A DNA stretch of 64,000 bases from NCBI RefSeq assembly GCF_014698755.1, contig NZ_JACJTO010000007.1, forward strand, positions 62,001 to 126,000, in the 5' to 3' direction. The position numbers were made by a program, and so were the translations under genes. Below the pieces are notes generated by a model. The model was not told where the DNA came from. It saw only the letters and a program-made list of their open reading frames with translations, and did not search any database. The stretch comes from Aphanizomenon flos-aquae FACHB-1287. GTDB lineage: Bacteria > Cyanobacteriota > Cyanobacteriia > Cyanobacteriales > Nostocaceae. Shown in pieces: positions 1 through 64,000 of the stretch. Positions within the stretch are counted from its first letter, which is position 1. Each line of letters begins with the position of its first letter.

Positions 1-92
1 AAAATTTTCTTGAATTTGAAGAGCAGCAAGTTTTACGGTAAGGATATTTTGATTTGATTTGTCACTGATTCCTGAAATTCATAAACCGAAAT

Positions 93-539
93 ATGTACAA
101 GCAAGCGAGTTATAGTAAGCCTATTCGTTCCTTACAAGATGCTTTAGATAGGTGTCAAAATTTAGGAATGCGTGTCAGTCGTCAGCGGCGCTTTGTTTTG
201 GAGTTGCTTTGGCAAGTAAAGGAACATCTTTCTGCTAGAGAGATTTATGATCGTCTTAATCAGAAAGGAAAAGTGATTGGACATACTTCAGTTTATCAAA
301 ATTTAGAAGCTTTATCTAGTCAAAGTATTATTGAGTGTATTGAACATGGTGATGGACGATTATACGGAAATAATAGTGATTCCCATAGTCATGTTAACTG
401 TATAGATACAAATCAAATTTTAGATGTGCATATAGAATTACCTGAGGATTTGTTGCGTCAAGTGGAAGCGCAAACGGGGATAAAGATTTCTGAATATAGT
501 ATTAATTTTTATGGTTATCGTCATAAACCAAGTGATTAA
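93..539 (+). CDS. perR: Fur-family transcriptional regulator, FurC/PerR type
   Basis: This is a 148-residue member of the ferric-uptake-regulator family. A winged helix covers roughly residues 20-85 (recognition helix near GHTSVYQNLEAL, about 63-74), followed by the dimerisation domain with the metal-ligand motif HSHVNC at about 98-103. The paired CxxC motifs of Zn-structural Fur proteins are absent. The overall sequence resembles, from memory, Anabaena FurC, the PerR-like peroxide-stress regulator. It would bind DNA in the cytoplasm and repress oxidative-stress genes until metal-catalysed oxidation. It lies 53 bases upstream of a response-regulator gene on the same strand. The family is certain; the FurC/PerR assignment is strong but rests on sequence recall. 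Confidence 0.9.
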   Translation: MYKQASYSKPIRSLQDALDRCQNLGMRVSRQRRFVLELLWQVKEHLSAREIYDRLNQKGKVIGHTSVYQNLEALSSQSIIECIEHGDGRLYGNNSDSHSHVNCIDTNQILDVHIELPEDLLRQVEAQTGIKISEYSINFYGYRHKPSD

Positions 540-592
540 GACTGCAAAATTAAAAATAACCTAAAAAATTAGGAATTAACTCTCTTGTAAAA

Positions 593-2293
593 ATGAGCGA
601 TCGCCTTTTACAATTTTTATTAATTGATCCAGATCCAATTTTTCGGTTGGGACTGAAAGTAACCCTGGAAGCTATTCCTAATTTACAGGTAATAGCAGAC
701 GTGCCCACAGCAACCGCTGCTTTACAGGTTTTAGGGGAAATGGTGGTAGGAAATGATCAGCCAATTCAATTAATTATCTTAGAATTGGATTATGAGCAAC
801 TGGGATTAAAATTCTGTGGACAATTAAAAGCTTTATATCCCCACATACCTATATTACTTTTGAGTTCCAAATCTCAACCGGAACTGCTCATAGCTGCAAA
901 AGCAGCAGGAATAAATGGTTATTGTTCTAAAGGTATATCAATTTCTGAATTAGTCCCCATTCTTCAAGAAGTAGCTAATGGTGGTTATTATTGGGTTACA
1001 GATTTGGTAATTGTCAATGCTTCTTTACCGTTTTTTAAGTTGCGAAATAATTTACAAATTTCAGGTATTAATGATATTGATCAGGCTCTTTATCAAGTCA
1101 CAAAACAATTACAATTACCGGGAATAACCCTATTGAGTAAAGCAATTTTAGCCGGACAACGACGGGAACTTTTAGCATCTCGTTGGATTGTTAATCACCT
1201 ATTAACACTACCGAAAGAAAGACAAAAACCATCACCAGAAAATAAATTATCATCCGTAAATACTTCTCCCAATCAGGCTATTATCAAATCAGATACACAA
1301 CCATTAATAAATAAATCTCCTTTAGTTAGTTCTCAACAATTGCAATCAGAATTATTGATTTTATGTTTAAATAAACTACAATTTCCTTTAGATAATTTGA
1401 CTAATACACCTTTAGAAATTGATATTTTGCAAGAAAATAAAAAGCGAGAGTTACTTTATATTATTCTGCGGAAATTTTTTCAGCAGTTGGAAGAAATCCG
1501 CGCTTTCAATTTTGATAAAAATCAGTTATTCAATTTACAAAGTCAGATTTTACTAGATTTATGGCAATTTACTATTACGGAGTTTTTTGGTAATTATTCT
1601 CGGATTATTTTAGATAAACAAGAAATCAGTTTAGTTAAATTTTTATTAGATAAAACCACAGATTTACAAACAGAAATCATCAATAAAGTTCCGTTGTTAT
1701 TTGAATTATTGTCTCATTTACTATTACTAACAGATTTATATATTGATAATATTTCCTATCCAGTAGGAACTAAAGAATCTGAATCTCAAGCATTATTAAT
1801 TTTAGAAAATTTATTGATTGATATGGCTAATGCTGTAATTCAACCATTACTAAATAATTTAGCAGACGAGGAAAGCATTAAACAAAATTTTTATCATCGA
1901 CAAATGATCTCTACTAGAGAAATTGAGAAATTTAGAAATAACTTATCTTGGAAATACCAATTACGTCAATATGTAACTGAAGCGCAAACAATTTTTGAAA
2001 GTCGTTATGAGTTATTTATTTTCGCACCTCGTGGGATTACTAAAATTTCTATTTACGCACCTCGCAACCAAGAATTATTCCAACTTTCTGGTATTCCTCT
2101 AGGAGTAACATTAATACTAGAATTTCGAGATGCTATTTCCCCGCGTATACAATCATTAGTAGGGTTTTTAGGAACAGGAATTGTTTTTGTTCTTACCCAG
2201 GTAATTGGCCGGGGTCTAGGTTTGGTTGGGAGGGGGATTTTACAAGGAATTGGTAGTGTTTCTTTCACGGACAAGGGACAACGGAAGAATTGA
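593..2293 (+). CDS. Response-regulator-like protein with DUF3685 (Ycf55-related) domain
   Basis: The 566-residue protein begins with a receiver-like domain (about 5-130). A phospho-acceptor region (LIILELD, near 60-67) and the conserved lysine (CSKG) are visible, but the acidic pocket is not canonical. The middle is low-complexity and asparagine/leucine-rich. The C-terminal third (about 420-560) resembles the cyanobacterial DUF3685 domain, related to chloroplast Ycf55, and ends in a glycine-rich hydrophobic segment that may associate with membrane. No DNA-binding output domain is visible. The start overlaps a GCGATCGC site. Function is unknown; signalling at a membrane is inference. Confidence 0.75.
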   Translation: MSDRLLQFLLIDPDPIFRLGLKVTLEAIPNLQVIADVPTATAALQVLGEMVVGNDQPIQLIILELDYEQLGLKFCGQLKALYPHIPILLLSSKSQPELLIAAKAAGINGYCSKGISISELVPILQEVANGGYYWVTDLVIVNASLPFFKLRNNLQISGINDIDQALYQVTKQLQLPGITLLSKAILAGQRRELLASRWIVNHLLTLPKERQKPSPENKLSSVNTSPNQAIIKSDTQPLINKSPLVSSQQLQSELLILCLNKLQFPLDNLTNTPLEIDILQENKKRELLYIILRKFFQQLEEIRAFNFDKNQLFNLQSQILLDLWQFTITEFFGNYSRIILDKQEISLVKFLLDKTTDLQTEIINKVPLLFELLSHLLLLTDLYIDNISYPVGTKESESQALLILENLLIDMANAVIQPLLNNLADEESIKQNFYHRQMISTREIEKFRNNLSWKYQLRQYVTEAQTIFESRYELFIFAPRGITKISIYAPRNQELFQLSGIPLGVTLILEFRDAISPRIQSLVGFLGTGIVFVLTQVIGRGLGLVGRGILQGIGSVSFTDKGQRKN

Positions 2294-2377
2294 TATAGCA
2301 ATTCCCAAGCTCAAGAAATACAACCCTCCCATGAACTTTAGGAGAGTTAATTTTGTATCTCACTAGAGAGGGAAAGG

Positions 2378-3835
2378 TTATAAATTCCAATCACGACGAT
2401 AATTAAAGAAACTGAGTAACAATTCTTGGAAAACACGACTTTTATTAATTTTGTGTCTATACCATTCTCCGGCTGTTTCTTGGAGAATTTCCGATAAACT
2501 GGGATAAATAGGAGATAATTTTGCTAAATGATGAACTTTAATATTTTGTGATATTGCTAAACCAATTATATTTATTAATTCCCCTGCTTCTATTCCTAAT
2601 ATAGAACATCCTAGAATTGTTCCATTTTCTAAAACTATTAATTTACAAATACCTGTAATTTGTCCTTGGATTTGTGCGGCTGTAGCTGTTTTAAAATATT
2701 GCTTGAAAACTAAAACTTGATTTTGAGAATATCGTTTTTTGGCTTTGATTTCTGTTAAACCAATTTGTGCTACCATTGGTCGAGAAGATATTCCCCAAGG
2801 AACAGATTGATAATTAACTTTCAGTCTAGGAAAAAATAGGGCATTTTCTACAGCAATATTAGCTTCATAATTACCAATATTCTGAATATTATAACCTCCT
2901 AGCACATCACCACAAGCGTAAATGCGATGATTTGTAGTTTGTAATTTTTGATTGACAACTAAGCGCTGTTGATGATATTTTACTCCCACTGCTGGTAAAT
3001 TCAGATATTCTAAATTTGGCTGTTGTCCAGTAGCAATGAAAATTTCATCGGTTTCAATAGCTTGATTTCCAGCTTGTACCCATTTTTTATTGTCTATTTG
3101 TCGTACTTGTGTGACTTGAGTTTGTGTTAAAATACGCACACCATCAACTTCTAATTGTGCTGTTAGTAATTGGGCTATTTCTACATCAAGATCAGGTAAA
3201 ATGGTAGAATATTTAACTATTAAGGTAACTTGACAACCAAATCTGGCTAATATTTGGGCGATTTCTATACTTTGAGGAACACCACCCAAAATTACCCAAT
3301 TTTCTGGTAAGGTAGTTTTTTCTAAATATTTCCAAATATTAGCTAAAGTCAAATATTCAATATTATCTAATCCTGTAATGTTGGGAATAAGGGGACGAGA
3401 ACCATTAGCAAGTAAATAAGTACGACTATATAGCCGTCTTTCATTAATTGTTAAACTTAATTTAGGAGAAGATTGAAATTGACTATTACCAATAATAATA
3501 TCAACTCCTTGAGCAGCTAAATGATGAAGAGAATTGATTGTATCAAGATTTTTTGACACCGCACCTGCATAGAATAATCCTTTTTTCCAGTTAAGATCTG
3601 CTGTATTTAATTTAATATTTATTTGGTGAATTCCTAGATTTGCTAAATTAGAATATTTTTGAGTAATTTGACTAATTTCACTTAGTGTATATTGATAATT
3701 TAAATCATATTGATGAGAAAAATCCTCACTGACAATTAAGGCAACCTTAGCGTGTAGCCGAGTAGCGGTTAAAGCGGCTTGGTATCCGGCAATACTGCCA
3801 CCAATAATAACGAGATCGTAATCAATATTGGTCAT
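2378..3835 (-). CDS. FAD-dependent pyridine-nucleotide oxidoreductase, mercuric-reductase-like without the active disulfide
   Basis: A 485-residue two-dinucleotide-binding-domain flavoprotein. The FAD-binding motif GGSIAG lies at about residues 12-17, a second Rossmann motif (ILGGVPQSIEIAQ) is mid-protein, and the second FAD motif (YACGDVLGGY) lies near 308-318. The C-terminal dimerisation domain is present. The CxxxxC redox disulfide of true dihydrolipoamide, glutathione and mercuric reductases is missing from the N-terminal region, so the substrate is not a dithiol in the usual way. It is a conserved cyanobacterial type of unknown substrate. It stands alone, convergent with the upstream response-regulator gene. 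Confidence 0.8.
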   Translation of the reverse strand: MTNIDYDLVIIGGSIAGYQAALTATRLHAKVALIVSEDFSHQYDLNYQYTLSEISQITQKYSNLANLGIHQINIKLNTADLNWKKGLFYAGAVSKNLDTINSLHHLAAQGVDIIIGNSQFQSSPKLSLTINERRLYSRTYLLANGSRPLIPNITGLDNIEYLTLANIWKYLEKTTLPENWVILGGVPQSIEIAQILARFGCQVTLIVKYSTILPDLDVEIAQLLTAQLEVDGVRILTQTQVTQVRQIDNKKWVQAGNQAIETDEIFIATGQQPNLEYLNLPAVGVKYHQQRLVVNQKLQTTNHRIYACGDVLGGYNIQNIGNYEANIAVENALFFPRLKVNYQSVPWGISSRPMVAQIGLTEIKAKKRYSQNQVLVFKQYFKTATAAQIQGQITGICKLIVLENGTILGCSILGIEAGELINIIGLAISQNIKVHHLAKLSPIYPSLSEILQETAGEWYRHKINKSRVFQELLLSFFNYRRDWNL

Positions 3836-3837
3836 TA

Positions 3838-3891
3838 GTCAGTTGTCAGTGGTTCGTGGTCAGTTGTCAGTGGTCAGTTGTTACAGTGGTT
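3838..3891. repeat. Short tandem repeat of the TTGTCAGTGGTCAG type
   Basis: Degenerate copies of AGTTGTCAGTGGTC are tandemly arranged just upstream of the oxidoreductase start. The same heptamer-based family recurs near 14238, 14955, 25590, 27565 and 32660. Such short tandemly repeated repetitive sequences are characteristic of heterocystous cyanobacteria. Confidence 0.75.
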
Positions 3892-3898
3892 TCTGCTC

Positions 3899-3971
3899 TT
3901 ATGAGGTATAAAGTTGAATCATCAAACTCTTGTGGTGCGGGCATCTTGCCCGCTAGATATGTACCTCATAA
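3899..3971. repeat. Small inverted-repeat (MITE-like) element
   Basis: The 73-base segment is bounded by a perfect 10-base inverted repeat, TTATGAGGTA and TACCTCATAA. It contains an inner 7-bp hairpin, GCGGGCA-TCT-TGCCCGC, at 3937-3953. The same inner core (GCGGGCAAGATGCCCGC) recurs inside the 103-bp direct repeat at 29443, so it is a dispersed family. No coding capacity is seen. Confidence 0.7.
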
Positions 3972-4000
3972 CACCAGGAAGTGCTGTATTTTAAATTAAA

Positions 4001-5089
4001 TTAGGTTGTCTCGTAATTTACCAATACTGAACTAAGAGCAGTTAATAGACGTTGATGATCAGATTCAGTACGGACCGCAACGCGAAAATAACGATCGCCT
4101 AATTCTTTAAAGCTTAAACAATCACGAATTAAAATTTGGTGTTCCTGAAGTAAAATTCTTTGTAACCGAGAAGTAGATTGTTGAGACTCTACCAATAGGT
4201 AGTTAACAGAGCCTTCTAGGGGGGTTAAACCAGGAATTGACGATATACATTGAAATAGTTCTTTTCTAGCGGCTGGTAGCCATTTCCAACTGCGAGTTTG
4301 AAATTCTGTATCTTGGAGAGCAGCAATGGCAGCGGCTGCGGCTAAAGTATTGACAGGCCAGGGATCTCGCCATGATTTCCATTTTGCCAATCGGTCGGGG
4401 TGGGCGATAGCATATCCTAATCTTAACCCTGGTAGACTGTAAAATTTGGTGAGCGATCTTAAAATCACTAAATTCTCATATTCTTGCACCAACCCAATTA
4501 GGCTTTGTTCCTCTTCCGGGGGCAAAAAATCCATAAACGCTTCATCTATCACCACCAAAGCAAACTTTTGTAAATACGGTAAAACAGATGCCCGTGAAAA
4601 TAATTTTCCCGTTGGGTTGTGTGGATTATTCAGGAGTAGGCCAAATTTTGAAGTATCAAGCCTAGAATCTGGAAATAGGGAAATATTCGGTTTTCCTGTG
4701 CCTAAATCCACAGGAAACTCCAGAACCCTAGCGTTATCAACCGCAAGAGAGCGGTAATAGTCGCCAAAGGCTGGAGTTAGTAAAACTGTTCCCCCTAATT
4801 GCGCCAATTCTCTACCCACCAGAGTTAATAATTCTGCCGAACCATTACCTGGCAAAATCCATGCCGGGAGTAATTGGTGAAAATGACTCAGAGCTAGTCT
4901 GAGATCAATATACTCTGGGTCAGGATAATTTCTGAGATTATGCAGTTGGGAGACAATCGCGGCGATAACGCTGTTTGGTGGTCCCAAGGGGCTGATACTG
5001 GCAGAAAAATCCACAATAGCATCAGGGGAACAACCAGCCAGTGCTGCTGCCCAAGCTAAATTTCCCCCGTGCGCTTGTTGTGGCATCAA
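4001..5089 (-). CDS. cobD: Threonine-phosphate decarboxylase (CobD-like), PLP-dependent
   Basis: A 362-residue fold-type I aminotransferase-family protein with the CobD signature HGGN at residues 7-10 and the start context expected for the threonine-phosphate decarboxylase branch rather than HisC. PLP contacts are visible: NNPHNPTG (154-161), DEAF (182-185), and SLTKFYSLPGLRLG with the Schiff-base lysine at about 215. It would decarboxylate L-threonine O-3-phosphate to aminopropanol phosphate for the nucleotide loop of cobamides. It ends as a single gene between the HU gene and a repeat element. Some HisC-like annotation is possible; the CobD branch is favoured. Confidence 0.85.
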   Translation of the reverse strand: MMPQQAHGGNLAWAAALAGCSPDAIVDFSASISPLGPPNSVIAAIVSQLHNLRNYPDPEYIDLRLALSHFHQLLPAWILPGNGSAELLTLVGRELAQLGGTVLLTPAFGDYYRSLAVDNARVLEFPVDLGTGKPNISLFPDSRLDTSKFGLLLNNPHNPTGKLFSRASVLPYLQKFALVVIDEAFMDFLPPEEEQSLIGLVQEYENLVILRSLTKFYSLPGLRLGYAIAHPDRLAKWKSWRDPWPVNTLAAAAAIAALQDTEFQTRSWKWLPAARKELFQCISSIPGLTPLEGSVNYLLVESQQSTSRLQRILLQEHQILIRDCLSFKELGDRYFRVAVRTESDHQRLLTALSSVLVNYETT

Positions 5090-5112
5090 AAATATCTTTC
5101 CTATAACTGAAT

Positions 5113-5406
5113 TTACTCTTTTGGCTCTTTTGGAGGTGCTACTCTTTCTCTGAACTGCTTCCCAGCCGAGAAAGCCGGAACTCTAGTAGCAGGAATTTCC
5201 ATTTTTTCGTTGGTTTTGGGGTTGCGTCCTTCACGGGCTTTGCGTTCCCGTGATTCAAAAGAACCAAAGCCCACCAATGTTACTTTATCACCGGAAGAAA
5301 CCGCTTCAACAATGGTTTCTATGGCAGCGCTCAAAACTTGGTCAGCCTGTTTCTTGGTAACGTTAGCCTTTTCAGCCACTGCATCAACTAATTCGCCCTT
5401 GTTCAT
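5113..5406 (-). CDS. hup: HU-family DNA-binding protein
   Basis: A 97-residue histone-like protein, close to the usual 90-95 residues. It begins MNKGELVDAVAEKANV, shows the hallmark GFGSFE near residue 46, and carries the beta-arm region with RNPKT and the conserved proline. A short acidic/basic tail (PPKEPKE) follows. It binds and bends DNA non-specifically as a dimer in the nucleoid. It is the main HU of heterocystous cyanobacteria (HanA-like, from recall). The gene lies 23 bases upstream of cobD on the same strand, so read-through is possible. AGGAG lies just before the start. Confidence 0.95.
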   Translation of the reverse strand: MNKGELVDAVAEKANVTKKQADQVLSAAIETIVEAVSSGDKVTLVGFGSFESRERKAREGRNPKTNEKMEIPATRVPAFSAGKQFRERVAPPKEPKE

Positions 5407-5713
5407 GTCAAACTCCTAAAGTTTTATCAGAGATTATTTAAAGATGCACTATCAAAGCATCTCTACGTAAATCTCTGTTCGTAGAAATACAAAAATCGTT
5501 CCTTGAGAGCATTTACACTCAAAATCGCCGTAAATCTCATTGACTCGACTTTTCAAAGAATCATTCTAAGGTGTTGTAGCCCTAAGTGGATAGATGAAAC
5601 TATTAATTTATATAGATTTCAGGGTTTTTTTATCTTTTCCGCCTCTTTTCTGTATTCAAAAGATCCTATTTTTAGAAATAAATACTTAGTGGACTCTTGT
5701 CGGTGGTCTGTTG
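5407..5713. other. Intergenic region upstream of HU
   Basis: About 300 bases of AT-rich sequence. On the minus strand it must hold the HU promoter and leader; a short inverted repeat (AGATGC / GCATCT, near 5442-5462) lies in the presumed leader. A remnant of the TTGTCAG tandem repeat abuts the end of the adjoining IS fragment at about 5698-5716. No gene is seen. Confidence 0.4.
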
Positions 5714-6169
5714 TCAGTTTTTCTTTGTTCCATTAGTTCGGGTTTCCTGGGTCATGTCCTTTTTTCTAGCTTTCAGGACTCTACGCAGTCGGTCAGCACT
5801 CAAGTAAACTTGTCGGTCAGATGCTAGTTTTTTAGCTAGTTGTTTGGAGTTATAAGTCTGAGACCCTTCAAATAGACAGTTTTCTAGATATTCTAAATCA
5901 TCTTCTGAATAACGGGGTTTTCCCCCTCGACCTGGAGCATCCCATAATCCTGTTAAACCCATTTTTTGCCAACGATGTAAGGTTTGACGGACTGTAGAAA
6001 TTGCCCAGTTTAAACCTTGAGCAATTTCCTCATTTTTTAACCCCCGATCATTCAATAGTAAAACTTGAGCACGATCTTTAGTGCGTTGAGGAGCGTCCTT
6101 GGCTTTTCTCAACTCTTCTAGTGTTAATTTTTCTTCATTAGTTAAAAAAATTCTTAGTCGACATCCCAT
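5714..6169 (-). pseudogene. IS630-family transposase, N-terminal fragment
   Basis: The 151-residue reading frame matches the N-terminal DNA-binding half of an IS630/Tc1-mariner transposase: a helix-turn-helix (EEIAQGLNWAISTVRQTLHR, about 52-71), a linker GLWDAPGRGGKP, and a second HTH-like domain ending RLRRVLKARKK. The catalytic DDE half is missing. IS630 elements often join two frames by a -1 shift at A-rich sites. An AAAAAAG run is present near the end, but the -1 frame stops within about ten codons and no DDE domain follows. It is therefore a truncated relic, ending in a short tandem repeat. Confidence 0.8.
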
Positions 6170-6618
6170 AAACCTTTGACTCTGATGAATGTATTTGGTA
6201 TACTAATATCTGTTTACGACTGTATACTGGCAATTAAAGTATATAACGCCTTATGTGATTTGGAGTAGCAAAAAAGAAGGGTAAACTTCAAAATAAAGGT
6301 AATGACACCGGAGTTTGAGGTATTCCCATGAATATGATAGACGGTTCGAGCCTGTTAATAACAATTTTTATGTTAGTAGATGATTGGTATCAGCAATAAG
6401 GCTATTTTTATGTAACTTTATTGTCAGATTCCCTACCAAAATTCACAGATAGTCAAATGTTACTTTATTAGTAGCAAAGGTTTATTAAACAGCCTCCAAG
6501 AGCGGGTTGTAAGTGTATTTAATGAGGTACAAAATACCGGATGTAATTTGAAACGTCTACCCCGACGTAAAACTCAGAAATTGTGTAGAATTGCTAGGTG
6601 TAACGATGAACCTAGATA
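6170..6618. other. Intergenic region upstream of uvrB
   Basis: About 450 bases between the IS630 relic and uvrB. The first 80 bases are probably IS630 end sequence, but no convincing terminal inverted repeat could be paired. A stop-free stretch without a start codon runs from about 6410 to 6615 on the plus strand (ending CNDEPR); it is too short to call. The uvrB promoter must lie here. No LexA-like box was recognised. Confidence 0.35.
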
Positions 6619-8613
6619 ATGGATTTTAATCTCCAAGCGCCCTTTGTCCCGACCGGTGATCAACCACAAGCGATCGCTCAACTTTCTGCTAGTATTCAAA
6701 AAGGAAATCATTATCAAACATTACTGGGTGCGACAGGAACCGGTAAAACATTTTCTATAGCCGCAGTTATTGCTAAAGTCAATAAACCTACTCTAGTATT
6801 AGCACATAATAAAACATTAGCAGCCCAGTTATGTAATGAACTGCGGGAGTTTTTTCCTGATAATGCAGTTGAGTATTTTGTCAGTTATTACGATTACTAT
6901 CAACCCGAAGCATATCTACCTGTTACTGATACTTATATAGAAAAAACATCAGCAATTAATGAAGAAATAGATATGTTACGACATTCCGCTACCCGTTCTT
7001 TATTTGAACGCAAAGATGTAATTGTTGTGGCTTCAATTAGTTGTATTTATGGTTTAGGAATGCCGGCAGAATATTTAAAAGCTGCCATTAGGTTACAATT
7101 GGGAATGGAAATTGATCCGCGTCAAGTTTTACGAGATTTAACAGCAGTTCAATATACTCGCAATGATATCGAAATGGGGAGGGGAAAATTTCGAGTTCGG
7201 GGTGATGTTTTAGAAATTTCTCCTGCTTATGAAGATAGAATTATTAGAGTGGAATTTTTTGGTGATGAAATTGATGCAATTAGATATGTAGATCCTGTTA
7301 GTGGTGAAATTCTCCACAGTTTAGAAGCAGTAAATATCTACCCAGCACGTCATTTTGTCACCCCGAAAGAAAGAGTAGAAATAGCTTGTGAAGATATAGC
7401 TACAGAATTAAAACAGCAACAATTAATATTAGAAGAAACTGGGAAATTAGTGGAAGCCCAACGCATTGACCAACGTACCCGTTATGATTTGGAAATGTTA
7501 CGAGAAGTGGGATATTGTAACGGCGTAGAAAATTATTCTCGTCATTTAGCTGGAAGACAAGCAGGAGAACCACCGGAATGTTTAATTGATTATTTTCCCA
7601 AAGATTGGTTATTAGTAATAGATGAATCTCATGTTACTGTTCCCCAAATTCGCGGAATGTATAATGGAGACCAAGCGAGAAAAAAAGTATTAATAGATCA
7701 TGGTTTTCGGCTTCCTAGTGCGGCGGATAATCGTCCCTTAAAAGCCGAAGAATTTTGGCAAAAAGTCAATCAATGTATTTTCGTTTCTGCGACTCCAGGA
7801 AATTGGGAATTAGAAATTTCGGAAGAGAATATTATTGAACAAGTAATTAGACCGACGGGAGTAATTGACCCCGAAATATTTGTGCGTCCCACGGAAGGAC
7901 AAATTGATGATTTATTAGGAGAAATAAAAGACCGCGTTGACCGTCAAGAAAGAACTTTAATTACTACATTAACTAAACGTATGGCGGAAGATTTAACGGA
8001 ATATTTGGAAGAAAGGGGAATTAAAATCAGATATTTGCATTCAGAAATTAATTCTATTCAACGCATAGAAATTCTACAGGATTTGCGAAATGGTGTTTTT
8101 GATGTTTTAGTGGGTGTAAACTTATTACGAGAGGGTTTAGATTTACCAGAAGTTTCTTTAGTTGCAATTATGGACGCAGATAAGGAGGGTTTTTTGAGAA
8201 CTGAACGTTCCTTAATTCAAACTATCGGACGCGCAGCCCGTCACATTAAAGGAAAAGCTATTTTATATGCTGATAAATTAACAGGTAGTATGATTAAAGC
8301 CATTGATGAAACTGATAGAAGAAGAGGCATCCAAACGGCTTATAATAAACTACATGGAATTACACCGCAGCAGATTATTAAAAAACAGAGTAATTCGATT
8401 TTATCATTTTTAGATGCTTCCAGACGATTAAATACTACTGATTTAAAATTTGTTGATGAACATTTAGATGAATTATCGTTGGAAGATATTCCAGAGTTAA
8501 TTATCTTATTAGAAAAACAGATGAAAGAAGCAGCGAAAAAGATGGAATTTGAAGAAGCTGGAAAATTACGCGATCGCATTAAGCATTTACGAGATAAAAT
8601 GTTAGGTAGATAA
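6619..8613 (+). CDS. uvrB: Excinuclease ABC subunit B (UvrB)
   Basis: A full-length 664-residue UvrB, the DNA-damage-verifying helicase of nucleotide excision repair, loaded by UvrA and recruiting UvrC. Walker A is GATGTGKT at 37-44. The beta-hairpin region has [10 protein letters not shown] near 93-102, and helicase motif II is DESH (near residues 335-338). Motif VI is QTIGRAARH, and the C-terminal UVR domain (coiled coil binding UvrC) occupies about 625-660. It appears monocistronic, with the start ATG placed by the conserved FxLxxPFxPxGDQPxAI beginning. Nothing is missing. Confidence 0.97.
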
Positions 8614-8626
8614 ACTAAATTTACAA

Positions 8627-8821
8627 TTAGCGCACTACTAACTTCTTTTGAATAGCAGCATCTTGAATTACATAGTTGTTGCTAGTAAAAACCTGAATAC
8701 CGGGAACAACACTATAATCCATATCATCAGTAATAATCTTAACTGTTCCTGCTCCTGCTATGCTAATAGCTTCGAGCACCAGCAAATCATAACCATCAAT
8801 CCCAAAACCAAATGTTAGTAT
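8627..8821 (-). pseudogene. C-terminal remnant of a PIN-domain toxin-like protein
   Basis: Read on the minus strand, 64 stop-free codons without a start encode a segment containing GYDLLVLEAISIAGAG, then KIITDDMDY, then PGIQVFTSNNYVI. This resembles the C-terminal part of PIN-domain ribonucleases, where a conserved aspartate pair sits in a TDDMDY-like motif. A TAG lies immediately upstream in frame (8822-8824) and no N-terminal half is found, so the gene is broken. It could be the last trace of a VapC-like toxin; no antitoxin is seen. Confidence 0.55.
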
Positions 8822-9244
8822 CTACAAAGAAAATATTGAATACTGAATAGTACCATATTCAGGATAGTGCTGACCGCAGCTATAAACACCTATTTTAGAT
8901 TGACTGTAATCAAAAGCATTAGAATATATTTCTACGTTTTTTTCTGTTCACACACTTGTATGGTATTTGTGATTTGTGTAAATATTTTTTTAACGAACCA
9001 CAGAGGCGCAGAGGACGCAGAGGAGGAGAGGTGGAGGGGATGTTTTCTGGTAACGAGGAAGCACCAATATTACAACGCGAATCTTTTTTCATATATAAAC
9101 ACAAAAATCCCCATTTATCTTTTGATTGATTTTTTTAGAGTCACAGTCATAGCAAAAAAGAGGAAGTTTTTACTTCTTTCTAAGCAAGTATTAAGGGGGT
9201 GTAAAGAAGACAAAAAACAACCCCCAAAAAATAAAGGTAAATAT
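8822..9244. other. Intergenic region with a GGCGCAGAGGACGCAGAG repeat
   Basis: About 420 bases without a convincing gene. A purine-rich dispersed repeat lies at about 8996-9040 (CACAGAGGCGCAGAGGACGC and following), a type common in filamentous cyanobacteria. The reading frames crossing it are low-complexity and lack homology-like features. The far end abuts the stop of the small double-glycine protein gene. Confidence 0.4.
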
Positions 9245-9502
9245 TCAGAGTACTAAATAGACAGCACTTCTAGCTAGATCAAGAGTAAAGATCTTATTAT
9301 CGTAGAAACTGAATGGACCACGATATGCTGTTTCTAAATTATTTATACCATCATAAACAGTCGTTAAAGCAACATCTCGTCCACCCAAGAAAGGTAAAGG
9401 TAAAGGTATAATCCCAGTACCTAATAGCTTCTGTGTTTGCTCTGAATTTAAGTCATACAAAAATGTCTTTTCCTGTAAGTCAGAAATTACGATTGTAGCC
9501 AT
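9245..9502 (-). CDS. Small protein with double-glycine-like leader, copy 2
   Basis: An 85-residue protein starting MATIVISDL. Its N-terminal third has an amphipathic leader pattern (L18-NSEQTQKLLG28-T29) that aligns with the canonical double-glycine leader of the neighbouring gene. A later GG occurs at 40-41. The C-terminal part shares TTxYDGxN, a Y-x-G step, F-x-DNK and D-x-AR with the upstream paralogue. A good ribosome-binding site (GAGGAAAT) lies 8 bases before the ATG. It follows its paralogue by 70 bases on the same strand, suggesting one transcript. It may be an exported peptide precursor. No known bacteriocin core, modifying enzyme or peptidase-transporter is adjacent, so function is unknown. 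Confidence 0.7.
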   Translation of the reverse strand: MATIVISDLQEKTFLYDLNSEQTQKLLGTGIIPLPLPFLGGRDVALTTVYDGINNLETAYRGPFSFYDNKIFTLDLARSAVYLVL

Positions 9503-9572
9503 GATCTTATTTCCTCGTCAAATAGTGAAGAGTTCTGCTAAGTTTGACAAAATCGCCCTTGAATCTGAACAA

Positions 9573-9842
9573 TTAACGGTTTACCCAAGCATTAACTGTT
9601 CGAGCATAATCTATAGTATTGAATTTATTATCATGAAAATTACCTGCTCCTTCATAAGTTTTGGATATGGTATTGACTCCATCATAAATTGTGGTTATAT
9701 AAACACCTGGATTCAAGCCTAAGTTGGGATAAAGTCCCCAAAATGTCCCTCCTAATATAATACTTAGTTCTTTCGGCTCTAAGTTATCAATATAAGTTCC
9801 TAAAACCATAGGATACAAATCATAAATTACTATGTGATTCAT
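9573..9842 (-). CDS. Small protein with double-glycine leader, copy 1
   Basis: An 89-residue protein beginning MNHIVIYDLYP. It carries a canonical-looking double-glycine leader: L21-EPKELSIIL-G31-G32, matching the LxxxELxxIxGG pattern cut by C39 peptidase-containing ABC transporters. The predicted mature part (33-89) is rich in Gly, Tyr, Asn and Thr and shares spaced motifs with the downstream 85-residue paralogue. AGAGGA lies 8 bases before the ATG. No cysteines are present, so lanthionine chemistry is excluded. Export and proteolytic maturation are inference from the leader; the family is not one I can name. Confidence 0.72.
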   Translation of the reverse strand: MNHIVIYDLYPMVLGTYIDNLEPKELSIILGGTFWGLYPNLGLNPGVYITTIYDGVNTISKTYEGAGNFHDNKFNTIDYARTVNAWVNR

Positions 9843-10324
9843 TGTATTATCCTCTGAATCTTGAATTAAGTTAACTATTACATTTTTACATTATTTGTAT
9901 CTTGATAATCCAAAAGTTGCATATCAAAGTCTTTTTTTTTAGACATAAATTTATGTTTTTTGTCTTTGATAATGTAACAATTATAAATGATTTGTAAAAA
10001 AAATAGCTATACATAAATATCTTCCGAAAGTCAAAAATGATCAAGAAGAAATTTCATAAATTCTCCTAAACGATATTTTTGCTGTTTGTAATCTTCGCTA
10101 ATTAATTGAGCTTGATGTATTCCAGTTCGTTAGTAATCAATTCTCTCTCTGTAAGTAGCAGGGTACAGTACCATGAATTATGCGAAGTTTAATACTTGAA
10201 ACATGGATCACCTGCATCTTTAGCTGCTATTATGATATTAAATATCTTTTTGGGTGATTTTACTCATTGTTAATGCACCCAAAAATCTGCTTTGATATTC
10301 TCAATGTTCATTAATATATAAAAA
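9843..10324. other. Intergenic region between the small-protein pair and the YifB/ComM gene
   Basis: About 480 AT-rich bases between divergent genes. A perfect 14-base palindrome ACATAAATTTATGT lies at 9943-9956. It is nested within an outer inverted repeat TATCAAAG / CTTTGATA (about 9922 and 9964), about 100 bases upstream of the small-protein start. It may be an operator or a decayed inverted-repeat element. The rest shows nothing recognisable. Confidence 0.4.
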
Positions 10325-11857
10325 ATGCTGGCTAGAATTTGGAGTGCATCTATTGTCGGAATTGACGCTGTAAAAGTGGGAGTAGAAGTTGATATTTCCG
10401 GTGGTTTACCGGGAATTGTAATTTTAGGCTTACCAGATTCTGCAATTCAAGAATCTAAAGAAAGGGTAAAAGCAACTTTAAAAAATGCGGGTTTTGCCTT
10501 TCCCCTCCGGAAAATTGTCATTAATCTCACTCCCGCAGATTTACGCAAGGAAGGACCTGCTTTTGATTTACCAATTAGTGTGGGAATTTTAACGGCTTCT
10601 GAACAAGTTAATGCGGATTTATTGGGAGATTTTTTATTTTTAGGTGAAGTTTCTTTAGATGGTAGTTTGCGTCCAGTTGCTGGTGTTTTACCTATTGCAG
10701 CAACTGCTAAAAAAATGGGAATTACGGGTTTAGTTGTTCCTGTTGATAATGCCCAAGAAGCTGCTGTAGTTGAAGGTTTAGCAGTTTATGGTTGTAAAGA
10801 TATTGCTGATGTAGTGGACTTATTAAATAATCCTCAAAAATACCAACCTGTCCGCTTAAATCAAACCATTGAAACTTCCCAGACAACATCTTTAAATTTA
10901 GCAGATTTACAAGATGTTAAGGGACAAGCTCACGCGAGAAGGGCTTTAGAAATTGCGGCTGCGGGGGGACATAATTTAATTTTTGTTGGACCACCAGGAA
11001 GCGGAAAAACAATGTTAGCAAGACGGTTATCTGGGATTTTACCACCTTTAAGTTTTTCTGAATCTTTGGAAGTAACACGGATTTATTCTGTAGCAGGACT
11101 GTTAAAAAATCGCGGTTCTTTGGTGCGCGAACGACCTTTTCGCAGTCCCCACCATTCGGCCTCTGGTCCATCTTTAGTTGGTGGTGGTACTTTTCCCCGT
11201 CCTGGGGAAATTTCTTTATCTCACAGAGGTGTACTTTTTCTTGATGAATTAACGGAATTTAAAAGAGATGTTTTAGAGTTTTTACGTCAACCTTTGGAAG
11301 ATGGTTTTGTGACAATTTCTCGCACTAAACAATCTGTGACTTTTCCGGCACAATTTACTTTGGTAGCCAGTACAAATCCCTGTCCTTGTGGTTACTATGG
11401 TGATACAATTCAAGCTTGTACTTGTTCACCTCGACAACGGGAACAATATTGGGCAAAATTGTCTGGACCATTAATGGATAGAATTGATTTACAAGTCGCG
11501 GTAAATAGGTTGAAACCAGAGGAAATTACCCAACAACCAACGGGAGAACCATCAAAATCTGTAGCAGAACGAGTGGAAAAAGCCAGAGAAAGTTCTTTAA
11601 TTCGGTTTCAGGGAGAAGGAAATTTACAATGTAATGCTCAAATGCAAAGTCGTCATTTACAAAAATGGTGTAAATTAGATGATCCTAGTCGGAATCTATT
11701 AGAAGCAGCAATTAGGAAATTAGGATTATCAGCAAGAGCAAGCGATCGCATTCTTAAAGTAGCACGAACTATAGCCGATTTAGCAGGAGATGAAAATCTC
11801 AAACCCCACCATGTAGCTGAAGCAATTCAATATCGGACAATTGATAGAATGCAATAA
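10325..11857 (+). CDS. comM: YifB/ComM-family Mg-chelatase-like AAA+ ATPase
   Basis: A 510-residue protein with three parts: an N-terminal ChlI-like/Lon-protease-like fold (1-170, GIDAVKVGVEVDISGGLPG near the start), an AAA+ core with Walker A GPPGSGKT at 222-229 and Walker B VLFLDELTEF, and a zinc-ribbon-like insert (NPCPCGYYGD...CTCSPRQ). The length is normal for the family. In Vibrio and Haemophilus, ComM is a hexameric branch-migration helicase for natural transformation. A DNA-processing role in this organism is inferred from family. It is transcribed alone. Confidence 0.93.
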   Translation: MLARIWSASIVGIDAVKVGVEVDISGGLPGIVILGLPDSAIQESKERVKATLKNAGFAFPLRKIVINLTPADLRKEGPAFDLPISVGILTASEQVNADLLGDFLFLGEVSLDGSLRPVAGVLPIAATAKKMGITGLVVPVDNAQEAAVVEGLAVYGCKDIADVVDLLNNPQKYQPVRLNQTIETSQTTSLNLADLQDVKGQAHARRALEIAAAGGHNLIFVGPPGSGKTMLARRLSGILPPLSFSESLEVTRIYSVAGLLKNRGSLVRERPFRSPHHSASGPSLVGGGTFPRPGEISLSHRGVLFLDELTEFKRDVLEFLRQPLEDGFVTISRTKQSVTFPAQFTLVASTNPCPCGYYGDTIQACTCSPRQREQYWAKLSGPLMDRIDLQVAVNRLKPEEITQQPTGEPSKSVAERVEKARESSLIRFQGEGNLQCNAQMQSRHLQKWCKLDDPSRNLLEAAIRKLGLSARASDRILKVARTIADLAGDENLKPHHVAEAIQYRTIDRMQ

Positions 11858-12180
11858 TGTAAAAATGTTCTATATTTCTACATTATTCCTATCTAATTTA
11901 TAGGCAAATTATCAGGATCAATATTAAATAATGTTGATTCTAACCAAATTCTACTGATGAATCGGATTAACTGGAATATATATGAGATAATGTTACAGAG
12001 ATTTGAAAATATTTCTCATAGATACAGCAATTCGTGAATTACCCCTACAAATATGTACAAATAATCTGATGTTCTACTACCTGTCGAAAGCACCTCGAAA
12101 CAAAAAGAGACAACCGGATTTATCCCCTTAATTTCCGCTAAAATCAACATTGGGGAATTATTAAACAGGAGAAATCAAGC
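11858..12180. other. Intergenic region between comM and pdxJ
   Basis: About 320 bases. Directly after the comM stop a hairpin with a 7-bp stem (TAATGTA / TACATTA) could act as a weak terminator, though no strong T-run follows. AGGAGA at 12167-12172 is the pdxJ ribosome-binding site. No other gene is seen. Confidence 0.4.
12167..12172 (+). promoter_or_regulatory. Ribosome-binding site deciding the GTG start of pdxJ
   Basis: AGGAGA lies 8 bases before the GTG at 12181. The next in-frame methionines are well inside the conserved first strand of PdxJ, so this site fixes GTG as the start. Confidence 0.75.
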
Positions 12181-12903
12181 GTGCCTACACTCGGTGTAAA
12201 TATTGATCATATCGCTACTATTCGTCAAGCTCGACGCACAGTAGAACCAAATCCCATTGCAGCAGCATTACTAGCAGAATTAGCAGGTGCAGATGGCATT
12301 ACCGCCCATTTGCGTGAAGATAGAAGACATATTCAAGATAGAGACGTGCGACTATTGCGGCAAACCGTCAGAACCCATTTAAACTTAGAAATGGCTGCCA
12401 CTGAGGAAATGTTAGCCATAGCTCTAGATATTAAACCTGATTATGTCACCTTAGTACCGGAAAAGCGGGAAGAAGTGACCACAGAAGGTGGTTTAGATAT
12501 TGTCGGACAAACTGCTAGAATAGGAGCAATAGTTGATAAACTGCAAAATGTCGGCATTCCCGTAAGTTTGTTCATTGATGCCGATTTACCACAAATTGAG
12601 GCATCTGTCAAGGTAAAAGCCAAATTTATTGAACTGCATACAGGACAATATGCAGAAGCCAAAGACGAAACAACTCGTCAGCGGGAACTAGCTTTATTAA
12701 ACCAAGGCTGTGAACAAGCCATTAAAGCGGGTTTAAGGGTGAATGCTGGTCATGGACTCACGTACTGGAACGTTTACCCCATAGCTGCAATTCCAGGCAT
12801 GGAAGAACTCAATATCGGTCATACTATCATTAGTCGAGCCGCTTTAGTAGGGATAGAAAGAGCAGTTCGAGAAATGAAAGCAGCAATGGGAGGTAATTGG
12901 TAA
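12181..12903 (+). CDS. pdxJ: Pyridoxine 5'-phosphate synthase
   Basis: A 240-residue TIM-barrel enzyme that condenses 3-amino-2-oxopropyl phosphate with 1-deoxyxylulose 5-phosphate, the last step of the DXP-dependent vitamin B6 route. The family opening [15 protein letters not shown] is intact. So are [18 protein letters not shown], the catalytic glutamate region LVPEKREE (near 82-88), and GHGLTYWNV near the C-terminus. It starts with GTG. The downstream SnoaL-like gene follows after about 80 bases on the same strand; a functional link is not evident. Confidence 0.96.
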
Positions 12904-12985
12904 TTGGGTAAAATTCTTATCTTTTACTGGAGGGTATTAGCTGCGAAATCCTGTAAATTAAATTAAAGTCAAACTTGAAACTTTT

Positions 12986-13705
12986 ATGACTCCTACACAG
13001 TCAAATGACTTACCCCTATGGGTACAGGATAGAGCTAAAGTAATTGCAGCCAGTACAGACGCTCAATGGCGCTATCAAAAGCCACCTGACTATACCCGTT
13101 CTCAGCAAAATCTAGATAAAGAGAGTATTCACCATCATTTAGAAGGTACACTAGAGGCAATTGTCGAAAACCTAGTTAGAACCTTTGAAATGGAAGTATC
13201 ATGGAAAACCAACCCCCAACAGTGGTTATCAGTCGTTAATGATAAATTCCGGGTGAGTAGCAATGGAGGACAAGAATATACCGCTGCTGAATTAGGCGCG
13301 AAAGGTACTTATAATTTATTTATGGCTGATTCTGAACATTATAAAGCTTCAGAAGAAAGTTTTGAGTCATCCCATGATATCTTTCATAGTACCTTTCCCC
13401 AAGGATTTCCCTGGGAAGTATTAGCGGTTTATTCAAGTCCACCCCATGTTACATTCAAATGGCGACATTGGGGACATTTTCAGGGTGAATATAAAGATTA
13501 TGCACCAACGGGGGAAACAGTGGAAATGATCGGTATGAGTGTTGCCCATGTTACCGATGATTTAAAAATTGTTTCCTTAGAACACTATTTTGATAATGCC
13601 CTGTTCTTGGAAAAGTTGACAGCAGGTGGCAAAATAGAAAATAGTGAAAATAAAGGTAGTGGTTGTCCTTTTGCTTCTTGGTTTCAGGGGTTAAAGAAAA
13701 GTTAA
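12986..13705 (+). CDS. SnoaL-like (NTF2-fold) protein, conserved in cyanobacteria
   Basis: A 239-residue soluble protein with no signal peptide or membrane segment. The central region (about 60-215) has the look of a SnoaL/ester-cyclase-type NTF2 cone: SHDIFHSTFPQGFPWEVLAV, FKWRHWGHF, then ETVEMIGMSVAHV and a terminal DNALFLEKL helix. Similar proteins have been annotated as pathogenesis-related or polyketide-cyclase-like. The substrate is unknown. It sits between pdxJ and ycf54 without an obvious operon partner. Confidence 0.6.
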   Translation: MTPTQSNDLPLWVQDRAKVIAASTDAQWRYQKPPDYTRSQQNLDKESIHHHLEGTLEAIVENLVRTFEMEVSWKTNPQQWLSVVNDKFRVSSNGGQEYTAAELGAKGTYNLFMADSEHYKASEESFESSHDIFHSTFPQGFPWEVLAVYSSPPHVTFKWRHWGHFQGEYKDYAPTGETVEMIGMSVAHVTDDLKIVSLEHYFDNALFLEKLTAGGKIENSENKGSGCPFASWFQGLKKS

Positions 13706-13743
13706 TTGTTCCGAGTACAGCGCCAATACTGTACCATAATCAA

Positions 13744-13811
13744 ATTCCCGATTTCTTTTTTTTCATGATGTCAATAAATAAATTATGAATTAATACAGAA
13801 GTCGGGGATAT
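13744..13811. repeat. Dispersed palindromic repeat (CCCCGACTTC family), copy a
   Basis: A segment running from ATTCCCGATTTCTT to AGAAGTCGGGGATAT forms an imperfect inverted repeat. Its centre (TGTCAATAAATAAATTATGA) is nearly shared with the copy at 54265. It lies between the SnoaL-like gene and ycf54. Confidence 0.65.
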
Positions 13812-13856
13812 TACCACCCTAGCATAAAATTATAGATTAATCAGCAAACACAGAAA

Positions 13857-14186
13857 ATGGAAAAATATTATTACGTTTTGGCCAGTCAACACTTTCTTAT
13901 GGAAGAAGAACCAATAGAAGAAGTTCTCAAGGAACGGACTCGTAACTATCATGAACAAGAAAAAGAAATTGATTTTTGGTTAGTCAAGCAACCCGCTTTT
14001 TTAGAAGCACCAGAAATGAAAGATATTAAAAATAAATGTCCACAACCAGCAGCAGCAATTATTTCTACTAATGCTCAATTTATTACCTGGCTAAGATTAC
14101 GGTTAGAGTATGTCATTACTGGAGAATTTTCAGCCCCTTCTAATATTATACCTAATCCATTAGCATCTCTTAGCAAGGTTTCTTAA
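13857..14186 (+). CDS. ycf54: Ycf54, Mg-protoporphyrin IX monomethyl ester cyclase accessory subunit
   Basis: A 109-residue protein matching Ycf54/DUF2488 throughout: YYYVLASQHFL at the start, EIDFWLVKQPAFLEAPE in the middle, CPQPAAAIISTNAQFITWLRLRLEYV and the GEFSAPS end. Ycf54 is required for assembly or stability of the oxidative cyclase that forms ring E of chlorophyll (AcsF/CycI partner). The length is normal. The stop codon is immediately followed by a GGGAATA short tandem repeat. It is transcribed alone. Confidence 0.96.
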   Translation: MEKYYYVLASQHFLMEEEPIEEVLKERTRNYHEQEKEIDFWLVKQPAFLEAPEMKDIKNKCPQPAAAIISTNAQFITWLRLRLEYVITGEFSAPSNIIPNPLASLSKVS

Positions 14187-14237
14187 TAGGGAACAGGGAA
14201 TAGGGAATAGGGAATAGGGAATAGGGAATAGGGAATA
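14187..14237. repeat. GGGAATA heptamer tandem repeat
   Basis: About seven consecutive copies of TAGGGAA (one with C for T) begin directly after the ycf54 stop. They run into a TTGTCAG-type complement (ACAACTGACAACTGACC) to about 14262. Typical short tandem repeat of heterocystous cyanobacteria. Confidence 0.9.
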
Positions 14238-14311
14238 ACAACTGACAACTGACCGCTGACAACTAACTAGATAATATATCAGAATTTCACTTTTTCTCCA
14301 ATTATCAATTT

Positions 14312-14953
14312 ATGCACAAATTACAAACTTTATCAAGTGTTTTATTATTGACAGTTACCCCTTTAATTAGCAATATTAATCCTGTTATTGCTCAACAAAA
14401 TCTTACTAATTGTCAACCACCAAATATAGGGGAATATCTATTATTAATAGTAAGTCCCACAACTGAAAATCAAAAGCAACTGCGTAGTGCATTACCTACT
14501 GAATTTAAACCTGTTATTTGCAAATATAACAACCAGATAGTGACGCGAACTGGTGGGTTTAAAAATGTTGATGATGCCAGTCGCTGGGGAAGGTATATTC
14601 AAAATATAGTTGGGTTATCTCCTATTATTACCACTCGTGCGACAGAACAACCCCCACAACCAACATCAAACGGAGACAATTCAAAAATCAGCTATAATCC
14701 GAAAATATTAGGGGAAGGTTATGCAATTCTCATAGATTATTTTAATCGTCCAGAAATGGTTAGTCGTCTGCAAAAGGCTGTGGGAGGTAATGTAGGTTTT
14801 GTATCCTATGGACAACGCCCTTATTTACTAGCAGTTTATACTAATAATCAACAGCAAGCGTATAATACATTACAAAAACTCAGCAACAGTGGATTTGTAG
14901 CCGTTTTAGCAGACGGTCGGAAAGTGGTTTTGCTGCGCTCAATTGTGCGTTGA
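14312..14953 (+). CDS. Secreted or periplasmic protein of unknown function
   Basis: A 213-residue protein with a clear Sec signal peptide: a basic start MHKLQ, a hydrophobic core SSVLLLTVTPLI and a cleavage-like VIAQQ at about 24-28. The mature part has two similar halves (YLLLIVSPTTENQKQLRSAL and YAILIDYFNRPEMVSRLQKA), each followed by a glycine/valine strand. This suggests a duplicated SPOR-like or ferredoxin-like fold that might bind peptidoglycan. I do not recognise a named family. The stop is followed by TTGTCAG repeats. Confidence 0.6.
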   Translation: MHKLQTLSSVLLLTVTPLISNINPVIAQQNLTNCQPPNIGEYLLLIVSPTTENQKQLRSALPTEFKPVICKYNNQIVTRTGGFKNVDDASRWGRYIQNIVGLSPIITTRATEQPPQPTSNGDNSKISYNPKILGEGYAILIDYFNRPEMVSRLQKAVGGNVGFVSYGQRPYLLAVYTNNQQQAYNTLQKLSNSGFVAVLADGRKVVLLRSIVR

Positions 14954-15085
14954 TAGTTGTCAGTTGTCAGTTGTCAGTTGTTTTTTAATCAGTGACCGAA
15001 ACTAGATACCTGGATTTCTCTTAAAGAATGAGAATATGACAGTCAATTGTTTTTTCTCACTTGTGAGAAATCTGGGGTGCTAATA

Positions 15086-16348
15086 TTACAACAAAGAAAG
15101 TTGTGTATCCGCTTGATTAACCACATAAGCAACTCGCTTTTCTATTTTTGTTTTTATTACTTTACCTTCATTTATAGCTCTTGTTAACCAATCATCCATT
15201 TGTACTTTTCTCACTTGTAGAGAGTCCGCAAGTGATTTTGCATCCTTTGGTTGCTGTAAATGACTGAGAATTACAGGTAAAACAACATTATAAATATCTT
15301 TAGGAATAGTGGTTAAACTTTGTGAAATAGTATTATCATTATATTCTGGCTGTGTTGTAATTACTTCTTTTTTTATACTTTCAAAATCACCTATAGTTTT
15401 TACTAACATTTCCTGCAAATTACCATTATCAAATTCTAAAGGAAACTGTTTTGCACCTCGATTGTATAATTCTTGATTTCCTGCTGCAATTGGATATATC
15501 ATGTTGACAAATACAGGAATTTCTTTGATTTTAGATAATGCTTCTACAGCACCATTCCAAGTCCCACCTTTTTCTAAATCAGACTTAACAACTAAAGCAT
15601 AATCGGCTAAACTATAAATATATTTATTCCTTCCCATTGCATTACCTGTATTAAATCCAGCATCAGGATCATAACTGGAAATTAAAGTTAATCTACCTTC
15701 TCTAATACCAGAGCGATATTTACTATTTACTGCTGCTTTAGTTAAGCTATCAGCTAATACACCAACACAAGTTCCTCTATTATTTAAAATACCTAACATT
15801 GATTCTTGATCTATACCCCTTGCACCTCCAGAAATAACTTGTATATTTTGTTGAGAACAAGTTTTTGCTACTCTTTGTGTGTATTGAATCATCTCCTCAT
15901 CTACATCACGAGAACCTACAATTGCTAATCCTCCTAAAGATAATAATTCTACATTTCCCACCCCATAAATAATAGCTGGTGCTGAATGTTTTAATATTTG
16001 TTTGAAACGTTGAGGATATTTAGGGTCACTACGTCCTAATATCCATAAACCTTGACTTGTCCATTTTTCTACTGCCAAACTTAACATTAAACCACGTTCT
16101 AATAAAGCTATAAGCCTATCAGGGTTAAGTTTATTAATGGTTATTTTTTGTATTTTTTCTATGGCTGTTGTTTCCAGTAAATCTCCTGGACGCATTTGAT
16201 TTTCTAGCAACCATTCTGTTAACAAGTTATATTCACTTAGAGTTAGAGGTAACGGTTCAGTTTGGCGATTTTGACCAAAACTAGCGCACAATAGCAAAAT
16301 TGCTTGAGTATCTGGTGGTAGAATATGATTTGACAAAGTATTAAACAT
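15086..16348 (-). CDS. DprA/LOG-like Rossmann-fold protein, second gene of the RecQ-PRTase operon
   Basis: A 420-residue DprA-superfamily protein. Residues about 85-130 hold the SDPKYPQRFKQ-like lead-in. The nucleotide/DNA-binding Rossmann core follows with GSRDVDEE, SGGARGIDQ, CVGVLADSL and GNAMGRNKYIYSLAD...GGTWNGAVEAL. A C-terminal winged-helix-like domain (about 345-410) ends at residue 420. Compared with housekeeping DprA it has a long N-terminal helical region. It starts 6 bases after the stop of the RecQ-like helicase-PRTase gene, so the two are almost certainly co-transcribed. Such pairings suggest a defence or DNA-acquisition module rather than simple competence; this is inference. 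Confidence 0.82.
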   Translation of the reverse strand: MFNTLSNHILPPDTQAILLLCASFGQNRQTEPLPLTLSEYNLLTEWLLENQMRPGDLLETTAIEKIQKITINKLNPDRLIALLERGLMLSLAVEKWTSQGLWILGRSDPKYPQRFKQILKHSAPAIIYGVGNVELLSLGGLAIVGSRDVDEEMIQYTQRVAKTCSQQNIQVISGGARGIDQESMLGILNNRGTCVGVLADSLTKAAVNSKYRSGIREGRLTLISSYDPDAGFNTGNAMGRNKYIYSLADYALVVKSDLEKGGTWNGAVEALSKIKEIPVFVNMIYPIAAGNQELYNRGAKQFPLEFDNGNLQEMLVKTIGDFESIKKEVITTQPEYNDNTISQSLTTIPKDIYNVVLPVILSHLQQPKDAKSLADSLQVRKVQMDDWLTRAINEGKVIKTKIEKRVAYVVNQADTQLSLL

Positions 16349-16354
16349 AATTTT

Positions 16355-18478
16355 CTAATCCTCTTGACCCAATGAATTAAGAGCTAATGCTAGAGGATAA
16401 ACTAATCCACTTCCAGTATTACGCAAAAGTGCAGCAATTACAGTAAAAGTCCAACGGGAATCTACCATATCATCAATTAAGAATACATTACCTCTCATTC
16501 CTTGCCAAGATTCAATTAAAAAAGCTCCATCTAAATTATGAGCTTGTTGATAACTATTGCTCATATTTTTTTGTAACTGAGTGTGTCGAATTTTGCGGAC
16601 AACTGGTTTAAATGGTAATCCTAATTTATCTGCTAGTCTTTTGGCAAAGTTAGGTACAAGTTCTGGACGATTTAAAGAAGGAACACAAGTAACCCAAGTG
16701 GGAAAGGGTTGAGGTTTCCAATTTTGAATCATCTCAAAGGTAGCTTGTACAAGTTCATCATCAAAATGATTATCTCTATATTTTCCTTTTTTAACTAATT
16801 CTCCCCAACCTGCATCACCCCATAAAGATAATGCTCTTCCTGTTTCTGCTCTTAAATTAGTTCTGATGTTTCCCGAAAATTTATAAGTTAATAATGCTTG
16901 TGGTGGCCATTGTTTACGTGGTTCGAGAATTTGATTACTACGACGTAAAAATAGATTTGCTTGATTTAGTCGTGCATTGGTAAAACTTTCTGGTAATAAG
17001 CGTGTACCTACACAAACTGTACATCTACCACATTTTTGTGGATTTGGATCATCTAATTCTGTTGCTAAAAAAGCCATTAAACATTGTGGACTTTTCATAT
17101 ATTCTAACATTCGCTCTTGTTCCCGTCTGCGAATTTGTGTTAGCTCTTCAATTTTTTCCCTGTTATATTGATAATTTATAGCTGTGACATACCATTTTGA
17201 ACCTTGTTTACTTACTGGTGCAGGAGATTCCAGAGATAGAATTTTTAAAACTTTATCAATTTGTCCTCTGGAAAGATTGAGTTGTTGTTCTAATTGAGGA
17301 AGAGAAAAACCATCAACAGCTTTTTCTAGTTCATTTAAAACTTGTTGCGTATGAATTTCTGGAGGAAATGCTGTATTAATAAAGTAATTATTAATTTGAT
17401 CATCTTCATCACCACTCAAGAGAATACCATAAGCTGTTTCTACTGCTCTACCGGCTCTACCTACTTGCTGATAATAGTGAACAACAGAACCAGGTCTTTG
17501 ATAATGAATAACAAAACCTAAATCTGGTTTATCAAAACCCATTCCTAAAGCTGTGGTAGCGACTAATGCTTTAATTTCATTATTCAGTAATTCGTCTTCT
17601 AATGCTATACGAACTTGAGTATCTAACTCGCCAAAATAGGCTTTTGCATTAATACCTTGAGTGTTTAACCAATCAGCAACTCTTTGAGCATCTCTAACAG
17701 TTAATGCGTAAATAATACCACTTCCAGGTAACTGAGGGAGGTGCTGTGCTAACCAAGCTAACCTTGTAGTTTGACTAGGAAGATAAATGTTTTGTAAGCG
17801 CAAACTTTTTCTAGTTAAATCACCTCTAGAAATACGCAATTTCTGCCCCAATTGAGCTTTGATATCATCAAATACTCGGTTGTTAGCTGTAGCTGTTGTG
17901 GCCAAAACAGGAATATTGGGAGGTAGTCCCTGTAAAACTCTAACAATTCGGCGATAATCAGGACGAAAATCATGTCCCCAATCAGAAATACAATGGGCTT
18001 CATCAACTACAAATAACCCGATTTTTTGAGATAATGGTAAAAGAATATTATTATAAAAATCTTCATTAGCTAATCTTTCTGGGGAAATTAATAAAACATC
18101 TACTTGATTTGTTAATAACTTTGTGTTGATAAGACTCCATTCATCAGTATTACTGGAGTTTATTGTTTCTGCTCTTATCCCTATACGTTTGGCCGCTGCA
18201 ATCTGATTTCGCATTAATGCTAAAAGAGGAGAAATTAACAGAGTACAACCAGCACCTTGATCTCTTAATAAGCGAGTTGCTAAAAAGTAAACTAGACTTT
18301 TTCCCCAGCCTGTGCGTTGAACAACCAGTAACCGCGATTTGTTCAGTAGTAATTCTTCTATAGCTTCCCATTGTGCATCACGAAAATCAGCGCTTGGGTT
18401 ATTCAAAGCCTGACGCAGAAGGACTAATGCTTTTTCTCTGAGTATGGTTGTCATATATGCTGAGTATCTACTTGACAT
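16355..18478 (-). CDS. RecQ-like DEAH helicase fused to a phosphoribosyltransferase domain
   Basis: A 707-residue fusion. The N-terminal helicase has Walker A QRTGWGKS (54-61), VDEAHCISDWGHDFRPDYRR, the motif III-like ATTATA, and motif VI YYQQVGRAGRA. A RecQ-type zinc module follows (CLMAFLATELDD...KCGRCTVC, about 485-512). A C-terminal phosphoribosyltransferase domain (about 560-700) bears the PRPP loop VFLIDDMVDSRWT. RecQ enzymes unwind DNA 3'-5'; the PRTase fusion is not housekeeping RecQ architecture. It is the first gene of a tight operon with a DprA-like gene. A second in-frame ATG lies eight codons in; the first is kept. The function of the fusion is unknown. Confidence 0.88.
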   Translation of the reverse strand: MSSRYSAYMTTILREKALVLLRQALNNPSADFRDAQWEAIEELLLNKSRLLVVQRTGWGKSLVYFLATRLLRDQGAGCTLLISPLLALMRNQIAAAKRIGIRAETINSSNTDEWSLINTKLLTNQVDVLLISPERLANEDFYNNILLPLSQKIGLFVVDEAHCISDWGHDFRPDYRRIVRVLQGLPPNIPVLATTATANNRVFDDIKAQLGQKLRISRGDLTRKSLRLQNIYLPSQTTRLAWLAQHLPQLPGSGIIYALTVRDAQRVADWLNTQGINAKAYFGELDTQVRIALEDELLNNEIKALVATTALGMGFDKPDLGFVIHYQRPGSVVHYYQQVGRAGRAVETAYGILLSGDEDDQINNYFINTAFPPEIHTQQVLNELEKAVDGFSLPQLEQQLNLSRGQIDKVLKILSLESPAPVSKQGSKWYVTAINYQYNREKIEELTQIRRREQERMLEYMKSPQCLMAFLATELDDPNPQKCGRCTVCVGTRLLPESFTNARLNQANLFLRRSNQILEPRKQWPPQALLTYKFSGNIRTNLRAETGRALSLWGDAGWGELVKKGKYRDNHFDDELVQATFEMIQNWKPQPFPTWVTCVPSLNRPELVPNFAKRLADKLGLPFKPVVRKIRHTQLQKNMSNSYQQAHNLDGAFLIESWQGMRGNVFLIDDMVDSRWTFTVIAALLRNTGSGLVYPLALALNSLGQED

Positions 18479-18555
18479 ACTATTGTATCACAAAGCATAA
18501 CCAACACCATTTGTAATAGGTTGATCATCTGGGAAATCCGGGGAATTACCAATGA

Positions 18556-19017
18556 CTAATAGGCTGCCCTAGCTAACCAAGAAATAGTTACACCCAGAAC
18601 TGAACCAGCAATAACTTGAACTGGTGTATGTCCCAATAACTCCTTGAGACGGTCTTGAAAAAAGTCCGGTTTTTCATGAAATAATTCATCAATCATTTGA
18701 TTAAGTATCCGGGCTTGCTTACCAGCAGCTTGACGGACACCAGCAGCATCATACATAACAATAATAGCAAAAACCGCAGCTAGAGCAAATTCTGGAGATG
18801 CCCAACCTAAAGTTTGTCCTACACCGTCTGCTAGGGCTGTCACTAGGGCTGAATGAGCGCTAGGCATACCCCCGGTCGTGACGAGGACACGCACATCTAA
18901 TTTTTGGTGTTTGACTAACTCAACGATCAGCTTTAATCCTTGAGCCACAAAACAAGCTACAAGCGCGACCAACAGCACCCGGTTGTTAATAATTTCGCCT
19001 ACGCCTATGTCCTGCAT
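18556..19017 (-). CDS. Divergent PAP2-family membrane protein (YuiD-like)
   Basis: A 153-residue integral membrane protein with about four hydrophobic segments. It has the divergent PAP2/DUF212 signature: TTGGMPSAHSALVTALADGVG (about 47-66), a central VMYDAAGVRQAAGKQA, and a C-terminal LGHTPVQVIAGSVLG. The SAH and GHTP motifs correspond to phosphatase-like active-site motifs. The substrate may be an isoprenoid pyrophosphate, consistent with its place about 100 bases downstream of crtE on the same strand, but this is inference. Confidence 0.88.
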   Translation of the reverse strand: MQDIGVGEIINNRVLLVALVACFVAQGLKLIVELVKHQKLDVRVLVTTGGMPSAHSALVTALADGVGQTLGWASPEFALAAVFAIIVMYDAAGVRQAAGKQARILNQMIDELFHEKPDFFQDRLKELLGHTPVQVIAGSVLGVTISWLARAAY

Positions 19018-19118
19018 GGTATTTTGGTGAGGTTAGTAAGTGTGAGTAGTGGTTGTGTGGAGGAAAAACGAGTGTACAAGCCGCCAAAATCCAAAATTGG
19101 GCAAATCCAAAATAGAGG

Positions 19119-20057
19119 TTAGTGATTGCGGCTGGTGATAAAATGAGCGAGAGCTTGAAGAGGAATGGCCTTTTCCCCATAAAATTCTAATTCGGCACAA
19201 GCCTCAGCAACTAGTTGTTGAGCTTTAGCGCGAGATTCTTCAATTCCCCACAAACTAGGATAGGTGACTTTTTTAGCTGCCAGATCCTTACCAGCGGTTT
19301 TACCTAACTGTTCTTGGGTAGCAGTGATATCTAGGATATCATCAATGATTTGGAAAGCGAGACCAATATTTTGAGAATAACGGGTTAATTTTTGCACATC
19401 TTGAGCAGATGCACCAGCAATAATTCCTCCACAAACTACCGAAGCTTCTAACAAGGCTGCGGTTTTATGATTATGAATAAAATTCAGAGTTTCTAGGGAA
19501 ATATCTGATTTACCTTCCGATTCTAAATCTACCACTTGGCCACCGACTAAACCAGCAGCGCCCAAGGCCTTAGCTAGACGAATAATTACTTGTAGAACCC
19601 TATCCTTAGGTACATTTTCGGGAGTTTGGGCGGCTACATACTCAAAAGCTAAAGCCAATAAACCATCACCTGCCAAAATAGCTACATCTTCGCCATAGAC
19701 TTTATGATTTGTCAGTTTACCACGACGATAATCATCATTATCCATAGCGGGTAAATCATCATGAATCAGTGACATGGTATGGATCATTTCTACGGCGCAA
19801 GCTGTGGCCATGGCCATTTCTATTGTGCCACCAATCATGTCAGCAGTGGCGAGACAGAGAATAGGGCGAACTCGTTTACCTCCAGCTAAGAGAGAGTAGC
19901 GCATGGCTTCATAAATCTTTTCTGGATAAACGACGGTAATGGAATTATCCAAAGCCTGTTCACAAAGCTGTTGTCGTTTTTTGAGATAGGTAGCGAGGTT
20001 AAAACTAGCCGACTCTGATTCTTTTGGGGTTATTAATCTTTCATCCGTTGCTACCAT
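19119..20057 (-). CDS. crtE: Geranylgeranyl/farnesyl diphosphate synthase
   Basis: A 312-residue trans-prenyltransferase that builds GGPP for carotenoids, the chlorophyll phytyl tail and quinones. It shows both aspartate-rich motifs, [11 protein letters not shown] (near 98-108) and FQIIDDILD (near 236-244), the GGKRVRP substrate motif, and [10 protein letters not shown]. The length and motif spacing fit the cyanobacterial CrtE class. It lies between folD (about 235 bases upstream) and the PAP2-like gene downstream, all on the minus strand. Confidence 0.95.
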
Positions 20058-20292
20058 GCTTTGTATTCCTCTTAACTGTTGAGAATATGGGGCTGTTGTT
20101 TGCGATTCTGTATAACAATTTTACGGGGGTTTGGGGCGGAAAGACTCACCGAATTTTAGATTTTAAATTTCGGCTTAAAGATTCAAAGTTTCAAATCTCA
20201 AGGAGTTTGAAGCCCCCAAATTCATTCGGGACATAAATCTAAAATCCAGAATCCAAAATTTTTAATCCTCCCGCATTCATAAAAATTATTTC

Positions 20293-21171
20293 TCAATTGC
20301 CTGTTGTTTGTAAATAGCTAGAAACAGTATTTTGCAGTAACATAGCCACCGTCATTGGACCGATACCACCGGGAACAGGGGTAATATATTCTACTACATT
20401 AGCGATCGCTTCAAACTGAATATCACCAACTAACCGACTTTTGCCATTGTTATCTGTAACTCGATTTATCCCTACATCTACCACAACCGCGCCCGGTTTT
20501 ACCATATCGGCGCTAATCATTCCTGGAATACCTGTAGCAGCAATCAAGATATCAGCATCTTGAGTAATAGTTGGTAAATCCTGAGATTTTGAATGAGCAA
20601 TGGTGACTGTAGCATTAGCCTCTAATAACATCAAGGCCATGGGTTTACCTACTAAAATACTACGTCCTACGACCACTGCTTTTTTACCCTGTAAAGGAAT
20701 TTTATATTCTGCTAACAACCGCATGACACCAGCAGGGGTACAACTACGTAGACCTGTTTCACCCCGCACCAGTCGCCCTAAATTTACAGGGTGGAGTCCA
20801 TCAGCGTCTTTATCCGGTATAATTCGATGGAGTAGACTGACGGCCTCTAAATGATTAGGTAAGGGTAATTGTACCAAAATCCCATCTACCCTTTCATCTT
20901 CGTTGAGTTCAGCAATGACTTCCTCCAATTCAGTTTGACTGATTTGGGTGGGGAAGTGTTTACCAAAAGAGGTAATTCCCACTTTAACACAGGATTTTTC
21001 TTTATTACGGACATAAGCGGCTGAAGCTGGGTTATCCCCAACCATTAATACTGCTAAACCAGGTGGTCGACCAATTTTACCTTGTAATTCGGTGATTGTT
21101 TGACTAAGTTCTGTTTGAATTTTATCGGCTAATGCCTTACCATCTAGTATTTTGGCAGTTTGTATATTCAT
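20293..21171 (-). CDS. folD: Bifunctional methylenetetrahydrofolate dehydrogenase/cyclohydrolase
   Basis: FolD interconverts 5,10-methylene-, methenyl- and 10-formyl-THF using NADP. Signature segments are [15 protein letters not shown] (catalytic lysine region), [23 protein letters not shown] (Rossmann loop) and [17 protein letters not shown]. The start is placed at the ATG of [11 protein letters not shown] (21171), giving 292 residues. The longer frame would begin at TTG with a repeat-derived FPVPLF extension and lacks a ribosome-binding site. Upstream of it lies a GGGAACA-type repeat. Housekeeping. Confidence 0.95.
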
Positions 21172-21352
21172 AAAGAGGGGAACAGGGAACAAGGAAGAGT
21201 TTTTGATTATTCATTTTCTCATTTTCCCAGCCCCCTAAAATTAAATTTTTGCAGTAAAATACTAACTTGCTTTGTTCACCAATTTCCAGAATAATCAATA
21301 TTAGGTTATGTGAATATAAGCACAAATCGCATACCCCAACTACTTATCTATC

Positions 21353-22384
21353 GTGCAAGATACCGACTCCATGAATGACATTGCTGCTGCACTCCAACAA
21401 CCAGCAGATTTAGACTTTGAACTACCAGATCCAGAAGATGAAGAAATTCTTGAGTCTGATTTTTTACAACAACTTGATGTAGCATGGCAGGTATGTGATC
21501 GTTTTGACTTGCAAACAGAAATTTGGCGAGGCCGGATTTTACGTTCTATCCGTGACAGAGAAAAAAAAGGCGGAGATGGACGCGGTACTGGTTTTCTGAA
21601 ATGGCTTAAAGAACGCGAAATCAGTAAAACCCAGGCCTACAGTTGGATTCAATTGGCTAATAGTGCTGATACCCTGATTTCTGACGGCAAACTAGACCCA
21701 GACACAGTTAATAACTTTAGTAAACGGGCTTTTGTCGAAACCGCCAAAGCTGTACCAGAAGTACAACAGATGGTTAGTGAAGCTGCACAAAAAGGCGATC
21801 GCATTACCCGCAGAGAAGTCCGTCAACTCAGCGACGAATGGACGGCCATGTCTTCCGATTTATTACCGGAAGAAGTCAGGGAAAAAGCCGCAGATAACAG
21901 CCTACCACCGCGCTATATCGCCCCTCTAGTCAAGGAAATGGAAAAACTGCCCGAATTGCACCAAAAGGCATTACAAAGGGATATAGCCGCCAATCCTGAC
22001 GTTGATACTGTTAAACAAGCGACTTCAGAAGCCCGACAATTAGCTAAATATCTCAAATCTGCTGCTCAGGTACAAGCCTTAATAGCGGAAGATGTAGATA
22101 TTGAAACCGCATTAGAAGAAGCACAAAGGGTCGGTTGTTTAAGTATCGCGGCTGACTTAGTAAATCAAGCGTCTCAAATTGAACAAACTATTGCCAAATT
22201 GTATATGACTTGGAAAAAAATTGGCAATTTAGCGGATAGATTATATGTAGATACTGGTGCAAGTACACCCAATTTGCGATCGCTCCTCACTTGTATAGAA
22301 CCTCTCGGTGGTGAAATCATGGAATTACAACTAAGTGGCGCGATAGAACATACAATTAGACTACAAATTCAAGAAGCGAGTTAA
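21353..22384 (+). CDS. Conserved hypothetical, helix-rich protein
   Basis: A 343-residue, acidic, predominantly helical soluble protein. The N-terminus is strongly acidic (DFELPDPEDEEILESDF). A segment with WRGRILRSIRDREKK, GTGFLKWLKEREISKTQAYSWIQLA (about 58-100) looks like an HTH-type DNA-binding region of the DUF3102/ParB-hub kind. The rest is repeated helices with coiled-coil tendency. The start is a GTG at 21353; an ATG at 21371 is an equally possible start. It is divergent from folD. I do not recognise a named function; a nucleoid or regulatory role is only a guess. Confidence 0.55.
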   Translation: MQDTDSMNDIAAALQQPADLDFELPDPEDEEILESDFLQQLDVAWQVCDRFDLQTEIWRGRILRSIRDREKKGGDGRGTGFLKWLKEREISKTQAYSWIQLANSADTLISDGKLDPDTVNNFSKRAFVETAKAVPEVQQMVSEAAQKGDRITRREVRQLSDEWTAMSSDLLPEEVREKAADNSLPPRYIAPLVKEMEKLPELHQKALQRDIAANPDVDTVKQATSEARQLAKYLKSAAQVQALIAEDVDIETALEEAQRVGCLSIAADLVNQASQIEQTIAKLYMTWKKIGNLADRLYVDTGASTPNLRSLLTCIEPLGGEIMELQLSGAIEHTIRLQIQEAS

Positions 22385-22500
22385 ACTAGCGGTTAGAAAC
22401 TTAGTGTACACAGTCAAAATCATTAACTTTTCTTTTCATTCTGATTAAGCGAACTTAGTTAGGGTGACAAAGCCATATTATATTTGCCGATGCTATGATT

Positions 22501-22791
22501 TTAAGATGCTAATTCTTCCATTTTTTTCGCCAATTCCAAATCTAAATTACTGATAGCATTACCTATATCGTGGGTAATAAGATTCACTCGGACGGTGTTG
22601 TAAACATTAAACCATTCCGGGTGATGTCCCATTTTGTCTGCGTGAACACCAACGCTAACCATCCAACCTAAGGCAGTTGCAAAAGAGTTAAATTTATATT
22701 CTTTGTACAATTTGCCATCTTTGATTTGCCATCCTGGTAGACTGTTAAGGCCTAGTGTTAGTTCAGTTTCGCTCAATTTTTGTGCTATCAT
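22501..22791 (-). CDS. phhB: Pterin-4a-carbinolamine dehydratase
   Basis: A 96-residue protein of the DCoH/PhhB family. The active-site stretch HADKMGHHPEW carries the catalytic histidines, followed by NVYNTVRVNLITHD. The family dehydrates 4a-hydroxytetrahydrobiopterin to recycle reduced pterin. Some cyanobacterial homologues have been linked to Rubisco assembly (acRAF-like), but this one keeps the catalytic histidines. It is a single gene, convergent with the upstream hypothetical gene. Confidence 0.93.
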   Translation of the reverse strand: MIAQKLSETELTLGLNSLPGWQIKDGKLYKEYKFNSFATALGWMVSVGVHADKMGHHPEWFNVYNTVRVNLITHDIGNAISNLDLELAKKMEELAS

Positions 22792-23551
22792 TTTCCTAAC
22801 CTACACAGAGATTTATTAATAACTATTATATCTAATTTAATATCTAATCTCTCATCCACGTCCCCAAATTATTGTATAGTCTGAAGAGATACTACTTAAC
22901 AATTTTTGAGTTATAATTTAATCTTTCATCGTCAAGAGAAAATCCTGAGCAGAAGGAGGTGGGGCTGTTCGATAAATAACTATAGGTGACAGGAAATAAA
23001 GAATCATCTACAATTTATATTGTATCAAAACTGTAATTAGTAAATTTTGTAATTAGTAAATTTCTAATTCGCTCAAGGGCGGATTTATCCGCGTTTATTT
23101 GCGTTTAATTCCTAATTTCCGTACCGACGGTGAGATGGGAAAGACTATAAAATCTGAATTAATTTAAACTGCGATCACTACTAGGGTACAATTAACAAAG
23201 GCCAGTAAAAACCTTCTTTCCATAGTGATCGACAATTGGCTAAAGTCCAATTACTTGGGAAAATCGCTGCTTTTGTTACCTAACCCTCCAAAAGGTCAGG
23301 AAAACAATAAATACACCTGTTAGCACCACTAACAGGCTCAAAAAATTGGCATTTTTGAGATTCCAATTTAGCTTGGACATTGGTTATGACTTCATGTATT
23401 TGTTTTTCTGGTACTAGAACATCAGTAAAAACTAATCTAAATCACTATAGTTCCTTGTTAAGTTAAATTAAATCACAGTGATAATTATCCCCAATTTTAT
23501 CAGGTAAGTTCGGTTTTTGTATCAAATAGGATGAATGGAGTGATAGGGAAT
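22792..23551. other. Long intergenic region before ado
   Basis: About 750 bases without a credible gene, AT-rich. One notable structure is a perfect 8-bp stem, CCTGTTAG-CACCA-CTAACAGG, near 23315-23338. On the minus strand it is followed by a T-rich stretch, so it might terminate something or be part of a small RNA. Patches such as TGTAATTAGTAAATTT are locally duplicated near 23030-23060. The ado promoter must lie at the far end. Nothing else is identifiable. Confidence 0.4.
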
Positions 23552-24250
23552 ATGCAGCAGATAGTAGATGAAGTTAAAAAAATTGACTTTCAAAGTGAAG
23601 TATATAAAGATGCCTATAGCCGCATCAATGCCATTGTCATTGAAGGGGAACAAGAAGCCCACGAAAATTACATCACATTATCTCAATTATTACCGGCACA
23701 AGCAGAGGAATTAATTCGCCTGTCAAAAATGGAAAGTCGCCACAAAAAGGGATTTGAAGCCTGTGGAAAGAATTTAAAAGTAACTCCAGATCTGGAATTT
23801 GCCAAGGAGTTTTTCTCAGGATTGCACAAAAACTTCCAAACCGCAGCAGCAGAAGGTAAAATAGTTACTTGTTTGCTAATTCAATCTTTAATTATTGAAT
23901 GTTTTGCGATCGCAGCCTATAACATATATATTCCCGTGGCTGACGACTTTGCCAAGAAAATTACAGAAGGAGTTGTCAAAGAAGAATACAGTCATCTTAA
24001 CTTTGGTGAGGTGTGGCTGCAAAAAAACTTTACAGAATCCAAGGCTGAATTAGAGCAAGCAAACCGTCAAAATCTGCCCATTGTCTGGAAAATGCTGAAT
24101 GAAGTAACAGATGATGCCAAAGTTCTAGCCATGGAAAAAGACGCTCTAGTAGAAGACTTTATGATTCAATACGGTGAAGCATTAAGTAACATTGGCTTCA
24201 CGACCCGTGACATCATGCGTCTTTCTGCTTACGGACTTGCAACCGCGTAA
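23552..24250 (+). CDS. ado: Aldehyde deformylating oxygenase (alkane synthase)
   Basis: A ferritin-like di-iron oxygenase that converts fatty aldehydes to alkanes plus formate. Iron ligands are carried by [44 protein letters not shown] and [13 protein letters not shown]. With the start at the ATG of [10 protein letters not shown], the protein has 232 residues, the length of Nostoc homologues from recall. An upstream in-frame ATG at 23531 would add seven residues. The acyl-ACP reductase gene follows on the same strand, the usual cyanobacterial hydrocarbon pair. The enzyme acts in the cytoplasm with ferredoxin as electron source. Confidence 0.96.
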
Positions 24251-24447
24251 ATATTAATTATGGGGGTGACAATTTTGTTACCCTCCGACAAGATCAGTAA
24301 ATATGTGGTATAATTTACGGCTACACTGATCCTGCGTACAATTGATAATTAGCGGTTTTTCCCAAATCCAGAATCTTAAATCCCAAGTTGGTATTGCTTA
24401 ATCATTACACAGCTTTGCACAACAGCACACGCCTAATATATCACTCC

Positions 24448-25467
24448 ATGTTTGGTTTAATTGGACATCTGACTAGTTTAGAACACGCTCAATCCGTAGC
24501 TCAAGAATTGGGATATCCAGAATATGCCGATCAAGGGCTAGACTTTTGGTGTAGCGCTCCACCGCAGATAGTTGATCATATCACTGTCACCAGTATTACC
24601 GGACAGATAATAGAGGGAAAGTATGTAGAATCTTGCTTTTTGCCGGAAATGCTGGCTAATCGGCGAATTAAAGCCGCAACCCGCAAAATCCTCAACGCTA
24701 TGGCTCATGCACAAAAGCATGGTATTGATATTACAGCTTTGGGGGGATTTTCCTCAATTATATTTGAGAACTTTAATTTAGAACAGTTTAAACAGGTCCG
24801 TAATATTAATCTAGAGTTTGAACGATTCACCACAGGTAATACCCATACAGCTTACATTATTTGCAAGCAAGTAGAAGCAGCATCTAAACAACTAGGAATT
24901 GAATTATCTAAAGCGACGGTGGCTGTGTGTGGAGCGACGGGGGATATTGGTAGCGCAGTAACCCGCTGGCTAGATAAAAAAACAGATGTCCAAGAATTGC
25001 TATTAATTGCCAGAAATCAAGAAAGGTTGCAAGAACTACAAGCAGAACTAGGACGGGGTAAAATAATGGGATTGGAGGAAGCATTACCCCAAGCGGATAT
25101 AGTAGTATGGGTGGCTAGTATGCCCAAGGGGGTAGAAATTGACCCAACAACATTAAAGCAACCCTGTCTTTTGATTGATGGTGGTTATCCTAAAAACTTA
25201 GGGACAAAAATTCAACATCCGGGGGTATATGTGTTAAATGGTGGCATTGTGGAGCATTCCCTAGATATTGACTGGAAAATTATGAAAATTGTCAATATGG
25301 ATGTACCAGGCCGCCAATTATTTGCTTGTTTTGCTGAATCAATGCTACTGGAATTTGAGAAGTTATATACAAACTTTTCTTGGGGGCGTAATCAGATTAC
25401 CGTAGATAAAATGGAGCAAATTGGTCGAGTGTCTATCAAACACGGTTTTAGACCATTGCTAGTTTAG
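24448..25467 (+). CDS. aar: Long-chain acyl-ACP reductase
   Basis: A 339-residue NADPH-dependent reductase making fatty aldehydes from acyl-ACP, feeding the upstream deformylating oxygenase. The family start [15 protein letters not shown] is used (ATG at 24448). The 20 extra residues upstream would need a TTG start and are not conserved in type. A Rossmann loop [14 protein letters not shown] and the catalytic cysteine region [10 protein letters not shown] are visible. The stop TAG at 25465-25467 is followed at once by a 16-copy TCATTGG array, then accA. Confidence 0.95.
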
Positions 25468-25580
25468 TCATTGGTCATTGGTCATTGGTCATTGGTCATT
25501 GGTCATTGGTCATTGGTCATTGGTCATTGGTCATTGGTCATTGGTCATTGGTCATTGGTCATTGGTCATTGGTCATTGGT
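25468..25580. repeat. TCATTGG heptamer array, 16 copies
   Basis: Sixteen essentially perfect TCATTGG units in tandem begin at the base after the aar stop codon. They are followed by degenerate ACAACTGACAACCA units to about 25650, just before accA. The perfection suggests recent expansion by slippage. Confidence 0.95.
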
Positions 25581-25660
25581 CAGTAGGAAAGAGAATACAA
25601 CTGACAACCAACAACTGACAATCAACAACTGACAACCAACAACTGACAACTAAAATAATT

Positions 25661-26641
25661 ATGGCAACCACTGAGCGCAAACCCTTACTATTAGATTTTG
25701 AAAAGCCCTTAGCAGAATTAGCGAACCGAATTGACCAAATTCGCCAACTAGCTGAAGAGAATGGTGTTGATGTTTCTGGACAAATTCGCCAACTAGAAGC
25801 AAGGGCTATGCAGTTGCGGGAGGAGATATTTAGTAGTCTGACACCATCTCAAAGATTGCAGGTAGCCCGTCATCCTCGCCGTCCTAGCACCTTAGATTAT
25901 ATCCAGTCTATCAGTGATGAGTGGATGGAGTTGCATGGCGATCGCTGTGGCGGAGATGATCCCGCTTTAGTGGGTGGTGTGGGTCGGATAGCTGGACAAC
26001 CTGTGATGATGTTAGGACATCAAAAAGGCCGGGATACCAAAGATAACGTCGCTCGTAACTTTGGTATGGCTGCTCCTGGTGGCTACCGTAAGGCTCTACG
26101 CCTCATGGAACACGCCAATAAGTTTAGTATGCCAATTTTGACCTTTATTGATACTCCTGGGGCTTGGGCGGGCATAGAAGCCGAACACCAGGGACAAGGA
26201 GAAGCGATCGCCTATAATCTGCGGGAAATGTTCTGCTTTGATGTACCAATTATTTGTACAGTTATTGGTGAAGGTGGATCTGGTGGGGCTTTAGGTATTG
26301 GTGTAGGCGATCGCTTAATGATGTTTGAACACTCAGTTTATACCGTAGCTACCCCGGAAGCCTGTGCGGCAATTTTGTGGAAAGATGCTAGTAAATCGCC
26401 CCAAGCTGCCGTAGCTTTGAAAATCATTTCCCATGATCTGAAAAATTTGGGAATAATTGATCAAATTCTCCCTGAACCCTTGGGTGGTGCCCATTCTGAC
26501 CCCTTAACAGCAGCTACCAATTTGAAACAAGCTTTGTTAGAAAACTTAGACGAACTGAACCGTATGACCCCAGCGGAACGTCGTCAACTCCGTTATGATA
26601 AATTCCGTAATATTGGCGTTTTCACAGAACTTGCTCACTAA
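25661..26641 (+). CDS. accA: Acetyl-CoA carboxylase carboxyltransferase subunit alpha
   Basis: A 326-residue AccA subunit, which with AccD transfers carboxyl from carboxybiotin to acetyl-CoA for fatty-acid synthesis. Family segments are [20 protein letters not shown] at the start, [46 protein letters not shown], the oxyanion-hole region [10 protein letters not shown] and [15 protein letters not shown]. The length is standard. It follows ado-aar, a conserved cyanobacterial neighbourhood, although a heptamer repeat separates them. Confidence 0.97.
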
Positions 26642-26797
26642 AAATACTTCAGACAAGCCCATAAAATTAGAGTAATGCTATAATTGCCTGTGGCTGCTTA
26701 AAGATTATTAATCATCTTCTCAGCTACGGGCATTTGTATTTACTTAATTTTATGAGCATCCGTTGGCTGACAGGATTGCCAAAAACTGAAAAATATC

Positions 26798-27523
26798 ATG
26801 AATTTTGAGAAAAAAAGACGAGCCTTGATCACCGGGGCCAGTACTGGAATTGGAAAAGCAACAGCTTTAGCCTTTGCAAAGGCCGGTATAGATGTAGCCT
26901 TAGTCAGTCGTTCCCAGGATAAATTAGAATCTGTAGCTAAAGCTGCACAGGAGTTAGGGGTAGAAGCTGAAGCTTTCTGTATGGATTTGGCAGAAGTTAG
27001 CCAAGTGAAATCCAAAATTCAAGGGATATCTGATGAATTTGGCAATATAGATATTCTCATCAATAATGCTGGTATTGCATATACAGGCAATCTGAGTGAA
27101 ACGCCCTTAGAAGACTGGCAAGAAGTAATTAATTTAAACCTTACCAGCGTTTTTCAGTGCATGATGGGAATTTTGCCGGGAATGCGTCAACAAGGAGAAG
27201 GTACAATTATTAACATTGCTTCTATAGCGGCTAAACAGGCTTTTCCTGGTTGGGGTGCTTACTGTGTTAGTAAAGCGGGACTTGTTTCCCTATCCCAAAC
27301 TCTTGCACAAGAAGAACGTGCTAACGGTATTCGTGTGATTGCTATTTGCCCAGGTTCTGTTAATACTGAAATTTGGGATACCCCCAAAGTCCATGCTAAC
27401 TTTGATCGTTCCCGAATGTTAACTCCAGAAATTGTGGCTGCAACAATTCTGCACGCTGTCTTATTACCACAAGACGCAGTAATTCAAGAATTAACCATTA
27501 TGTCCAATGCTGGTGTTCTCTAA
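26798..27523 (+). CDS. Short-chain dehydrogenase/reductase
   Basis: A 241-residue classical SDR. It has the NAD(P)-binding motif TGASTGIG (about 13-20), NNAG (near 90-93), the catalytic serine in NIASIAAK and the YxxxK pair in GAYCVSKAG (near 153-157). The PG segment (CPGSVNTEIW) is also present. The substrate is not deducible. The gene regularly follows accA near the hydrocarbon cluster in cyanobacteria, so a link with acyl metabolism is possible but unproven. Confidence 0.9.
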   Translation: MNFEKKRRALITGASTGIGKATALAFAKAGIDVALVSRSQDKLESVAKAAQELGVEAEAFCMDLAEVSQVKSKIQGISDEFGNIDILINNAGIAYTGNLSETPLEDWQEVINLNLTSVFQCMMGILPGMRQQGEGTIINIASIAAKQAFPGWGAYCVSKAGLVSLSQTLAQEERANGIRVIAICPGSVNTEIWDTPKVHANFDRSRMLTPEIVAATILHAVLLPQDAVIQELTIMSNAGVL

Positions 27524-27616
27524 TTAGTGATTTTGTTATTTATCTCAATGGATAATTAATTAACACTGACTGACAACTGACTGATAACTAACAACTGACA
27601 ATACTAACATTCAATC

Positions 27617-28324
27617 ATGACTATCGCTGGTTCAAACGTTTCTAACAACCCTCAATCACCTTTAATTACCAACTTAGCAGAAGCTATCAATGTCCGACCA
27701 GACCGCAATACCCATGATGGTAGAGAACCAATAATAAATCCACCATCTGAGGAAACAATGAATGAGATGATGGCAGCGGTGCGAACAATGATCATAGGAG
27801 TAGGAGAAGATCCAGAACGAGAAGGACTCCTAAAAACACCCAAACGAGTAGCTAAGGCGATGAAATTCCTTACTAGTGGCTACAATGAATCTCTAGAAGA
27901 CCTCATCAATGGTGCGATTTTTGATGAAGGACATGATGAAATGGTGCTAGTTAGAGATATTAACTTCTTTAGTTTGTGTGAACATCATATGCTGCCATTT
28001 ATGGGTAGGGCTCACGTTGCTTATATTCCCAATCAAAAAGTGGTAGGATTAAGTAAACTGGCGCGAATTGTCGAAATGTATTCTCGTAGATTGCAAGTCC
28101 AAGAAAGACTGACTCGACAAATTGCTGAAGCACTGCAAACCGTTCTTGAACCGAGAGGGGTTGCTGTCGTCATGGAAGCCAGTCATATGTGCATGGTCAT
28201 GCGTGGAGTTCAAAAACCTGGTTCTTGGACAGTTACTAGTTCAATGGTAGGCATATTCCAAGAAGAACACAAAACCCGTGAAGAATTTTTCAACTTGATT
28301 CGTCACCAAGCGTCATTTTATTAA
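27617..28324 (+). CDS. folE: GTP cyclohydrolase I
   Basis: A 235-residue FolE, which converts GTP to 7,8-dihydroneopterin triphosphate, the first step of folate/pterin synthesis. The zinc and catalytic residues are in [32 protein letters not shown], and [26 protein letters not shown] is also present. An N-terminal extension of about 40 residues is not conserved, which is normal for the family. A short TTGTCAG-type repeat lies upstream (about 27565-27600). Confidence 0.96.
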
Positions 28325-28385
28325 TTGGGAATTTCCTAGAAGGCAGGTGGGAAGAACAGGTAATTTGATTTTCCCCAATTATCTA

Positions 28386-29018
28386 TTATCTAGTATCTAG
28401 TTTTTGAAATAATAGGGCTACTTTGTGTAGGTCTTTGTTACCTGGTGAGTGTTCGACACCGCTGGATAGGTCAATGCCACTCGGTTTAATGTGACTAAGT
28501 GCAGTTAAAATATTATCTGCTGTGAGTCCTCCGGCTAAAAACCAAGGAAGACTAGGGCTAAATTCCTGATTTAACTTATGCCAATTTAAGGTTTGCCCTG
28601 TTCCTCCTAGCTGTTGGGGATGATAGGCATCAAGTAGTAGGGTATCTACATAATCAGTGTAATTGGTGGTGGTTTGTAGATGCTCTAAACTGCGGACTCG
28701 GATAGCTTTGATAATTTCTACTTGGGGTAGGGATTGACGTAATTGCTGGCAAAATTCTGGTGTTTCCTCTCCATGTAATTGGATACCAGTTAAACCGGAT
28801 TTTGTGACTATTTGACTAATTTCTGCAATGGTAGTATTAGCAAAAACGCCGATTTTATCAATATTTTGGGAAAGTGGCGCTATCGCCGCCTGAATTTGAG
28901 CTATGGTAACGTAGCGAGGGGAGCTAGGAACACAGATAAATCCTAGCGCCGTTGCACCCAGGGAAGCTATAGCTAGAGATTGCTGTGGTTGAGTAATACC
29001 GCAAATTTTAACCCGCAT
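28386..29018 (-). CDS. trpF: Phosphoribosylanthranilate isomerase
   Basis: A 210-residue TIM-barrel protein for the third step of tryptophan synthesis. It has the family start RVKICGIT with the catalytic cysteine at about residue 5, the ALGFIC and SPRYV segments, GIQLHGEE, and the phosphate-binding end [20 protein letters not shown]. It is convergent with folE. Freestanding, as usual in cyanobacteria. Confidence 0.95.
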
Positions 29019-29130
29019 TTCTATCTGAAAAGTTACAAATAATCACAAAAGTATCTTAATTCAAATTAAAAACTTTTGCTTTGTCCTGGGTAATTTTATA
29101 ATCCGTTAGGACTATATTCATTTTTTCGTT

Positions 29131-29138
29131 CAGGAGAA
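29131..29138 (+). promoter_or_regulatory. Ribosome-binding site of psaK
   Basis: CAGGAGAA lies about 10 bases upstream of the ATG at 29148. It supports this ATG over the overlapping TTG at 29145. Confidence 0.7.
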
Positions 29139-29147
29139 CACACTTTG

Positions 29148-29396
29148 ATGTCATCAATCTTATTAGCCGCAGCGTCCGTTCCTGTTACACCAGTGTGGAG
29201 TCCTACAGTCGGCATCATTATCAGCGCCAGCAGCGTAGTTGTACTTTTATTCACTTTTGCACTAAAATCTGCTAAGGTCGGACCAGGGATGCCTATATTA
29301 CCTGTAAGTGTGCCAGGATTCATTGGGGCAATGGCTTTTGGTCATGTAATTGGTATTGGTATTGTCTTAGGACTAACTAACATTGGTCGTTTGTAA
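29148..29396 (+). CDS. psaK: Photosystem I reaction-centre subunit PsaK
   Basis: An 82-residue membrane protein with two hydrophobic helices. The first is near residues 18-40 (VGIIISASSVVVLLFTFAL) and the second near 55-78 (FIGAMAFGHVIGIGIVLGL). The PsaK family feature AKVGPGMP lies in the connecting loop. PsaK sits at the periphery of PSI and helps bind antenna pigments and phycobilisome energy. It starts at ATG 29148. Its 3' flank holds a 103-bp direct repeat pair. Confidence 0.95.
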   Translation: MSSILLAAASVPVTPVWSPTVGIIISASSVVVLLFTFALKSAKVGPGMPILPVSVPGFIGAMAFGHVIGIGIVLGLTNIGRL

Positions 29397-29442
29397 GTTG
29401 GATTAATCTTTTTGTCAGCAGCGATAGGTGATAGGCTGTACC

Positions 29443-29545
29443 GCATTTAGTTTGTATAATTCTAGCGGGCAAGATGCCCGCATCACAAAGTTTAAGTAAA
29501 TTGTGGTTATCAAATTTAGCTGCGTAACGGCTTAAGTTTACCTAT
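29443..29545. repeat. 103-bp direct repeat, unit 1
   Basis: It runs from GCATTTAGTTTG to TTTACCTAT and contains the hairpin core GCGGGCAAGATGCCCGC. It differs from unit 2 at only about three positions. The core is shared with the element at 3899. Confidence 0.9.
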
Positions 29546-29557
29546 CTAAGTTTTACT

Positions 29558-29660
29558 GCATTTAGTTTGTATAATTCTAGCGGTCAAGATGCCCGCACCA
29601 CAAAGTTTAAGTAAATTGTGGTTATCAAATTTAGCTGGGTAACGGCTTAAGTTTACCTAT
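29558..29660. repeat. 103-bp direct repeat, unit 2
   Basis: Second copy of the unit at 29443, 12 bases after the first ends. One base change (GCGGTCAAG) breaks the symmetry of the hairpin core, suggesting that unit 1 is closer to the ancestral form. Confidence 0.9.
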
Positions 29661-29679
29661 CGCTGTTTTGGCAAATTCC

Positions 29680-29712
29680 AGATCCCCGAATTTTCTAAAA
29701 AGTCTGGGATCT
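29680..29712. repeat. Dispersed palindromic repeat (GATCCCCGACTT family), copy b
   Basis: AGATCCCCGAATTTT, CTAAAAAGTCTGGGATCT forms a long hairpin. It is followed by GACGC and a run of seven T, so it could terminate plus-strand transcription from psaK. Confidence 0.7.
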
Positions 29713-29806
29713 GACGCTTTTTTTGGTGATCAAATTTGGGAAATTGTCTATCCTAGAGTTATACCTAAATTTCTAACTATAAAAGAATTTCTGGAAATAC
29801 TTAATA

Positions 29807-31003
29807 ATGCAAACAAATTGGCAAATAGGTTCTTTATTTGGGATTCCTTTATTTTTAGACCCCTTATGGTTTGTAATTTTGGGGTTAACAACTCTCAATT
29901 TTGGTTTAGCTTACCAACAATGGGGGACTGTCGCGGGTTGGGGTGCTGGTTTAATTATGGCACTGCTGTTATTTGTTTCCGTACTGCTGCATGAGCTAGG
30001 ACATAGTTTGGTGGCACAATCCCAGGGAATTAAAGTTAATTCTATTACTTTATTTTTCTTTGGGGGAGTTGCGGCTATAGAAGAGGAATCAACAACTCCA
30101 GGTCTGGCTTTTCAAGTGGCCATCGCAGGTCCTGCGGTAAGTGTGATTCTATTTTTATTACTGCGTCTAATAGCGAGTGTAATTCCTGATAGTAACCTCT
30201 TGAATGAAATGACGGGAGATTTATCAAGAATTAACTTAGTTGTGGCTTTATTTAATTTAATTCCTGGTTTACCTTTGGATGGAGGCCAGGTTTTAAAAGC
30301 GGCTTTATGGAAAATTACGGGTGATCGCTTTCAAGCGGTACACTGGGCTGCTAGATCTGGGCAAATTTTAGGTTATACGGCGATCGTTTTGGGATTTGTG
30401 ATTGATTTTTTAACTGGGGAATTAATCACGGGTTTATGGATTGTTTTGATTGGTTGGTTTGCAATTCGGAATGCTAACAGTTATGACCGTGTAACTACAT
30501 TACAAGAAACTTTACTAAAGTTAGTAGCATCTGATGCCATGACGCGGAATTTTCGGGTAGTTGATGCTAATCAAACATTGCGAGAATTTGCTGATTCCTA
30601 TCTTTTGGAAACCACTACATCTCAAGTTTATTTTGCTGCTGCTGATGGTCGTTATCAGGGTTTAGTGGCGATTAATGATTTGCGGACAATCCAAAGAAGC
30701 GAATGGGAAAATCAAACTTTGCAAACAATTGTTCAGCCTCTGAATACAATTCCTACGGTTGTCGAATCTACTTCTTTTGCTGAGGTAATTAAGAAATTAG
30801 AAACTGCACAATTATCTCAAATTACCGTTCTTTCTCCTGCGGATGCTGTTGCTGGTGTTATTGATAGAGGGGATATTGTTCAAGCATTAGCACAAAATTT
30901 AAATTTGCCAATTCCCTCATCGGAAATCAAGCGTATTAAAGAAGAAGGTAGCTTTCCTCCTGGATTACAATTGGGGGTAATAGCAAAATCTCTAGAAAAA
31001 TAA
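29807..31003 (+). CDS. Site-2 protease family (M50) with C-terminal CBS pair
   Basis: A 398-residue polytopic membrane metalloprotease. The zinc motif is LHELGHSL (near residues 62-69), and the second motif NLIPGLPLDGGQV (near 149-161) supplies the third ligand. About five hydrophobic segments lie before residue 225. The C-terminal cytoplasmic half (about 240-375) resembles two CBS modules (SDAMTRNFRVVDANQTL...). Such proteins cleave membrane-bound regulators within the lipid bilayer. The CBS pair may sense adenylates. The substrate is unknown. Confidence 0.92.
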   Translation: MQTNWQIGSLFGIPLFLDPLWFVILGLTTLNFGLAYQQWGTVAGWGAGLIMALLLFVSVLLHELGHSLVAQSQGIKVNSITLFFFGGVAAIEEESTTPGLAFQVAIAGPAVSVILFLLLRLIASVIPDSNLLNEMTGDLSRINLVVALFNLIPGLPLDGGQVLKAALWKITGDRFQAVHWAARSGQILGYTAIVLGFVIDFLTGELITGLWIVLIGWFAIRNANSYDRVTTLQETLLKLVASDAMTRNFRVVDANQTLREFADSYLLETTTSQVYFAAADGRYQGLVAINDLRTIQRSEWENQTLQTIVQPLNTIPTVVESTSFAEVIKKLETAQLSQITVLSPADAVAGVIDRGDIVQALAQNLNLPIPSSEIKRIKEEGSFPPGLQLGVIAKSLEK

Positions 31004-31029
31004 AAGGCTCTTAGATACTTGTTATGAGA

Positions 31030-31056
31030 AGGGAACAGGGAACAGGGAACAGGGAA
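31030..31056. repeat. GGGAACA short tandem repeat
   Basis: Three to four copies of GGGAACA directly downstream of the protease gene, of the same family as at 14187. Confidence 0.8.
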
Positions 31057-31060
31057 AAAA

Positions 31061-31333
31061 TTAATTTTCTAGTTTTTTAATAAGACTAATAATCATTCTG
31101 CTTTCTTCTTTTAATACATTAAGAATCATTACTATGAGTCTACTGAGATTAGAAAAAACGGAAATCTGAATTGTTTTCTTGCTTGATATAATTCCCCACT
31201 CTTCTTTGACCTTTTGCACTACCTGTTTTAACGGTCTTGGTTCTTGTTTTACAAATTCTCTGATTTTTTCTTTTTGCTCTGTATTAAATTTTGATTTACA
31301 TCCTCTACCTGGTTTATTATACAATCCAATCAT
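31061..31333 (-). pseudogene. IS630-family transposase fragment
   Basis: A 90-codon frame starting GLYNKPGRGCKSKFNTEQKE and continuing with LKQVVQKVKEEWGI. This matches the linker/second HTH of IS630 transposases. After the SSKKTI segment the similarity is lost and the remainder is degenerate. Both the first HTH and the DDE catalytic domain are absent. It lies about 230 bases inside the presumed CAST end and may be cargo debris or a separate insertion relic. Confidence 0.7.
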
Positions 31334-31561
31334 ACTATTTGGCTGAAAGAGGATTGATTTCTCGAATAAATATCATTTTAATTAGAAATTAGAATTAATA
31401 TAAATACTCTTATATCTTAATATATTATGTTATTTATTTGTGTAATTAATTATCTCCAGGTACTTACCGCGTTTGATCTCAAACTGCTGTAAAATCCATC
31501 GTGTCGCTTATATCTCAGATATCACTGAGTTTTACGCTTCCTGGATACTCTTATAAAAAGA
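31334..31561. other. Interior of the CAST relic, no gene
   Basis: About 230 AT-rich bases between the IS630 fragment and the guide sequence. A GTGTCGC step and a local inverted repeat ATATCTCAGATAT (near 31510-31522) occur. CTCTT-ATAAA-AAGAG forms a small hairpin immediately before the repeat-like GGGTTGAAAG. No second transposon end (TGTACAGTGAC-like in opposite orientation) was found here, so the inner boundary of the relic is not defined. Confidence 0.4.
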
Positions 31562-31589
31562 GGGTTGAAAGAAAGTACATTGTTGACAT
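31562..31589 (+). ncRNA. Delocalised CAST guide: CRISPR repeat 3' end plus tRNA-targeting spacer
   Basis: GGGTTGAAAG (31562-31571) is the 3' end typical of type V-K CRISPR repeats, from recall of the Scytonema system. The following 18 bases (31572-31589) match the tRNA-Val gene at 31764-31747, on the tRNA strand, in 16 of 18 positions; the mismatches are at spacer positions 2 and 10. Identity stops after position 18, as reported for short homing spacers. The target is preceded by GTT, a valid GTN PAM for Cas12k. Only the 3' end of the repeat is recognisable. Confidence 0.8.
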
Positions 31590-31704
31590 ATCGCTTTGAT
31601 ATATCAATAAATGACATTAATTTTTCACTACCATTAAAACGACAACAATTAACCTAACGACACTAAATTGTCACCAATGACATATTATAACTAGTCACTA
31701 TACA
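31562..31704 (-). mobile_element. Solo left end of a type V-K CRISPR-associated (Tn7-like) transposon
   Basis: Read inward on the minus strand from 31704, the end is TGTATAGTGAC, close to the TGTACAGTGAC terminus of known V-K CASTs. Repeated TnsB-site-like motifs follow: TGACAT (31679), CGACACTAAATTGTCAC (31658-31674), CGACAAC (31640) and TGACATTAA (31612). The homing guide sits next inside. The terminus is exactly 60 bp downstream of the PAM in tRNA-Val, within the 60-66 bp window of Cas12k transposition, and in the expected left-end-proximal orientation. No cas12k, tnsB, tnsC or tniQ gene is in the window. The other end is not found. Confidence 0.78.
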
Positions 31705-31711
31705 AAAAGTA

Positions 31712-31785
31712 TGGACGGTATTGGACTCGAACCAACGACCCCATCGATGTCAACGATGTACTCTAACCACCTGAGCTAACCGTCC
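31712..31785 (-). tRNA. trnV-GAC: tRNA-Val (anticodon GAC)
   Basis: The 74-base gene folds into a full cloverleaf. Acceptor GGACGGT pairs with ACCGTCC, D-arm GCTC...GAGT, anticodon arm CATCG-TTGACAT-CGATG with anticodon GAC, T-arm GTTGG-TTCGAGT-CCAAT, discriminator A. CCA is not encoded. The gene is intact. Its anticodon arm is the target of the adjacent delocalised guide, with the PAM GTT at 31765-31767, and the transposon end begins 7 bases past its 3' end. Confidence 0.97.
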
Positions 31786-31854
31786 TTAATCCCATAGACT
31801 AATAACATATCACATAAAATATAATTTGTCAATCCCTAAAATCCAAATTTTATT

Positions 31855-32634
31855 CTACATATATCTAGTCAACTGTACCCGATAGCGATCCTTTTTTGTC
31901 ACCGCAATTTCCCCAACTTCCAACCGACCTTTTCCCCGAATAGCGATTAAATCCCCTGTTTTCAATTGAGAACTGGCTTGAGTGACTTCCTTCCAATTGA
32001 CACGCACATCATTGGAATCTATTAGATCTACCATTTTACTGCGGGACATCCCAAACCCAGCAGAAGCCACCGCATCTAACCGCAAAGAAGCTTCCACGGT
32101 TGTTAATTCTTTTTTCTTAGGTTCGCGGATTTTTAATTCGCTAATATCGATACGTTGAGTTCTCACTGGTACAGAGCGCACCTGTTTTAAACTCATCTCT
32201 AAAAATTCTCCCAATTCCGGGACAACAATCACCTGTGACCCTCTTTCCCCCAAGACAATCACATCTCCCGTTTTTTCCCGGACAATCCCCGTTCCCAACA
32301 TTGCGCCTAAAAAATCCCGGTGATTTGCTGTATCAAATAGGAAATTACCGGCAATTTCCAAAGCCATGATAGCAACTTGAGACTGATCTAATGGTAAATC
32401 AGCACGAGCGATCGCCAGTCGTTGTCTTTCCGCTTGTGGATATCCCCCCCAGGCTACCGAATGCACCTCCGTTAAGCGGCTAAATACCCTTTGAATTTCC
32501 GCCAACTCCGGCGGAGACAAAAAATCTGTAAATACGACTTCCCAGGTCTTTATAGCCTGATCTGCTTGATCAATCACACGGGCGACAGTATCGCGGTTTT
32601 CAACACCTTTTAAAAGTTCTTCTCTAGGTAGCAT
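31855..32634 (-). CDS. Photosystem II S4-domain protein (YlmH-like)
   Basis: A 259-residue protein of the cyanobacterial/plastid PS II S4 family. The N-terminal part resembles YlmH-like domains (MLPREELLKGVENRDTV, GGYPQAERQRLAIA). The C-terminal S4 RNA-binding domain covers about 180-250 (RLDAVASAGFGMSRSKMVDLI, VRVNWKEVTQ). The start is placed at 32634. The longer frame to 32697 adds 21 residues encoded almost wholly by a CAACGGA repeat (LSVV repeats) and is rejected. It probably binds RNA; the role in PSII or ribosomes is unproven. Confidence 0.9.
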   Translation of the reverse strand: MLPREELLKGVENRDTVARVIDQADQAIKTWEVVFTDFLSPPELAEIQRVFSRLTEVHSVAWGGYPQAERQRLAIARADLPLDQSQVAIMALEIAGNFLFDTANHRDFLGAMLGTGIVREKTGDVIVLGERGSQVIVVPELGEFLEMSLKQVRSVPVRTQRIDISELKIREPKKKELTTVEASLRLDAVASAGFGMSRSKMVDLIDSNDVRVNWKEVTQASSQLKTGDLIAIRGKGRLEVGEIAVTKKDRYRVQLTRYM

Positions 32635-32659
32635 GAATTTAGGATTTACAGGGGGCTGG

Positions 32660-32706
32660 GGGCTGACAACGGACAACGGACAACGGACAACGGACAACGG
32701 ACAACT
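32660..32706. repeat. GGACAAC heptamer tandem repeat
   Basis: Six consecutive GACAACG-type units just upstream of the S4-domain gene and downstream of the next gene, creating a spurious N-terminal extension in frame. Confidence 0.85.
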
Positions 32707-32708
32707 AA

Positions 32709-33209
32709 CTAATTAGTTTCAGCATAACCTTGAATATTTTCTGGTTCAAACTGGCGTAAAATACGAGTAGCTTGACGGGTCAGAGTTTCCGAACCCTGAA
32801 CCACAATTAAATACTTACCTGCATCTAAACGATTACGATAGGGTAAAGCATCACCACCTCCTTCAAATAAACCAACACCACCCCCCACAAATATACTACC
32901 CATAGCCCCACTACCAGCGCCCAAAATTCCGCCAATTACGTGATTACCGATTTCTCCAGCCCAAGCAAAGGTATCTAAACCAGTGATCAAACTGAAAGTG
33001 AAACCGGAAAAAAAGCCAAATGGTACTAACCAAATCGCCATTAATTTTACTTGTTTTTTCGCTTGTTCTTTGGGATCAATTAAACCAAATTCATCAGCAC
33101 TTTTATAACCTCTACCAAGAATAGTGCCATTTATGCCTTCTTTTTCTAAAGCTAGATCAGCGGCTTCGGCTTGGATACGGTCTGATAATACAGCAACAAG
33201 ATAATTCAT
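32709..33209 (-). CDS. Conserved glycine-rich membrane protein
   Basis: A 166-residue protein (ATG at 33209; a TTG three bases earlier is rejected). The N-terminal ferredoxin-like part (MNYLVAVLSDRIQAEAADLAL) is followed by two hydrophobic, glycine-rich segments (about 57-77 and 90-118, GGILGAGSGAMGSIFVGGGVG) and a C-terminal LIVVQGSETLTRQA strand-helix. It resembles general-stress/GlsB-type small membrane proteins widely kept in cyanobacteria, but I cannot name it. Same strand as the flanking small gene (33228) and the S4 gene, so possibly one transcript. Confidence 0.65.
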   Translation of the reverse strand: MNYLVAVLSDRIQAEAADLALEKEGINGTILGRGYKSADEFGLIDPKEQAKKQVKLMAIWLVPFGFFSGFTFSLITGLDTFAWAGEIGNHVIGGILGAGSGAMGSIFVGGGVGLFEGGGDALPYRNRLDAGKYLIVVQGSETLTRQATRILRQFEPENIQGYAETN

Positions 33210-33227
33210 CAATTTTAAAATTCAGGA

Positions 33228-33611
33228 TTAATGTGACTTTAGCAAGTCCAAAGGCTCACAAAAACTATTCACACCTTGTTTAAGAATATAAATTAAAACG
33301 GGTGCAGCTAGACCTTGGGGAAAACTAGGTATTGTCCCTAGATGTTTAATTATCTCTTGAATTGACCCATTTAACAAGTCTTCTCGATGTTCTTGTTCAC
33401 AAATTATAGCCCGCCATTTTTTGGCTAAAGCGTCTAACCATTCGGAATTTGTTTGTTCTGGTTGTTGTCCAGCTTTAATAGCCAGAGTCATTACCGCGTC
33501 TTCTAAATCTCCATCGCAGTCCTCTATCAAGTCTAATGTTTCCATTGCTTGAGGATCATCTACCATAAGGGAACGAAATTTTGCAATCTCTTGTGATGTA
33601 ACTTTAGTCAT
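33228..33611 (-). CDS. Conserved hypothetical cyanobacterial protein
   Basis: A 127-residue acidic soluble protein beginning MTKVTSQEIAKFRSLMVDD. It contains a UBA-like helical stretch (QAMETLDLIEDCDGDLEDAVMTLA, about 21-44), followed by a tryptophan-bearing helix and a hydrophobic C-terminal helix. No enzymatic motif is seen. It ends 18 bases before the next gene's start on the same strand, consistent with an operon. Function unknown. Confidence 0.6.
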   Translation of the reverse strand: MTKVTSQEIAKFRSLMVDDPQAMETLDLIEDCDGDLEDAVMTLAIKAGQQPEQTNSEWLDALAKKWRAIICEQEHREDLLNGSIQEIIKHLGTIPSFPQGLAAPVLIYILKQGVNSFCEPLDLLKSH

Positions 33612-33719
33612 GAGTTTTTGACTAGCCCGGAGTTTGAAAACTATTTTACAGCATTGGGTATTGGGTATTGGGGACTGGGAAAATAAATTCTTGCCCCCTG
33701 CTCCCTGCTTCCTGGCTTC

Positions 33720-35693
33720 TTACTTAACTCCTGACTCCTGTAATTGTTTCAAACCCCTAGATGTTACATATCTTTGTAACTCTGTCAAAGCACGATTGTA
33801 ATCTAATATTGCTTTGACGCGATTTCCTTCCGACCGTGTCAGATCATTTAATGCGTTAATTACATCACTTTGAGTTCCTACACCTGCTTGGAATCTTAAC
33901 CGCGCTAACCGCAAAGACTCTTTAGCTTGTTCTAAAGCCACATTGGAAGTTTGTACGTTTTCTAAACTTGATGCTTGGGTAGAGTATGCTTGTTCTACCT
34001 GGAAGCGGATTTGGTTGCGCTGTTCAGAAAACTGAGTTTCAGCGATCGCAATACTGGTTTTAGCTTGGGCTGCTCTTGCTGTTCCTGCTCCCCCACCATA
34101 TAAATTAATGCTGGCTTGTAGTCCCAATGAATAACCATCGCTGACACTAGTTTGGTCATCAAACTGATCTAATAAGTTATATCTACCGACTAAGCTCACC
34201 TGAGGACCAGAAGAAGATAAAGCCTGTTTTATTTGTGCTTCACCAATTTTGCGCTGTGCTAGGTTTTGTTGTAGTTCAGGACGATTTTGATAGGCTGTAA
34301 CAATACTTTGCTCTAGTGGATGCTGCCATAAACCCGCTAATTTTACAGGATCACCTGCACTAATACTCACTGACTGGGGTAAATTTAACAGTGGTGCTAA
34401 CTTGCGGCGGGCAATTTGTTGTTGAGAGATGGCATTAGTTAGCTCTTGTTGAGAATTAGCTAGGTTTACCTGCGATCGCAATACATCAAAACGAGTACCT
34501 ACGCCAGCTTTTTCTAAGGCCATGGCATCTTTTAAACTAGCTTGTGCGTTTTCTACTGCTGACTGAGAAATTCTGACATTTTCATCGGTTTGTTGGAGAT
34601 CATAATATGCCCTAGATACATTTAGGCGAATTTCTTCTGATTGTCTTTCTACATCCAATTCTTGTACACGTATCCTTTCTTCAGCCTCCTGAATAGCGCC
34701 ATTACGCCTACCAGAGGTATAAATATCATATTTTATCTGTGCAGTTCCGCTTAGTGTCGTATTGGATGGAGGATCACCGACTAAAGGATTTGTAGTTCTA
34801 GCTTGGTCAAACTGTAGTGTAGTTCCAACATTGCGACTATTGGTAACATCAGCACTCAAATCCACACTAGGAAATAAAGCCGCTTGGGCTTCACGTAAAA
34901 CTGACTTACTCTGTTCTAGTCTTAACACAGACACCTGTAAATCATTATTATTCCGTTTAGCCAATTCCAGAGCCTGTGACAAACTAATGGGCTGATTTCC
35001 CCCCACTTTCACTTCCTCTACTTGCGTCGGATATAACAGCGGATTAGGGCTAGGATCTAACTGATTAGAAACATTAGAAATAACAGGTTGATTAGGTGCG
35101 GGTTGAACATTCTCCGCAGGAGGAGACGGAGGAGGAGTATTAGATTCAGAGGTAGTAGGAACTGTTGTTTGTGCTATCCAACCATGAGTATTTTGGGGTA
35201 AGCAGGTATGAGCAGCAAGTAGCAAAGCCGCTTGACTTTTTAGTTGTGTCTGTGAACAATTACTAGATTCTAGTAACTTTGCGACACTGATATCACCACT
35301 TAATGTAGGATTACTAGTAGCTAGTAAATTACCGTTTGATAGATCAGAAAAACTGACAAATCTATTCTCATCTTTTTCAAGGATTTTTCCGCCCTCAAGA
35401 CTGAGATAATTGTCAGCGATGATTACAGGTAGACCCCGGTTACCAACAGGGCTGATAGGACCTTGACTGAAATAACTAGCGGGTAATAATCCTGAGTTAC
35501 CTTTAACCTGAACTTTGGGCAGTAAGCTATTGTCCGTGAATAAATTTTCACTCTTAGTAGCAAGCAACACGCTAGAAGCAGAAGTTAGCTGTATCTCACC
35601 GACTTTCATAACACTAGCCCAAGCTGGCTGAGTTGTTAATACTGCTGCTGTAACACCTGGCAAGAAACAATGGAATAATTGCTGTCCTTTCAC
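33720..35693 (-). CDS. tolC: TolC-family outer-membrane efflux protein
   Basis: A 657-residue outer-membrane factor with GTG start. A signal peptide covers about 1-27 (LPGVTAAVLTTQPAWA). A long poorly conserved, proline-rich N-terminal region (to about residue 235) is typical of cyanobacterial TolC/HgdD. Two OEP repeats follow (ISLSQALELAKRNNNDLQVS ... and PLEQSIVTAYQNRPELQQNL), with long coiled-coil helices. It forms the trimeric channel for type I secretion and multidrug efflux. In Anabaena HgdD is needed for heterocyst glycolipid export; whether this copy is that orthologue is inference. Confidence 0.9.
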   Translation of the reverse strand: MKGQQLFHCFLPGVTAAVLTTQPAWASVMKVGEIQLTSASSVLLATKSENLFTDNSLLPKVQVKGNSGLLPASYFSQGPISPVGNRGLPVIIADNYLSLEGGKILEKDENRFVSFSDLSNGNLLATSNPTLSGDISVAKLLESSNCSQTQLKSQAALLLAAHTCLPQNTHGWIAQTTVPTTSESNTPPPSPPAENVQPAPNQPVISNVSNQLDPSPNPLLYPTQVEEVKVGGNQPISLSQALELAKRNNNDLQVSVLRLEQSKSVLREAQAALFPSVDLSADVTNSRNVGTTLQFDQARTTNPLVGDPPSNTTLSGTAQIKYDIYTSGRRNGAIQEAEERIRVQELDVERQSEEIRLNVSRAYYDLQQTDENVRISQSAVENAQASLKDAMALEKAGVGTRFDVLRSQVNLANSQQELTNAISQQQIARRKLAPLLNLPQSVSISAGDPVKLAGLWQHPLEQSIVTAYQNRPELQQNLAQRKIGEAQIKQALSSSGPQVSLVGRYNLLDQFDDQTSVSDGYSLGLQASINLYGGGAGTARAAQAKTSIAIAETQFSEQRNQIRFQVEQAYSTQASSLENVQTSNVALEQAKESLRLARLRFQAGVGTQSDVINALNDLTRSEGNRVKAILDYNRALTELQRYVTSRGLKQLQESGVK

Positions 35694-35803
35694 CGCATCC
35701 CCTCACACAAAAAATATTAATATAAGCGGTAGAGTACCCGTCTTCACCACAAAATATAGCACGATCTCAAGTTTTAAGCAGAAATATCGCACCATACCCT
35801 ATT

Positions 35804-37360
35804 TTAAATGTCAGAATTCGGCTTATCTTCAAAACGTTTGACAATCTGAGAAAGTTCCGCCTTTTCGTCTACATTAACGCGGCTAGGTGCACCACTAATA
35901 ATTCGCTCATAATTACGGAATGAATCTTTAATATCAGGTCCATCGGCCGTAATATTGTATTCACGGATTCCTTTATCATGCCACGAGCCGCGCATTTTAA
36001 ATACGTTAATTGCCCGTGACATTTCTCCATGAATTTCTACATATTGTAATATCAAAATTGTGTCTGTAATTGTGGAAATATGGGAGTCAGTAATGGAATT
36101 AAAACCGAGAAATTGGTCTGTAGTATTGGTAAAAAAACCAGTAATTTCTTCTTGTTTAGCATAACCTGTAACACCAATTACAAACTGACGAAAGGCGTTA
36201 TTACTCACACCTCTAGCCATTGCTGACAGTGAATCAATGGCAATGCGGGCGGGTTTAAAATGGGATATTTCTGATTTAATAATTTGTAAGTGATTTTCTA
36301 AACCAGTTGATTCAGGATAGGTACAAATTATTTTTAGTAATCCTTGATGTTCTAGTTCCTCAAAATTAATTCCCCAGGAATAGGCATTTCGAGAAAGTTG
36401 GGCGCGAGATTCTTCATAGGCAAATAATATTACTTTTTCACCATTAATGCAGCCATCTTCAATAAACTTACTAACTAATAAAGTTTTACCAGTACCTGTA
36501 GCTCCTGTTGCTAAAATAATCGAATCTTTAAAGAAACCACCTCCACACATTTGATCCAGAATTTTCACCCCAGAAGATACTCGCATATTAGAGGATCTTT
36601 GTGTTAATCGCATTGCTCCCAAGGGGAATATATTAACTCCTTCGTTGGTGATTGTGAAGGGATATTCACCTTTCATGTGGGTTGTTCCCCGTAATTTGAG
36701 AATTTCAATGGTTCGACGACGGCGTTCTCCTGCTAAAATGTTGCGAACAATAACTACATTGTCGGAAACAAATTCTTCAACGCCAAAAGATGCTACAGGA
36801 CCATATTCTTCAGCCCGTTCAGTGGTAATGATTGTGGTGACATTCAATTGTTTCAACCGTGCTACTAAACGAAATATTTCTCGCCGGACTACGCCGATAG
36901 CTTCATATTGTTGAAATATGGCTGTCATTGAATCAATGGAAACTCTTTTAGCTTTGTATTTACGAATGGCATATTGTAACCGTTCAATCAGGGCAGATAA
37001 ATCAAAATTACCGACTATATCTTGACCTTCAGGATCTGGAGAAGCGTCGAGAATAAATAATTTACCTTCATCAATTAAACCTTGTAAATTCCAATCAAAA
37101 ATATGAGCATTTTTAATAATGTCATTGGGTGATTCCTCAAAGGTGACAAATACTCCTGGTTCGTCAAAGTAAGTGATGCCATGATAAAGGAATTGCAGTG
37201 ATAATAAAGTTTTGCCTGTTCCTGAAGTCCCACTAACTAAAGTAGTTCTACCAACGGGCAATCCACCATGACTAATATCGTCAAAGCCCTCGATCATTGT
37301 GCGAATTTTTTCGACACCAATGGGTATTTTTTTTTGTTCAGGTTGCTCTTTTGTGGTCAT
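35804..37360 (-). CDS. kaiC: Circadian clock ATPase KaiC
   Basis: A 518-residue double-RecA-domain protein. CI Walker A is GTSGTGKT (44-51), and CII Walker A is GATGTGKT (near 284-291). Catalytic glutamates are in FVTFEE and YEES. The CII autophosphorylation region SITDSHISTITDT is fully conserved, including the neighbouring Ser/Thr pair corresponding to S431/T432 of Synechococcus. The C-terminal A-loop/KaiA-binding tail is present. KaiC hexamers form the clock with KaiA and KaiB. Third gene of kaiA-kaiB-kaiC on the minus strand. Confidence 0.98.
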   Translation of the reverse strand: MTTKEQPEQKKIPIGVEKIRTMIEGFDDISHGGLPVGRTTLVSGTSGTGKTLLSLQFLYHGITYFDEPGVFVTFEESPNDIIKNAHIFDWNLQGLIDEGKLFILDASPDPEGQDIVGNFDLSALIERLQYAIRKYKAKRVSIDSMTAIFQQYEAIGVVRREIFRLVARLKQLNVTTIITTERAEEYGPVASFGVEEFVSDNVVIVRNILAGERRRRTIEILKLRGTTHMKGEYPFTITNEGVNIFPLGAMRLTQRSSNMRVSSGVKILDQMCGGGFFKDSIILATGATGTGKTLLVSKFIEDGCINGEKVILFAYEESRAQLSRNAYSWGINFEELEHQGLLKIICTYPESTGLENHLQIIKSEISHFKPARIAIDSLSAMARGVSNNAFRQFVIGVTGYAKQEEITGFFTNTTDQFLGFNSITDSHISTITDTILILQYVEIHGEMSRAINVFKMRGSWHDKGIREYNITADGPDIKDSFRNYERIISGAPSRVNVDEKAELSQIVKRFEDKPNSDI

Positions 37361-37532
37361 GGTTTATCTAATATGGATATTCAACCCAGGTTTTTAAAAT
37401 CAAGAAAGTTTTTAATTATTTTTAATAACTAAATAAATATACCAAGTTTCAGGTAAATAAATTCCCAAATTTACATCAATAAATAGCTACCTCCAGGAAT
37501 TTACTCTTACCTTTTGCCTCCTGCATTTTGTA

Positions 37533-37847
37533 TTATTCTTTTCTATTTTCTTCATTTAATTCTTCATAAAGTAGATCTAAACCAATTAACACTCTTTCTC
37601 TGTCTGTTAAATCACCAATAATTTTTCGCACAGGAGGTGGCAAAATTTTTGATAGTGTTGGTGTGGCAAGTATTTTATCTTCTTCAGCTAATTGGGGGTT
37701 CTTCAGGACATCAATTACTTTTAAGGCATAAACTCCTTGAAATTCTTCTTCTAAGATATTTTTGAGTGTTTTTAAAGCCCGCATTGAATTAGGGGTTTTT
37801 CCTGCTACATAGAGCTTGAGAACATAGGTTTTTTTAGCTTCATTCAT
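37533..37847 (-). CDS. kaiB: Circadian clock protein KaiB
   Basis: A 104-residue thioredoxin-like, fold-switching protein: [19 protein letters not shown] at the start, [24 protein letters not shown] and [19 protein letters not shown]. It binds phosphorylated KaiC and sequesters KaiA. The start is the ATG at 37847, supported by AGGAG 11 bases upstream (37858-37862). A frame extending 21 residues further is hydrophobic and unlike KaiB. It lies between kaiA and kaiC. Confidence 0.97.
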
Positions 37848-37857
37848 ACAATATAAA

Positions 37858-37862
37858 CTCCT
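37858..37862 (-). promoter_or_regulatory. Ribosome-binding site fixing the kaiB start
   Basis: AGGAG on the minus strand lies 10 bases before the ATG at 37847. It rules out the upstream in-frame ATG at 37910, which has no comparable site. Confidence 0.75.
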
Positions 37863-37941
37863 AAAAATATAGAGGTAAAAGATCAAAAATTGCATTCCTG
37901 ATATACACATTTAAGGATGTAGATGTAATTTCTACTAGTAT

Positions 37942-38247
37942 TTAACTGATTTTAGCAACAAAACAGCGATACACTTCACCAGGATGTGCCAAAATATCTA
38001 TTAAGGTTAAGCGGTAATCTGTTTCATTGCTTCTGCCTTCTATCCTTAATTGTCTCGCAAATTTATCAATGATTTTCATCTGCATTTCTATAATTTGTGG
38101 TACAGGAATATTAGCATAACATAAGGCATTAATAAACTTATCAATTTTTTCGTGTAATGCTTTGTCACTAATAAAATAATTGATAATAATTTGCCAATAA
38201 TCTGATTTAAGTTTTGCTAAAAGTCGCTGTTTTTCATTAGCATTCAT
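37942..38247 (-). CDS. kaiA: Short KaiA (C-terminal domain only)
   Basis: A 101-residue KaiA from the ATG of MNANEKQRLL. It corresponds only to the C-terminal four-helix dimerisation and KaiC-binding domain (DYRLTLIDILAHPGEVYRCF near the end). Full KaiA of Synechococcus has about 284 residues with an N-terminal pseudo-receiver. The short form is known from Anabaena and other filamentous strains, so this is lineage-typical and not a truncation. The TTG-initiated longer frame is rejected because CAGG precedes the ATG. First gene of the kai cluster. Confidence 0.93.
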   Translation of the reverse strand: MNANEKQRLLAKLKSDYWQIIINYFISDKALHEKIDKFINALCYANIPVPQIIEMQMKIIDKFARQLRIEGRSNETDYRLTLIDILAHPGEVYRCFVAKIS

Positions 38248-38823
38248 ATCCTGAAAAGTTGGTGACTTTTGCGATTTGCTAAAGCACAAGAAATAATTAT
38301 CTTGATTAGCTGATTTTTGATTAGGGTTTTGTGGCTGACAATATATTGACTTGCAACTAATGATACTTATTCAGACTCAGTAATAAAACTGGTAAATTCT
38401 AAGACTTACGCATTTAACCCAGGGTAACAACTGAGGGAAGATGTGATTGACATATCTATCAGGGGATAGATGACAAAATTTCATTTATTGATAAGATACT
38501 TAAACGAATTTAAAGAATTGTGGCATTTTAAATCATTATAATTCCTCAAGGTTCTAAAACGAATCTTTAGAGTCATAATTATTGTTGTAGTTGTCACCAT
38601 AAAAAAATGATGACTTTCAACACCAGTAGCAAGCTGGTAAGGACGGTTACTTGCCCAAGGTAGAAACGTCAATTGTCAGCAGAATCGCTAATAGCGTAGT
38701 GTGGCGTAGCCATTCTAAATATTCTTGAAGGATATTGCTTCAGGCTTGAAGACCATCTAAACCAAGTGCTGATGGTAATGCTGGAGTTGATCACAAGAAG
38801 AATGACCACCGAGGATTTATGTT
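38248..38823. other. Divergent intergenic region between kaiA and the hybrid kinase
   Basis: About 575 bases that must hold promoters for the kai operon (minus) and the kinase (plus). A 7-bp stem, ATCTATC-AGGG-GATAGAT, lies near 38451-38471. A GCGTAGTGTGGCGTAGCC duplication-like patch lies near 38693. The small minus-strand frame at 38481-38672 lacks any family-like feature and is not called. Confidence 0.45.
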
Positions 38824-41800
38824 ATGCTACAGTACCCACTTTATGAACTTCTAGCAACTGTACCAATTTGCTTAGAAACAAAGACTTTAGCAACAGCACT
38901 GCACATTTTTACCAAAGAACAGTGCGATCGCTTAGTAATAGTTAATTCAAAGCAATGTCCCGTTGGTTTGTTGTACTCTGCTCGGTTAGTGCCACAATTA
39001 TTGGCGACGGCCGCTGGTGACTACCCCTTAAATTTAGAACAACCACTTTCACAGGTAGAAAAATCCCTAATAGAACCAATACAGACCATTCCAGCCGCAG
39101 ACAGTCTGGAAAAATTCAGCTTATCTTTAAAATACCAGAAAACTAAACAACAAAGAAGCTTAAATTGGGTGCTAGTTGACTCAAATGGTAAATATTTGGG
39201 AATCCTCGATACTTTACGCCTATTACAATTATTAACTGGGGGGAAAATTCCCATTAGTACCACCAGGGAAGAAATAGGTAACAATTGCCAAACTACTGAC
39301 AAAGCTTTAATACCCCAAGAAAATAGGAAACAAGGACAACAACACCAACCGAAAATACACAAATCCATAGTCCATTTATTAGCTAGATTACCCTGGCCAA
39401 TAATGTTACAAACAAATTATGGTGAAGTAATTACGCAAAATCCCGCTTGGTGGCAACAACTAGGAGTATTAAAAGATCCCGAAGGCATTAGGAAACAGGT
39501 AGAAACTATACTTACCCCAAAAGATGCTCCACAACACCAGAGACAAGGTATTTCACCGACAGGTTTTCCGCCTTACTCACCATCAATTTTACCATTTCTA
39601 CAAGAATCACCCCTAACTATAAGTAGTGGTGCTGACCGCTGTATTTTAGATACGCAATTAGATATTTGTACTTGTGTTGTTGAAATTAAAACTGGTCAAG
39701 AACGGATTTGGCAGTTTGCAAAAGTCCCTTTAGATAGTAGTGAATTAAAAATTTGGGCTACGGATTTAGAACCAACACCAAATAGAGAAGAACTATGGCT
39801 AATATTAGCCACAGATGTAACAGAACAACAACAAATTTATAAAGAATTGGCGGCAAAAAATGCCGATTTAATTCAACTTAATCGCTTAAAAGATGAGTTT
39901 TTAGCTTGCATTAGTCATGAATTAAAAACACCACTAACGGCAGTTTTGGGACTATCTCGATTACTTGTAGATCAACAGTTAGGACAACTAAATGAGCGTC
40001 AAGCCCGCTATGCTGGGTTAATTCATCAAAGTGGCAGACATTTGATGAGTGTAGTTAATGATATTTTGGATTTGACTCGAATGGAAACGGGACAAATGGA
40101 ACTCACTTTCACTCCAGTAAACATTCAGTCAATCTGTGAACGAGCTTTTTCAGATGTTAAAAATATTTATCATCAAACTTACAAAACTAAACAGTTATCG
40201 AAATCAGAAAATCAAAATTTATCTAACCACCAATTTAGCCTAGTTATTGAACCGGGTTTAGAACAAATGGTAGCAGATGAATTACGTTTGCGGCAAATGT
40301 TGGTACATTTACTTGCCAATGCCTTTAAATTCACAGAAATATCTGGAGAAATTGGTTTACGGGTAACCCGTTGGGAACGTTGGATTACTTTTACTGTTTG
40401 GGATACAGGAATTGGTATTCCTGAACAACAACAACATTTAATTTTTCAAAAATTCCAGCAATTAGAAAATCCGCTGACGCGCCAGTTTGAAGGAACGGGT
40501 TTAGGATTGGTCTTAACTAGAGCTTTGGCTCGTTTGCATGGTGGAGATGTGAGTTTCTTGTCTCGTGAAGGTAAAGGTAGTCAGTTTACTTTGCTTTTAC
40601 CTCCCAGCCCCCCAAAAGCCAGTTTTAGTGACTCTGAAGATATAGTCCCAAAAAGGAGGGAAATGGATAATTATGCTGATGATAGTCTCAATAATTCCTC
40701 CCAATATCAATCTAATTCTTCCCAAAGATTGGTGTTAGTAGTAGAAGCAGTAACTCAATATATTGAGGAGTTAACGGAACAACTCAAAGGTTTAAATTAT
40801 CGTGTGGTTATTGCTAGATCAGGAACAGAAGCACTAGAAAAAGCTCGACGTTTACAACCAAAGGCGATATTTTTAAATCCTTTATTACCTTTACTTTCTG
40901 GTTGGGATGTGATCACTTTACTGAAATCTGATGTTTTAACTCGGGACATTCATGTTATTATTACAGCTACAGCAACAGAAAAGGAACAGGCATTTACTAA
41001 ACAAGCTGATAGTTTTTTAAGTTTACCAATCAAGGAACAATCATTGATATCATTGTTAGAAAAAATATCAATAACGACTGAATTTAAGCATTCAGGAATA
41101 GAAAATCAGGATATCAATCCGAAGAATATTTCTCTCCGAATTCTTAGGTTAATAAATCCAGAATTAGAAGCAATTAATCTTTATCCTTCTCTGCGAGAAC
41201 ATAGGGTAATTGAAGTAGATGATTTAGACCAAGCCGATTTATTAGCGCGAGTCTGGCAGTTTGATGTGATATTATTAGATATGCAAATTTCTACCGCTCG
41301 CACTTATCTAGAACAATTAACTAAATATGAAACATTGACCATGCTACCATTGGTAACTTGTGATGTTGCTACTACTTTGGCTGCTTCCCAAATACCAGGA
41401 TTATCTGTATTTCCTTGTTTAAGTCCCTTAATTCAGGAAAATAATCATCAAAATTATCAACAAGATGCTTTATCATCTGTATTACAAATTGCTGCTGGTA
41501 TTTGTTGTCCAATAAATATTTTAGTAGTAGATATAACTATGTTGAGTAATTTAACCAAAGAAAAACGCCAACCAATCAAAGATTATCAATCAGTTAACAA
41601 TTCTGTTCTTAATTCTGAAGAAGAGCAAATTAATAAGGGATATGAATGGTTTCAAGCTTTAATTCAATATTTACAAACTGCTGGTTTTAGAGCTTCTATT
41701 CCTAGTTGTTGGTCGGAAGTTGTTCAACAAGTCAATCGTAAAAGTGTTGATTTACTTTTGATTTGCTTACACGAAACGGCAATTAATAAAGAAGTACAAA

Positions 41801-42027
41801 AAGCTATAGAATCATTGAGTAATATACCCTTTAAATTACCGCCAATTTTGGTACTTGACCAAAAATTAAATCAACAGAATTATGGAAATCTGGCAAAATC
41901 TCGGAAACAAAAATATACCTCCTCTGCAGAAACTGCGGTTCGAGAAATTGCTACCCAGATATTACCACATTCCATTTCCATGGAAGAACTATTAACTCAT
42001 ATAAATCAAGCTTTGGCTAAAATTTGA
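38824..42027 (+). CDS. Hybrid histidine kinase with CBS-like N-terminus and degenerate receivers
   Basis: A 1067-residue sensor. The CBS-like pair spans about 1-145 (VPICLETKTLATALHIF, ADSLEKFSLSLK) and a PAS-like region about 190-335. HisKA has FLACISHELKTPLTAVLGLS with His about 365. HATPase contains LLANAFKFTE, DTGIGIP and GTGLGLVLTRALARLHGG. At least two receiver-like domains follow (about 635-755 and 765-880); the first lacks the phospho-acceptor Asp (FLNPLLPLLSGWD), the second has VILLDMQ. A third atypical region ends the protein. No membrane segment is seen. It is divergent from kaiABC, so a clock link is possible but unproven. Confidence 0.85.
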   Translation: MLQYPLYELLATVPICLETKTLATALHIFTKEQCDRLVIVNSKQCPVGLLYSARLVPQLLATAAGDYPLNLEQPLSQVEKSLIEPIQTIPAADSLEKFSLSLKYQKTKQQRSLNWVLVDSNGKYLGILDTLRLLQLLTGGKIPISTTREEIGNNCQTTDKALIPQENRKQGQQHQPKIHKSIVHLLARLPWPIMLQTNYGEVITQNPAWWQQLGVLKDPEGIRKQVETILTPKDAPQHQRQGISPTGFPPYSPSILPFLQESPLTISSGADRCILDTQLDICTCVVEIKTGQERIWQFAKVPLDSSELKIWATDLEPTPNREELWLILATDVTEQQQIYKELAAKNADLIQLNRLKDEFLACISHELKTPLTAVLGLSRLLVDQQLGQLNERQARYAGLIHQSGRHLMSVVNDILDLTRMETGQMELTFTPVNIQSICERAFSDVKNIYHQTYKTKQLSKSENQNLSNHQFSLVIEPGLEQMVADELRLRQMLVHLLANAFKFTEISGEIGLRVTRWERWITFTVWDTGIGIPEQQQHLIFQKFQQLENPLTRQFEGTGLGLVLTRALARLHGGDVSFLSREGKGSQFTLLLPPSPPKASFSDSEDIVPKRREMDNYADDSLNNSSQYQSNSSQRLVLVVEAVTQYIEELTEQLKGLNYRVVIARSGTEALEKARRLQPKAIFLNPLLPLLSGWDVITLLKSDVLTRDIHVIITATATEKEQAFTKQADSFLSLPIKEQSLISLLEKISITTEFKHSGIENQDINPKNISLRILRLINPELEAINLYPSLREHRVIEVDDLDQADLLARVWQFDVILLDMQISTARTYLEQLTKYETLTMLPLVTCDVATTLAASQIPGLSVFPCLSPLIQENNHQNYQQDALSSVLQIAAGICCPINILVVDITMLSNLTKEKRQPIKDYQSVNNSVLNSEEEQINKGYEWFQALIQYLQTAGFRASIPSCWSEVVQQVNRKSVDLLLICLHETAINKEVQKAIESLSNIPFKLPPILVLDQKLNQQNYGNLAKSRKQKYTSSAETAVREIATQILPHSISMEELLTHINQALAKI

Positions 42028-42032
42028 TTTAT

Positions 42033-43865
42033 TTAAGACAAGTTGAAATTTTCCTGTTTAGCTGTTTTCAAAGGAATGCGAATAAGACGATAAGCACCTT
42101 TGGTAGCTAGATTTTTATAACTATCAGGTGATAAATTCATTTCTCGAAATTTTCCCTCTTCAAGTAGGATTAATAATGATGGTGGTTTAGTTTTTTGGGA
42201 TGCTTGCTTTTGAATATATTCTAGAGCTTGTTGGGAAAATTTGATGTAATTAACATTCTGCTGGCTGTAGAAAGTCACGGTAGGTTTTTTAAAACCTACC
42301 ATAATTAATTCTTCATTGGCTTGTTTTGATTCAACAATTAGGGCTGATAATTCTCTCAGAGGCAGTTGACGCTGTTGGTCCATGATTAAAACAGCAGGTA
42401 TTAAAGCAATAGTAAGAAAGGCTATAAATCCTACCAAATTAATGATGATGATCTGTCGGTAACAGTGTTTTAATATGAGAATAGCTAAGGTAACTGTAGA
42501 TAATAACCAAATTATTCCCCCAGCTTTGAGTATGCCTGATTTCTCCATTTGTACGTATAATTCAGGAGCAGCAGGATCAGACCCTGCAATTTGGGTAAGG
42601 TTGAATAGGGCAATGGCAATAATAGTCAAAAAGACTACGTTTATCCAAGCACTGATACGTAAAGATTTAAGAGGAATTGGGGTGAAAGTAGGGAAAAGAT
42701 CACTCCAGAATAATGCCACAAGTATGGCCGCGGCTGGCATTAAAGGTAATACATAACTGGGTAACTTGGTAACGGAAATTGTGAAAAAGGCAAATACACC
42801 CAGAAACCATAAACAGGCAAATAAACCTAACTGTTGCGAACGTTCTTGTTTTAACCAGTGCGATCGCTGCCAAAATTTTACTCTAGCTAGGGACGCAGGG
42901 ATGTATACTGCATAAGGGGCAAAGCCCAGCAATACGACTAAAAAGTAAAAATACCAGGGGGCTGAGTGACCATTCACAACTTCGGTAAACCGTTCTAAAT
43001 TGTGATAAACAAAAAAGGCGTTAATAAAATTCCAGCCATTGCGCCAAGTTACCAAAATATACCAAGGAAGTGATAACCCTAAAACTATGCCCATACCCAA
43101 AATTGGGCGCATTTCCCGCCAAAGTTCCCAAAATTTCCCCACATACAAGGCAAAGGCAATCATAATTAATCCTGGTAAGACAATGCCTACGGGACCTTTA
43201 GTTAATATTGCCCCAGCAATTAAAACATAACAAGCTAGATACCATTGATTAGGAAGTCGCCAATTAGCAATGAAGATGGAAGTGTTATTATGAGCATATC
43301 CTAGGAAAAAACATAATAAGCTTGAACCTATACAGCCGGTGAGTAACATATCAGAAACCCCGGTTCTTCCCCAAGCAATCATTTCCGGGTTGAGTGCCAT
43401 TAAAGCCGCAGCTATAGCCGCTGTCAAGTAACGTCTGGGTAAGTTGCTAACTTGTTCTAATTCGTCTTTTTTGGCAAAATACCATTGCACAGTATAAAAC
43501 GCCAAGGCAATTACACTCATTGCGGCTAATACTGAGGGGATACGGGCGGACCATTCATTCACCCCCATAATAGAGTAAGCGATGGCTTGACACCAATAAA
43601 TCAAAGCAGGTTTATCAAAGCGAGTTTCACCATTAAAAAACGGCGTAATCCAATCACCAGTAACTAGCATTTGTCGGGAAGCTTCCGCAAAAAGTGGCTC
43701 AGTTTCATCAATTAAGCCCACATTGCCCAAATTCCAGCCAAAGGCTATCCCACCAATCACCAATAACCACAGGGACGAAACAGCTACAGCCAGGACTGGG
43801 CGCTGTTCTAAATTATTGAACCACTGATCAAGAATTTGCCGAGGAACACTAAATTTTATACTCAT
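42033..43865 (-). CDS. GT39-family glycosyltransferase (ArnT-like), membrane
   Basis: A 610-residue polytopic protein with about twelve hydrophobic segments. It has the GT39/PMT N-terminal loop signature GLIDETEPLFAEASRQML (acidic DE near 52-54), ITPFFNGETRFDKPALIYW and RIPSVLAA. This family transfers sugars from polyprenyl-phosphate donors to lipids or proteins on the outer face of the membrane. The acceptor is unknown. The C-terminal about 150 residues form a soluble domain. It ends convergently, 5 bases from the kinase stop. Confidence 0.88.
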   Translation of the reverse strand: MSIKFSVPRQILDQWFNNLEQRPVLAVAVSSLWLLVIGGIAFGWNLGNVGLIDETEPLFAEASRQMLVTGDWITPFFNGETRFDKPALIYWCQAIAYSIMGVNEWSARIPSVLAAMSVIALAFYTVQWYFAKKDELEQVSNLPRRYLTAAIAAALMALNPEMIAWGRTGVSDMLLTGCIGSSLLCFFLGYAHNNTSIFIANWRLPNQWYLACYVLIAGAILTKGPVGIVLPGLIMIAFALYVGKFWELWREMRPILGMGIVLGLSLPWYILVTWRNGWNFINAFFVYHNLERFTEVVNGHSAPWYFYFLVVLLGFAPYAVYIPASLARVKFWQRSHWLKQERSQQLGLFACLWFLGVFAFFTISVTKLPSYVLPLMPAAAILVALFWSDLFPTFTPIPLKSLRISAWINVVFLTIIAIALFNLTQIAGSDPAAPELYVQMEKSGILKAGGIIWLLSTVTLAILILKHCYRQIIIINLVGFIAFLTIALIPAVLIMDQQRQLPLRELSALIVESKQANEELIMVGFKKPTVTFYSQQNVNYIKFSQQALEYIQKQASQKTKPPSLLILLEEGKFREMNLSPDSYKNLATKGAYRLIRIPLKTAKQENFNLS

Positions 43866-43937
43866 GAATTCATACTTCCAGACTGGGAAATCCTGTCCTG
43901 CCCATAGACAATAAACAGTTTACAAGGGAATAACCTA

Positions 43938-44540
43938 TCACCTATCTTGTAACACCAATTGCCATTCTTGAGTTTGAGGATTCCATTCAGGGGAGGACGT
44001 TTCTCCTACAACATAGGGACCCCAATAGCGTCGAGAACCATCTTGGGCAAAGGCCACTAAAATATCACCTTTCTTTAGTCTTAAATTAGCTTGAGGTAAA
44101 GATAAGACTAGCCCCCTCTCGTTGCCTTCTTGGGGAGCGAAATCCCAATGGGCTGGAATACTAGATTTATTTTTATTGACAGTGGCACTTTTTGAAGATG
44201 ATTGTCTGGCTAATAATGCTAGACGGACAGGTTGTGTAGTTTTGTTGCTCATGCGAAGTGAGCCAGCGACCTTGGGTTTACTATCTGAATTAACCTGATA
44301 GTCTACAACTGTGGGCTGATTTTTCTGTGAACTTGATTCTACTGACGCATTTCTTGTACTATCTAAGTTAATTTGATCTCTATTTTCGCCAGTATTGGTG
44401 ATCATCTGTCCAGTTGTTTCTGGATTTTTAGGCTCAAAAGATATTCTCATATCTAAGCATCCTGTGATGATCCCCATAAATCCCAAAGTCCAAAAAGCGA
44501 TAATGAAGTGACGAGACGGATACAGAAGGTTTTTCATCAT
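43938..44540 (-). CDS. Predicted lipoprotein of unknown function
   Basis: A 200-residue protein with a basic start, a hydrophobic core (HFIIAFWTLGFMG) and a lipobox GIITGC at about 23-28, so it is probably membrane-anchored by lipid. A Ser/Asn/Lys-rich linker to about 130 precedes a compact C-terminal domain (about 130-198) containing PAHWDFAPQEGNERGLVL, ILVAFAQDGSRRYWGPYVVG and EWQLVLQ. No enzyme motif is seen. It lies 72 bases upstream of the GT39 gene on the same strand; co-transcription is possible. Confidence 0.6.
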   Translation of the reverse strand: MMKNLLYPSRHFIIAFWTLGFMGIITGCLDMRISFEPKNPETTGQMITNTGENRDQINLDSTRNASVESSSQKNQPTVVDYQVNSDSKPKVAGSLRMSNKTTQPVRLALLARQSSSKSATVNKNKSSIPAHWDFAPQEGNERGLVLSLPQANLRLKKGDILVAFAQDGSRRYWGPYVVGETSSPEWNPQTQEWQLVLQDR

Positions 44541-44690
44541 GATATAGATTTAGAAATAAGATTTTTTGTAGACAAACTCAATGATTTTCCAGGAAATTAG
44601 AGTAATTTACTGAGATTTTATAACAGTAAATTATCTAGGTTCACAAAATTAAACTGATTTTTTCTCCCCCGCTTTTTGTTCTCTGTCACT

Positions 44691-45023
44691 ATGCAGAATA
44701 CTCGTCTGAACAAGTTGTTAGTCACAATTTATAGAAGCTTGAGCGAATGGTTTCTTAATCCTTGGCGGCGCTTATCCCTAATACTAATTAGTTTTTTGTT
44801 TGGCTTTTTTTTGGGGTCTGCAGTATCAACAACTGCTGGACAAAAGGCAGAATTAGACATTGTGGTGGCTGGATTTTTGGTTTTACTAACTGAAATTACT
44901 AGTAGGATATTTTACAGCCGCAGATTCTTCGCTTACCAAGTATTTTGGGTGGAAATACTTAATTGTCTCAAGGTTGGTTTTATCTATAGTCTCTTTCTAG
45001 AAGCTTTGAAGCTGGGTTCTTGA
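44691..45023 (+). CDS. ycf20: Ycf20-family (DUF565) protein
   Basis: A 110-residue membrane protein. The Ycf20 features are NPWRRLSLILISFLFGFFLGS (first hydrophobic segment, about 28-48), a second segment about 60-78 (VVAGFLVLLTEI), SRIFYSRR, and a third hydrophobic helix. In algae Ycf20-like proteins affect non-photochemical quenching. The start is ATG 44691; a TTG-initiated longer frame is rejected. The glycerate kinase gene follows after 4 bases, so the two are likely co-transcribed. Confidence 0.88.
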   Translation: MQNTRLNKLLVTIYRSLSEWFLNPWRRLSLILISFLFGFFLGSAVSTTAGQKAELDIVVAGFLVLLTEITSRIFYSRRFFAYQVFWVEILNCLKVGFIYSLFLEALKLGS

Positions 45024-45027
45024 TTTT

Positions 45028-46068
45028 ATGAGTAATGAATGGCTAGGTAAAATTTTGACAACGGACACATCTTGGCAAGTATTAGCACAAGCCTCAGCCT
45101 TGGCAAATCCAATACAGGCTAAGGTGTTTAATATTACTTCTGATAATGTGGTTGAACGTATACAAGGAAGGGGGGATTTACTGAAGTTAGTTTTCCCTGA
45201 TTTTAGCCAATTTTGTCAAATTACCCTAAAAACTGAACCCCAAGCCCTGTTAAGGCCATTGTGGGATTTATGGCTACCTTTGGGAGTCCAAATTGCCACA
45301 AAACATAAACTGCTAGGTAAACCTTTTGTCCAGGGGATTTTAGGCTCACAAGGAACTGGTAAAACTACCATCTGCAAAATACTGGGTTTGATTCTCCAGC
45401 AGTTGGGATACCGGACTTTAAGTTTGTCTTTGGATGACTTATACAAAACCTATAATGACCGCTTGGCTTTAACACAGCAAGACTCCCGTTTGCTTTGGCG
45501 TGGTCCGCCGGGAACCCACGATATTCACCTAGCTCTAAGTGTACTCGATCAGGTTGCTCAAGGCAATAGTCCTGTCATAGTTCCTAGATTTGATAAATCT
45601 GCTTATGGGGGTGCTGGCGATCGCACTACTCCTGAATATATCACAAATTCTGTGGATATTGTTCTGTTTGAAGGTTGGTTTGTGGGTGTGAAACCAATTC
45701 ACCCCAGAGCGTTTTTAACTGCACCACCACCGATTATTACAGATGCAGATAGACAATTTGCCGCTGATATGAATGCTCAACTTAAAAATTATTTACCACT
45801 TTGGGAAAGATTGAATAGTTTAATAGTTCTTTATCCCACAGATTATCGTTATTCTTTAGTATGGCGAAAACAAGCGGAAAAAGAAATGATTACTACTGGT
45901 AAATCAGGTATGAATGAATTAGAAATAGAGGAATTTGTGAATTATTTTTGGCGTTCTTTACATCCAGAATTATTTATTGATCCTTTAATTCAATCATCAT
46001 CTGTTGATTTAGTAATTGAAATTAATGCTGATCATAGTTTTGGTAAGTTTAGATCCCCGACTTTTTGA
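45028..46068 (+). CDS. glyK: D-glycerate 3-kinase (plant/cyanobacterial type)
   Basis: A 346-residue P-loop kinase: Walker A GSQGTGKTT (about 110-118), LSLDDLYKT, RGPPGTHD and VPRFDKSAYGGAGDR. This GLYK class phosphorylates D-glycerate to 3-phosphoglycerate, the last photorespiratory step returning carbon to the Calvin cycle. Its last seven codons (KFRSPTF and stop) lie inside a copy of the dispersed GATCCCCGACTT repeat, so the repeat has supplied the C-terminus and stop codon. It follows ycf20 by 4 bases. Confidence 0.92.
   Translation: MSNEWLGKILTTDTSWQVLAQASALANPIQAKVFNITSDNVVERIQGRGDLLKLVFPDFSQFCQITLKTEPQALLRPLWDLWLPLGVQIATKHKLLGKPFVQGILGSQGTGKTTICKILGLILQQLGYRTLSLSLDDLYKTYNDRLALTQQDSRLLWRGPPGTHDIHLALSVLDQVAQGNSPVIVPRFDKSAYGGAGDRTTPEYITNSVDIVLFEGWFVGVKPIHPRAFLTAPPPIITDADRQFAADMNAQLKNYLPLWERLNSLIVLYPTDYRYSLVWRKQAEKEMITTGKSGMNELEIEEFVNYFWRSLHPELFIDPLIQSSSVDLVIEINADHSFGKFRSPTF
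46051..46068. repeat. Dispersed repeat (GATCCCCGACTT family), copy c, inside the glyK 3' end
   Basis: AGATCCCCGACTTTTTGA matches the arm of the repeats at 29680, 52314 and 53813. The TGA is the glyK stop. Only one arm is present. Confidence 0.65.
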
Positions 46069-46159
46069 AATGAACCACTCCAGGCACAGAGATCACGGAG
46101 GTAGAGAAAGGAGATATTTACACTTTTATTATCAATCTGCTGGTATGTACTTGAATGGA

Positions 46160-46205
46160 TAAATTTTAGCCCCCTCCTCTCTTGTGGGGTGGGGGTTGGG
46201 GTGGG
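46160..46205. repeat. G/C-rich dispersed repeat (CCCCCTCCTCTC...GGGGTGGGGG)
   Basis: An imperfect inverted repeat, AGCCCCCTCCTCTC followed by GGGGTGGGGGTTGGGG, lies between convergent glyK and selO. It is a common cyanobacterial intergenic type. It might terminate transcription, but there is no clear T-run. Confidence 0.5.
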
Positions 46206-46214
46206 TTTCTTGTA

Positions 46215-47672
46215 TTATTTCCCTGTCTGTAGTGTTTCCACTAAATCATAAAAAGGTTGCCAATTATCATCCTCGGTGATTCGTTCCCAAACTGACTCAA
46301 TTACAGGTCTTAATAATGCTGTTTTTGGATTAGTTTCGGTTAAAGTTTTACTAATTTTATCCATTTGATCAAGATCAAAATGATTGAGGATTTGATGATA
46401 AAGGAAACACCAATTATCAAAAGTTGCTGATTTTCCTAATGGGGGGATAATATCTGAACCATTCATTACTAAAGCTGGATCATCTCGCCATTTATGAGAA
46501 AAGGTAGTAGCTATATCAGCAAAGAATTGATGATAACCAATTTGACTATCATGTAAAAAGGTGATAGTTAACCGCAACAATTCGTCAGCTTCTTCTAATT
46601 GTAAATCTGCAAAACCCAATTTTTTCAACATTAAAGACCGATATTCCGCTTGATAATATTCAGCAAATTTAGATAAACCAGTGTCTAAATCATTTTGAGG
46701 AATTATTGCTTTTAACGGTTCTTGTAAAAGTTCTAAATTCAGTTTGCAAATTCCTGGTTGCTGACTGTAACAATAACGTCTATAATAATCAAAATATGCT
46801 GCGGTAAATTGCAAATCGTAGGTAGGAATAAAAGCATAGGGTCCATAATCAAAACTTTCCCCGGTAATTGACATATTGTCAGTATTCAACACTGCATGAC
46901 AAAAACCCGCTGCCATCCATTGGGCTACTAATTCGGCGACTCGCTGCACTAATTCGGCGTAAAACAAAGCGTATTTTTCATTTTCAGCTTGTAAATGTGG
47001 GTAGTATTGCTCAATTACATGATTTAATAGTTTTTGCGTTAAATCAGGTCGTTGGAAATAGTTTAATCGTTCAAAAGTACCAAAACGAATATGGGATTTA
47101 CTCATGCGAATCATTACAGAAGAACGAGTTGGCGAGGGTTCATCACCGCGCCATAAGCCCAAGCCTGTTTCAATCATGCTTAAACAACGAGAAGTACGAA
47201 CGCCTAAACCATGAAGTGCTTCAGCGGCTAGAACTTCCCGTACTCCTCCCTTAAGTGTTAACATACCGTCACCACCGCGAGAGTAGGGGGTTCTCCCAGA
47301 GCCTTTTGTGCCAAAATCGTATAATTCGCCGTCAATACCCCGTACTTGTCCATAAAGAAAGCCTCTACCGTCACCTAATTGGGGGTTATATTGTCCAAAT
47401 TGATAACCGTGATAACGTAGAGCTAATAGGGGTTCTCTGTACTCAAATTTACCAAAAGCGTTAATAAAATCTTCGTCTTTTACGGACTGAGGATCAAGTC
47501 CTAAGCGTGGTAATATTGCATTATTGCGCCAACGTAAGATATGTTGAGGAAATTCCTCAGCTACGACTTTATCATAGTAGTCATCACCTAAAGATTCTAG
47601 GGCTGATTCATAGTTGAGGGTAAGTAAAGGATTGGTGGAATGGGTATGATTGGGAGTTTCATCCAGAGTCAT
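46215..47672 (-). CDS. selO: SelO-family protein adenylyltransferase (YdiU)
   Basis: A 485-residue pseudokinase-fold enzyme. It carries the family marks [58 protein letters not shown], and [20 protein letters not shown] with the metal-binding Asn/Asp. SelO binds ATP in reverse and transfers AMP to protein Ser/Thr/Tyr residues in redox stress. The length matches bacterial YdiU. It lacks the C-terminal selenocysteine/cysteine of some homologues (the end is ETLQTGK). Single gene. Confidence 0.93.
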
Positions 47673-48232
47673 TATAATTAGGCTTAATTGATATTTCTTT
47701 AATGATAGACAAAAAAGCGTAATTTTGATTCAAATGCTATTCAAGGATAAAATACCCCATTTAAGCTGGCTGGTAAAGTATTTAATATCCAAGACTTTTT
47801 TGTTTTAAAAGGTAATGTTAATTTAAAAACTCAAAAACTCTGGGAAAAAGATATTCCTGGAAACATTGAAGAAGCTAATCAAAATTTGCCTGGTATAGCT
47901 AAGAAAATTCGTCGTTAAGAGGTTATTTGAAAGGTATTAAATTAAACCGATAATCTTCAGAAACCTCACCCCCCTTTTCTGTTAGGGACTGGGGCTTCAA
48001 AGCATCTCCCGGACGCGGGAGAGGTTCACCAAAGGGGTTAAAAGTCCATTAAAACCAAAAATTTAACTTTAATTTATACATCTGAAGATATCTAATAAGT
48101 TATTTAAATCATTCTTCAACAAAAAACACTAGTACCCTATATTCTCATAATCTATTTACAAACCTGTTATAATGTGAAGAACAACTTAAACAGTAATGTG
48201 CCAGTTAACAGTTGAATTATTAGTTATTAAAA
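47673..48232. other. Intergenic region between selO and the FHA-kinase gene
   Basis: About 560 bases holding a short gene remnant (47751-47918) and a hairpin-bearing GC-rich repeat, TCTCCCG-GACG-CGGGAGA, near 48005-48022. The promoter of the FHA-kinase lies at the far end. Nothing else is identifiable. Confidence 0.45.
47751..47918 (+). pseudogene. C-terminal coding remnant, unidentified
   Basis: A stop-free stretch of 55 codons without a start encodes a segment beginning FKLAGKVFNIQDFFVLKG and continuing LKTQKLWEKDIPGNIEEA. It ends with a basic tail AKKIRR and stop. Composition and pattern look protein-like, but I do not recognise the parent. TAA lies immediately upstream in frame. It is probably what is left of a deleted gene. 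Confidence 0.4.
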
Positions 48233-49576
48233 ATGTCGTCTAAAATTACACTTACTATCACACAGGGTAAACTTTCTGGACAACAATATGTTTTTGCATC
48301 TCGTAGCACTTGCATTGTTGGCAGAAATGATGATTGCAACTTACAAATAGCAGATAAGGTTGATATGACTATTTCCCGCTATCACTGTTTACTGGATATT
48401 AATCCTCCAGATATCCGTGTGCGAGATTTAGGAAGTTTAAATGGTACATTTGTAAACGGTAAGAAAATTGGACAAAGACAAAAAGAGCAACCAGCAAAAG
48501 AAGCATTAAAATTAAACTTTCCCGAATATAATTTACAAGATGGTGATGAAATTAAGTTGGGTGATATTTTTTTTAAAATTGGTGTAGAAGTAGAAACCGA
48601 ATTAAACAAAACACCAGACTTAATCGTTGAAAAAGAAAATGATCAACCCACTTTTTCAACCATTGCTAAAAAGCTTCTGGATTTAGCTCAAAGTGGTAAT
48701 ATCAGTCTTCAAAGTATATCTGGATATAATTTAACAAAATCATTGGGGAAAAGTGAATTTGCAGAAGTGTTTTTAGCCAAGCATACTGAAAACAATGACT
48801 TAATTGCTCTTAAGATCATGTTACCAGCGGTTACTGACCAAATACAAAGGGTAGAAATGTTTCTGGGAGCAACAGAAAATATCAAGATGTTGCAACATCC
48901 CAATATCATACAATTGTTAGATTATGGCTTTGTGGAAAATATATTCTTTTTCAAAATGGAATATTTTTCAGCCGATAATCTTTGGGACTTTATGCAAAAA
49001 TTAGGATGGCGTTTACCTATTGATGTTGCTCTGGATATAACTTTGCAAATTATCGATGTTTTGATATATGCCCATGAAATCGAACTTTCTTCTATTAAAT
49101 CAATTGATGGAAAAATTACTAAAGGTAAAGGTTTATTTCATCAAGATCTAAAACCAAATGATATTTTTATCAGTAAAATTAACGATAAAATAGTCGTGAA
49201 AATAGGCGATTATGGTTTGTACAAAGCATTCGATTTAGCTGGGTTAAGTGGACAAACTTTAACAGGGGCAAAAATAGGCACACCTGCATTTATGCCCCGT
49301 CAACAGGTACTAGATTTTCAAAACCAATCACCAGAAATTGATGTATGGGCAACTGCAGCTTGTTTATATAATATGTTGACGGGATATTTCCCACGTAATT
49401 TTATGGGTGATCCTTGGTTGTCTGTTTTACAAAATAACCCTGTTCCGATTCTTCAACGTAATAATAATATTCCCGAAAATTTAGCAAAGGTAATAGATTT
49501 AGCGTTGACAGAAAAACCGCAAATTTATTTTCAAACAGCAGCAGAATTTAAACAGGCATTGTTAGAGTGTATGTGA
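48233..49576 (+). CDS. FHA-domain serine/threonine protein kinase with atypical catalytic motifs
   Basis: A 447-residue protein. An N-terminal FHA domain covers about 5-110: CIVGRNDDCNLQI, ISRYHCLLD, VRDLGSLNGTFVNG. A kinase-like domain covers about 165-445. The invariant Lys is in IALKIM, but the glycine loop is degenerate (SLGKSEFAEV), the catalytic loop reads HQDLKPND (Asp where Asn is usual), and the metal motif is GDYG in place of DFG. The Asp residues of both motifs remain. FHA binds phosphothreonine peptides. It may be a weakly active or scaffold kinase. The partner is unknown. Confidence 0.85.
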   Translation: MSSKITLTITQGKLSGQQYVFASRSTCIVGRNDDCNLQIADKVDMTISRYHCLLDINPPDIRVRDLGSLNGTFVNGKKIGQRQKEQPAKEALKLNFPEYNLQDGDEIKLGDIFFKIGVEVETELNKTPDLIVEKENDQPTFSTIAKKLLDLAQSGNISLQSISGYNLTKSLGKSEFAEVFLAKHTENNDLIALKIMLPAVTDQIQRVEMFLGATENIKMLQHPNIIQLLDYGFVENIFFFKMEYFSADNLWDFMQKLGWRLPIDVALDITLQIIDVLIYAHEIELSSIKSIDGKITKGKGLFHQDLKPNDIFISKINDKIVVKIGDYGLYKAFDLAGLSGQTLTGAKIGTPAFMPRQQVLDFQNQSPEIDVWATAACLYNMLTGYFPRNFMGDPWLSVLQNNPVPILQRNNNIPENLAKVIDLALTEKPQIYFQTAAEFKQALLECM

Positions 49577-49603
49577 ATTATTGAATTATCAAGGTAAGAA
49601 ATT

Positions 49604-50098
49604 ATGAGTGCATTACCAACAATGCAAAAACTAGCATCTCAATTGATTACACCAGAAAATTTTCAAGCCTATGGACAAGTAATATATGCAATTGGAGATA
49701 GGAACATTTTTGATCAAGAAGACGCACAATTAAATTTACAAAATGGTAGTCCCCGTTTTTATATTATGCGGTTACAGGAAAAAGGCCGAAAATTTCACCA
49801 AATTACTCGTCATATCAAATGTACCCAATGTTTAGGTTCTTTAGATGGTAAAGACTGGTTAATGGCAGTTTGTCCACCTAATAATGATCTGCATAAACCT
49901 GTATTATCAGAACTTGTGGCTTTTCAGATTCCGGGAAATTGTTTTATTAACTTAAGTGTGGGAACTTGGCACGCAGGTCCATATTTTGATCATGAGTTTG
50001 TAGATTTTTATAATTTAGAATTAAGTGATACAAATATAGTAGATCATTTCAGCTATAATTTTCTCAAAAGTGATAATTTAGCCTTTGAGATAATTTAA
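49604..50098 (+). CDS. Ureidoglycolate lyase-like (AllA-family) protein
   Basis: A 164-residue cupin-type protein. The family-like elements are LITPENFQAYGQVI (about 15-28), RFYIMRLQEKG, FHQITRHIKCTQCLGSLDGKDW, and GTWHAGPYFD with a conserved histidine. AllA releases glyoxylate from ureidoglycolate in purine breakdown. No other allantoin-pathway gene is nearby, so the actual substrate could differ. It starts 28 bases after the FHA-kinase stop; co-transcription is possible. Confidence 0.75.
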   Translation: MSALPTMQKLASQLITPENFQAYGQVIYAIGDRNIFDQEDAQLNLQNGSPRFYIMRLQEKGRKFHQITRHIKCTQCLGSLDGKDWLMAVCPPNNDLHKPVLSELVAFQIPGNCFINLSVGTWHAGPYFDHEFVDFYNLELSDTNIVDHFSYNFLKSDNLAFEII

Positions 50099-50197
50099 TT
50101 AGCTTCATATTTGCACCACGCCAATTATTCCTGTAACTTTAAAGGTAAAATACGTTAAAATTCAATCAGAGTAAGTATTTACTGCTGAAATATACCC

Positions 50198-50938
50198 ATG
50201 TTAGAAACTCTAGAAACCCGAATTTACGAACTTGAACAACTTGCTAACATCCTTGTTGCTAACCAACTTACTCACCTGAGTATTGTTAGTATTGCCATTA
50301 TTTTTGCGGCTGGCTTGCTTACCAGCCTCACTCCTTGTATGCTGTCCATGCTGCCTATTACCATTGGCTATATTGGCGGTTATGAAGCTAAAACTCGCTT
50401 ACAAGCAGCAGCCCAATCAACTTGGTTTGCGTTGGGATTAGCAACTACATTAGCAGGAATGGGAATCGTAGCAGGTTTAGTTGGTAAAGTTTATGGACAG
50501 ATAGGAATTGGTTTACCAATCATTGTCAGTATTATCGCTATTATAATGGGGCTGAATTTATTAGAAGCATTACCCATACAATTTCCTTCTTTAAAGGAAA
50601 CAAATTGGATTTCTCAAGATTTACCTCCCGGAGTGCGTTCATACTCTATTGGGTTAACATTTGGCTTAGTTGCTTCTCCTTGCAGCACACCAGTTTTAGC
50701 CAGTTTATTAGGTTGGGTTGCTAATACCCAAGATTTAATTTTAGGTGCTGTTTTACTACTTGCTTACACAGCCGGATATGTAACTCCATTAATTTTAGCA
50801 GGTACTTTTACTGCTAGTATTAAAAAACTATTAGAATTGCGTCGTTGGTCTGGCTGGATAAATCCTGTTAGCGGGGTATTATTAGTAGGATTTGGTGTTT
50901 TTTCTTTACTTTCTCGCATCCCTTTTGACAGTTTTTAG
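50198..50938 (+). CDS. ccdA: Cytochrome c biogenesis protein CcdA
   Basis: A 246-residue, six-segment membrane protein carrying reducing equivalents across the thylakoid/plasma membrane to keep apocytochrome c cysteines reduced. The two redox cysteines are in [14 protein letters not shown] (near residue 47) and [10 protein letters not shown] (near 162), as in CcdA of System II. It is followed 2 bases later by ccs1, and the two form an operon. Confidence 0.95.
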
Positions 50939-50940
50939 GC

Positions 50941-52308
50941 ATGACTTTAGATAATACAACATCTACAGAATTAAGTTGGTGGTTAATACCTGGGCGATTT
51001 ATCCGCAGGGAGATTTTGCCTATATTAACTGATTTACGGTTGGCAATTATCCTATTATTAGCAATTGCTATATTTAGTGTTAGTGGTACGGTAATTGAGC
51101 AGGGACAATCACCTGCATTTTACCAGTCTAATTACCCAGAACATCCGGCTTTATTTGGTTTCCTATCTTGGAAAGTTATTCAAGTTGTCGGATTAGATCA
51201 TGTATATAGAACTTGGTGGTTTTTAGGTTTATTAGTTTTATTTGGAACTAGTTTAACAGCTTGTACCTTTACTCGTCAATTACCAGCCCTCAAGGCTGCT
51301 CAAAAATGGAAATATTACGAAGAACCTCGCAATTTTAAAAAATTAGCCTTGAGTGCTGAATTAGAGGGTATTTCTTTACCAACAATTACACCTATTTTAC
51401 AGCAGAAAAGTTATCAAATTTTCCAAGAGAAAGATGATATTCTTTATGCTCGTAAAGGTATTATTGGCAAGATTGGTCCAATCATTGTTCACATTGGTAT
51501 TGTGGCTATTTTGTTGGGTGGAATTTGGGGAGCAATGACGGGATTTATGGCTCAAGAAATGATTTCTAGTGGCGATACATTCCAGGTAAAAAATATTGTT
51601 GATGCTGGTGCTTGGTCTTCTCAGGATGTGTTAAAAGATTGGTCTGTGCGTGTCAATCGTTTTTGGATTGATTACACACCAACAGGAGGAATTGACCAAT
51701 TTTATTCAGATATGTCTGTGTTGGATAATGATGGCAAAGAAGTTAATCATGAGAAGATTTATGTTAACAAACCTCTGCGTTATCATGGTGTAGTTTTCTA
51801 TCAAACAGATTGGGGAATTTCCAGTGTTCGGGTCAGATTAAATAAAAGTCCAATTTTCCAATTACCAATGGCACAATTAGACACCAAAGGTAGAGGGAGA
51901 CTTTGGGGAACTTGGATTCCTACCAAACCTGATTTAAGTGAGGGTGTTTCCCTATTAGCTAAAGATTTGCAAGGTATGGTATTAATTTATGATGGCCAAG
52001 GTAAATTAATTAATACTGTGCGTGCGGGAATGTCTATCCCTGTGAATGGGGTAAATTTACAAATTCTTGATGTCATGGGTAGCACTGGGTTACAAATTAA
52101 GTTTGATCCTGGTATTCCTATTGTTTATACTGGCTTTGCTTTATTAATGTTGGGCGTGGTCATGAGTTATTTTTCCCATTCTCAAATTTGGGCTTTACAA
52201 AAAGGTGAAACTTTATATATTGGTGGAAAAACTAACCGCGCTCAAGTTGCATTTGAACAAGAGATTTTGGGAATTTTAGATCAACTTAGTGCCGTCAAAA
52301 AGCCCTAA
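50941..52308 (+). CDS. ccs1: Cytochrome c biogenesis protein Ccs1 (ResB)
   Basis: A 455-residue ResB/Ccs1 protein of the System II haem-ligation pathway, acting with CcsA. It shows [24 protein letters not shown] (first helix), [27 protein letters not shown] (paired hydrophobic segments), [21 protein letters not shown] and a large lumenal domain, with a final membrane helix at about 385-410. It sits 2 bases after ccdA. Its 3' end is followed by the hairpin repeat at 52314. Confidence 0.95.
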
Positions 52309-52313
52309 ATTTA

Positions 52314-52345
52314 AGATCCCCAACTTTTCTAAAAAGTCGGGGATA
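52314..52345. repeat. Dispersed palindromic repeat (GATCCCCGACTT family), copy d; likely bidirectional terminator
   Basis: AGATCCCCAACTTTT and AAAAAGTCGGGGAT form a long hairpin with runs of T and A flanking the loop. It is placed between convergent ccs1 and hisG, where a two-way terminator would be useful. Confidence 0.7.
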
Positions 52346-52355
52346 TAAGATTTAA

Positions 52356-53000
52356 TTAAACTGGGGTGAGCATTTCTGACCGCATTTGTGCAATTAATTT
52401 ATCTAAATTACCTGTATTTAACCGATAACTTAAAGGGTGAACAATTAACCGGGCTGTACTTTCATACAAAGTCGCAATTTCAATTAAACCATTTTCTTTT
52501 AAAGTCTTTCCCGTCGAAACTATATCAACAATTGCTTCTGACATTCCCGTAATTGGACCTAATTCCACAGAACCATATAAAGGGACAATTTCTATTGGTA
52601 AATCCAAATTTTGGAAATATTCTCGCGCACAATTTACATATTTAGAAGCAACTCGACCATGGGCAGGTAAATCTAAAGGAGATTTGTAGGAACTGGTAGC
52701 TTTTACAGCTACAGACATCCGACAATATCCAAATTTTAAATCCACTAATTGGGCAACTTGTGGCTGTTTTTCTCTGAGGACATCGTAACCCACAATTCCC
52801 AATTGTGCCTGACCATATTCTACATAAACAGGCACATCTTGTGCTCGGACTAACAAGGCTTTTGCCTGTCCACTAGGATCAGAAATTTGCAATTGGCGGT
52901 TTCCTGATTCTAAGAAAGCACTAAAATCTAATCCTACAGATTGTAATATGCCAAGACTAGGTTTCAGTAGTTCCCCTTTTGGTATTGCAACAGTTAACAT
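52356..53000 (-). CDS. hisG: ATP phosphoribosyltransferase, short (HisZ-dependent) form
   Basis: A 214-residue catalytic subunit of the first histidine-biosynthesis step, the HisG(S) type without the regulatory C-terminal domain, which needs HisZ. Typical segments are [46 protein letters not shown] and the PRPP loop [17 protein letters not shown]. The start is the ATG at 53000; the longer frame would begin at GTG with lysine-rich unrelated residues. No hisZ is nearby. It is divergent from the response-regulator gene. Confidence 0.95.
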
Positions 53001-53075
53001 TGTTTTTTTGGTATTCTTAATGTGTTTGCAGTTCACTATATTGAGAATATATCTATATTGCTCACTAAGAACGTC

Positions 53076-53768
53076 ATGAAAATTTTATTAGTTGATGATG
53101 AAGTCGAACTAACTGACCCTTTAAGTCGTCTGTTAACCCGTGAAGGTTATAGTGTAGATGCTACTTATGATGGAGTAAGTGGCAGCAATTTGGCAAAAAT
53201 AGGGAGTTATGATTTACTGATTTTAGATTGGATGTTACCAGGAAAAACTGGTTTAGAGATTTGTCAGGAATTACGTCGTCAAGGGAAAAAAACTCCTGTG
53301 CTATTTCTAACTGCAAAAGATACACTTGATGACCGAGTACAGGGTTTAGACGCGGGTGCAGATGATTATTTAGTCAAACCTTTTGAATTGCGGGAATTAT
53401 TGGCAAGAGTCCGGGCTTTGTTGCGTCGTACTAGTACCGAATCCCATACTGGGACAACGGGAAAGTTAGCTGTAGCGGATTTAGAACTGGATATAGAAAA
53501 TCAAATAGTTTATCGTCACGGGAAAATTATTGAACTCTCTCAAAAAGAAAGTCAGTTATTACAATACTTTATGGAAAATGACGGACAATTACTGACTCAT
53601 GCTCAAATTTTGCAGCATTTATGGCAGAATGAAGAACAACCTAATAGTAATGTTATTGCGGCTTTAATTCGTCTGTTACGTCGTAAGGTAGAAATAGGAG
53701 ATAACACTCAACTTATTCATACTGTTTATGGTAAAGGCTATCGTTTTGGAATTATTGTACTTGAATAG
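53076..53768 (+). CDS. OmpR-family response regulator (RppA/ManR-like)
   Basis: A 230-residue two-component regulator. The receiver (1-115) has acidic residues VDDE, the phospho-acceptor Asp in [13 protein letters not shown] (residue 51), the Thr/Ser in FLTAKD and Lys in [11 protein letters not shown]. The winged-helix DNA-binding domain covers about 128-225 ([39 protein letters not shown]). The start is ATG 53076. The first residues resemble cyanobacterial RppA/ManR. No partner kinase is adjacent, so the signal is unknown. Confidence 0.92.
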
Positions 53769-53789
53769 GCCAGAATAAACCTAATAGTT

Positions 53790-53830
53790 AAAGTCGGTTT
53801 TAACCGACTTCTTCAAGAAGTCGGGGATCT
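53790..53830. repeat. Dispersed palindromic repeat (GACTTC...GAAGTCGGGGATCT), copy e; likely terminator
   Basis: Two adjacent hairpins: AAGTCGGTT-TT-AACCGACTT (9-bp stem), then GACTTCTT-C-AAGAAGTC running into GGGGATCT. The segment lies between the convergent response-regulator and yjbQ genes. Confidence 0.7.
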
Positions 53831-53834
53831 AAAT

Positions 53835-54248
53835 TTATCCAGAAATATGAACTACCAATTCTCTCACATTATTCTGTTGACGATGTTCCCAAACATAGAT
53901 TCCTTGCCATGTTCCTAATACTAAATGACCACGATTAATAGGAATTTGTTCAGAAGTGTGGGTTAAAACTGTGCGAATATGTCCTGGCATATCATCTGGT
54001 CCTTCAGAATTATGAATATAATAGTTTCCTTCTGGTACTATTTTGGCCATGAAATTAGCTAAATCAACTAATACATCAGGATCAGCATTTTCTTGAATTA
54101 CTAAACTAGCTGAGGTGTGACGTAAAAATAAACTACAAAGCCCAGTTTCTATGCCAGATTCGGCAACAATGGCTTCAATTTTAGCAGTAATATTGTGAAA
54201 TGATTTGCCCGTGGTGGAGACTCTTAATAATTTTTGGTAGTGGGTCAT
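53835..54248 (-). CDS. YjbQ/UPF0047-family protein (secondary thiamine-phosphate synthase type)
   Basis: A 137-residue protein from the ATG of MTHYQKLLRV. Family marks are GLCSLFLRHTSASLVIQENADP (about 38-59), EGPDDMPGHIRT and LGTWQGIYVWEHR. Members show weak thiamine-phosphate synthase activity, but the physiological role is unsettled. The three residues in front of this ATG in the longer frame are not conserved in type. It has repeats on both sides and stands alone. Confidence 0.9.
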   Translation of the reverse strand: MTHYQKLLRVSTTGKSFHNITAKIEAIVAESGIETGLCSLFLRHTSASLVIQENADPDVLVDLANFMAKIVPEGNYYIHNSEGPDDMPGHIRTVLTHTSEQIPINRGHLVLGTWQGIYVWEHRQQNNVRELVVHISG

Positions 54249-54264
54249 AATCCTCATGCTGTAA

Positions 54265-54327
54265 AGTCCCCAACTTCTTTTGCAATGATATCAATAAATA
54301 ATGAATCAATGATAGAAGTTAAGGATA
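54265..54327. repeat. Dispersed repeat (CCCCAACTTC...GAAGTTAAGGATAT), copy f
   Basis: AGTCCCCAACTTCTTT to GATAGAAGTTAAGGATAT shares its centre (ATGATATCAATAAATAATGA) with copy a at 13744, in the same arrangement. The two define a roughly 65-bp element. Confidence 0.65.
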
Positions 54328-54334
54328 TGAATAC

Positions 54335-55408
54335 TTACAAATAATCTATCACGGCTTTGGCTATTGTTTCATTGCCATTTTTATTGATTACCTGTGTTTG
54401 TTTTGGAGGTTGGGGTGACTGATAAAGAAAATCCCAATCTCCTTGAAAAAATTCCGGTGCTGTGAGAATTTGATGATGGTTATAATCAGCAAGTCCTGCT
54501 AACATAAAAGCCGCTTCAGCAAAATCATCACGGGGAATAGTTACCACTGGTACTTCTAGTAGGGTAGCCTCTGAAAATGTTCCATAACCAGGTTTAGAGA
54601 TAATTCTCCCACAAATCGGCATAAAATCTACAGGACGATATTGACGATTTGTAACTTTAATTAAGTTGGGTAAATCTGGGGCTAAAAAATCAAAAGTAAT
54701 AAATTGCCAATCGGGAAATTTGCTAATATTAGCATAAGGAATTTCTTGCAAACCTAAACCACCAAATGTTAGTAAAATGGTTTTTTCTAAAGTTGTATTT
54801 ATTTGCCAATTACTGCGTAATTTATCAGTAGAAAAATGGGGAGAACCACCTGTTAAACCGACATCTATAATATTTGTAAAAGCGGACATTGGTTCATGAA
54901 AAGGAAGACGAAATAAACGGTTAGACTTTCCATACCAATCGCTAATCCAATCAGCAATTTCTGTAAATTCTCCCCCCCAATCTCTATAGATAAAATCCCA
55001 ACCAAAGTTACTAATCATCCAGCAAGGAATATCTGTAGCTTCAGCAAATCCAACCGCAAGAAAGGGAATATCTGCTAAAATTATATTCACGCGATTTTGA
55101 CGAATAAAATTAACTTCTGAAGCAATTAAAGATTTGTAATTTTTCTTAATTTCTCGCAATTTCTCCAGAGTTGCTGGTTTATCCATTGTCAAACTATCAG
55201 CTTGAATTACACCTAAATCAAACGCCCGTTGACGTAAAATAAAATCACCTTCTATATAAGATTCTAATAACCAGCGCGGTGCGGTAGTAACTATAATTAA
55301 TAACACTTCAGGACATAATTTTTGAATGGTATTAGCTATGGAAGCTGTGCGGGTAGCATGACCAAAACCGTGATTGGTAATGGCTATGTATATAATTGGT
55401 CTTTTCAT
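54335..55408 (-). CDS. GT28-like glycosyltransferase
   Basis: A 357-residue GT-B-type protein. It has an N-terminal glycine motif ITNHGFGHATRTASIANTI (about 10-28) and a C-terminal donor-binding region with TFGGLGLQ, RIISKPGYGTFSEATLLEVPVVTIPRDDFAEAAFM. The pattern is that of MurG/L-arabinokinase-N-terminal-like enzymes. No membrane segment is seen. Donor and acceptor are unknown. It lies 78 bases from yjbQ on the same strand, with repeats between. Confidence 0.8.
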   Translation of the reverse strand: MKRPIIYIAITNHGFGHATRTASIANTIQKLCPEVLLIIVTTAPRWLLESYIEGDFILRQRAFDLGVIQADSLTMDKPATLEKLREIKKNYKSLIASEVNFIRQNRVNIILADIPFLAVGFAEATDIPCWMISNFGWDFIYRDWGGEFTEIADWISDWYGKSNRLFRLPFHEPMSAFTNIIDVGLTGGSPHFSTDKLRSNWQINTTLEKTILLTFGGLGLQEIPYANISKFPDWQFITFDFLAPDLPNLIKVTNRQYRPVDFMPICGRIISKPGYGTFSEATLLEVPVVTIPRDDFAEAAFMLAGLADYNHHQILTAPEFFQGDWDFLYQSPQPPKQTQVINKNGNETIAKAVIDYL

Positions 55409-55534
55409 GATTTAAAACAAGGTTAAAAAGAGTATTAGGCGATTGGAAATCGCTACTATATAAGCAAAGTCCGCCGTCGCGGACTAATATAATTTAACCC
55501 ATAAAGGTGGGTTTTGTCTGTGTAGCCGCGACTT

Positions 55535-56701
55535 CTAGTCGCCCATTTCTCTAAAATTTGATACTGCTGTGATTAATTCATCAATCTCTGATTCTAATGT
55601 TAAGTAATGAACGCTAATACGAATACAGTTAGGTTGAGAAATTGTTCTGGTTAAAATCTGTTGTGATTCTAGATATTGCACTAATTTAATACTAGTTTGA
55701 TTCGTTAATTGAAAAGAGACTAACCCGCTTTCTGGAGGAGAATTTTTCAAACATTTAACATTAGATAAAGAGGTTAATTTTTGCCAAAGATATTGACTAT
55801 TTTTGCAAATTTGCTCATATCTTTTCTCTGCTGTTCCCCACTGTTCATGAATTGTAATTGCTGCTTTTAAACCTATATATAATGGTGTTGATAAAGTAGA
55901 AACTTCATATCTGCGCCCATCTGGTTGCCAACCCGTCGGTTGAGCTTGACTATTAGTAGTAACTCCATTTAAACCAATAAATGTAGGATGCAAATTTTCC
56001 CTGGTTTCGGGACGGACATATAAACCACCCACACCAGCAGGACCACATAACCATTTGTGACCAGTAAAGGCATAAAAATCTACACCCAACGCGGTTAAAT
56101 CTACGGGGAGAACACCCACTGATTGAGCCGCGTCTATCAACAGCAGAGAATTATTACTTCTGCATAGTTCTACAATTTTGTCAATAGGTAAAACTTGACC
56201 GGTATTCCATAAAACATGACTTAAAACTACTAAACGGGTACGAGGACGGAGATTCTCAGCAATAATACTGATAGGATTTCCCTCATTTAAAGTAGCCATT
56301 AAGGGACAGGTAGTAACTTCTATCGCCAATCTACGGGCAATTTCCTGGGCAGTAGCAATGACTCCAGGGTGTTCGCAGTCAGAAAGAAGAAGATGATCAC
56401 CGGGTTGCCAATCAATACCCCACATAGCGATATTACAACCTATGGTAACATTACCAGTGAGAGTGATTGTGTTAGATGGTATATTTAATGTGGATGCGAT
56501 CGCTTCTCGGCTGGCTTGTATTTGCGGTGATATCCAACCATAGGCCGCATTACCAAAAGGACCGAGATGTTGAATATGTGCCTGAGATTGGGCAATAGCA
56601 TCCATAGCCCCTTGAGGCATTGGACCCTGTCCCCCGTAATTAAAATAAATTTTATTACTTAAAGCGGGAAATTGGGCGCGATGGTGATGTAATTTATTCA
56701 T
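55535..56701 (-). CDS. Class V aminotransferase-fold PLP enzyme (cyst(e)ine lyase/desulfurase-like)
   Basis: A 388-residue PLP enzyme. The Schiff-base lysine lies in FYAFTGHKWLCGPAGVGGLYV (about residue 213). The cofactor aspartate/glutamine is in LLIDAAQSVGVLPVDL and the C-terminal RISVHYLTLESEID is normal. The mobile active-site cysteine of SufS is not evident. The GHKWLCGPAGVGGLYV segment resembles cyanobacterial C-DES L-cyst(e)ine lyase more than SufS. A role in cysteine breakdown and iron-sulfur repair is plausible but not shown. Divergent from the ABC permease gene. Confidence 0.8.
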   Translation of the reverse strand: MNKLHHHRAQFPALSNKIYFNYGGQGPMPQGAMDAIAQSQAHIQHLGPFGNAAYGWISPQIQASREAIASTLNIPSNTITLTGNVTIGCNIAMWGIDWQPGDHLLLSDCEHPGVIATAQEIARRLAIEVTTCPLMATLNEGNPISIIAENLRPRTRLVVLSHVLWNTGQVLPIDKIVELCRSNNSLLLIDAAQSVGVLPVDLTALGVDFYAFTGHKWLCGPAGVGGLYVRPETRENLHPTFIGLNGVTTNSQAQPTGWQPDGRRYEVSTLSTPLYIGLKAAITIHEQWGTAEKRYEQICKNSQYLWQKLTSLSNVKCLKNSPPESGLVSFQLTNQTSIKLVQYLESQQILTRTISQPNCIRISVHYLTLESEIDELITAVSNFREMGD

Positions 56702-56790
56702 AAAATCAACTAGGTTTGTGGTTTTTATCTAATTCATTGATATATACTTTTATCAATAAATAATCAACATCAAATTCTACATCAAAAACT

Positions 56791-57906
56791 ATGAATTGGT
56801 GGCAACGACTTAACAAAAATCCTTTAGCACGATCTGGGGCAATTGTCCTCTTCTGCTTCTATTTAGCCGTAATTGGTGCTGATTTTATCGCTCCTTATAA
56901 CCCTTATGATTCACAACCGAACGGTTCACTACTTCCACCGACTCAGATTCATTGGGTATCTCAATCAGGGCAGTTTATTGGACCCCACGTATATCCTACA
57001 ACACAAGGCGATACTAACTTAGAAACTGGGGAAAGAAAAATAATTATAGATCAGACAAAACCTTCACCATTACGATTATTTGTGACTGGGACAAAATATC
57101 AATTATTTAATTTGAGTATTTCCCTACCTCCAAAATGGCAGGAAGTCACAATTATTCCGGGTATTTCTTTAAATTGGCATTTGTTTGGCGTTATTGGTGA
57201 CGCAAAATTTAATATTTTGGGAACAGACGAACAAGGGCGCGACCAATTTAGTCGCTTGTTACATGGTGGTCGAATTAGTATGTTTATTGGTATTTTCGGG
57301 ATTATCATTACCTATCCATTGGCATTGCTTATTGGTGGTATTTCCGGCTATTTTGGCGGAATAATTGATAGTATCATCATGCGTTTAGCAGAAGTCTTGA
57401 TGACCTTTCCGAGTATTTATTTATTAGTAGCATTATCAAGTATTTTGAGTCCAAAATTAACCAGCACTCAGCGATTTTTATTAATTATTGTGATCACTTC
57501 TGTAATTAGTTGGGCAGGTTTAGCCAGAATAATTCGCGGACAGGTATTATCAATTAAAGAACTCGAATTTGTGCAAGCAGCAAGGGTAATGGGTGGTAAT
57601 CCAATTTATATTATTGTCCGTCATGTTCTGCCACAAACTGCAACTTATATCATTATTTCTGCTACTTTGACAATTCCTAGTTTTATTGGTGCGGAAGCAG
57701 TTTTGAGTTTGATTGGGTTAGGGATTCAACAACCAGATCCTTCTTGGGGAAATATGCTTTCTTTAGCTAGTAATGCTTCTATTTTAGTATTACAACCTTG
57801 GTTAATTTTACCACCGGCAATTTTGATTATTATTACAGTTTTGTCATTCAATGTATTAGGTGATGGTTTGCGTGATGCTCTTGACCCGCGTAGTTTACAG
57901 AGGTAA
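56791..57906 (+). CDS. Peptide/nickel-type ABC transporter permease (DppC/OppC-like)
   Basis: A 371-residue membrane protein. The first helix is near 14-32, and about five helices lie in the C-terminal 200 residues. The permease EAA-type loop is EFVQAARVMGGNPIYIIVRHVLPQ. EAVLSLIGLGIQQPDPSWGNM is a DppC signature. The long periplasmic insert (about 35-140) is typical. It pairs with the DppB-like permease at 58024, but that gene is encoded in the opposite direction, so the transporter genes are not one operon. Confidence 0.92.
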   Translation: MNWWQRLNKNPLARSGAIVLFCFYLAVIGADFIAPYNPYDSQPNGSLLPPTQIHWVSQSGQFIGPHVYPTTQGDTNLETGERKIIIDQTKPSPLRLFVTGTKYQLFNLSISLPPKWQEVTIIPGISLNWHLFGVIGDAKFNILGTDEQGRDQFSRLLHGGRISMFIGIFGIIITYPLALLIGGISGYFGGIIDSIIMRLAEVLMTFPSIYLLVALSSILSPKLTSTQRFLLIIVITSVISWAGLARIIRGQVLSIKELEFVQAARVMGGNPIYIIVRHVLPQTATYIIISATLTIPSFIGAEAVLSLIGLGIQQPDPSWGNMLSLASNASILVLQPWLILPPAILIIITVLSFNVLGDGLRDALDPRSLQR

Positions 57907-58023
57907 AAATGTCTGAATTAGGATTATTAGTAGGTCGGGTTAGGCAACAGCGCAAACTAACAAAAGTTTTAATAATTAGGTTTAATAATGTTGGCTTTCC
58001 TGATGTTAACCCAATCTAGTTAA

Positions 58024-59049
58024 CTAATACCTAATTCTCGGATCTACATAAGCATTAAGAATATCAATCAAAATACTCGCACTCACAACAATTGCTCCAA
58101 AAAATACTAACACCCCTTGGACTGTGGGATAATCGCGGTCAGAAATAGCTTGATATAAACGATTTGCTAAACCCGGCCAAGAAAATGTGACTTCTGTTAA
58201 AATCGCTCCACCTAACAAGGAAGCAAATGTTAATCCTAAGACCGTAATTACCGGGATTAAGGCATTTTTTAAAGCGTGGGAAACCAATATCTTATTTTCA
58301 GAAATTCCTCGCGCTCTAGCCGCTTCTACATAATCAGCCTTTAAGGTTTGTTTTAAATTAACCCTGACAATGCGCTCAAAAATTCCACTCAGCAAAATTC
58401 CCAAAGTTAAACTTGGTAAAGCTAAATGATGTAAAGATGTAAAAAATTGACTTAAATTCCCACTTAATAAACTATCAATTGTATATAAACCAGTAATATT
58501 TGTGGGTGCAGGAAGATTAGGAGGAAAACGATTAGAATTGGGAAACCAACCTAGTTGAACTGAGAAAACTAATTGTAATAACATACCTGCCCAAAACATG
58601 GGTAGTGCATAGGTAATAATCCCAAATAAACGCCCACTAATATCAAAAGCAGTTCCGGGACGAGAAGCAGAAATAGTCCCCACTAAAACACCAACAATTA
58701 AGGCCACAGCCATACTCGCAAATGCTAATTCTACGGTGGCTGGAAAATATTGACCAATTATTTCACCTACATTTTGTCCGCGACTGGTTAAGGAAGTTCC
58801 TAAATCAAAGTGCAGTAAATTACCTAAATAATTGAGATATTGTAACCAAATTGGTAAATCTAAACCAAGCTGTTTTCTTAGTTCTTCTTTGGCACTTTCT
58901 GGCGCACGTCCTCCTAAAATTGCATCTGCAGGATCTCCTGGTGTGGATCTAAGTAAAAGAAAGACAATGGTAATAATAGTTAATAGTTGCAGTGGCGCAA
59001 ATAGTAACCGGGAAACAATGTAATACTGTAATGCTTTAGAACGAGACAT
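58024..59049 (-). CDS. Peptide/nickel-type ABC transporter permease (DppB/OppB-like)
   Basis: A 341-residue membrane protein with six helices. The DppB N-terminal features are LLRSTPGDPADAILGG and LGLDLPIWLQYLNYLGNLLHFDLGTSL, and the EAA loop is DYVEAARARGISENKILVSHALKNALIPVI. It forms the second transmembrane subunit. It shares the minus strand with the substrate-binding gene (205 bases apart, an inverted-repeat element between) and is convergent to the DppC-like gene. Confidence 0.93.
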   Translation of the reverse strand: MSRSKALQYYIVSRLLFAPLQLLTIITIVFLLLRSTPGDPADAILGGRAPESAKEELRKQLGLDLPIWLQYLNYLGNLLHFDLGTSLTSRGQNVGEIIGQYFPATVELAFASMAVALIVGVLVGTISASRPGTAFDISGRLFGIITYALPMFWAGMLLQLVFSVQLGWFPNSNRFPPNLPAPTNITGLYTIDSLLSGNLSQFFTSLHHLALPSLTLGILLSGIFERIVRVNLKQTLKADYVEAARARGISENKILVSHALKNALIPVITVLGLTFASLLGGAILTEVTFSWPGLANRLYQAISDRDYPTVQGVLVFFGAIVVSASILIDILNAYVDPRIRY

Positions 59050-59082
59050 ATTTATTAATTAAAAATTCAAAATTCACAAAAA

Positions 59083-59233
59083 CCTCGTTCCTTGTCTCTG
59101 ACAAGGAATGCAGTCTTGAGGCTCTGCCTCTTGTTAATTATATCAGGCAGAGCCTCTAAATGGCATTCCCAGCCGGAGTCTGGGAACGAGAGAACGAGAG
59201 AAATGGCATTCCTAGCCGGAGTCTGGGAACGAG
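59083..59233. repeat. Complex inverted-repeat element between the transporter genes
   Basis: The outer arms CTCGTTCCTTGTCTCTG and GAGTCTGGGAACGAG are imperfect inverses. The inner arms GAGGCTCTGCCT and AGGCAGAGCCTC are a perfect 12-bp inverted repeat. A second partial copy of the right arm (GGCATTCCTAGCCGGAGTCT) is duplicated at 59202-59233. This is a MITE-like element common in filamentous cyanobacteria. Confidence 0.8.
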
Positions 59234-59253
59234 AATCACTGAGATCCTATTCC

Positions 59254-60867
59254 CTACTTTTTAATTGTTTTATAAATCAGGTTTTGGGTAGGATCAAGTT
59301 TGACGTTATTTACGCCTTTTTGAGCAAATACATAATCTTTATTTTGCCATAAAGGTATATAAGGAACATCAGTTAAAACTTGGTTTTGAATGTCAGCAAA
59401 TATTTTTTTCCGGGCTTCAGGATTTTGTTCTTTACGTTGTTGATCTATGAGTTTATTCATGGTTTCACTATAATAGAATGAACCCTGAGATTGACTACCA
59501 CCGATTTCACAACCTTTAGCAACTGAACCTTTTTCACAGGCTAAAAATGGCTGTACATAGTTATCTGGATCTAAAAAGTCTGGATACCAATCAAGTAAAG
59601 CGACTGGATATGAACCTTTGGAAATTTCTTTAAAGAAGGTAGCACCTTCTACATTTTGAATTTCTAATTGTAATATACCATCCATTTTAGTATCGGCCAG
59701 GGATTTTAAGGTTTGTGCTGTTAAACTGCGAGTAGGTGAACTAGAAGGATACCAAATTTGCACTTTAGCAGGATTTTGTTTAGAAAAACCAGCCGCAATT
59801 AAGGCTTTTTTAGCTTGTTCAAAGTTACCATCACCATATTTATCTTTAAATAATGGTTGGGAAACATTGAAGGTTGTGGGAATCATGCTGTAAAGAGGAT
59901 CGGCTTGAGAAAATAATACCCGCTCATTTAATAATGGCCGATCAATTAATGATGTGATCGCTTGTCTAACTTCTAGTTTATCTAAAGGTTTCTGATTGCG
60001 ATTTAACACCATATAACTAACTACACTACCTTGAGCAGTAATTGCTTGCCAGTCTCCTTTTTTAGCATTTGCTTCTAAACTCCGAATTTGATCTGGTTGT
60101 AAAGATAGATAAGCCACATCTATCGCACCAGTTTTAAAAGCATTAAATAAGTTGACTGGACTGGTTTGAATTTGGACATTTATACCTTTATTTTCGGGTT
60201 TTGTTCCCCAATATTGATCAAAAACATCAAATCTTAAAGAATCAGTTCCATAGTTAGCTAATTTGTAAGCGCCAGTACCTACAAAGATATTCGGTTTAAA
60301 TTTTCCAGGACCAATTTCATAAGCTTTTGGTGAAACTGCACATACTCCAGAAAATGCTAACAACGAAGGAAAAGCCGCAAAGGGTTTTTTCAGTTTAATT
60401 GTTAATTCATCCTCTCCTGTGGCTTTAACTGAAGCTACGGTATCAGAAAGTAAAAAAGATGGTTTACCTTTGTTTTCAATAAAACGTTGAATACTAAACT
60501 CCATTGCTTTGGCATTAAAGGGAGTTTGATCATGAAATACTACCCCTTTGCGAATAGGAATAGTATAAGTTAAACCATCTGCACTGACTTTAGGTAATTC
60601 TGTAGCTAATTGTGGTTTAATTTCTGTACTTCCTGGCTCATAAGTATATAAGCGATCGCTCATATTAAATATTAAACCCAAGGATGATAATTCATACGCA
60701 TCAGCAGGGTCAAGAGTTCTTGGCTTTCCTGTTGTCCCTATAGTAATCCGACTATCACCTGCAACAGTATTAACGGCACTAGACGAGGGTGTATTTGTCT
60801 GTTGTTTAGGAGTACAACTAACCACCAATAATAGACAAAGACAGAACAAAGATAGGAACTTTGTCAT
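59254..60867 (-). CDS. Family-5 extracellular solute-binding lipoprotein (DppA/OppA-like)
   Basis: A 537-residue binding protein from the ATG of MTKFLSLFCLCLLLVV, preceded by GGAGTAGG. A 14-residue longer frame is rejected. A lipoprotein signal with VVSC at about 15-18 is followed by a Ser/Thr-rich linker. The SBP-5 fold is shown by TIGTTGKPRTLDPADAYELSSLGLI, PQLATELPKVSADGLTYTIPIRKGVVFHD and the C-terminal PYIPLWQNKDYVF. It delivers peptides or similar solutes to the adjacent permease. No ATPase gene is in the window; it must be elsewhere. Confidence 0.93.
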   Translation of the reverse strand: MTKFLSLFCLCLLLVVSCTPKQQTNTPSSSAVNTVAGDSRITIGTTGKPRTLDPADAYELSSLGLIFNMSDRLYTYEPGSTEIKPQLATELPKVSADGLTYTIPIRKGVVFHDQTPFNAKAMEFSIQRFIENKGKPSFLLSDTVASVKATGEDELTIKLKKPFAAFPSLLAFSGVCAVSPKAYEIGPGKFKPNIFVGTGAYKLANYGTDSLRFDVFDQYWGTKPENKGINVQIQTSPVNLFNAFKTGAIDVAYLSLQPDQIRSLEANAKKGDWQAITAQGSVVSYMVLNRNQKPLDKLEVRQAITSLIDRPLLNERVLFSQADPLYSMIPTTFNVSQPLFKDKYGDGNFEQAKKALIAAGFSKQNPAKVQIWYPSSSPTRSLTAQTLKSLADTKMDGILQLEIQNVEGATFFKEISKGSYPVALLDWYPDFLDPDNYVQPFLACEKGSVAKGCEIGGSQSQGSFYYSETMNKLIDQQRKEQNPEARKKIFADIQNQVLTDVPYIPLWQNKDYVFAQKGVNNVKLDPTQNLIYKTIKK

Positions 60868-61107
60868 CCTACTCCATTGTTTTATTAGCAAGGAACACCA
60901 AGTGATCATTATTAATTTTTTTTAATCAACGGTGGTTAATTATAGCAGAGAACAGGTAATATGATTATTTTTACCATTAATTAATTACGTGAGTAATAAT
61001 ATACCCAAATTTTCAATAATTTAGATATTTTAAGTTGGTGATTTTATTAACTCAAGATGGATTATAATAACTTTAACAAAAAGCTCAATCAAAATACTCA
61101 AAAAATT

Positions 61108-61683
61108 ATGGTTTTAACAGCTTCCACAATGTTACCTTTAGGCACAAAAGCTCCCGAATTTCATCTACCAGAAGTAGTAAATGGGAAAATAATTTCTCTT
61201 GAGAATTTTGCCGACAAAAAAGCATTATTAATCATGTTTATTTGTCGTCATTGTCCATTTGTCAAACATATTCAACAAGAATTAGCAAAATTAGATCAAG
61301 ATTACAGCAATAGTGATCTAGGGATTATTGCCATTAGTGCTAATGATGCTAAAAATTACCCCAATGATGCCCCAGAATCATTAAAAGAAATGTCCATAGA
61401 ACTGGGCTTTGATTTTACCTTTTGTTACGACGAAACTCAAGCAACAGCAAAAGCTTATACAGCAGCTTGTACACCAGATTTCTTTTTATTTGATAGCGAC
61501 AGAAAACTTGTTTATCGTGGACAATTAGATGATAGTCGTCCTAGCAATAATCAACCTGTAACAGGTAAAGATCTCAGAGCAGCTATTACCGCAGTCTTAA
61601 ATAATCAACCCATAAGCAGTGAACAACAACCCAGTATTGGTTGTAATATCAAATGGAAAGCAGGTAATCAACCTAATTATTAG
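61108..61683 (+). CDS. Thioredoxin-fold (AhpC/TSA-type) protein
   Basis: A 191-residue protein from the ATG of MVLTASTMLPLG; the 17-residue longer start is asparagine/lysine-rich and unlikely. The fold is shown by LGTKAPEFHLPEV, ALLIMFICRHCPFVKHIQ with a CRHC redox motif (about residues 50-53), and ACTPDFFLFDSDRKLVYRG with a cis-proline region. It resembles cyanobacterial thioredoxin-family peroxiredoxins. The partner and reductant are unknown. It is divergent from the solute-binding gene. Confidence 0.85.
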   Translation: MVLTASTMLPLGTKAPEFHLPEVVNGKIISLENFADKKALLIMFICRHCPFVKHIQQELAKLDQDYSNSDLGIIAISANDAKNYPNDAPESLKEMSIELGFDFTFCYDETQATAKAYTAACTPDFFLFDSDRKLVYRGQLDDSRPSNNQPVTGKDLRAAITAVLNNQPISSEQQPSIGCNIKWKAGNQPNY

Positions 61684-61732
61684 GAGTAATTGGTAATTGG
61701 TAATTAGTAATTGGTAAAACTCTTAATTTACC

Positions 61733-62245
61733 TCAATGTTGAATTTCCAAATTGAGAATATAACACCCCAATTGTACCTTTCCTGTCCATAATTCATACT
61801 CTAAACGAAGATGCTCTGGAAAAGGATGTCCACTGATAATAAAACTTTTGGTGAAATTGGACAACCGCATAGGTTGATGGGGTTGTAATGATTCATTTGG
61901 CAACCAAAAACGACTAATACCATAGACACCTAACTCCCAAAAGTGACGGTAACTAACTTGGCTATTTCCTTGCATTGTCATAATTACCCGACAAGATGAA
62001 ATTTCCAACCATAAAATTCTGGGACTGCTAGGGGGAGAAAAATTGTTTTTAGTTTGGGAAAAGGTATCTTCTGGATTTAAATAATTGCCTAGTTCACAAC
62101 TAATCAGAGGTGGTGCAGTTAAAAGTAGATGAAATTTACCTGTATCTTTTTGGATCAAAGTTCCAGCAGTGTCAACCACAGACCAAATTGGTAAGTCAGT
62201 GGAAATTATTGATAAACATACGGGTTTGCGGTGGTGGTTTAACAT
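61733..62245 (-). CDS. Conserved hypothetical protein
   Basis: A 170-residue soluble protein starting MLNHHRKPVCLSIISTD, with alternating short strands, few charged residues and several tryptophans. No signal peptide or membrane segment is obvious and no known motif is seen. It is convergent with the thioredoxin-fold gene and divergent from aroA. Function unknown. Confidence 0.5.
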   Translation of the reverse strand: MLNHHRKPVCLSIISTDLPIWSVVDTAGTLIQKDTGKFHLLLTAPPLISCELGNYLNPEDTFSQTKNNFSPPSSPRILWLEISSCRVIMTMQGNSQVSYRHFWELGVYGISRFWLPNESLQPHQPMRLSNFTKSFIISGHPFPEHLRLEYELWTGKVQLGCYILNLEIQH

Positions 62246-62551
62246 GAGAGGATGAGGGATTAAAAATGAAGAATAAAATTTCCGAGATTTTCTAAGGTGC
62301 TAATTTTGGTTTTATTTTTTGTGTTTTAGTCCATTCATTTCCTTAAAATTAAATAATAAGTAAAACCTGATTGATAGTTACCAAATATTTTGATTTGTTA
62401 ATATAGACAATTAAATATGGTATTACTGTTCTCTATCTTAATAACCACTGTACTTACCAAAAAGAGGTAGGATACTAAACTGGAAGTGAATAGTGATAAT
62501 CAATCAAGTCGCTGTTTAGCTTTTATTCCATTCAAAAGCCATTGTATCCTA

Positions 62552-63901
62552 ATGTCAGCTATTGTTATCACCTTAGAAACTCAAGCAAACTCCTCTGATC
62601 ACTTAATTATTCAGCGCCCTTCTGGTGGATTGTCTTTACAGGGACGTATCCGAGTCCCTGGAGATAAATCTATTTCCCATCGCGCTTTAATGTTAGGTGC
62701 AATTGCTGAAGGGGAAACTCAGATTCAAGGACTCCTTTTAGGTGAAGACCCCCGCAGTACAGCCACCTGTTTTCGGTCACTAGGTGCGGAAATTTCGGAA
62801 TTAAATACAGAATTAGTTAAAGTTAAAGGCATCGGTTTAGGTAATTTTCAAGAGCCTATAGAGGTCTTAGACGCTGGTAATTCTGGAACAACGATGAGGT
62901 TGATGTTAGGATTATTAGCATCCCATCCAGGGCGATTTTTCACGGTGACAGGTGATAGTTCTTTGAGATCGCGTCCCATGTCCCGTGTCGTCAAACCTTT
63001 GCAACAAATGGGAGCGCGAATTTGGGGACGCAAGGATAACACCTTAGCACCTCTAGCTATTCAAGGACAAGCCCTTAAACCCATTCATTATCATTCTCCC
63101 ATTGCTTCGGCTCAAGTTAAATCCTGTATCCTCCTGGCTGGTCTAAACACGGAAGGACAAACTACAATTACCGAACCCGCATTATCACGGGATCACAGTG
63201 AACGAATGTTAAGGGCTTATGGTGCGGAATTAAGTATAGATCCAGACAGTAATAGCGTTACAATCACAGGTGGGGCAAAACTCTACGGACAAACTGTAAT
63301 TGTCCCTGGTGATATCAGTTCGGCCGCTTTTTGGTTGGTTGCGGGAGCGATTGTTCCTGGTTCAGATTTAGTAGTTGAAAATGTCGGTGTCAATCCTACC
63401 CGCACCGGGATTTTAGAAGCATTGGCGCTCATGGGGGCAGATATTCAATTAGAGAATCAGCGGGAAGTTGCGGGAGAACCTGTGGCTGATATTCGCGTCC
63501 GTTCCGGGGGTTTAAAAAGCTGTACTATCGCTGGTGATATCATTCCGAGACTAATTGATGAAATTCCTATTTTAGCAGTTGCAGCGGCTTTTGCTGAGGG
63601 GACAACCATTATTCGGGATGCGGAGGAGTTACGAGTCAAAGAGAGCGATCGCATTACTGTAATGGCACAACAACTCAATAAAATGGGTGCAAAAATTACT
63701 GAACTACCCGATGGTATGGAAATTACTGGCGGTACTCCATTAATTGGTACAGAAGTAGATAGCTATACAGATCATCGTATTGCGATGAGTTTGAGTATAG
63801 CTGCTCTTAATGCTATTGGTAAAACTACAATTCACCGTGCTGAAGCTGCGGCTATTTCTTATCCCAATTTCACGAACACATTAAGGGAAATTTGTCAATA
63901 A
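62552..63901 (+). CDS. aroA: 3-Phosphoshikimate 1-carboxyvinyltransferase (EPSP synthase)
   Basis: A 449-residue enzyme that joins phosphoenolpyruvate to shikimate 3-phosphate, before chorismate. The family motif [20 protein letters not shown] lies near residues 37-56. [18 protein letters not shown] holds the PEP-binding loop, with [13 protein letters not shown] and LRVKESDRI further along. The alanine-containing GNSGTTMR loop is class I-like in position but the sequence resembles class II enzymes. The ATG at 62552 is chosen; the GTG-initiated extension is not conserved. Nothing is truncated. Confidence 0.95.
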
Positions 63902-64000
63902 TTTTTAGGGACAGGGTAAAGGGAAAAGGTAGAGGGATGTTTATTTGTAAAATATTTAATAAATTTTGCTCAGGGAAGCACATTAATCATGGTTTCATGA
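63902..64000. other. Sequence after aroA
   Basis: About 100 bases with a GGGACAGGGTAAAGGG-type degenerate tandem repeat and no gene. The window ends within intergenic sequence. Confidence 0.4.

Follow-up and report, generated by a model that had tools for sequence, protein, structure and literature searches.

A probable stub of a type V-K CAST with its anchor guide beside tRNA-Val(GAC) in Aphanizomenon flos-aquae FACHB-1287

In the 64,000-nucleotide stretch of Aphanizomenon flos-aquae FACHB-1287 DNA analysed here (hereafter the window), a segment of ~ 148 bp at 31557-31704 on the + strand, whose left border is approximate, is very probably the stub of a type V-K CAST that once homed to tRNA-Val(GAC) and is now a functionless fossil. 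This copy is most likely the dead remnant of a known kind of element; V-K anchor guides in tRNA genes are already reported in the parts of PMC11406308, PMC11656645 and PMC9938897 that deal with them. By analogy with V-K CAST biology, the guide would once have been loaded by Cas12k together with a tracrRNA, and the loaded guide would have directed insertion by TnsB, TnsC and TniQ just past the 3' end of the tRNA gene. Repeats and genome rearrangement may later have removed the CAST body or separated it from this end, and guide and end would now be drifting without function. The first-pass annotation of the window had described a delocalised type V-K guide against tRNA-Val. This identification is upheld by the CAST end, the PAM, the spacing, the lineage and the co-variation of spacer and tRNA alleles presented below, and the picture is narrowed to a decayed stub, with no sign that the guide still acts.

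Guide, target and transposon end at tRNA-Val(GAC)

The guide begins at 31562-31571 (+ strand) with GGGTTGAAAG, a truncated CRISPR repeat (R*) identical to the 10 bases that end the full array repeats of cas12k-bearing CASTs. It is followed at 31572-31589 (+ strand) by an 18-nt spacer, AAAGTACATTGTTGACAT, of which 16 bases are identical to the tRNA-Val gene, identity ending after base 18. The protospacer, AGAGTACATCGTTGACAT, lies in the anticodon region of tRNA-Val(GAC) at 31747-31764 (- strand), as given by the alignment to the spacer and the tRNA call. The gene itself, called by ARAGORN, occupies 31712-31785 (- strand) with its 3' end toward the remnant. The three bases directly 5' of the target on the tRNA strand (31765-31767, - strand) are GTT, a GTN PAM. 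Both the 16-of-18 match to 31764-31747 behind a repeat end and the GTT PAM had been claimed in the first-pass annotation, and both proved exact when checked against the sequence. An Rfam search of 30900-31900 at E 1 returned the tRNA and nothing else.

The match was then compared with what chance would supply. GGGTTGAAAG has a single occurrence in the window when both strands are counted. When 31701-31800 was masked, only one 18-mer of the window (both strands) matched one of the 14 GTN-adjacent 18-mers in that interval with two mismatches or fewer, and it directly follows the sole GGGTTGAAAG; none of 200,000 shuffled spacers reached an equal match. On its own GGGTTGAAAG is a weak signal, since the whole genome holds 9 copies as compared to 18 of a reversed control. 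At seven of these nine sites the best GTN match within the 3 kb locus has 6-8 mismatches, the only outliers being the window with 2 and C85:1267, on another contig of the same genome, with none.

The tRNA-proximal CAST end is found at 31605-31704 (+ strand), with repeats GACAnTAATTTGTCAC and the terminus ...AGTCACTATACA. This stretch can be aligned to the corresponding, tRNA-proximal ends in other CASTs, its terminal repeats resemble those of other V-K CASTs, and it scores E 1.9e-21 with a sequence-only end model built from nine CAST ends, of which the window's is one. The terminus reads TATACA in the window as compared to TGTACA in most other ends. Homology of the tRNA flank begins exactly at 31705 in six same-genus loci, which places the terminus of the element at 31704. 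The bases AAAAG at 31705-31709 sit where a target-site duplication is expected and are a putative one, a second copy not being known. On the left, homology with the remnant in genome G029 begins at 31556, and copies of the repeat adjoining the guide stop near 31557-31559. A whole CAST has two ends and a target-site duplication; the window shows one end, the next match of the end model scoring E 0.68.

In the part of PMC9938897 that describes V-K anchor guides, these consist of a truncated repeat of ~ 12 nt and a spacer that is mostly 17 nt long; the PAM is GTN, the tRNA points toward the transposon, and the PAM-to-end distance is 46-82 nt with a single exception at 147. The window is alike in its truncated repeat ending in GGGTTGAAAG, in a spacer that matches the adjacent tRNA beside GTT, in the orientation of the tRNA toward the element and in the distance of 60 nt from the CAST end to the PAM. 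In contrast to the type V-K CAST described there, it showed neither cas12k nor an array, and neither tns genes nor a second end, and its spacer carries two mismatches. Hence the sequence supports reading 31562-31589 as a type V-K anchor guide.

The guide lineage in other genomes

Among 388 genomes of the order, a pattern search tolerating one mismatch detected the guide type in six, the window's included, while the reversed-control pattern gave none in the same 388. A scan of GTDB 220 with a looser pattern yielded 10 records, including Nostoc, Calothrix, Goleter and Amazonocrinis; one of them is genome G017 again, and both searches together give 15 records, 14 besides the window. A scan of genome contigs with the window's own allele (...GTACNNNGTTGACAT) gave no match, and this exact guide allele was met in the window and G029 alone.

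The target is in view in 13 of the 15 records (12 of the 14 besides the window) and is always tRNA-Val(GAC) with PAM GTT. The CAST end, or tail, is seen in all 13, the window included, and its distance to the PAM is 57-62 nt in the 12 relatives. In 11 of the 13 the spacer is identical to the local tRNA over 18/18 bases, with two mismatches in the window and three in G029. Three tRNA alleles are represented: AGAGCGCTACGTTGACAT and AGAGCACTACGTTGACAT are matched by their spacers without mismatch, and AGAGTACATCGTTGACAT is the allele facing the two mismatches of the window and the three of G029. The co-variation of the spacer with three tRNA alleles is the strongest evidence for its guide nature. 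In the two remaining records, G168 (L174) and Nostoc XA010 (L178), the sequence ends shortly past the guide, before any tRNA target comes into view; we read this as subsequent damage or as the end of a contig. A guide conserved without a transposon end, named in the first-pass annotation as counter-evidence, is thus encountered in these two partial cases, whereas every target-bearing record has its tail.

The presence of cas12k to the left of the guide was judged in 13 of the 15 records, L179 and L185 being left out with less than 1 kb on that side. A long match is present in four of them: L176 (residues 23-662), L180 (1-664), L178 (202-662) and L177 (from 428, at the locus edge). Four others (L183, L173, L174 and L030) hold remnants of 25 to 97 residues, and in five (L181, L182, L184, L175 and the window) cas12k is absent from the available sequence, which is 3 to 6 kb for three of them. 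The match is near full length in two carriers, Amazonocrinis nigriterrae CENA67 (L176) and Nostoc sp. KVJ20 (L180), both of which also show a CvkR match. These two CASTs share with the window the tRNA-Val(GAC) target, the spacer register and the type of end, and differ from it in the near-full-length cas12k match, the CvkR match and a spacer of 18/18. With two such carriers and stubs elsewhere, the lineage allows both the guide against tRNA alleles and the death of the element to be tracked.

The missing body and the rearranged left flank

At a cut-off of E 0.01 the window matched none of Cas12k, TnsB, a TnsC fragment, TniQ and CvkR. The genome was searched for cas12k, tnsB, tnsC and tniQ, as the first-pass annotation had proposed, and one CAST was detected, a broken one at tRNA-Thr(CGT). 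With the NCBIfam profile NF038191, used instead of Pfam RuvC_1, which gave no match and is unsuited as a Cas12k probe, one gene's worth of cas12k is split over the ends of two contigs, at C18:104-1393 and C85:110-715. The C85 piece has an in-frame TAA; the C18 piece runs into a multi-copy repeat that is also found in the window, and contig C85 begins with sequence that looks similar to this repeat by eye. The tnsB gene carries an in-frame stop (a frameshift was considered and rejected, as the gene lies in a single frame) and tnsC a frameshift; tniQ, a MerR-type regulator and cargo are also present in this CAST (L080 1-1526 and L081 1-9848), the cargo including DruA and HerA-like proteins. Mu-transpos_C has a single match in the genome. 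The anchor guide of this CAST, at C85:1267, matches tRNA-Thr(CGT) over 18/18 bases. Intact V-K machinery was not found in the 85-contig draft genome, where CAST parts may be missing or misjoined and where stops and frameshifts rest on the assembly and not on reads. The tRNA-Thr CAST (C18/C85) resembles the window copy in being of V-K type, in having an anchor guide and in its decay, and differs from it in its att site, its end sequence and in keeping most genes in broken form.

To the left of the guide the window holds a succession of repeated sequences. A dispersed non-coding repeat at 31490-31556 (+ strand), with copies in G011, G005, G004 and G009, adjoins the guide. It was considered as the right end of an IS200/IS605 element; however, beside four copies no ORF of more than 130 codons was recognised by eye as a transposase and the repeat folds no better than shuffles, for which reasons it is termed a dispersed repeat only. 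Next to it, 31465-31499 (+ strand) is the end of the multi-copy repeat, probably an insertion sequence, that also lies at the broken cas12k end on contig C18. A decayed copy of a repeated element follows at 31165-31467 (+ strand), with a second copy on contig C53. The 90-codon ORF at 31061-31333 (- strand), which shows HTH_32 similarity below the curated cut-off, may be IS630-like. The interval 31021-31057 is a GGGAACAGGGAACAGG repeat with at least ~ 100 similar copies among the matches listed in same-genus genomes.

A comparison of the locus in related strains, also suggested in the first-pass annotation, showed that the tRNA side is common to the six loci from 31705 onward. All 15 same-genus relatives have a match to the M50 peptidase gene at 29807-31003, at 84-88% identity, but on the transposon side of their tRNA-Val loci, where 0.9 to 19 kb were covered in each genome, no homology to it was found. 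Indeed, the M50 gene and tRNA-Val are at least 0.6 Mb apart in G005, G007, G009 and G011, where both are on one large contig (at 4.35 and 5.03 Mb in G007), and on separate contigs in the other eleven. Given that the M50 gene was not found at the tRNA-Val loci of relatives, the junction between it and the remnant in the window is regarded as rearranged.

In the same family, genome G016 carries beside tRNA-Val an element of ~ 7.7 kb (L044 4657-12321) with both CAST ends and a cas12k remnant of 91 residues, and without a GGGTTGAAAG guide. It has the look of a CAST that is decayed or non-autonomous, and its cargo is presumably of the long repeat-protein class. Two near-identical stretches of ~ 100 bp, 115 bp apart, lie ahead of the M50 gene at 29443-29660 of the window, and the G016 element is flanked by similar copies of them, ~ 4 kb beyond each of its ends.

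Orphan guides in the genus and the state of the stub

The end model was run on 16 genomes of the genus, and at least 35 places scored E 0.01 or better; 150 of ~ 1,400-1,850 candidates per genome were scored, and the genus counts are lower bounds. Loci were used for 30 of the 35 places, one site being listed twice, and five were left out, one each in G009, G008:C140 (near a cas12k fragment), G008:C115, G004:C22 and G011. From these 30, at least 23 distinct tails are correctly oriented toward a tRNA. Eleven of the 23 have a spacer with at most two mismatches in 17 beside a GTN PAM, and in the other 12 no such guide was found. A cas12k match lies within 1.5 kb in seven of the 11 guide-bearing tails, this genome's broken copy among them. 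The remaining four have none within 1.5 kb, and none in the 11 to 31 kb that were searched on this flank; they are the window, G013:C55 (tRNA-Leu), G007 (tRNA-Pro) and G008:C35 (tRNA-Pro). The first-pass annotation had held that the lack of Cas12k-CAST relatives in the genus would speak against its reading, and such relatives are in fact common, with Cas12k matches in 12 of 16 same-genus genomes, 11 of them above the curated cut-off.

The window tail shows signs of decay. Aligned with the tail in G009 it has 8 substitutions in 77 aligned bases and 4 gap columns, about the same rate as the 2 in 18 of the spacer, as would fit sequence drifting free of selection. The TATACA at its terminus is a further sign of drift. 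A scan of 31300-31800 for promoter-like matches gave none on the guide strand, which says little because the scan covers one consensus type and the three matches on the opposite strand are at the level of shuffles. As a counterpoint to the fossil reading, the guide is still recognisable, its R* is unchanged and the two mismatches may leave its use possible.

The orphan guide could still be active in trans, with the Cas12k and transposase of another CAST, resident or incoming, inserting beside tRNA-Val. This would agree with an R* that is the same as in the other guides found (the search pattern required it), with the recurrence of orphan guides in the genus and with G013, where full-length Cas12k is present on another contig. 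However, the sole CAST detected in this genome is broken, the stub has no second end in the window and hence no partner to move with, and three of the four orphan-guide genomes (G000, which is the window's own, G007 and G008) have split or fragmentary Cas12k only. We therefore consider activity in trans improbable. Still less probable is that the stub is kept for a role in the host, either in tRNA 3' end formation or termination or in marking the site as occupied. Although the guide-less tails show that ends persist beside tRNAs in 12 of the 23 tRNA-facing cases, the end model scores at tRNA-Val in at least 4 of 16 genus genomes, which we count as few, no terminator-like site was found in 31300-31800, and the tail drifts as measured against G009. 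Finally, integrases often leave duplicated tRNA fragments, but a copy of that att type, or a chance match, in place of a guide is so improbable as to be negligible, given that the copy lies in inverted orientation to the tRNA and adjoins a repeat end, that the locus has a PAM and, at the expected distance, a CAST end, and that co-variation of spacer and tRNA alleles was looked for in other genomes and found. A CAST stub that has lost its function therefore stays by far the preferred reading of 31557-31704.

A wider proposal is that V-K elements repeatedly pass into an orphan-guide state, having lost cas12k, tracrRNA and array but kept guide and end, and that a co-resident CAST can serve them in trans, so that they act as non-autonomous elements guided by RNA or hold guides for att sites in reserve. 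We hold this to be unlikely. Parts of the picture are already in print: CAST variants with a delocalized crRNA alone and no array are reported in the relevant part of PMC11656645, and degenerated cas12k genes near CAST regulators are counted in that of PMC9938897. What is new here is modest, namely a lineage in which the spacer follows the tRNA through three alleles, and a tally of orphan guides for a single genus; orphan guides as such are not claimed to be new. The scars of V-K homing at tRNA genes can be read, with spacer, PAM and end legible after the machinery is lost; if orphan guides did act in trans, the counting of CAST elements and the judgement of their reach would change.

Beside the other three orphan guides, truncated CvkR-like pieces were observed at L156 12297-12455, L157 1799-1950 and L158 11369-11676, in three same-genus genomes. 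The C-terminal piece starts at residue 52 in G013 (where the similarity to CvkR is 33% identity only), 96 in G007 and 116 in G008, and lies about 40, 20 and 70 nt from R* respectively. Since these breakpoints differ, it seems as if separate deletions removed cas12k, tracrRNA and array and yet spared guide and end.
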